A stretch of DNA of 20,285 nt from a virus. The notes beneath the pieces are model-generated. The model saw only the letters and a program-made list of their open reading frames with translations. It ran no database searches and was not told the DNA's origin. Each line of letters starts with the position of its first letter. The stretch's first letter is position 1. The DNA lies in the IMG/VR virus record IMGVR_UViG_3300025697_000184, positions 1 through 20,285 of that record; one strand, 5' to 3'. A program made the translations under genes and the position numbers. This document shows, piece after piece, positions 1 through 20,285 of this stretch.

Positions 1-348
1 TAAAACCTCTTGATTGTTTCCTGCTCCTCTTGCTTGTATTATAATATCTCCATCAGGATCAAAAATAACCATCATTTGTGTTTTTGATCCACCGAACCAA
101 ACTGCGAAATAATTATTAGAAGATGTTGTGCTACTTTTTCTCATGGCGAAAACAACATTTCCAGAAGAAACTCCACTAAAATCACCACTAGCTATATATT
201 TATCTCCAGCACTGACTTTAACAGCTTTAGCTCCTTCAGCTGTAACAGAAGTTTGTACACCGAAATCAGAATCACCAGACCAACTATCTTGTCCGTTTAA
301 AGCGGCTGTATTTAAAGAATTAAAATTTTCTTCATATTTCCAAGCCAT
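1..348 (-). CDS. Partial lectin/LamG-like phage structural protein (3' end beyond window)
   Basis: The reading frame starts at ATG 348-346 and stays open to the window edge, giving 116 residues with the C-terminus missing. It begins MAWKYEENFNSLNTAALNG and continues with QDSWSG. Openings of the type 'F..LNT..LNGQDSWSG' are usual for concanavalin A-like (LamG-type) beta-sandwich modules in phage and bacterial surface proteins. The rest alternates short beta-type segments rich in Gly, Ser and Thr (KAVKVSAGDKYIASGDFSG, YFAVWFGGSKTQMMVIFDPD), which fits such a fold. It starts 4 nt after the HNH gene stop with no Shine-Dalgarno sequence, so translation is probably coupled. A role as a receptor-binding or tail/fibre component is inferred from the fold and from following other structural genes. 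No catalytic residues can be assigned. Confidence 0.7.
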   Translation of the reverse strand, partial: MAWKYEENFNSLNTAALNGQDSWSGDSDFGVQTSVTAEGAKAVKVSAGDKYIASGDFSGVSSGNVVFAMRKSSTTSSNNYFAVWFGGSKTQMMVIFDPDGDIIIQARGAGNNQEVL

Positions 349-352
349 ATAT

Positions 353-706
353 TTAAGTTTCGTTAGCTACTGAATTAATTAAATATTCTTCTATTTGCTC
401 TTTTGTAGTGTGTTTCATTCCATATTTCTTATGAAATTCTTTGTGAGCCTTCTCTGATAAAGTAATACCGTTATCTATAGCTAACCTTAATTCTGGAAAA
501 TCAGCCCAATTATTAATATGATGTACTACCAAATTACCACCAACTATTCCATATTTTTGACAAGTATATCCATCTCTAGCAAAACAAGCATCTCTCCAAA
601 GCTTGTATTCAATTCTTCCCATTTCAGTGTGTCTTTCTTTTCTGTAAATACCACCTTTCCAATTATGATGATTTTCTCCTCTTTTATTAAGCATCATGTG
701 TGCCAC
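353..706 (-). CDS. HNH endonuclease (free-standing homing type), GTG start
   Basis: A 117-residue protein. Residues 10-20 (GENHHNWKGGI) are the linker typical of phage HNH homing endonucleases. Residues 36-96 form the HNH ββα-metal core: LWRDACFARDGYTCQ, then His62-His63 (VVHHINN), Asn79 (DNGITL), His88 and His92 (HKEFHKKYG). The structural zinc cysteines are mostly lost. Cys49 remains, but its partner is Tyr52, and the second Cys pair is Ser84 and Ala87. Related phage enzymes also vary here. The GTG start at 706 is supported by AAGGGA about 6 nt upstream, inside a short upstream ORF. Such genes make double-strand cuts or nicks that spread themselves; some act near terminase in packaging. The usual N-terminal zinc finger of this family is missing (see 968-1111). 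Confidence 0.85.
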   Translation of the reverse strand: MAHMMLNKRGENHHNWKGGIYRKERHTEMGRIEYKLWRDACFARDGYTCQKYGIVGGNLVVHHINNWADFPELRLAIDNGITLSEKAHKEFHKKYGMKHTTKEQIEEYLINSVANET

Positions 707-749
707 CCATTTCCCTTAATTCATCTAGTACATCTTTCCAATTTGCCAT
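687..749 (-). CDS. Very short ORF (20 codons), possible gene remnant or leader
   Basis: ATG at 749-747 follows the stop of the 62-residue gene by one base (TAA-T-ATG), the same junction used by several real gene pairs here. The frame encodes 20 residues beginning MANWKDVLDELREMGG and ends at TAA 689-687. It overlaps the HNH start, so it could couple HNH translation. The N-terminus reminds me of openings such as 'M..W..VL.E....GG..D..RR.YL' in phage or bacterial Clp-fold serine proteinase-like proteins, cut off just before the conserved part. It may therefore be the stump of a gene interrupted by the HNH gene. That resemblance is from memory and weak. Confidence 0.3.
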   Translation of the reverse strand: MANWKDVLDELREMGGTHDA

Positions 750-750
750 A

Positions 751-939
751 TTAGTTTTGATTAAAATTAACAAAAGATGTAGTTGAATCTGCAACGACCC
801 AAACATCTTTTTGCTCAAAAGAAAATTTATCAGTTTTTTCTATCCAATCATTAATTTCTTCTGATGATTGTTTTTTTATATTTAACTTTTTAAAAGTTTC
901 ATTAATTTCTTTTTTTGTAATGTTTTTATTTTTTTTCAT
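751..939 (-). CDS. Small hypothetical protein (62 aa)
   Basis: Not recognised. A 62-residue, Lys- and Glu-rich protein. Residues 1-40 are charged and helical (KKEINETFKKLNIKKQ, SSEEINDWIEKTDKF); the end is more hydrophobic (DVWVVADSTTSFVNF). It has no Cys, no signal peptide and no membrane segment. The ATG at 939 lies in an A/T run without a Shine-Dalgarno sequence, as for many genes here. It sits 28 nt after the 47-residue zinc-finger gene and one base before the next ATG. The function is unknown. It lies between two parts that resemble the zinc finger and the nuclease core of one HNH enzyme, so it may be inserted DNA. Confidence 0.55.
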   Translation of the reverse strand: MKKNKNITKKEINETFKKLNIKKQSSEEINDWIEKTDKFSFEQKDVWVVADSTTSFVNFNQN

Positions 940-967
940 AATAAAATAATTTTAAAAAATAAACTAT

Positions 968-1111
968 TCACTTTCCCAATGTTCCTTTAGAATTTTTATT
1001 AACAGAATTAGCACAACTCTTTGAACAATATTTTCTTGTCTTCCAGTCCTTTCTTGAACAAAAAATACTTTTTTTAAATTCTTTATTACATTTTAAGCAT
1101 AATTTATTCAT
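968..1111 (-). CDS. Small zinc-finger protein (47 aa), HNH N-terminal-domain-like
   Basis: ATG at 1111-1109, TGA at 970-968, 47 residues. It carries CLKC (residues 5-8) and YCSKSCANS (residues 28-36), plus Cys18, and ends NKNSKGTLGK. The order C-x2-C ... YCS-x-SCA ... KGxxGK is what one expects of the small zinc-binding domain at the N-terminus of many phage HNH homing endonucleases, directly before 'GxNHxNWKGG'. Here that continuation lies about 260 nt further on, in the HNH gene at 353-706. It may be a detached domain of that enzyme or an independent zinc finger. It starts 4 nt after the preceding stop codon. Confidence 0.6.
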   Translation of the reverse strand: MNKLCLKCNKEFKKSIFCSRKDWKTRKYCSKSCANSVNKNSKGTLGK

Positions 1112-1115
1112 ATTT

Positions 1116-1493
1116 CTATGTCTCATTTGCCACTGCTACACATCCCCATTTTGCAGTAACAGTGTCATATATAAAACCGACTGTAAGAACTTTGCTTATA
1201 ACCGTAGTAGTAGGAAGAGCAACGCCTTTTGCCTCAAAATCACTACCCCAAGTTATTGCTCGGGCAGTTCCATTATCTTTAATTCTAAATATAATTTTCT
1301 GAAAATTAGTTTCAGCAGTACCAACCATATCTACATCGGTAATTGCTGCTGCTTGAGCCGTTATTGTAACCACATCATAATCATCTGAATCTACCTCTGG
1401 AGTTGCATCTGTAGTAAATGTTAATACTCTATTTGTAATTGTTTTATTAGTTAATGTTTGTGTGCCATCATCTAACACTAATGTATCTGCCAT
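1116..1493 (-). CDS. Phage structural (tail/fibre-like) protein, 125 aa
   Basis: A 125-residue, beta-rich, Thr- and Ala-rich protein. It opens MADTLVLDDGTQTLTNKTI; 'TLTNKTI' is a segment frequent in repetitive phage and metagenomic tail-fibre proteins. Residues 25-125 (TFTTDATPEVDSDDYDVV, RIKDNGTARAITWGSDF, TVGFIYDTVTAKWGCVAV) resemble C-terminal domains of fibre or virion-surface proteins. No catalytic motif or membrane segment is visible. The start is one base after the stop of the 84-residue gene (TAA-T-ATG), with no Shine-Dalgarno sequence. It ends VANET, the same five residues that end the nearby HNH protein. The structural role is inferred from composition and position. Confidence 0.7.
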   Translation of the reverse strand: MADTLVLDDGTQTLTNKTITNRVLTFTTDATPEVDSDDYDVVTITAQAAAITDVDMVGTAETNFQKIIFRIKDNGTARAITWGSDFEAKGVALPTTTVISKVLTVGFIYDTVTAKWGCVAVANET

Positions 1494-1494
1494 A

Positions 1495-1749
1495 TTATTT
1501 TACCGTTATTAATTTAGTTGGTATATTAGAAACTTCTAAAGTTGTATTTGTATTAATATCTGTAAGTTCATCAACAATTACATCTGCTTGTATTTGAATA
1601 TTAACGATTTGAGCTAAAAGACTTTCGTGCTTTTCTTTTAATTGAGCAACACTTGTTTTACTCTCGGCTGTAACCTCTTTTGTTTCAGAAATTGTAACTG
1701 TTTTTTGTTCGTCTTCAACGCTTGCTTCGGACAATGTATATACTTTCAT
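1495..1749 (-). CDS. Small coiled-coil hypothetical protein (84 aa)
   Basis: Not recognised by family. It has 84 residues with a Glu/Thr-rich N-terminal third (TLSEASVEDEQKTVTISETKEVTAES) and a heptad-like helical middle (VAQLKEKHESLLAQIVNIQIQ, residues 34-54), which suggests a short coiled coil. There is no Cys and no membrane segment. It lies between two fibre-like genes, 14 nt after the first and one base before the second. A small virion or fibre-accessory protein, or an assembly factor, is likely from context only. Confidence 0.65.
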   Translation of the reverse strand: MKVYTLSEASVEDEQKTVTISETKEVTAESKTSVAQLKEKHESLLAQIVNIQIQADVIVDELTDINTNTTLEVSNIPTKLITVK

Positions 1750-1763
1750 AGTTTTATGTTAAT

Positions 1764-2702
1764 TTATAATAAGCTAAAATCTACTAATGTTACTGTCTTA
1801 GTCGCTCCACCAGCTGTTATTTTCATCATAATATCTCCGTCATCTCCGCTACCAGTTCCGTCAGATTGCCACTGCACATTTTCGCCTTCGTCTGGGTCGC
1901 TAGGGTCTGCTGATAACTCTCTTGATGTAATTGCTCCTGCTACGTGTAATATTGTGTCAGGAGTATCAGTCCCAATACCGACGTTGCCTGTATCACCTTC
2001 AACAACAAATAAACTTGTATTAATTGTAAAATCATCACCTGCTCCTGTACCTATCGTTATTGGTAATACTTTGTCAGTAGAGATAATACCGTTACCGTCC
2101 ATTTCTATATTTCCACCCATTGTAAGCCCTGTTAGAGTGCCTAAAGATGTTATATTAGGCTGTGAGGCTTGAGTAGTAGCAGTATCTGGGGCTAGTCCTG
2201 TGATAGTTGTTACTGTCCCTGCGTTGCCCGTTATAGAGCCTGCAATAGCATTTGTTACTTCAAGCCCTGTTAGAGTGCCTAAAGATGTTATATTAGGCTG
2301 TGAGGCTTGAGTAGTAGCAGTATCTGGGGCTAGTCCTGTGATAGTTGTTACTGTCCCTGCGTTGCCCGTTATAGAGCCTGCAATAGCATTTGTTACTTCA
2401 AGGTCTGTAAACCATCCTTTTACTAATCTTGCACTGGTAGTCCCTAGAGAAGCCACCCCGGTTACATTATTTGAGTCGTCTATAATAACTCCTGAATTTT
2501 GAATAGTACCGCCGTCAGTACCATTGAAACGTGCGACAGCGTTGTCAGTTGATGAGCCTGGGCCTACAACTCCTCCTGTCGCGCTGACAAGTAATCTATG
2601 GGTAGTTGGATCAGCATAAAGCGTGACTGGTGTAACACCGTCAGCGTTTGATACTGCTAGTAAAGTTGGTACATAATTATTATCTCTTTTAGCGTCTGCC
2701 AT
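1764..2702 (-). CDS. Repeat-rich tail-fibre/virion surface protein, 312 aa
   Basis: Residues 1-45 (MADAKRDNNYVPTLLAVSNADG..) are a short module also found twice in the neighbouring 90-residue protein. The middle holds two identical 46-residue repeats (about residues 101-192) with NAIAGSITGNAGTVTTITGL and SQPNITSLGTLTGL, a motif common in metagenomic phage fibre-like proteins. Residues 230-255 contain GNVGIGTDTPDTILHV, typical of fibre shafts near C-terminal tips. The C-terminus (GDDGDIMMKITAGG..) is a recurrent end domain. No membrane segment, signal peptide or enzyme motif is seen. It probably forms a trimeric beta-structured fibre or a capsid/tail appendage for host attachment. The repeats are exact at DNA level, so length may vary between strains. 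Confidence 0.75.
   Translation of the reverse strand: MADAKRDNNYVPTLLAVSNADGVTPVTLYADPTTHRLLVSATGGVVGPGSSTDNAVARFNGTDGGTIQNSGVIIDDSNNVTGVASLGTTSARLVKGWFTDLEVTNAIAGSITGNAGTVTTITGLAPDTATTQASQPNITSLGTLTGLEVTNAIAGSITGNAGTVTTITGLAPDTATTQASQPNITSLGTLTGLTMGGNIEMDGNGIISTDKVLPITIGTGAGDDFTINTSLFVVEGDTGNVGIGTDTPDTILHVAGAITSRELSADPSDPDEGENVQWQSDGTGSGDDGDIMMKITAGGATKTVTLVDFSLL
2124..2399 (-). repeat. Perfect 138-bp tandem duplication inside the fibre-like gene
   Basis: Two head-to-tail copies, 2124-2261 and 2262-2399, appear identical base for base. The period is 138 bp (46 codons), so the frame is kept. The upstream codons of the second copy run on into a third partial identity of a few bases. Exact identity implies very recent duplication or gene conversion. 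Confidence 0.95.
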
Positions 2703-2707
2703 ATTTT

Positions 2708-2980
2708 TTAAGTAGTTTTTATTAAAAGATTTCCGCTTGAATCAACGTATAATGGAACAGGAGTTTCCCCATCGGCGTTCGATGTTGCCAGTAAAACAGG
2801 TACTGCATTTTCATCCCTAGCCGCATCATCATTTCCTAAATCACTACCGCTAGAACCGTCCATAACATCCAATAGATGTCTGGTAGGCTCTATAGTTATA
2901 TTTGTCGGAGTTACTCCATCAGTATTTAAAACACCGGTCATTGTATTTACTGAATTGTTATCTTTTTTTGCCTGAACCAT
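2708..2980 (-). CDS. Small virion protein with two 'ADG' modules, 90 aa
   Basis: A 90-residue protein made of two related units: residues 4-39 (AKKDNNSVNTMTGVLNTDGV, ending HLLDV) and residues 53-88 (AARDENAVPVLLATSNADGE, ending GNLLI). The pattern (A)(K/R)xD(N/E)N.V..L...(N/S)xDG.TP..(I/L)..(P/S)...LL also forms the start of the 312-residue fibre-like protein, 5 nt downstream. Similar short 'D.N.VP...A.S..DG.TPV.L..D...G.LL' modules are frequent in phage structural genes. A virion or fibre-associated role is likely. Its ATG directly follows the TAA of the previous gene. Confidence 0.7.
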   Translation of the reverse strand: MVQAKKDNNSVNTMTGVLNTDGVTPTNITIEPTRHLLDVMDGSSGSDLGNDDAARDENAVPVLLATSNADGETPVPLYVDSSGNLLIKTT

Positions 2981-3688
2981 TTATTTTATTCCTAAGTGAA
3001 TTTTAGCCTGTTCTATTGCTTTGTATGTATCTACTATCGATATTCTCTCTTGTTTATTTTCCTCTATTACACGTTCATTTTCTTCCCGCACTGCATCGTT
3101 TGCTTTTTTATCATCTCTGTTTTTTTTCTCTCTTCCACTTATTTCATTATTAGCTTTACTAATGTCCTCGTGAAATTTAGCCCACTTTTTTTGTAAAACT
3201 TTGATTGATTTTTCTAGCTCCAATGTTGCTTCTCCTGATTTTTTCTCAACGTGTTTTGCCTTTGCTAGTATTTCGTTGGCATCTTCTTTTATATCTATCG
3301 CATCAGCCATCTTCTCCGTTATATAAGAACGTTCTTCATTGAGTTCATTTCCTAATTTTTTATTTTCCTCAGCTTTTTCATTAGCCTCAGTCATTTTATC
3401 TTCCGCCTCTAGTTTTAATTTCTTGATTGGCATTAAAGCCTCACGCTTCCGTTCTTCTATCGCTGTTACTTCTTTTGTTAGTAAATCTATTTTATGTTGT
3501 GTTGATTCACTAAATTTTTTAAAATCACTTTCTATTTTTTTTGTATCTTCCTCTATCGTCTGCTTAACTTCATTAAAATTTTTGACTGCTATAGATTCGG
3601 CTATGTTTAAATTATTTATATTTACCTCCCTGTCAGTCGCATTCTGTTTTTTATCTTCCTCAATTTTTTGCGGTTCTAATAAATTCAT
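2981..3688 (-). CDS. Long coiled-coil protein, 235 aa (function unknown)
   Basis: Not assigned to a family. Almost the whole 235-residue chain is charged and helical with heptad periodicity: about residues 25-75 (AESIAVKNFNEVKQTIEEDT and following), 85-130 (KKLKLEAEDKMTEANEKAEE), and 140-225 (KEDANEILAKAKHVEKKSGE and following). There are no Pro-rich breaks after residue 90, no Cys and no signal peptide. It overlaps the end of the preceding coiled-coil gene by 29 nt, and its TAA abuts the next ATG, so it belongs to the same transcript. Possible roles are a structural rod, an internal virion protein or an assembly chaperone; the sequence does not decide. Confidence 0.75.
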   Translation of the reverse strand: MNLLEPQKIEEDKKQNATDREVNINNLNIAESIAVKNFNEVKQTIEEDTKKIESDFKKFSESTQHKIDLLTKEVTAIEERKREALMPIKKLKLEAEDKMTEANEKAEENKKLGNELNEERSYITEKMADAIDIKEDANEILAKAKHVEKKSGEATLELEKSIKVLQKKWAKFHEDISKANNEISGREKKNRDDKKANDAVREENERVIEENKQERISIVDTYKAIEQAKIHLGIK

Positions 3689-4016
3689 TTTTAAAATTAA
3701 TTCTTAACTGAATTTTTAAATATTCATAATAAGATTTTTCAGCTTCACTAAATATTTCTTTTCCCTCTTTTATTTTTTTATTTAAAAAAACAATCCTCTC
3801 CTTGATTTTAATTTTATCACTATCTAATTTTTTCACGTCCCTAGTAAGGACTAACTTTGATTTGTTTAATTCTCCAATAGTGTACTGCTCTGACCTCACT
3901 AAACCTTGAAGCCTGATAAGCTCCGCCTCCGTGATGGTAACTAAATTTTTAGCAACCTCTATCTCCTTGGCCAAATTAGCCGGGATGTTTGGATTTTCTT
4001 GTGGTTGATTTATCAT
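3660..4016 (-). CDS. Coiled-coil protein, 118 aa (function unknown)
   Basis: Residues 1-12 are polar and Pro/Asn-rich (MINQPQENPNIPAN). Residues 15-100 are predicted helical with heptads (LAKEIEVAKNLVTITEAELI, GELNKSKLVLTRDV, IKIKERIVFLNKKIKEGKEI). It looks like a smaller relative or partner of the next coiled-coil gene, which it overlaps by 29 nt. The overlap suggests coupled translation and perhaps a hetero-oligomer. No enzyme motif is visible. It starts 4 nt after the preceding stop without a Shine-Dalgarno sequence. Confidence 0.7.
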   Translation of the reverse strand: MINQPQENPNIPANLAKEIEVAKNLVTITEAELIRLQGLVRSEQYTIGELNKSKLVLTRDVKKLDSDKIKIKERIVFLNKKIKEGKEIFSEAEKSYYEYLKIQLRINFKNEFIRTAKN

Positions 4017-4020
4017 AAAA

Positions 4021-4329
4021 TTATAATTCTAGCACTGTATACCTTGGGCTAGTGCCTGCGATTGTAATAATTCCTGTGTAAATAGTTCCCTCTCCATGCT
4101 CCACTGATGCGCCTAATCCGTCATCATTTCCAGTTCCTCCCTTTAACACATAATGAAAGACTGTCGTTGATGCGCCAGAACCTAAAAGCACAAACAATGG
4201 GTTAGTGCCTAGATTTTGTATAGCCCAACGACCTCTAGCATCGTTACTTGCAAGAGCTGTTGCTGCGTCTAAAATGGACGGAGTATTAGCTGCTTGTTTT
4301 GAAGCAATTATTTGGCTTGTGTCTGCCAT
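4021..4329 (-). CDS. Small phage structural protein, 102 aa
   Basis: The core is RWAIQNLGTNPLFVLLGSGAS (residues 34-54), then FHYVLKGGTGNDDGLGASVEH and TGIITIAGTSPRYTVLEL at the end. The pattern 'QNLGTNPLFV.LG.GAS...FH.VLKGGT..DDG.G' is one I recognise from small uncharacterised genes next to capsid genes in metagenomic phages. It is probably a single compact beta-sandwich. There is no membrane segment or Cys. It is likely a head- or tail-surface protein. It follows the 164-residue gene by 4 nt. Confidence 0.7.
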   Translation of the reverse strand: MADTSQIIASKQAANTPSILDAATALASNDARGRWAIQNLGTNPLFVLLGSGASTTVFHYVLKGGTGNDDGLGASVEHGEGTIYTGIITIAGTSPRYTVLEL

Positions 4330-4333
4330 ATGA

Positions 4334-4828
4334 TTATTTGTTACCTTGTTGATTATTATTTTCTACATTGCTGTTCTGTTGCTGGTCATTGCCACCTTGC
4401 TCGATTGGGCTACCTGCAAATGCCTCATCATCGCCAGCGCCAGGGGTTACCTCTTTTGTAGGCTCTCCTTGACCTGCTTCACGATTTTTATTAGCTGCAT
4501 TTATTAAAGTATCGACATCATCTTTTACATCTCCCATTGCTTCCTCTTTTTTTTCATCATCTGGTATAAAAGCTTTATCAAATAACTTCATGAACATCGG
4601 AGCGTCCTTTGGTTTTTTCGGTGATGTCATTTTATCTCCGCCTTTGTGAATAAGATTTCCAGCTTTATCAGTGCTCAATAATTCTCGGTTTACTAAATGC
4701 TTTGCAAAATGCTCTGCCAAATAATCCGGCATGTACACTGATTGTCCCGGGACAAATTTTTTAGGTTTACCGTCCCAGTATCCGATAAATTCTTTTGATG
4801 TGAAATTTGTGAATAGTGCCATTCTCAT
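4334..4828 (-). CDS. Capsid-cluster protein with conserved N-terminal domain and Gln/Asn-rich tail, 164 aa
   Basis: Residues 5-55 are a compact domain (LFTNFTSKEFIGYWDGKPKK, then YMPDYLAEHFAKHLVNRELL). This pattern recurs in small genes beside major capsid genes, but its function is unknown to me. Residues 65-164 are acidic and low in complexity and end in a Gln/Asn-rich stretch (NDQQQNSNVENNNQQGNK), probably disordered. Two in-frame ATGs (4828 and 4822) are possible; both are preceded by A/T-rich sequence and no Shine-Dalgarno. It is the first gene after the stem-loop region 4843-4955. It may be a head-completion or neck protein, by position only. Confidence 0.7.
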   Translation of the reverse strand: MRMALFTNFTSKEFIGYWDGKPKKFVPGQSVYMPDYLAEHFAKHLVNRELLSTDKAGNLIHKGGDKMTSPKKPKDAPMFMKLFDKAFIPDDEKKEEAMGDVKDDVDTLINAANKNREAGQGEPTKEVTPGAGDDEAFAGSPIEQGGNDQQQNSNVENNNQQGNK

Positions 4829-4842
4829 ATTTGTAATTGGAT

Positions 4843-4955
4843 GGGCGATTTCCTATTATTTGCGCCCGTGGTAGTTCGGCGTTACTACCCTATAAATTAG
4901 CGCCGACTGCCGACCCCACCATGCTTGGTGGGGTCGATTTACTATTTAAAGTAAA
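4843..4955 (-). other. Intergenic cluster of four stem-loops
   Basis: In transcript order: TTTACT/AGTAAA (4938-4955, overlapping the stop of the previous gene); a strong 10-bp stem CGACCCCACC/GGTGGGGTCG with a 6-nt loop (4911-4936); GGTAGT/ACTACC (4870-4889); and GGGCG/CGCCC (4843-4867). TCGGCG (4876-4881) can also pair with CGCCGA (4901-4906), excluding the third stem. No U-tract follows the strong stem, so it is not a standard intrinsic terminator. It may be an mRNA processing or stability element, or an attenuator between capsid and later structural genes. Confidence 0.6.
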
Positions 4956-5674
4956 TTTAAATCAAATGCTCCGTACTCTGTATCTGTCGCTGCAATTATT
5001 GCAGTTCCAACAACTGAGAGTATTTCAGCTGCTCCGTCTGCTGTAACTTCTACAGCTCCGTTAACGTTATCAGAAGCTACTACATCAGTACCTACTGTTA
5101 TAGCACCGTCTGCAAGAATTGTAGACGCTCCTTTAACTTGTAACCATGCGTAATACGCAGCGGTTACGGCAAAGACTGATACTCCGGCAGGGGATGATGT
5201 AGCGGTAGTAGGGTTAATAATAACGCCATCGTATGGACTCTTGATCAAGTCGATAGTGGTGGCAGTTGTAAGTGCTACCTTAATCTCATCTTTAAGATTG
5301 ATAGTTACGACTGCTGATGTCGCTGCTTGGTGTCCTCTAATTCCGTAGATGTGACCCTCGCCAGCATCGTCAGCGATAATAACAAAACCATTAGCGTATT
5401 GATTTTCAGTTACGGTAACTGTGCTAGTAGTAACAATTGACTTTGCTCCTACAGCTGCTGCTGCAATAGCAAGGTTATGGTCACCAGTATCCTCAGCTGA
5501 TGCCTGTTGTAAGTTTCCTGCGACAAGTGCCGTACCGCCAGCTTTACAGTAGCGGTAAGCGCGCCCGTCATTTGAGTGTACAATTTCTCCCAAGTTATGT
5601 AACGCTGTTACTTTTTCTTCAAAAAGTCCCTGTGCTACGACTTGTGGACCTGTACCTGTTAGTGGTGTAATCAT
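4946..5674 (-). CDS. Probable capsid decoration/head structural protein, 242 aa
   Basis: A 242-residue, Ala/Thr/Val-rich protein. Residues 20-60 (EKVTALHNLGEIVHSNDGRA, YRYCKAGGTALVAGNLQQ) form a pattern that recurs next to HK97-type capsid genes in environmental phages. The rest is beta-rich (VTTSTVTVTENQYANGFVII, GHIYGIRGHQAATSAVVTI, VSVFAVTAAYYAWLQVKGA). There is no membrane segment, despite its hydrophobic composition. It lies two genes after the major capsid gene, so a head-decoration or minor-capsid role is the best guess. The C-terminus (TEYGAFDLNLL) ends inside the first hairpin of the following stem-loop cluster. Confidence 0.7.
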   Translation of the reverse strand: MITPLTGTGPQVVAQGLFEEKVTALHNLGEIVHSNDGRAYRYCKAGGTALVAGNLQQASAEDTGDHNLAIAAAAVGAKSIVTTSTVTVTENQYANGFVIIADDAGEGHIYGIRGHQAATSAVVTINLKDEIKVALTTATTIDLIKSPYDGVIINPTTATSSPAGVSVFAVTAAYYAWLQVKGASTILADGAITVGTDVVASDNVNGAVEVTADGAAEILSVVGTAIIAATDTEYGAFDLNLL

Positions 5675-5707
5675 AGGCTTGATTAAATCGTGTTAATTAA
5701 ATTAATT

Positions 5708-6673
5708 CTAAGTAGTAATCTTCTCTAGAAATCCTGCATTTGCAGCTGTAACATCTGGCATATTCATACCATAAACAGTAGTGTAATCGTCAGACCAGTT
5801 AGTTACTCCATGAATAGAACATCCATCTAACACTACTGTACCACCAACTGCAGCATGAATGCTCATACCGATAGTCATTGTGGTAGAACCTGATTCCATT
5901 GTATTGTGGAAGAAACAATTTTTGAACCACGCAAATCTGTCGATCTGTGCTGCTGACGCAGCTTTAATGAATAGAGCATCTGCATCGTCTGTACGTATTG
6001 AGAATAAACAATCCTCAAATACATTTCTAGCATTACCAGTGCTTGCAAATTCTATATTTGCATTAGCTGCTGACCTTAAATAAGTATCGCCACCAAATGT
6101 ACATCCTCCGAAATAATTCTCTTCCGCAGCTGATAATTTTAACGCCCTCCAAGGTGTTGATCCAATAGAAGTTGCATTACTATTTCCTTTGAAATCAACC
6201 CCTGAAAATGAGTTATAATTTCCGCTAAGAGTAACAGTTACATCAATATCAGCTGAACTGAACATAGTGAGGTTTTTAAACATACAACCATTCTCTGAAA
6301 TGGTTAATGATCCACCAGTACTAAATCCAATGCCCGCTCTATTGTCCTGTACTACGGGAGCTGCATTGCCAATAAGATGGGTAAATCTCTTTGCCCATGT
6401 TATAGCGCTTGTTTCAGCTGTACGGCCAGTACCGCCTGTTGGGGCGATAATGACAACATCATGTTGAGCGCTAGTAGCTTTCTCGTAAGCAGCCGCAACT
6501 GTTGCTAACGCATCATTTTGAGCTCCTCCGCCGTTTGCGGTGTCGCTTCCACTTGTTGGGTCAACATATATAATGTTGCCAACGTATGGTAATCCAATCA
6601 TGCCAGCCATGTCATTTGGCAAGATTTTAGCTCCATATTTAAGAGCTGGGATATAATCTCGTAAAAGTTTCAT
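5708..6673 (-). CDS. Right-handed beta-helix (pectin-lyase-like fold) virion protein, 321 aa
   Basis: After a short N-terminal part (MKLLRDYIPALKYGAKIL) comes YVDPTSGSDTANGG, the usual entry motif of beta-helix repeats, followed by rungs with regular N/G/F pattern: GCMFKNLTMFSSADI, NYNSFSGVDFKGN, ENYFGGCTFGG, NVFEDCLFSIR, FAWFKNCFFHN, VVLDGCSIHGV. I see no lyase catalytic set, so the fold is probably structural or glycan-binding. The chosen ATG (6673) has AAGGA about 6 nt upstream; an ATG at 6697 would add 8 residues but lacks good spacing. It lies directly between capsid and decoration genes, an unusual place for a tailspike-type fold. It may therefore be a capsid-surface protein. Confidence 0.75.
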   Translation of the reverse strand: MKLLRDYIPALKYGAKILPNDMAGMIGLPYVGNIIYVDPTSGSDTANGGGAQNDALATVAAAYEKATSAQHDVVIIAPTGGTGRTAETSAITWAKRFTHLIGNAAPVVQDNRAGIGFSTGGSLTISENGCMFKNLTMFSSADIDVTVTLSGNYNSFSGVDFKGNSNATSIGSTPWRALKLSAAEENYFGGCTFGGDTYLRSAANANIEFASTGNARNVFEDCLFSIRTDDADALFIKAASAAQIDRFAWFKNCFFHNTMESGSTTMTIGMSIHAAVGGTVVLDGCSIHGVTNWSDDYTTVYGMNMPDVTAANAGFLEKITT

Positions 6674-6699
6674 TGTTTTCCTTTTTAGCTTCTCCATCT

Positions 6700-6719
6700 C
6701 ACGTAGTCATTGACTCGTG
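6700..6719 (-). other. Small stem-loop after the major capsid gene
   Basis: In the transcript CACG-AGTC-AAT-GACT-a-CGTG folds as an 8-bp stem with a one-base bulge and a 3-nt loop, 18 nt after the capsid stop. No U-run follows. It could mark the 3' end of a stabilised capsid mRNA or be chance. Confidence 0.35.
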
Positions 6720-6737
6720 GTAAATGGCGAAAATTAA

Positions 6738-7757
6738 TTATACTCCGGTTATACCGGTTAATTTACCTTGACGTTTTGGATTTGTAGTAACGAATTGACC
6801 ACCGAAGTACATGTGACCAACAACAGAACCGGAGTTCGCTGGAACAATCCAATCTGTCCAACTAAATCCTAATCCAACTGGAGCAGCGTAATCGTTGCCC
6901 TCAATTTGGCTCTGGTAACTAATTGGCTTAGCGCTAAAAAATGGTAAAGCGTAAAAGTCAATATAGTTTTCGTTTAATCCGAATAATGCTCCGGATGTAC
7001 ATTGCTCGTCCTGTAAAATTGGTTTAGCGTTATATTCTATTGCTGTAAAACCAGTTCCACCAGTCATGCCTTTCATTGAAGAAGCATCCTTAGTGATTCG
7101 CTCTTGCGGTCGTAACAATTGTCCGTATAAATTAGACACTGTTTCAGTCGTATAAAATGCTGTAATTTTTTGAGCACCTGATACAACGTTTGACCATAAT
7201 GTATCAACCTTAGCTAAAGTCAAAGTACCGCCTGATGCAGTAACAGTTCCTTGTAAAGTTGTATATGTTGAACGTGAAAGTCCACCAATATTTGCAACGG
7301 AATTTCCGTCATCAACTAATGCCGCTAAGCCTAACGGGTCTTTGCTTCCATTACCAGTTCCGTCAGCATAAAAGATTTCGCCTAAATCATCGGCCATATC
7401 TTCTGTGTCTGATTGAATGGTTAGTTTCATCATGTCAAGTACCTTTTCCTCGGTGTCAGCTACAGAGAGCTCGTCACCTGGTAAGGCAGCAGTGATTTGA
7501 TAAAATGCCGGTGTGAATTCCATCACTTGGCGATTATCAGTTGCGGCAGTTGAAAATGTATCAAATCCGCGGAATGATGTTCCAGTTGTATTTTTACTAA
7601 TTTTAACTGGTACTCTTAACGTTCTGCCAATCCATTGTTTAGAAGCGCGGACTACGCGTTGAAGTAGTACGTTAGAGTTTAATACTGTATCCACAACAAA
7701 AGGCAAATATTTGGTTTGCACAGTTGATTGGATACGTTGTCCGTATAATTCAGCCAT
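6738..7757 (-). CDS. Major capsid protein, HK97 fold
   Basis: A 339-residue protein that matches the family of phage major capsid proteins by overall pattern. It has a helical N-terminal arm (residues 1-45, YGQRIQSTVQTKYLPFVVDT). A beta-rich E-loop-like part follows (residues 46-90, GRTLRVPVKISKNTTGTSFR, MEFTPAFYQITAALPGDEL). Then comes the spine-helix region (residues 99-128, VADTEEKVLDMMKLTIQSDT), ADGTGNGSKDPLGLAALVDDG at residues 131-151, and the A-domain. The C-terminus has VGLGFSWTDWIVPANSG and a basic tail (NPKRQGKLTG). The order portal, scaffold, capsid supports the call. I see no protease domain or clear cleavage delta-domain, so assembly probably relies on the separate scaffold gene. 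The ATG at 7757 has no Shine-Dalgarno sequence. Confidence 0.88.
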   Translation of the reverse strand: MAELYGQRIQSTVQTKYLPFVVDTVLNSNVLLQRVVRASKQWIGRTLRVPVKISKNTTGTSFRGFDTFSTAATDNRQVMEFTPAFYQITAALPGDELSVADTEEKVLDMMKLTIQSDTEDMADDLGEIFYADGTGNGSKDPLGLAALVDDGNSVANIGGLSRSTYTTLQGTVTASGGTLTLAKVDTLWSNVVSGAQKITAFYTTETVSNLYGQLLRPQERITKDASSMKGMTGGTGFTAIEYNAKPILQDEQCTSGALFGLNENYIDFYALPFFSAKPISYQSQIEGNDYAAPVGLGFSWTDWIVPANSGSVVGHMYFGGQFVTTNPKRQGKLTGITGV

Positions 7758-7786
7758 ATGCGTAATAATCTATAAGTAAGTTAATC

Positions 7787-8608
7787 TTACCACGGCCGAT
7801 TTCCCGGCTTTTTAAAGTCTTCACTCGTGGTAACTTCTGATGGCTTGGTTTCTACTGCAGTATCATCTGTGGTTGCTGCTGCTAATTTCTTTTTTCCCTC
7901 GACATCGGTTGTAGCAGGTATTGCAGGCTGTGATTTCATAAGTCCGAATGCGGCCTTATAATTCCACCTCCCTTTACTATCTACTAAATCATTGTCGACT
8001 ACTATTTTAAGAAGCTTATTGCGGTCAATTTTAGTTCCGTCAGGATTTAAAATCTTGTCGGTTTGAATTTCTGCAATCTGTTCATTCATGTAAACAGTTG
8101 CTTCTTTAATAGCTTTTACGTTAGATGCAGTTTTCTTTTCGACTTCTCCAACTGCCTCTTCTTTAGCGGCATCTCTAGTTTCTTTCAATAAGGCTTTATT
8201 CCAAGTTTGGAAATCTGCCCATTGGTCGTCATCTCCTCCGAACCATGCCGGAATTTGAGTTGGTGCTGGCGTAGTGTCCTCCGTTTTTGTTGGTTGAGCA
8301 TTAGTCAACTTTGTTTCAAATTCCTCTCGTAAATCTGCCAAAGATTTTGTATGACGCTCTTCTTGACTATTAAAGCGTCCTTTCCAATCTTCCTCACGTT
8401 CTTTCCAGCGAGGATGGTCGGCAAAATTATTTTCACTTCCCGTTTTAGTTTCTTCGCCTGTTGTTTCTCCCCCCTCAGGCGCTGGGGTCGGTGTAGTGTC
8501 AGTTTTTGTTTCCGTTGGCGAGTCGGGAGTGGTTGCCTCCACTGGTGTTTCTACAGGGAACACTGGTGTGCCCTCATATGGAAACTGCGCCACTTGTACT
8601 GGGTCCAT
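7787..8608 (-). CDS. Probable scaffolding protein, 273 aa
   Basis: A 273-residue acidic protein. Residues 1-60 are rich in Pro, Thr and Glu (TTPDSPTETKTDTTPTPAPE) and likely disordered. Residues 75-105 are helical (WKGRFNSQEERHTKSLADLR). Residues 140-190 form a longer helical region (WNKALLKETRDAAKEEAVGE, VKAIKEATVYMNEQIAEIQT). The end contains KKPGNRPW. This composition, its length and its location between portal and major capsid are typical of phage scaffolds, which line the procapsid interior and leave before packaging. No protease motif (such as a catalytic Ser/His pair of prohead proteases) is visible. The alternative is a head-proximal structural protein. Confidence 0.75.
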   Translation of the reverse strand: MDPVQVAQFPYEGTPVFPVETPVEATTPDSPTETKTDTTPTPAPEGGETTGEETKTGSENNFADHPRWKEREEDWKGRFNSQEERHTKSLADLREEFETKLTNAQPTKTEDTTPAPTQIPAWFGGDDDQWADFQTWNKALLKETRDAAKEEAVGEVEKKTASNVKAIKEATVYMNEQIAEIQTDKILNPDGTKIDRNKLLKIVVDNDLVDSKGRWNYKAAFGLMKSQPAIPATTDVEGKKKLAAATTDDTAVETKPSEVTTSEDFKKPGNRPW

Positions 8609-8682
8609 AAATAATGGGTTAACAATTGACTGCGTGGCTCTTTGTAATAAGCAGGAGCAACGTACTGCCTTTTGATTTTATA

Positions 8683-10536
8683 TTAAACTGCCCTCGGTAT
8701 GGGCACTTGATCTATCACATCCGGGACTTTTTCTTCAGTCGGGTTATTTTTTGTTTGTGTCTTAGCTGTTTCTTTTGCTAGTTCTTGCTCTGCCTCTGCT
8801 TGTGCCGCTTGCTGTTGTAACTGAATTGCTTGCTGTACCATCGGATTTTCTCCATATAATAACTCCGGGGCGTTAACTTCTAGCCATGCATTAGCGGCCA
8901 ATTCGTCTGCATTCGGATATTCTAGCTTTTTATATAAATCTACAGTTGCCATTTTACCTGCTCCTGCAAGCTCTATGGCTTGATTTGCGATGGATGTGCT
9001 GTCTTTTGGTAATAATGAGCCCTCCTTGACAGATACTAGGATTTTTGGCGGAACACCACCCTCTAAGAATTGAAATGCACTATCGTACACATAATTCATT
9101 TGTACAAACCAGTTATAAATATCGTCTGCAAATTGTTCAAGATATTCTGATATTCCTCCACCGATACGGTCAGTGTCTAGCGACCTATTTATAATTTTTC
9201 CTCTAACTGTCTTTTCTTGACTAGCGCCGGATGCGGACGAGCCTGATGTACCGAATATATCTCGTAGCCTATTTCTCTTGTCAGCTAGGTCATTAAATAC
9301 GTCTGCCGGTAATGACGAAGCCTGAAAATGGTCAATAGCCTCTTTTGGAGCACCATCTGGAATAATTACAACGCCACCATTTCTTAATGCTTCACTTACT
9401 CCCTTAGCTTGCGGTTGTGTTAATCCTGACCTGCCTAGTGATACAACCAATCCGTTATTCATGTTGTCAGTATTTTTATCTATCTGCTTATTTCGTTTAT
9501 TAACTACGTCTTGATTGGCCAAGTTCTGAATAATCAATGAAGTGTTATCCATCGGCTGATCACCTAGATTGAATACTGATAAAAATACATAAGGCTTCCT
9601 CGGTGACTTAAAATGATTTGTCCCGATTACTTCTTCTTCATCAGTTGTAGTTCCTCCGACATCATCAACATTTTCAATTTCTTTTTTACTGTCATAATTC
9701 CAATGTGGATTTTTTCTTTTTAAAAGTATTGTGTCGTCTAACTTCCAGCACATAAATTCATCTGTCCACCATTCCTTAAACTGTACTTTTGTGCCTAAAT
9801 CGTCTTTTACTAAATCCTTTATTTTTTTTATAGCTTTTTCTGTTTTTGAACCAGTTCCAATTATTCCCAAAATTCTATCAGCTGCCATTTTTCTGTACTC
9901 GCCAATTCTATCGCCTGTATATCCGTCCTCATCAACTGTTGCGTCCGGGTCAAGTATAATCCGCGCTGGTCTTAATACTCTTACTATCGGAATATCGTTA
10001 TCTAAATCCCAGCCAATTTTTCCTATTCCTATCATGAAGATTGACCAGTATCTAGCTGACTTTTTAAGCTTCAAACGTAATTTATTCTTGTCAGCTAAAT
10101 CAGCTAAATTTTCTTTTACTTTTTGAACATAGGCTTGGTTAGTGTCGTCTTTTTTCTCTGATGATTCTAGTGCTATCAATGGCTCTGGGTTTCGGCGCGT
10201 AGCTTGTGGTAGGTATGTTTCCAATGCTTCAAAAATTACATTATCAACTACCGGTCTTTTGCCATCCAACTTCGGGCCAACAAATTGTTTTCCAATCCAA
10301 TACTCTTCGCTCTCTTTTGTCATTTTATCCCAGTCAGTCTTTTTGGGTGATTCTTTCCAAGCTTTCTCCCAGCCATCAGTTAATTTGACAATATCTTCAT
10401 CGCTCATTCCTACCTCTAACTCTGGCATCTTTTTGGATACTATGCCCTCTTTTGTTTCTTCCGTTTCGTCCCTCTGAGTTTTATTTATGTCAGCGTCTAG
10501 TGAAATGTATGACGCTATTCCTGTATCTCCTATCAT
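8683..10536 (-). CDS. Portal protein
   Basis: A 617-residue protein, in the size range of large portal proteins. Residues 50-125 (DGWEKAWKESPKKTDWDKMT, EYWIGKQFVGPKLDGKRPVV, ALETYLPQATRRNPEP) and 150-215 (KLRLKLKKSARYWSIFMIGI, VRVLRPARIILDPDATVDED) match the P22-like/large phage portal pattern. Residues 340-480 contain QPMDNTSLIIQNLANQDVVN, GLVVSLGRSGLTQPQAKG and DIFGTSGSSASGASQEKTVR, the stem and clip region. The end is Gln/Ala-rich and helical (VQQAIQLQQQAAQAEAEQEL). It forms the dodecameric ring through which DNA is packaged by the terminase. The gene starts only 6 nt after the U-tract of a terminator-like hairpin, without a Shine-Dalgarno sequence. Confidence 0.85.
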   Translation of the reverse strand: MIGDTGIASYISLDADINKTQRDETEETKEGIVSKKMPELEVGMSDEDIVKLTDGWEKAWKESPKKTDWDKMTKESEEYWIGKQFVGPKLDGKRPVVDNVIFEALETYLPQATRRNPEPLIALESSEKKDDTNQAYVQKVKENLADLADKNKLRLKLKKSARYWSIFMIGIGKIGWDLDNDIPIVRVLRPARIILDPDATVDEDGYTGDRIGEYRKMAADRILGIIGTGSKTEKAIKKIKDLVKDDLGTKVQFKEWWTDEFMCWKLDDTILLKRKNPHWNYDSKKEIENVDDVGGTTTDEEEVIGTNHFKSPRKPYVFLSVFNLGDQPMDNTSLIIQNLANQDVVNKRNKQIDKNTDNMNNGLVVSLGRSGLTQPQAKGVSEALRNGGVVIIPDGAPKEAIDHFQASSLPADVFNDLADKRNRLRDIFGTSGSSASGASQEKTVRGKIINRSLDTDRIGGGISEYLEQFADDIYNWFVQMNYVYDSAFQFLEGGVPPKILVSVKEGSLLPKDSTSIANQAIELAGAGKMATVDLYKKLEYPNADELAANAWLEVNAPELLYGENPMVQQAIQLQQQAAQAEAEQELAKETAKTQTKNNPTEEKVPDVIDQVPIPRAV

Positions 10537-10542
10537 ATTTTA

Positions 10543-10585
10543 TAAAAAAATAGCGGGCCAACGACAATGAATCGTATAGCCCGCC
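10543..10585 (-). terminator. Intrinsic terminator-like hairpin just before the portal gene
   Basis: In the transcript GCGGGC (10584-10579) pairs with GCCCGC (10558-10553). An inner stem ACGA/TCGT tops it, and TATTTTTTTATA follows at once: a GC-rich stem plus a seven-U run, the classic intrinsic terminator. About 40 nt upstream a TATAAT (10631-10626) could serve as a -10 element, though no good -35 is present. Read-through would be needed for the portal and capsid genes, unless a promoter lies nearer. Confidence 0.7.
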
Positions 10586-10664
10586 TTTGTTTAGAATTAG
10601 GTTGGGGTGTGTTTATTTAAAAGTGATTATATAGTACCACCTTTACTAAAATTTGTATATAAAA

Positions 10665-10832
10665 TTATTTTGTGGATAACTTATATGTCGTTTGGTATAT
10701 TTGAACACTCTGAATTTGTGAGTTGTGTATATTAATTTCTGCCTTTCCACTCGGCATTTCAAAAACTCCAGCTTGTGCTAAAGCTAAAATCTTTTCTTTA
10801 TTATCTTTTACTATTTTTTCTAGTGTAGTCAT
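10665..10832 (-). CDS. Small conserved-looking protein after the terminase, 55 aa
   Basis: ATG at 10832-10830 overlaps the terminase TGA (ATGA), and TAA ends it at 10667-10665. The 55-residue product reads MTTLEKIVKDNKEKILALAQ (helical), then AGVFEMPSGKAEINIHNSQI and a beta-type end (QSVQIYQTTYKLSTK). I do not recognise a named family. The translational coupling with terL and the well-formed sequence support a real gene. One helix followed by two strands could form a small DNA- or protein-binding partner of the terminase or portal. Confidence 0.65.
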   Translation of the reverse strand: MTTLEKIVKDNKEKILALAQAGVFEMPSGKAEINIHNSQIQSVQIYQTTYKLSTK

Positions 10833-12466
10833 AATCTCCAATCTGTTTGTTCTAACTCTTCTTTTTTATTAAAAAATTCCTCCGGGTCAAATGCCACAGT
10901 TTTGTCCGGGCTTACCATGTAACTGTTTAGCTTTACTTCTGACTCTGGTATTACTATAGAACCCATGCCAGCAAACCTAGCCATGCCTACGCGCCAAAAT
11001 ACAGTCGCCAGGGCTCTATGGTCACGTCCGGAGCGCACCCACTTGTAGCCTTTGACTACTCCGGTATCAGGGTCACGTATTTTTAGCTTTGATAGGCTAT
11101 TCCAATCTGTCCAGTATTCGTACCAGTCCGCCTCTGTCCCATGCACCGGGCAACGCTTCGTTCTAAACTCATCAATGACTAGTTGTATCATTCTGTTGCG
11201 ATCAGCGGAAACTGCTCCATGCTCATCTCCCTTACCCCAGTTAATAAGTTCATTCTTATTCTTGTCGCCTGTTAAATAACAAATATAAACTCTGCCTCGC
11301 CATTTCTCTGCAAACGCCCTAGAGCCTATCAAGTCGCCTCCTGCGTCAATAACTGCTATTGCTTTCGTCCACCGCTCCATGAGAGCGTTTAATTCTCCGT
11401 AGTCGTCACAATCTCCTTGAAAGAATAAACCTTTCTTACAGCCGATGACATAATCTAAACGCAGTCCAGTATCAATGCCAATAACTATCCTCTCGTCTTT
11501 CGGTGGATTCCACAGTTTACCAGTTAAATTCTGGAAGAAACTATCGCGCAATAATTTAGCCGTTGCATCCGCGTATGGTAATCCGAGCACCTTTGTATAA
11601 AAAAACTCATCAGTCGTTTCCGGATTTCTGTACGTTTCAATAATATCCTTGGCGCTTTTATATGGCGCAAATAACTGTGATATCCAATATCCGCTCCACT
11701 CCGCATTTGCTTTTTTAGCCACCCATTGCCCGGTTGCCCTTACCCAGTCCTCAAGTACTCCGTGGCACTTCTTACAAACAAACTGTTGCATATCTAAATC
11801 AACTGACATCTTTTTCTCGTTCTCTAAATCCCATGACATAAATTGCCAGTGGTTACAGTGCGGGCATTTAACAAACCAATGCTTCTGGTCGCTCTTTAAA
11901 AAGTCCGAATGCAATCCAGTTTCCGGGAGGCTTGGATGGCTGAACGTATGCGTTTGCTTAAACTTTGAATGCTGTAACCTCGCCTGGTAGTCTGCAATAA
12001 TTTCTAGCTTTGAGCTATCTTTTTCGTCATGCACGAGCCTATCAGCTGTAACCATAATTGCTGCTTTCTTGGTCCACGTTCCTCTAAAATAAATCATTGA
12101 CTCGTCCATTTGCTTTTGCTGAATACTATCCTTATCGGCCACGTCATCAAGCATGCACTGGTTGTTGGCAATGATACGATTAACTTTACCACTCACAAAT
12201 GTATTTACATCCCCATCAGTCGGTAGCGTATAAATAATATCCATTTTCTGTTGCTTTGCGTCTGCGTGGTTTTTAATAATAGCCAACGTTGAAAGACCGA
12301 CCTGTGCCGGTTTCATAATGCAAATATTCTGCGACTGGTCATCGTAAATGTCTAATAAAAAAGGATGGTTATCAAATTCAATCGCACCACCCTTTTCATT
12401 TTTAATTTTATTTTCAATCATCCAGTCTAAAATACCGTTATAGATTTTACTTTGCTTCTTCTTCAT
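10829..12466 (-). CDS. terL: Terminase large subunit (GpA-type packaging ATPase/nuclease)
   Basis: A 545-residue protein; GpA-family members are about 550-650. The ATPase domain has the family's Walker A variant KPAQVGLST (residues 52-60), 'IIYTLPTDGDVNTF' (78-90) and Walker B ending in AAIMVTADRLVHDEKD (135-150, Asp147-Glu148). A zinc ribbon follows: Cys201-x2-Cys204 and Cys231-x2-Cys234, typical of GpA terminases. The RNase H-like nuclease domain has GIDTG (Asp332) and AVIDAGGD (Asp374). It cuts concatemeric DNA and drives it through the portal. It overlaps the gene before by 20 nt and the gene after by 4 nt. The likely small subunit is not adjacent but about 2.2 kb upstream. Confidence 0.93.
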   Translation of the reverse strand: MKKKQSKIYNGILDWMIENKIKNEKGGAIEFDNHPFLLDIYDDQSQNICIMKPAQVGLSTLAIIKNHADAKQQKMDIIYTLPTDGDVNTFVSGKVNRIIANNQCMLDDVADKDSIQQKQMDESMIYFRGTWTKKAAIMVTADRLVHDEKDSSKLEIIADYQARLQHSKFKQTHTFSHPSLPETGLHSDFLKSDQKHWFVKCPHCNHWQFMSWDLENEKKMSVDLDMQQFVCKKCHGVLEDWVRATGQWVAKKANAEWSGYWISQLFAPYKSAKDIIETYRNPETTDEFFYTKVLGLPYADATAKLLRDSFFQNLTGKLWNPPKDERIVIGIDTGLRLDYVIGCKKGLFFQGDCDDYGELNALMERWTKAIAVIDAGGDLIGSRAFAEKWRGRVYICYLTGDKNKNELINWGKGDEHGAVSADRNRMIQLVIDEFRTKRCPVHGTEADWYEYWTDWNSLSKLKIRDPDTGVVKGYKWVRSGRDHRALATVFWRVGMARFAGMGSIVIPESEVKLNSYMVSPDKTVAFDPEEFFNKKEELEQTDWRL

Positions 12467-12635
12467 TTATAAATCTTACTGAATCTACATTGTCGCTGTA
12501 TTTAACAATTTCTACTTTTCCCGACTCGCTTATAATTCTCTTTAAACCGCAGTGATAACAAATCGTTATTATCTTTTTTTGACGGCATGGGAATACTATT
12601 GGAACGTGATCGCAATTGTTTGAACCTGCTGGCAT
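12447..12635 (-). CDS. Small Cys-containing hypothetical protein (62 aa from ATG 12635)
   Basis: Not recognised. With the chosen ATG the product is 62 residues: MPAGSNNCDHVPIVFPCRQK, then ITICYHCGLKRI, with an acidic end. Cys8, Cys17, Cys27 and Cys30 (CYHC) and His10 could bind zinc. A longer form from ATG 12731 (94 residues) is possible. It would overlap the previous gene by 38 nt and run through an inverted repeat CTCTCCC/GGGAGAG (12664-12683), and its Shine-Dalgarno spacing is poor. The A/T-rich leader before 12635 matches other starts here. It overlaps terL by 20 nt, so coupling is likely. Confidence 0.55.
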   Translation of the reverse strand: MPAGSNNCDHVPIVFPCRQKKIITICYHCGLKRIISESGKVEIVKYSDNVDSVRFINEEEAK

Positions 12636-12693
12636 AAATTTAATGTTAATAATAATTTTATCCCTCTCCCCATCAAGGGAGAGAGTAAAACGA

Positions 12694-13101
12694 TTATACC
12701 ATTTCTGGCCAACTCCATTCTCTATCGCCATCGCCCTTTTCTACGTTGCGAGCAAAGTATGCATCGCTTGGGCTGATGACATAAAGACCGACGACACTTT
12801 TATCACAGTCCTCTAGTTTATCAATGTTGACTCTCTCAGTAATAATAGCCGCAAACTTAGCGCCCTCTTGGCGGTAAGTTACAATGCGACCAACGCTAGG
12901 GATTTGTACTCTTCCAGCAAGAAGGTCATTTTCAGAAGCTTCTTTAGCCTCTTCCTGTGGTGCTTCATTCGCTGGAGTTTCTTGTGCTGGTCCATCGTCC
13001 ACTCCGGCAGGAGCGCCTTGACCATCTTGTGCATTAACTTCTGCGCCAGTTATTGAAGCCTCTCCAGCCTCATTTGGCACTATGTTGTTTTCTTCTACCA
13101 T
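12694..13101 (-). CDS. Phage protein with acidic tail and conserved C-terminal domain, 135 aa
   Basis: Residues 1-62 are acidic, Ala/Pro/Glu-rich and probably disordered (GAEVNAQDGQGAPAGVDDGP and following). Residues 63-135 are a compact domain: VGRIVTYRQEGAKFAAIITERV, VVGLYVISPSDAYFARNVEKG and a final WSWPEMV. The series 'GRIV.Y...AAI.T..V....L.V..P.....+.V..G......W.WPE' is a pattern I know from small phage proteins of unknown function. A beta-barrel-like fold is likely. It lies between the exonuclease and the gene before terL. No catalytic residues stand out. Confidence 0.7.
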   Translation of the reverse strand: MVEENNIVPNEAGEASITGAEVNAQDGQGAPAGVDDGPAQETPANEAPQEEAKEASENDLLAGRVQIPSVGRIVTYRQEGAKFAAIITERVNIDKLEDCDKSVVGLYVISPSDAYFARNVEKGDGDREWSWPEMV

Positions 13102-13129
13102 TTGTTTATATTTAGTAGAGCTTATTCGC

Positions 13130-13681
13130 TCATTTTATCATCTCAAAATAACATCGCATAGTCGCGCGCACGTCCCCCATAGCTGTGTGAGCGTCCTCAA
13201 AGTCCTCGTTAAACAATGATTGATGCAATGCTGCTAACTTCGGCCATCTTCCTCCGGTTATCTTCTGTCCTTTCATCATTGTATCGTAGCGCTTATCCTT
13301 GTGCAATATTTCGTTGAATTGCTCTGAAACAAATCCTAAGTTTAATAAATTGGCTTTAATAATTGACGTGTCAAAATAAATGTTGTGGCCAATTATAGTG
13401 TCGCATCTCTGCGCGTCAAAAAGAAATGCTTTTAATACTGTCTTTTCATCTACTCCATCATCTACTGCCTCGCCTTGTGTTATACCATGTATTTCAAAGG
13501 CTTCCTGCGGCATTTCCCATCCGTTCGGATATATAATATGGTTTTCTTGATCTAACTCCTTGCCTTCGTCAGTAATTACCCATGCCATTTGAACAAGGTG
13601 CGGAAAGTCTTTATAATCTTCCTCCCACTTTAATCCTTTACCGGGAATCCCAGTTGTTTCTATGTCAAAAATTAATTTCAT
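13130..13681 (-). CDS. DnaQ-like 3'-5' exonuclease (DEDDh)
   Basis: A 183-residue single-domain nuclease with all five DEDDh residues visible: Asp6 and Glu8 in IFDIETTG (ExoI), Asp104 in IGHNIYFDTSIIK (ExoII), and His165 and Asp170 in EDAHTAMGDVRAT (ExoIII). FEIHGIT (62-68) is also usual for the DnaQ/epsilon group. It removes nucleotides from 3' ends of DNA or RNA, using two metal ions. No polymerase is present in the window, so it may proofread for a phage or host enzyme, degrade host nucleic acid, or trim DNA or RNA ends. It follows the kinase gene by 18 nt, and the two may act together in end processing. Confidence 0.88.
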   Translation of the reverse strand: MKLIFDIETTGIPGKGLKWEEDYKDFPHLVQMAWVITDEGKELDQENHIIYPNGWEMPQEAFEIHGITQGEAVDDGVDEKTVLKAFLFDAQRCDTIIGHNIYFDTSIIKANLLNLGFVSEQFNEILHKDKRYDTMMKGQKITGGRWPKLAALHQSLFNEDFEDAHTAMGDVRATMRCYFEMIK

Positions 13682-13699
13682 AAATTTTGTATTACTAAA

Positions 13700-14185
13700 T
13701 TAAACATTTATAACTTCGTGTCCTTTTAATAATTTAAATATAGCTTCTCTCTCCTCATCAAATATCTTATTTCTCCGTTCGATTGATTCCCTGCCGACTG
13801 TTCGCTCTCTTAGCATATCTCTGCCCACACACGTTTCAACACCTGAATGCATAACCACTGCTTTTAATTCCGCTCCTAAATCCTCGGCAAGTGTTAACCA
13901 CTTCTGAATATTCCGCGCTCTTGAATTTGTGTTGTCGATTACCAATCCTATACCCGAACCAATAAAAGAAATAGCCAAATGCATTTCTGCCATTCTGACT
14001 TCTTCCTCGTTGCTTTTATTGTAAGCCTCAAAATGCAACATCTCACGCATGCAGTCCTTGTTTAGTCTAACAACTGACTTACAGCCTGTTAGCTTGCTTG
14101 CCTCTCCGCTCTCTATTAATCTTTTTACCTCGGTTGACTTTCCGCTCCCGGGTAAGCCAATCATGACTATAATTCCTTTGTTCAT
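13700..14185 (-). CDS. Polynucleotide kinase-like P-loop ATPase (no phosphatase domain)
   Basis: A 161-residue P-loop kinase. Walker A is GLPGSGKST (residues 10-18). LNKDCMREML (41-50) matches the acceptor-binding 'N+D..R' loop of T4-type 5' polynucleotide kinases, and VIDNTN (82-87) is a conserved strand. RERTVGRESIERR (126-138) looks like the arginine-rich lid. T4 Pnkp has about 300 residues because of a C-terminal phosphatase, which is absent here. It likely phosphorylates 5'-OH ends of RNA or DNA, for example in tRNA or nucleic-acid repair, and it directly follows two tRNA genes. A longer start at 14233 would run through the tRNA, so ATG 14185 is preferred. Confidence 0.8.
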   Translation of the reverse strand: MNKGIIVMIGLPGSGKSTEVKRLIESGEASKLTGCKSVVRLNKDCMREMLHFEAYNKSNEEEVRMAEMHLAISFIGSGIGLVIDNTNSRARNIQKWLTLAEDLGAELKAVVMHSGVETCVGRDMLRERTVGRESIERRNKIFDEEREAIFKLLKGHEVINV

Positions 14186-14206
14186 AAAATTATTATTAAA
14201 TAATTG

Positions 14207-14280
14207 TGGACGGAGCAGGATTCGAACCTGCACCTCCCTGCATAATATACAGGACGTCCTCTCCAGTAGACTGTCCGCCC
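14207..14280 (-). tRNA. tRNA with unusual anticodon loop (apparent ATT)
   Basis: The acceptor stem GGGCGGA/TCCGTCC (one G-U), D-arm GTCT/GGAC, variable GAGGT and T-arm GCAGG-TTCGAAT-CCTGC are all regular. A73 is at 14207 and CCA is not encoded. The anticodon arm is odd. With CCTGT/GCAGG as stem, the loop is ATATTAT, placing T at 33 and ATT at 34-36 (Asn AAU), which bacteria do not normally use. One extra base lies between the D and anticodon stems. A 9-nt loop is the alternative. It may be a degenerate or specialised tRNA. Confidence 0.75.
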
Positions 14281-14442
14281 AATTGCCCCGTGCTAATTTG
14301 CCAATTTATTATTCCCTAAGAGCAGAGAGAGATGACTCTTTAATTGCGCCGAATAAACATTGCAACGGAGCAAGATGACGCACCATCTTCATTGAACATC
14401 AGAGTTCGCGCTCTCCTTTTTCTCTCCTCTTAAAAAACAATG
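14281..14442 (-). other. Spacer between the two tRNAs with small hairpins, no gene
   Basis: There are 162 nt with no credible ORF and no T-loop signature for a third tRNA. It holds two simple inverted repeats: AAGATG-GTGCGT-CATCTT (14372-14389) and AAGAG/CTCTT around 14318-14340. They may be tRNA-processing structures or the relic of a lost tRNA. Confidence 0.5.
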
Positions 14443-14516
14443 TTGCGGGAGTGGGACTCGAACCCACGACCTGTGATGTATGAAACCACCGCTCTAACCA
14501 ACTGAGCTATCCCGCT
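14443..14516 (-). tRNA. tRNA-Met (CAT)
   Basis: It has D-arm GCTC-AGTTGGTTA-GAGC, anticodon stem GTGGT/ATCAC with loop TTCATAC (anticodon CAT), variable AGGTC and T-arm GTGGG-TTCGAGT-CCCAC. The acceptor AGCGGGA/TCCCGCA pairs over six positions but leaves A1 opposite A72. Discriminator A73 is at 14443; CCA is not encoded. The anticodon arm lacks the three G-C pairs typical of initiators, so an elongator Met or a lysidine-type Ile (CAT) tRNA is likely. Confidence 0.88.
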
Positions 14517-14520
14517 TCAT

Positions 14521-14595
14521 AATTAGAATAACGAGCCATTATGCAACCGACTAATCGTCATCAGTCAGCCAATCTGCAATCTCATTATCCTAATT
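14521..14595 (-). ncRNA. 75-nt long hairpin RNA element before the tRNA genes
   Basis: In the minus-strand transcript AATTAGGATAATGAG (14595-14581) pairs with CTCGTTATTCTAATT (14535-14521) along all 15 positions, two of them G-U. On the plus strand those two positions would be A-C mismatches, so the fold is specific to the transcribed strand. The 45-nt interior holds a second stem, TGGCTGACT/AGTCGGTTG, again with several G-U pairs. No U-run follows. Five bases separate it from tRNA-Met. It is probably a processing signal, attenuator or small structured RNA. Confidence 0.6.
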
Positions 14596-14596
14596 A

Positions 14597-14725
14597 TTAA
14601 CTCCTCCCGTATTTTTTAAATCTCCTTAACCTGTTAGCTTTCACTACTGATATTTGTTCTGCAATCCAAGCCTTTGATATTTCGAACGGACTGAAGTATC
14701 GATGTTTATTTCTTTCCCTCTCCAT
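14597..14725 (-). CDS. Small basic protein overlapping the terS end, 42 aa
   Basis: From ATG 14725 the frame encodes 42 residues: MERERNKHRYFSPFEISKAW, then IAEQISVVKANRLRRFKKYG and RS. It overlaps the end of the terminase small subunit-like gene by 20 nt, in the usual style of this genome. The frame is open further upstream (to 14896), but that part lies inside the terS-like gene and reads as an unremarkable Lys/Arg-rich string. One amphipathic helix and a basic tail suggest nucleic-acid binding. I do not recognise a family, and the gene may not be expressed. Confidence 0.45.
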   Translation of the reverse strand: MERERNKHRYFSPFEISKAWIAEQISVVKANRLRRFKKYGRS

Positions 14726-15323
14726 CTTTAACCTCAACTCTCTCACTTTGTAGTTTAACTTCTGTCGTTTGCGCGCTTTTCTCTTGCTTATTAATTTGTT
14801 TGTTAGTACTGACATTTTTTCCTTGGTTATTTTTAATAATCCTGTTATGAATATTTTGTCGCAATCGTTCTTTAAGCTCTTTGCGTAAATCATCATCCTC
14901 TTCGTGAAACTCTCCGTCAGTAGCTCCTAGCTGGTCACTGTTCTCTACTTTTAATGTATCGCCAAATTCTGCTGGTCGTTTACTTTTTAAATAACTTAAT
15001 GAGAAATGTTTATCATTATCAAGTCCTTTTATTACTTCCTGCCTTGCTTTCAAAACTGGCTTTTCCCGTAACCTATCAAATTCTTCTTTTAGCTCCGGTT
15101 TATTTTCTATCCACTTATAATATGTTGATACACTAATCTTAGCATAATAACACGCCTCTTTGATAGTTCCGTCCATTGCAAATATTTGCATTAGCTTTCG
15201 TATCTTGTCATCAGTCATTTTTGTTAGCCCCTCGCTGATATGTTTCTTCCACAATTGTTTCTTGTGGGCCTTTTCCTCCTCCTTGGTTGGTCGGCCATGT
15301 GGGCGCTTTTTTATTTCTACCAT
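14706..15323 (-). CDS. terS: Probable terminase small subunit (HTH DNA-binding)
   Basis: A 205-residue protein. Residues 1-15 carry a basic AT-hook-like KKRPHGRPTKEE. Residues 38-76 form a homeodomain-like helix-turn-helix (MQIFAMDGTIKEACYYAKIS, then VSTYYKWIENKPEL). 'F.RLR.KPVL.ARQ.VIK.LD' (83-102) and 'YLK.K.P.EF' (111-120) follow, the standard pattern of HTH terminase small subunits that recognise pac or cos sites. The C-terminal part is charged and helical (DDDLRKELKERLRQNIHNRI), perhaps for oligomerisation or terL contact. A good Shine-Dalgarno sequence (AGAGGA, 7 nt) precedes the ATG. It lies upstream of terL, separated by the tRNAs and four genes. A non-packaging DNA-binding role cannot be excluded. 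Confidence 0.75.
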   Translation of the reverse strand: MVEIKKRPHGRPTKEEEKAHKKQLWKKHISEGLTKMTDDKIRKLMQIFAMDGTIKEACYYAKISVSTYYKWIENKPELKEEFDRLREKPVLKARQEVIKGLDNDKHFSLSYLKSKRPAEFGDTLKVENSDQLGATDGEFHEEDDDLRKELKERLRQNIHNRIIKNNQGKNVSTNKQINKQEKSAQTTEVKLQSERVEVKDGEGKK

Positions 15324-15684
15324 GTGATTTCCTCTCCATTTTTAATTACTGTTGTGTTCCCGGTGTATTCTAAATATCTTGTAACTATAGCCTATGCTCT
15401 TCTAAAATTTTCAAAGCTTTCAAAATTGACTTTTTCCGTAACCTATTCCGTAACCTATCAAATTCTTCTTTTAGCTCCGGTTTATTTTCTATCCACTTAT
15501 AATTATTTTCTATCCACTTATAATATGTTGATACACTAATCTTAGCATAATAACACGCCTCTTTGATAGTTCCGTCCATTGCAAGTATTTGCATTAGCTT
15601 TCGTATCTTGTCATCAGTCATTGTTGGTCGGCCATGTGGGCGCTTTTTTATTTCTACCATATGATTTCCTCTCCATTTTTAATT
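15046..15684 (-). repeat. Tandem duplication covering the start of the terS-like gene
   Basis: Segment 15046-15347 (302 nt) and segment 15416-15684 (269 nt) are copies. The upstream copy differs by a 66-nt deletion, a 21-nt tandem insertion (15482-15502 repeated at 15503-15523), a 12-nt tandem insertion (15434-15445 repeated at 15446-15457) and about five base changes, all transitions. The arithmetic fits exactly: 302-66+33=269. The unit includes the last codons of the secreted-protein gene and the shared ribosome-binding site. All indels are multiples of three. Confidence 0.95.
15385..15660 (-). CDS. Shortened duplicate of the terS-like protein, 91 aa
   Basis: A 91-residue protein. Residues 1-13 (MVEIKKRPHGRPT) are identical to the full-length neighbour; 22 residues are then missing, and the HTH follows (IRKLMQILAMDGTIKEACYY, AKISVSTYYKWIEN). 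A seven-residue repeat (NYKWIEN) falls at the end of the recognition helix, and a four-residue repeat (NRLR) further on. The C-terminus (KKSILKALKILEEHRL) diverges and lacks the oligomerisation/terL region. The ribosome-binding site is intact and lies inside the end of the secreted-protein gene; the two frames overlap by 7 nt. It could be a decaying copy. The in-frame indels suggest it is still translated, perhaps as a DNA-binding competitor or partner of the full-length protein. Confidence 0.7.
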   Translation of the reverse strand: MVEIKKRPHGRPTMTDDKIRKLMQILAMDGTIKEACYYAKISVSTYYKWIENNYKWIENKPELKEEFDRLRNRLRKKSILKALKILEEHRL

Positions 15685-16463
15685 GTTATATTATCCTCAA
15701 TCCCTTGGCATTTAAAATTAATGACATGAGTTCCTACTGTTTTGAATTCGTACTTGTACGGATAGTATGATACGACTTTTCCGTCTACCTTGGTTACAGC
15801 TCCAATTCCCTGAGTATCTTTTCCTGTTCCCTTAATCATTTTATTCTGATTTTTGTCTGTCGCCGTAACGTGGACGTTATGCCTCAGTGTAGCGTTCCCC
15901 TCGTCATTCCGGCATACCGCTCCTAAAACAATACTGTTCTGGTCTGTTGGCTCTACACTGCCCTCCTTGAGTGTCCCGTCTGGGTTAACTTGATAATCGT
16001 TAGCTTTATAAACTTTGCTAGTTTTTAATTTTATAATCTGTATACTCTTCATAGATATTTCCTCGTTAGTATTTAATGGTGGCTGAATAATTGGCTCTGT
16101 AATAATCGGTTCTTTTATTGTTGGGATGCTTACTGTCGGCTCTAGAATTATAACCGGTGCAATTACTGGCTCGGTTATTTCTGGCACACTACCAGCATAT
16201 AATTTTTCTTCTAGAATTTCAAGTAAATCCTCGTTAGTTATTCCGAGTGAGTATTTGCGTAAAATTTCCCATGCATCCTGTGGCGTTGCCATGTGTATGC
16301 GAGTACCTTGCGGAGTTATTAGCCATGCCTCTCCTCGGCTTTCTACTTGTAGTAAAATTCGGTATTCTAATCGATCAGCGAGTGAGGCTGATGAACGCAC
16401 GTTTATCGGTATTAGTAAGATTGCTATTAATGCTAAAATTGTTAATAACTGTTTTTTAAACAT
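15654..16463 (-). CDS. Secreted protein with CPR-like 'LLQVExxGEAW' domain and beta-sandwich end
   Basis: A 269-residue protein. Residues 1-22 (MFKKQLLTILALIAILLIPI) are a signal peptide or membrane anchor, with likely cleavage near RSSA-S (24-27). Residues 33-83 (YRILLQVESRGEAWLITPQG, then AWEILRKYSLGITNEDLLEI) form a small domain that I recognise as widespread in exported proteins of Patescibacteria, usually as 'ILLQVE..GEAWY..P....RY.L..P.DA...MR..GLGI.N..L'. Residues 95-130 are an extended Pro/Ile-Glu-Pro linker. Residues 140-269 are beta-rich with Cys in AVCRNDEG and FKCQGIED, perhaps an Ig-like domain with a disulphide. It probably sits on the host surface and could alter adsorption or exclude other phages. 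It lacks a Shine-Dalgarno sequence. Confidence 0.75.
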   Translation of the reverse strand: MFKKQLLTILALIAILLIPINVRSSASLADRLEYRILLQVESRGEAWLITPQGTRIHMATPQDAWEILRKYSLGITNEDLLEILEEKLYAGSVPEITEPVIAPVIILEPTVSIPTIKEPIITEPIIQPPLNTNEEISMKSIQIIKLKTSKVYKANDYQVNPDGTLKEGSVEPTDQNSIVLGAVCRNDEGNATLRHNVHVTATDKNQNKMIKGTGKDTQGIGAVTKVDGKVVSYYPYKYEFKTVGTHVINFKCQGIEDNITIKNGEEIIW

Positions 16464-16522
16464 AATTTTTTATTAATAATAAATCACTTATCAATGCCCG
16501 CAGTACGAGCATTGGAAATAAT

Positions 16523-17104
16523 CTATGCTAAGTGTTTACCCTCTACGCCACGTTTTTCTCTGTTCTTTGTTCTTTCGTTAAGCCACATCAATGCTTCCTC
16601 CATTTTAATAATTGCATTTTTATTTTCTCTACAAGTAAAACGAGAGTTTAAATTTTTCAGCCTTTCGATAGATATCTTTAACATTTCTTCGAGAGTTGTA
16701 CCGTTATCATAAGAACCGTCATCGTTTAATTTATAGAAAGTTACTTTTTGAAATTTCTGAGTTCCCTCTTTATCTTCGGGACTAGAAAAATCTCGCTTGA
16801 ATTGCATTAAAGCATATTCATTTACTTCTTCTGTTTTTTTTGGCTCTACCATTTGTTTATGATTATTAAATAAACTAATAAATTTGTCTGCTTCCATACG
16901 ATCGTTCTCTTTTTCTTCTTCATCTAATTCTGTGTAAGGAGTGTTCATTTGTCTTTTTAAAGCTAAATAATAGTTTAAATTAATTATTTTTCCTCCTCCA
17001 TCTTTATCTCTACATTGACTAAACAAATATTTCATCCACCCAGACCATTGCTCATGGCAAAGTGAAGCCAATCTCTCTCTATAAATTTTTTCAACTTCTG
17101 TCAT
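16523..17104 (-). CDS. RyR-like domain fused to Acb2/Tad1-type helical hairpin; possible anti-defence protein
   Basis: A 193-residue protein. Residues 5-80 (RERLASLCHEQWSGWMKYLF, then KRQMNTPYTELDEEEKENDR and EADKFISLF) show the 'A...H..W..W ... PY.EL.E.EK..DR' signature of prokaryotic RyR-type domains. Residues 117-193 have TTLEEMLKISIERLKNL, RFTCRENKNAIIKMEEALMW and LNERTKNREKRGVEGKH. The 'RE...AI.K.EEA.MWLN' helix pair matches the Acb2/Tad1 hairpin family, whose members bind cyclic oligonucleotides or gcADPR and block CBASS or Thoeris signalling. The functional call is inference: the hairpin is also found in phage proteins with no tested role. ATG 17104 (4 nt after groEL, with AGGGA upstream) is preferred over TTG 17122. 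Confidence 0.65.
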   Translation of the reverse strand: MTEVEKIYRERLASLCHEQWSGWMKYLFSQCRDKDGGGKIINLNYYLALKRQMNTPYTELDEEEKENDRMEADKFISLFNNHKQMVEPKKTEEVNEYALMQFKRDFSSPEDKEGTQKFQKVTFYKLNDDGSYDNGTTLEEMLKISIERLKNLNSRFTCRENKNAIIKMEEALMWLNERTKNREKRGVEGKHLA

Positions 17105-17108
17105 ATAT

Positions 17109-18632
17109 TTATTCCCTAACAATTGGCGGTTTCTTCTCTGCCTCTACTAACATGCCACAGCTAGTTACTAATACTGAGGCGATTGATACTGCGCTCTCAA
17201 CTCCTGCTAAAAGCGTTTCTGATGGGTCTATAACGCCAACCTCCATGTATCCTCCTATTTTTCCTGTAACAACGTTCTCAGCTGAGTTGGGCTCTAATTC
17301 TATCTCATCTAATCCCATGTTATCCCTTAATTGTCTTGCTGGATATTGTAATGCCTCATTTAAAAGCTGGCTACTTGTATTAATTCTAGCTAAAGCAAGT
17401 CCTGCTCCACAAACTACTCCGCTGTTGTAAGCCGCCTTTACTGAATTAACCACATCCTCAACTTTATATTTCAACGCTTTCAGTTCATTTTCAGTAGGTG
17501 CGCCTACTTTAATTACAGCGACCTTATTCGTAAACATTGATAATCGTTTTTCTAATTCCTTTTTGATTCTCTCGCTCTCTTCTTCCTGGATATTTTTTCT
17601 CAATGCAAATATTGCAGTATCAATTGACTCTTTATCTCCTTTAGGGTCTACAACTATTGACTCGTCCCGGCGACAGATAAATTTTGCTGCCCGGCCTAAA
17701 TCAGATATTTCTACATTCTCTAGCTTATCGCCTTTTGCCTCGCTAAACATTTTAGCGCCAGTTAGCATTGCTAAATCCTCTAGCCATATTTTATTATTCT
17801 CTCCCTTTGGCGCGTTCACTGCTACTATCAAAAATTTTCCTTGCATCTTATTAATAATAATAGTTGATAGAGCTGACTGTTCTACTCCCTCGGCAATAAT
17901 AACCAATTCTTTTTTATTGTCCTTTGACATTTTCTCCATTAACTTTATAACATCATTGACCTCTGTCATCCGGTAATCAGTTATTAAAATATAAGGCTTT
18001 TCTAAAACAGTTTCCATTCGCTCCGGATTGATTATCATGTACGGACTGATGTATCCGTTTTCTACTTTGATACCGTCAGTCATCTCTGTTGTCGTTTGCA
18101 TTGTTGGTGACCTGTCAATGGTTATCACCCCGTCTTTTCCTATTTTGCTGTAGAGCTCGGCAATCATCTCGGCAATTTTTTCGTTATCAAATGACACCAT
18201 GGCCACTTTTTTTAAATCTTCCTTACTTTCAATCGGAGTAGTCATTTCTTTAATCTGTTTTTTGACATCTTCTAATCCAGCCACTAATTCTTTTTCTACT
18301 TTTCTGCCATCTCGTTTTCTATGAGATACCTGGTCAATAATTGCCTGTAGCATAATTAGTGAGCTGGTAGTTCCATCACCAACTCTGTCATTCGTTCTAA
18401 CCGCTACCTCTCTTATAACTTGAACGATTGCATTCTCGGCTGGGTCTGGTAGTTCAAAGTCACGCGCTATTTGTACGCCGTCATCAACTATCATTCTGTA
18501 TGGAATTTTAGAAATAACTACTTTGTTATTTGCTGGACCATAAGTCGGTTTAATAAAATCAACCATCTGATCAACTGCTGACTTTATAGTTTCAAATGTT
18601 TTGTCCTTAACGATTTTTACTTCTGTACTCAT
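17109..18632 (-). CDS. groEL: Phage GroEL-type chaperonin
   Basis: A 507-residue protein; bacterial GroEL has about 540. ATP site: YGPANNKVV (31-39), DDGVQIARDFEL (Asp51, equivalent to E. coli Asp52), GDGTTSS (85-91, Asp86 equivalent to Asp87) and KVEDVV (Asp393 equivalent to the catalytic Asp398), then SGVVCGAGLAL (404-414). The apical domain has VENGYISPYMIINPE and LVIIAEGVEQSALSTIIINK, but APKGENNK replaces the usual APGFGDRR. The C-terminal GGM-rich tail is missing. The active-site set is complete, so it is probably a working ATPase. Phage chaperonins such as those of phages EL and OBP fold phage proteins. Here it likely serves capsid or other virion proteins together with the GroES two genes upstream. 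Confidence 0.92.
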   Translation of the reverse strand: MSTEVKIVKDKTFETIKSAVDQMVDFIKPTYGPANNKVVISKIPYRMIVDDGVQIARDFELPDPAENAIVQVIREVAVRTNDRVGDGTTSSLIMLQAIIDQVSHRKRDGRKVEKELVAGLEDVKKQIKEMTTPIESKEDLKKVAMVSFDNEKIAEMIAELYSKIGKDGVITIDRSPTMQTTTEMTDGIKVENGYISPYMIINPERMETVLEKPYILITDYRMTEVNDVIKLMEKMSKDNKKELVIIAEGVEQSALSTIIINKMQGKFLIVAVNAPKGENNKIWLEDLAMLTGAKMFSEAKGDKLENVEISDLGRAAKFICRRDESIVVDPKGDKESIDTAIFALRKNIQEEESERIKKELEKRLSMFTNKVAVIKVGAPTENELKALKYKVEDVVNSVKAAYNSGVVCGAGLALARINTSSQLLNEALQYPARQLRDNMGLDEIELEPNSAENVVTGKIGGYMEVGVIDPSETLLAGVESAVSIASVLVTSCGMLVEAEKKPPIVRE

Positions 18633-18643
18633 AATGAATTTTG

Positions 18644-18904
18644 TTAAATATTAATTATACATTTTTCCGGGTGGTAAACTTTATTATAAATCCTTTTTGT
18701 CGCTCCACCACGCTGACAAAAATTGCGGACGTGGGCTTTTAGATATTCAACATTATCTACTCGCCCTTTGTATCCTTTGTTAAATCTAAATTTTTTATTG
18801 CAAATATTGCACCGCTCCCACTTGTATTTCTTGTTCTGATTTATTATGTGTAAATCGTGAGGGATGCCTCGGTATTTGCAACCTAGTTCGTCTGTATATC
18901 TCAT
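18644..18904 (-). CDS. Small zinc-ribbon protein between groES and groEL, 86 aa
   Basis: An 86-residue protein. From ATG 18904 it reads MRYTDELGCKYRGIPHDLHI, with Cys9 and then CNICNKKFRFNKGYKGRVDN (about 32-51), EYLKAHVRNFCQRGGATKRI (53-72) and YNKVYHPEKC. The Cys pairs and His residues (C-x2-C, HVRNFC, HPEKC) suggest one or two zinc sites, and the chain is basic overall. I recall 'NKGYKGR+DN.EYL+AH.RNFCQ..G.TKR.Y...Y.P' from phage genomes, without known function. The TTG at 18916 would overlap groES; the ATG one base after its TAA fits the local junction pattern. Its place inside the chaperonin pair may mean co-expression or function with it. Confidence 0.75.
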   Translation of the reverse strand: MRYTDELGCKYRGIPHDLHIINQNKKYKWERCNICNKKFRFNKGYKGRVDNVEYLKAHVRNFCQRGGATKRIYNKVYHPEKCIINI

Positions 18905-18905
18905 A

Positions 18906-19190
18906 TTATTCCTCAATTAACGCTAATACGTCATCATCAAATAATAAAACATAATCCACTTCCTCATCGCTCTCTTTAAGACTGATTTGCTCCCCGGCAA
19001 ATGCTCCGTAAATAACACGGTCATCTTTTTTAATATCGTCAATTCCCTCGCCGACTTCAATGACTGTACCCATAGCTTTTGACTCTTGCTCTACATCGTC
19101 CGGCGTGATAATCCCACTGTCGCTTACACGAGATTTTTCATCGTCCGGCTTTACTAAAACTTGTTTTTTTCTTGGTTTGATTTTAATCAT
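18906..19190 (-). CDS. groES: Phage GroES-like co-chaperonin
   Basis: A 94-residue protein, close to the 95-97 of GroES. IKPRKKQVLVKPDDEKS (4-20) is the first strand. Residues 17-34 (DEKSRVSDSGIITPDDVEQE) form the mobile loop, with GIITP in place of the GroES hydrophobic tripeptide (IVL). The core beta-barrel follows: KAMGTVIEVGEGIDDIKKDD and RVIYGAFAGEQI. The final LLFDDDVLALIEE matches the GroES end strand. It forms the lid of the chaperonin chamber. It lies 2 nt after the membrane-protein gene and shares the transcript with groEL. The loop suggests it fits its own GroEL rather than being a host remnant; this is inference. Confidence 0.9.
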   Translation of the reverse strand: MIKIKPRKKQVLVKPDDEKSRVSDSGIITPDDVEQESKAMGTVIEVGEGIDDIKKDDRVIYGAFAGEQISLKESDEEVDYVLLFDDDVLALIEE

Positions 19191-19192
19191 AT

Positions 19193-19438
19193 TTATTGTA
19201 AGTCAGATAATTTAGTATCCTTGCCCTCGCTTTTATTGCGCGAGATTATTTTCGCTCTAGTTTCGTCCTCGTCCGATGGGGGAATGTATATAAATCCCTT
19301 AGGACGAGGACTCTTATTGTCTACGGCAGTTTGCACCGACTCAATTCGCTTTTCGATTACTCGGCGAAAATAAGTTAGCGTGGTGATTATTATTAACGCT
19401 ATGAGTAATCCTGTAATTGTTCCTAGTGCAAACATCAT
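19193..19438 (-). CDS. Small membrane-anchored protein, 81 aa
   Basis: From ATG 19438 it reads MMFALGTITGLLIALIIITT, a strong membrane segment (residues 2-23), then a basic stretch (YFRRVIEKRIESVQ) and a polar tail with PRPKGFIYIPPSDEDETRAK. The predicted topology is N-out or a signal anchor with a cytoplasmic basic tail of about 58 residues. A start at 19528 would overlap the previous gene by 89 nt and put 30 basic residues before the helix. The ATG one base after the previous stop is preferred. The function is unknown; small inner-membrane phage proteins often act in superinfection exclusion or lysis control, which cannot be shown here. Confidence 0.7.
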   Translation of the reverse strand: MMFALGTITGLLIALIIITTLTYFRRVIEKRIESVQTAVDNKSPRPKGFIYIPPSDEDETRAKIISRNKSEGKDTKLSDLQ

Positions 19439-19439
19439 A

Positions 19440-19703
19440 TTAAGCCTCCGATAATGCTTCGTCTTTTTTAACTTCTTCTGCTCCCGGTTTAGCTCCCTCA
19501 GCTTGCTTTTTAATTTCCTCAGCGTCAAATAATTGAGGCATCGCTACTGTTCGTCCGTCTGGAGTAAAAGCTGGCTTTGCTCCTAGCACGAGGTTATATT
19601 TTCCTAGTAACGTTTTCAATTCTTCGTTGAATTGATTTACCCTTAGATTTAACTTGTCTTGTTTAATTTGCTCTGGTGTTTTTTCCTCTTTTGGCTCTGC
19701 CAT
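19440..19703 (-). CDS. Small helical hypothetical protein, first gene of the chaperonin operon, 87 aa
   Basis: An 87-residue charged protein. Residues 8-40 are helical (KTPEQIKQDKLNLRVNQFNE, ELKTLLGKYNLVLGA). A short beta-type segment AFTPDGRTVAMPQLFD follows (45-60), and then an Ala/Glu/Lys-rich acidic tail. 'NQFN.ELK.LL.KY...L.A...F.PDGR......P' resembles short proteins common in phage genomes; no activity is known to me. It is preceded by an extended -10 promoter whose transcript would have a leader of only about 20 nt. Confidence 0.7.
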   Translation of the reverse strand: MAEPKEEKTPEQIKQDKLNLRVNQFNEELKTLLGKYNLVLGAKPAFTPDGRTVAMPQLFDAEEIKKQAEGAKPGAEEVKKDEALSEA

Positions 19704-19729
19704 AAAAATTGTTATTAATTTATAATTAT

Positions 19730-19757
19730 ATTATATCACTTATCAAATGTTATGCAA
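19730..19757 (-). promoter_or_regulatory. Extended -10 promoter for the chaperonin operon
   Basis: In minus-strand reading TTGCAT (19757-19752), a 16-bp spacer and TATAAT (19735-19730) occur, with TGA just before TATAAT giving the extended -10 motif TGnTATAAT. Transcription would start near 19723, about 20 nt before the ATG at 19703. A second overlapping TATAAT lies at 19730-19725. It is the best sigma-70-like signal in the window. Confidence 0.7.
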
Positions 19758-19771
19758 GTTTTTAAAATTAG

Positions 19772-19804
19772 TGAGGAGATATTAACGTTTGTAACACCTC
19801 CTCA
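19772..19804 (-). other. Stem-loop between the zinc-ribbon gene and the promoter
   Basis: TGAGGAG (19804-19798 read in minus direction) pairs with CTCCTCA (19778-19772) around a 19-nt loop. CTAATTTT follows, a weak U-tract. It may end the upstream transcript or hold an operator near the promoter. Confidence 0.4.
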
Positions 19805-19859
19805 TGTACATCAAATGAACATATCAAGATAACGTGTTTAAATTATACGTTTTCTTGAA

Positions 19860-19935
19860 TAGGTACGTTATAGGTATACAATAGGGCTAGGTATACCTAT
19901 TGAACAATCGTCAACGAGTGTTGAACAATCGTCAA
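19860..19935. repeat. Operator-like repeats: three TAGGTA copies, a palindrome and two TTGAACAATCGTCAA copies
   Basis: TAGGTA occurs at 19860, 19871 and 19888. The last is part of the perfect 12-bp palindrome TAGGTATACCTA (19888-19899). TAGGTATAC is repeated at 19871 and 19888. Next to it, TTGAACAATCGTCAA occurs at 19900-19914 and 19921-19935, a 21-bp period (two helical turns). The second set lies in the end of the zinc-ribbon coding region, where it encodes LTIVQ twice. Confidence 0.6.
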
Positions 19936-20088
19936 GAACAATCTACTCCAAACCGCACGCTCCGCAATTCTTACTTGTTTTCTCCAAACTCGCTTTCTGT
20001 TTACGTAAGTCTGCTTCTTATCTCTGCATTTTCTACACAGAGTTTTATTATCAGGAATTACACGGTGGCATTTCCGACAATTAGACAT
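19897..20088 (-). CDS. Small zinc-ribbon protein, 63 aa
   Basis: It has N-terminal MSNCRKCHRVIPDNKTLCRK and C: two CxxC pairs (Cys4/7, Cys18/21), a classic zinc ribbon. A basic part follows (DKKQTYVNRKRVWRKQVRIA), and a hydrophobic end SRLFLTIVQHSLTIVQ in which LTIVQ is repeated. It has one of the clearest ribosome-binding sites of the window (AAAGGAGA, 7 nt before ATG). It follows the YopX-like gene by 17 nt. It may be a small DNA/RNA-binding regulator. The duplicated C-terminal residues come from a 21-bp repeat, so the true ancestral end may have been shorter. Confidence 0.7.
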   Translation of the reverse strand: MSNCRKCHRVIPDNKTLCRKCRDKKQTYVNRKRVWRKQVRIAERAVWSRLFLTIVQHSLTIVQ

Positions 20089-20105
20089 TAGCTATCTCCT
20101 TTCTT

Positions 20106-20285
20106 TTAGTGTATGTTGCCGATAACTTTACAATACTTTATAAAATAAATACTATCTTCATCTTCATCTGGCATCCCTATAAATCCAGTGCCATGCCATA
20201 CTACTTTGCTCATTACTTCTTCTTCCCATTTATCAGCTCCGTCTTTTCCATCATTACTTGTAGCTAAAATATCATCTTCAAAAAT
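20106..20285 (-). CDS. YopX-like protein, C-terminal part (5' end beyond window)
   Basis: The frame is open from the window edge to TAA 20108-20106 and gives the last 59 residues: IFEDDILATSNDGKDGADKW, then VVWHGTGFIGMPDEDEDSIY and KYCKVIGNIH. The opening 'FEDDIL' and the ending 'Y.KVIGNIH' fit the YopX family of small phage and prophage proteins, whose C-terminus typically reads '..VIGNI(H/Y)(E/D)NP'. The function of YopX proteins is not settled. No start codon is in view, so nothing can be said about its full length or promoter. Confidence 0.6.
   Translation of the reverse strand: MFEDDILATSNDGKDGADKWEEEVMSKVVWHGTGFIGMPDEDEDSIYFIKYCKVIGNIH

Follow-up and report, generated by a model that had tools for sequence, protein, structure and literature searches.

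The early intercistronic gaps of phage T7, which hold its RNase III sites, contain irregular, G-U-containing hairpins with internal loops that fold better on the RNA strand. In phage T4 the structured RNAs species 1 and species 2 (rnaC and rnaD, 139 and 119 nt) directly abut a tRNA gene in a cluster. According to the annotation rnaD begins 1 nt past tRNA-Arg and rnaC comes next; the fold of rnaC had a z-score of -4.7. In E. coli the 5' leader of tRNA valV forms a stem-loop that is described as inhibiting RNase P and enforcing directional processing of valVW (PMC9433436). For bacterial 16S rRNA a leader-trailer helix is described (PMC10250234).

The locus compared here with these systems lies in a window of 20,285 nucleotides, which is the whole stretch of viral DNA analysed (IMG/VR record IMGVR_UViG_3300025697_000184). 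The minus strand carries, in this order, GroES, GroEL, a terminase small subunit-like gene, a 99-aa ORF, hairpin 1, tRNA-Met, a spacer and tRNA-Asn, followed by a polynucleotide-kinase-like gene, an exonuclease, the terminase large subunit and the major capsid protein, with ORFs of no assigned identity interspersed. The features around the tRNA genes are:

14706-15323, minus strand: terminase small subunit-like protein (PHROG 4102)
14597-14896, minus strand: upstream ORF of 99 aa (P0001), basic and assigned to no family, ending in a stop codon at the base of hairpin 1
14519-14597, minus strand: hairpin 1, a fold prediction, two pairs beyond 14521-14595
14442-14516, minus strand: tRNA-Met (CAU), from ARAGORN and Rfam (63.7 bits)
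14308-14441, minus strand: hairpin 2, a structured spacer with a 21-position closing stem, from folding and flank shuffles
14206-14280, minus strand: tRNA-Asn with an unusual AUU anticodon, from ARAGORN and Rfam
13700-14185, minus strand: polynucleotide-kinase-like P-loop protein (PHROG 505, E 1.6e-24), directly downstream of the tRNAs

Hairpin 1 is composed of a 17-bp lower stem, a 2x6-nt internal loop, 4 bp, a 5-nt bulge, a 10-bp upper stem and a 4-nt loop. The initial annotation had described positions 14521-14595 as a hairpin whose pairing fits the transcribed strand, and it proved right: 15 outer pairs are complete in the minus-strand RNA by means of two G-U pairs, and three of the 10 inner pairs are G-U as well. 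All five non-Watson-Crick pairs are thus G-U and none is A-C (5:0). When both strands were folded with shuffled controls, as had been suggested, the minus-strand RNA of 14521-14595 reached -29.8 kcal/mol with a z-score of -6.0, which none of 200 dinucleotide shuffles equalled, versus -7.6 kcal/mol and a z-score of -1.0 for the plus strand, equalled by 32 of 200. The extended hairpin with its 17-bp stem (14519-14597) had -32.2 kcal/mol. The raw energy alone is not extraordinary for the window as a whole; 80-nt folds of -29.8 kcal/mol or lower occurred in 6 of 40 shuffled windows and folds of -32.2 kcal/mol or lower in 2 of 40. Hairpin 1 is far beyond chance in its local z-score and in its position against the tRNA, where none of 60 flank shuffles matched its stem. 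A C/D-box reading of the upper stem (CUGA/UGAUGA) was rejected, the letters being mostly paired and the Rfam family sR36 matching at a non-significant E of 8.8.

Elsewhere in the window, positions 4856-4940 between two ORFs had the strongest 80-nt folds on both strands (-34.6 and -41.8 kcal/mol). At 12608-12732, where ORFs overlap upstream of the gene for the large terminase, the z-score was -5.1 for the transcribed strand and -1.7 for the other. A 199-aa protein encoded at 16523-17122 matched the Acb2/Tad1 hairpin domain below the Pfam cut-off (E 0.0063).

The mature part of tRNA-Met probably spans 14444-14515, and CCA is not encoded. That the hairpin lies close to the tRNA was confirmed; with its stem two pairs longer, it ends 3 nt ahead of G1 (14515) or 2 nt ahead of the ARAGORN start at 14516. 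On the other side hairpin 2 sets in 2 nt past the discriminator base. Thus tRNA-Met is flanked by long stems on both sides with only 3 unpaired nucleotides at its 5' and 2 at its 3' end. The closing stem of hairpin 2 has four G-U pairs, one G-G mismatch and no A-C, and no match at its place was found in 60 flank shuffles. The overall fold is modest with a z-score of about -2.6 to -2.7 (3 of 200 shuffles equal; opposite strand -2.2 to -2.4), and the evidence from hairpin 2 in its entirety is weaker than that from hairpin 1. The nine transition positions in the stems of both hairpins are all G-U in the transcript, and both stems persisted when the entire 455-nt region was folded. The spacer separating tRNA-Met and tRNA-Asn measures 161 nt; the 5' side of tRNA-Asn has no long stem (best score 22, equalled in 4 of 60 shuffles).

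tRNA-Asn itself carries an A at position 34, i.e. AUU in place of GUU, and scored 42 bits with an otherwise good cloverleaf. The polynucleotide-kinase-like gene directly past the tRNA pair might have a role in tRNA end repair. In the terminase small subunit region there is a tandem partial duplication (15066-15230 and 15448-15633). Because contig L003 has one copy only, near-identical phages differ by this duplication.

Hairpin 1 shares features with each of the systems named above. Like a T7-type RNase III site it is an irregular intercistronic hairpin with an asymmetric internal loop, and the two are alike in internal loops, G-U pairs and strand bias; T7 sites part mRNAs, whereas hairpin 1 would part an mRNA from a tRNA and has the longer lower stem. 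Like the valV stem, as far as that is described in PMC9433436, it would occupy the 5' leader ahead of the first of two tRNAs on one transcript, with tRNA-Asn next, but here in a phage and with a second stem past the tRNA. Like the T4 species 1/2 RNAs it directly adjoins one of the tRNA genes clustered in a phage; those RNAs lie downstream of their tRNA, hairpin 1 lies upstream, and no sequence relation was found. With the 16S leader-trailer helix and extended-acceptor pre-tRNAs it has in common a long precursor duplex beside a mature RNA end, yet it is a local structure confined to one side of the tRNA and involves no leader-trailer pairing.

Blastn found no homologue of hairpin 1 in 50,697 phage records. 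A gapped-pattern scan of IMG/VR returned two contigs only (L005 and L178), both nearly perfect matches to the window, and a 27-nt stretch of tRNA-Met as query returned the same two and nothing else. Hairpins 1 and 2 are identical in both contigs, and the sequence of hairpin 1 is conserved no further. Relatives were gathered by their capsid and terminase, each alignment holding 80 loci, with overlap. Among terminase matches in MAG contigs (7 loci overall), Candidatus Jorgensenbacteria (69%) and Parcubacteria GWA2_48_9 (52%) came out on top, the others being filed as Ignavibacteriae, Woesearchaeota, Nanoarchaeota, Bacillota and one further bacterium. A phage assigned to TM7 has a capsid 31% identical to the one encoded here. 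Hence the host is likely to belong to the Patescibacteria, tiny bacteria of a parasitic type, with the reservation that MAG contigs may be misbinned.

Long stems were searched for in the relatives with the same capsid/terminase (116 of 141 sequences after removal of redundant loci, 1.42 Mb). With a score that favours G-U pairs, 15 non-coding stems of at least 46 lay on the coding strand versus 4 on the other, and two shuffles of the set yielded no stem of any kind reaching 46. Because this score favours G-U, the scan was rerun with G-U and A-C weighted equally. The 42 non-coding stems scoring at least 30 then held 138 G-U versus 60 A-C (G-U in excess in 29, A-C in 8), and 32 coding stems showed the reverse trend with 78 versus 116, counts that come from sequences related to each other and from a rough coding mask (ORFs of at least 100 aa). 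Together with the 5:0 of hairpin 1 and the 4:0 of the hairpin 2 closing stem, these figures support the proposal of the initial annotation that folding of an RNA rather than a DNA palindrome was under selection. Its interpretation was otherwise incomplete, as the second flanking stem (14308-14441) was overlooked and the function left open.

Two sets of homologous RNAs showed covariation. In a hairpin shared by L080 (2740-2819) and L082 (3088-3172), of 24-27 bp with compensatory changes, 5 of 29 predicted pairs were changed on both sides and none was broken. About 50 nt further downstream come tRNA-Tyr or tRNA-Gln and then an 84-aa ORF, probably GroES. The second RNA, in L106 (310-479), L111 (2819-2963), L124 (2418-2587), L123 (607-787) and, more weakly, L154 (1576-1793), is closed by a long covarying stem of about 21-30 positions, and close to the 3' arm a motif resembling ACCAAATCC is conserved. 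Among L106, L111, L123 and L124, 14 of 29 predicted pairs were changed on both sides and 9 of 29 were broken or gapped in one sequence. A pattern scan of the relatives for this RNA gave 26 stretches, and stem plus motif occurred in two of them (L186 and L198), both duplicate copies of known loci. A strict Rfam scan of seven relatives, a set apart from L106, L111, L123, L124 and L154, found tRNAs only. Because these sequences differ from that of hairpin 1, the covarying sets back the class and not hairpin 1 itself.

A stem was counted as associated with a tRNA or tmRNA gene if it scored at least 30 and ended at most 10 nt upstream, started at most 8 nt downstream or enclosed the gene. Such a stem abuts or encloses 6 of 23 non-identical tRNA/tmRNA predictions in the family, some of them weak ('Stop', one of undetermined type), while shuffles predict 0.12. 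The six are tRNA-Met of the window, on both sides, a tRNA-His (L054), a tmRNA (L119), a tRNA-Phe (L042) and genes in L121 and L153. The case of L121 is weakened by a stem whose pairing is better on the opposite strand. In L153 (957-1073) the acceptor stem of a tRNA-like gene continues into a 31-position stem. Because 17 of the 23 genes lack such a stem, and tRNA-Asn has none on its 5' side, a flanking stem is not required for tRNA maturation. In eight control regions of ordinary phages, T4 included, 8 of 69 genes were associated with 0.68 expected, a count of about six independent stems because one Xanthomonas-phage stem serves three neighbouring tRNAs. In a Vibrio phage a hairpin of 93 nt ends 2 nt ahead of tRNA-Val. 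The difference between 6 of 23 and 8 of 69 is not clear. Given the 8 of 69 in the controls, we rejected the idea that only this phage family has long stems by its tRNAs; the arrangement occurs widely among phages.

Two MAGs with terminase relatives were searched, and both encode RNase III. In the Parcubacteria MAG (G002) a leader-trailer stem scoring at least 35 surrounded 11 of 44 testable tRNAs with an expectation of 0.0; the 44 were left from 51 matches after those near contig or locus ends and duplicates had been dropped. Loci with tRNAs in long leader-trailer helices include L225, L229, L235, L302 and L304. Such stems were found around 1 of 21 tRNAs in the other MAG (G001), 2 of 47 in a sample of the phylum and none of 37 in two MAGs whose records place them in Ignavibacteriae and Bacillota. 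G002 stands out by a strong excess; in the others it is weak.

Taken together, position and precedents point to hairpin 1 as a cis-acting pre-tRNA processing element, an RNase III site and/or an RNase P gate, a tentative reading to which we give a probability of a little under one half (about 0.47). Because the gap of 2-3 nt excludes a separate promoter, hairpin 1 and the tRNA very probably belong to one transcript. This would be a polycistronic mRNA-tRNA transcript of the terminase small subunit/99-aa ORF, hairpin 1, tRNA-Met, hairpin 2, tRNA-Asn and the polynucleotide kinase, in which hairpin 1 would sit in the 5' leader and bracket tRNA-Met together with hairpin 2. RNase III may cut the irregular double-stranded stems and part the mRNA from the tRNA, and/or the stem near the cleavage site may delay RNase P and lead to an ordered release of the tRNAs. 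We favor processing because of the strand-specific fold, the stems on both sides, the 6 of 23 genes in the family, the RNase III genes of the MAGs with terminase relatives, the enclosed tRNAs of one of these MAGs and the T7 and valV precedents; it is weakened by the 17 of 23 genes without a stem, a sequence unconserved beyond identical copies and the modest fold of hairpin 2.

The main alternative, which we consider somewhat unlikely, is a stable small phage RNA in its own right that would be co-transcribed with the tRNAs, freed by tRNA enzymes like T4 species 1/2 and act in trans. Hairpin 1 is tRNA-sized and compactly folded, its 3' end lies almost at the RNase P site, rnaC and rnaD provide a precedent, and the covarying long-stem RNAs away from tRNAs in relatives show that independent RNAs of such build exist in the family. 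However, there is no intrinsic terminator at hairpin 1, since the stem is followed by GAA and the tRNA with no U-tract, and the single terminator call within 13600-15500 is elsewhere, on the plus strand. The best promoter-like site of its own matches 9 of 12 positions, which is the chance level. Neither a conserved loop sequence nor a match to any of 4227 Rfam 15 families was found at gathering or relaxed thresholds, only the two tRNAs reaching gathering, and T4 species 1 has a T-arm-like element that is absent from hairpin 1.

It is improbable that hairpin 1 protects or bounds the 3' end of the terminase/99-aa ORF mRNA, stopping exonucleases after processing, with the tRNA nearby by accident. 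The stem does start where the 99-aa ORF ends in its stop codon, but the missing U-tract and terminator call speak against this role, as do a stem within 3 nt of the tRNA, not merely past the gene, and a second stem across the tRNA. A decayed tRNA or tRNA-like gene with an extended acceptor stem and lost function is very improbable: the hairpin has the length of a tRNA, and tRNAs with extended acceptors occur in relatives (L153 and L042) and in the Parcubacteria MAG, yet neither ARAGORN nor Rfam RF00005, strict or relaxed, recognises a tRNA on 14519-14597, the T-loop is absent as had been noted, and an unconstrained relic is not expected to retain a 17-bp stem with G-U departures only. Equally remote is a DNA palindrome (a protein site or mobile-element ends) or chance, for although stems scoring at least 34 numbered 22-36 per shuffled 1.42 Mb, about 0.4 per 20 kb, and the relatives L112, L121 and L066 contain inverted repeats that are near-perfect and about as good on one strand as on the other, every transition here is G-U on one strand, the tRNA is 3 nt away, z is -6 and the family asymmetry is 138:60.

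Hairpin 1 stands outside every Rfam family, yet the kind of element is already known. Keyword searches of open-licence PMC papers, judged by title or the opening of the abstract, brought up no account of hairpins of this type in Patescibacteria phages or of extended leader-trailer stems in Patescibacteria tRNAs, and a word search of the Patescibacteria-phage papers PMC12911398 and PMC13059738 gave no mention of hairpins. A wider and rather doubtful proposal is that Patescibacteria and their phages mature many tRNAs via double-stranded precursors as a lineage-wide code, of which tRNA-Met of the window would be the phage version. The tRNA would lie inside a long leader-trailer helix or between long wobble-rich hairpins, and a double-strand-specific nuclease would make the first separation.

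With these data an isolated hairpin becomes a testable rule, namely that long strand-specific stems stand next to or around part of the tRNAs in a group of probable Patescibacteria phages, and the same rule touches about one quarter of the tested tRNAs in one Parcubacteria MAG. Unrelated phages share the arrangement, which suggests that an element of phage tRNA arrays has been overlooked. If processing by way of these stems is true, it would explain how tRNAs are released in reduced bacteria and their phages.
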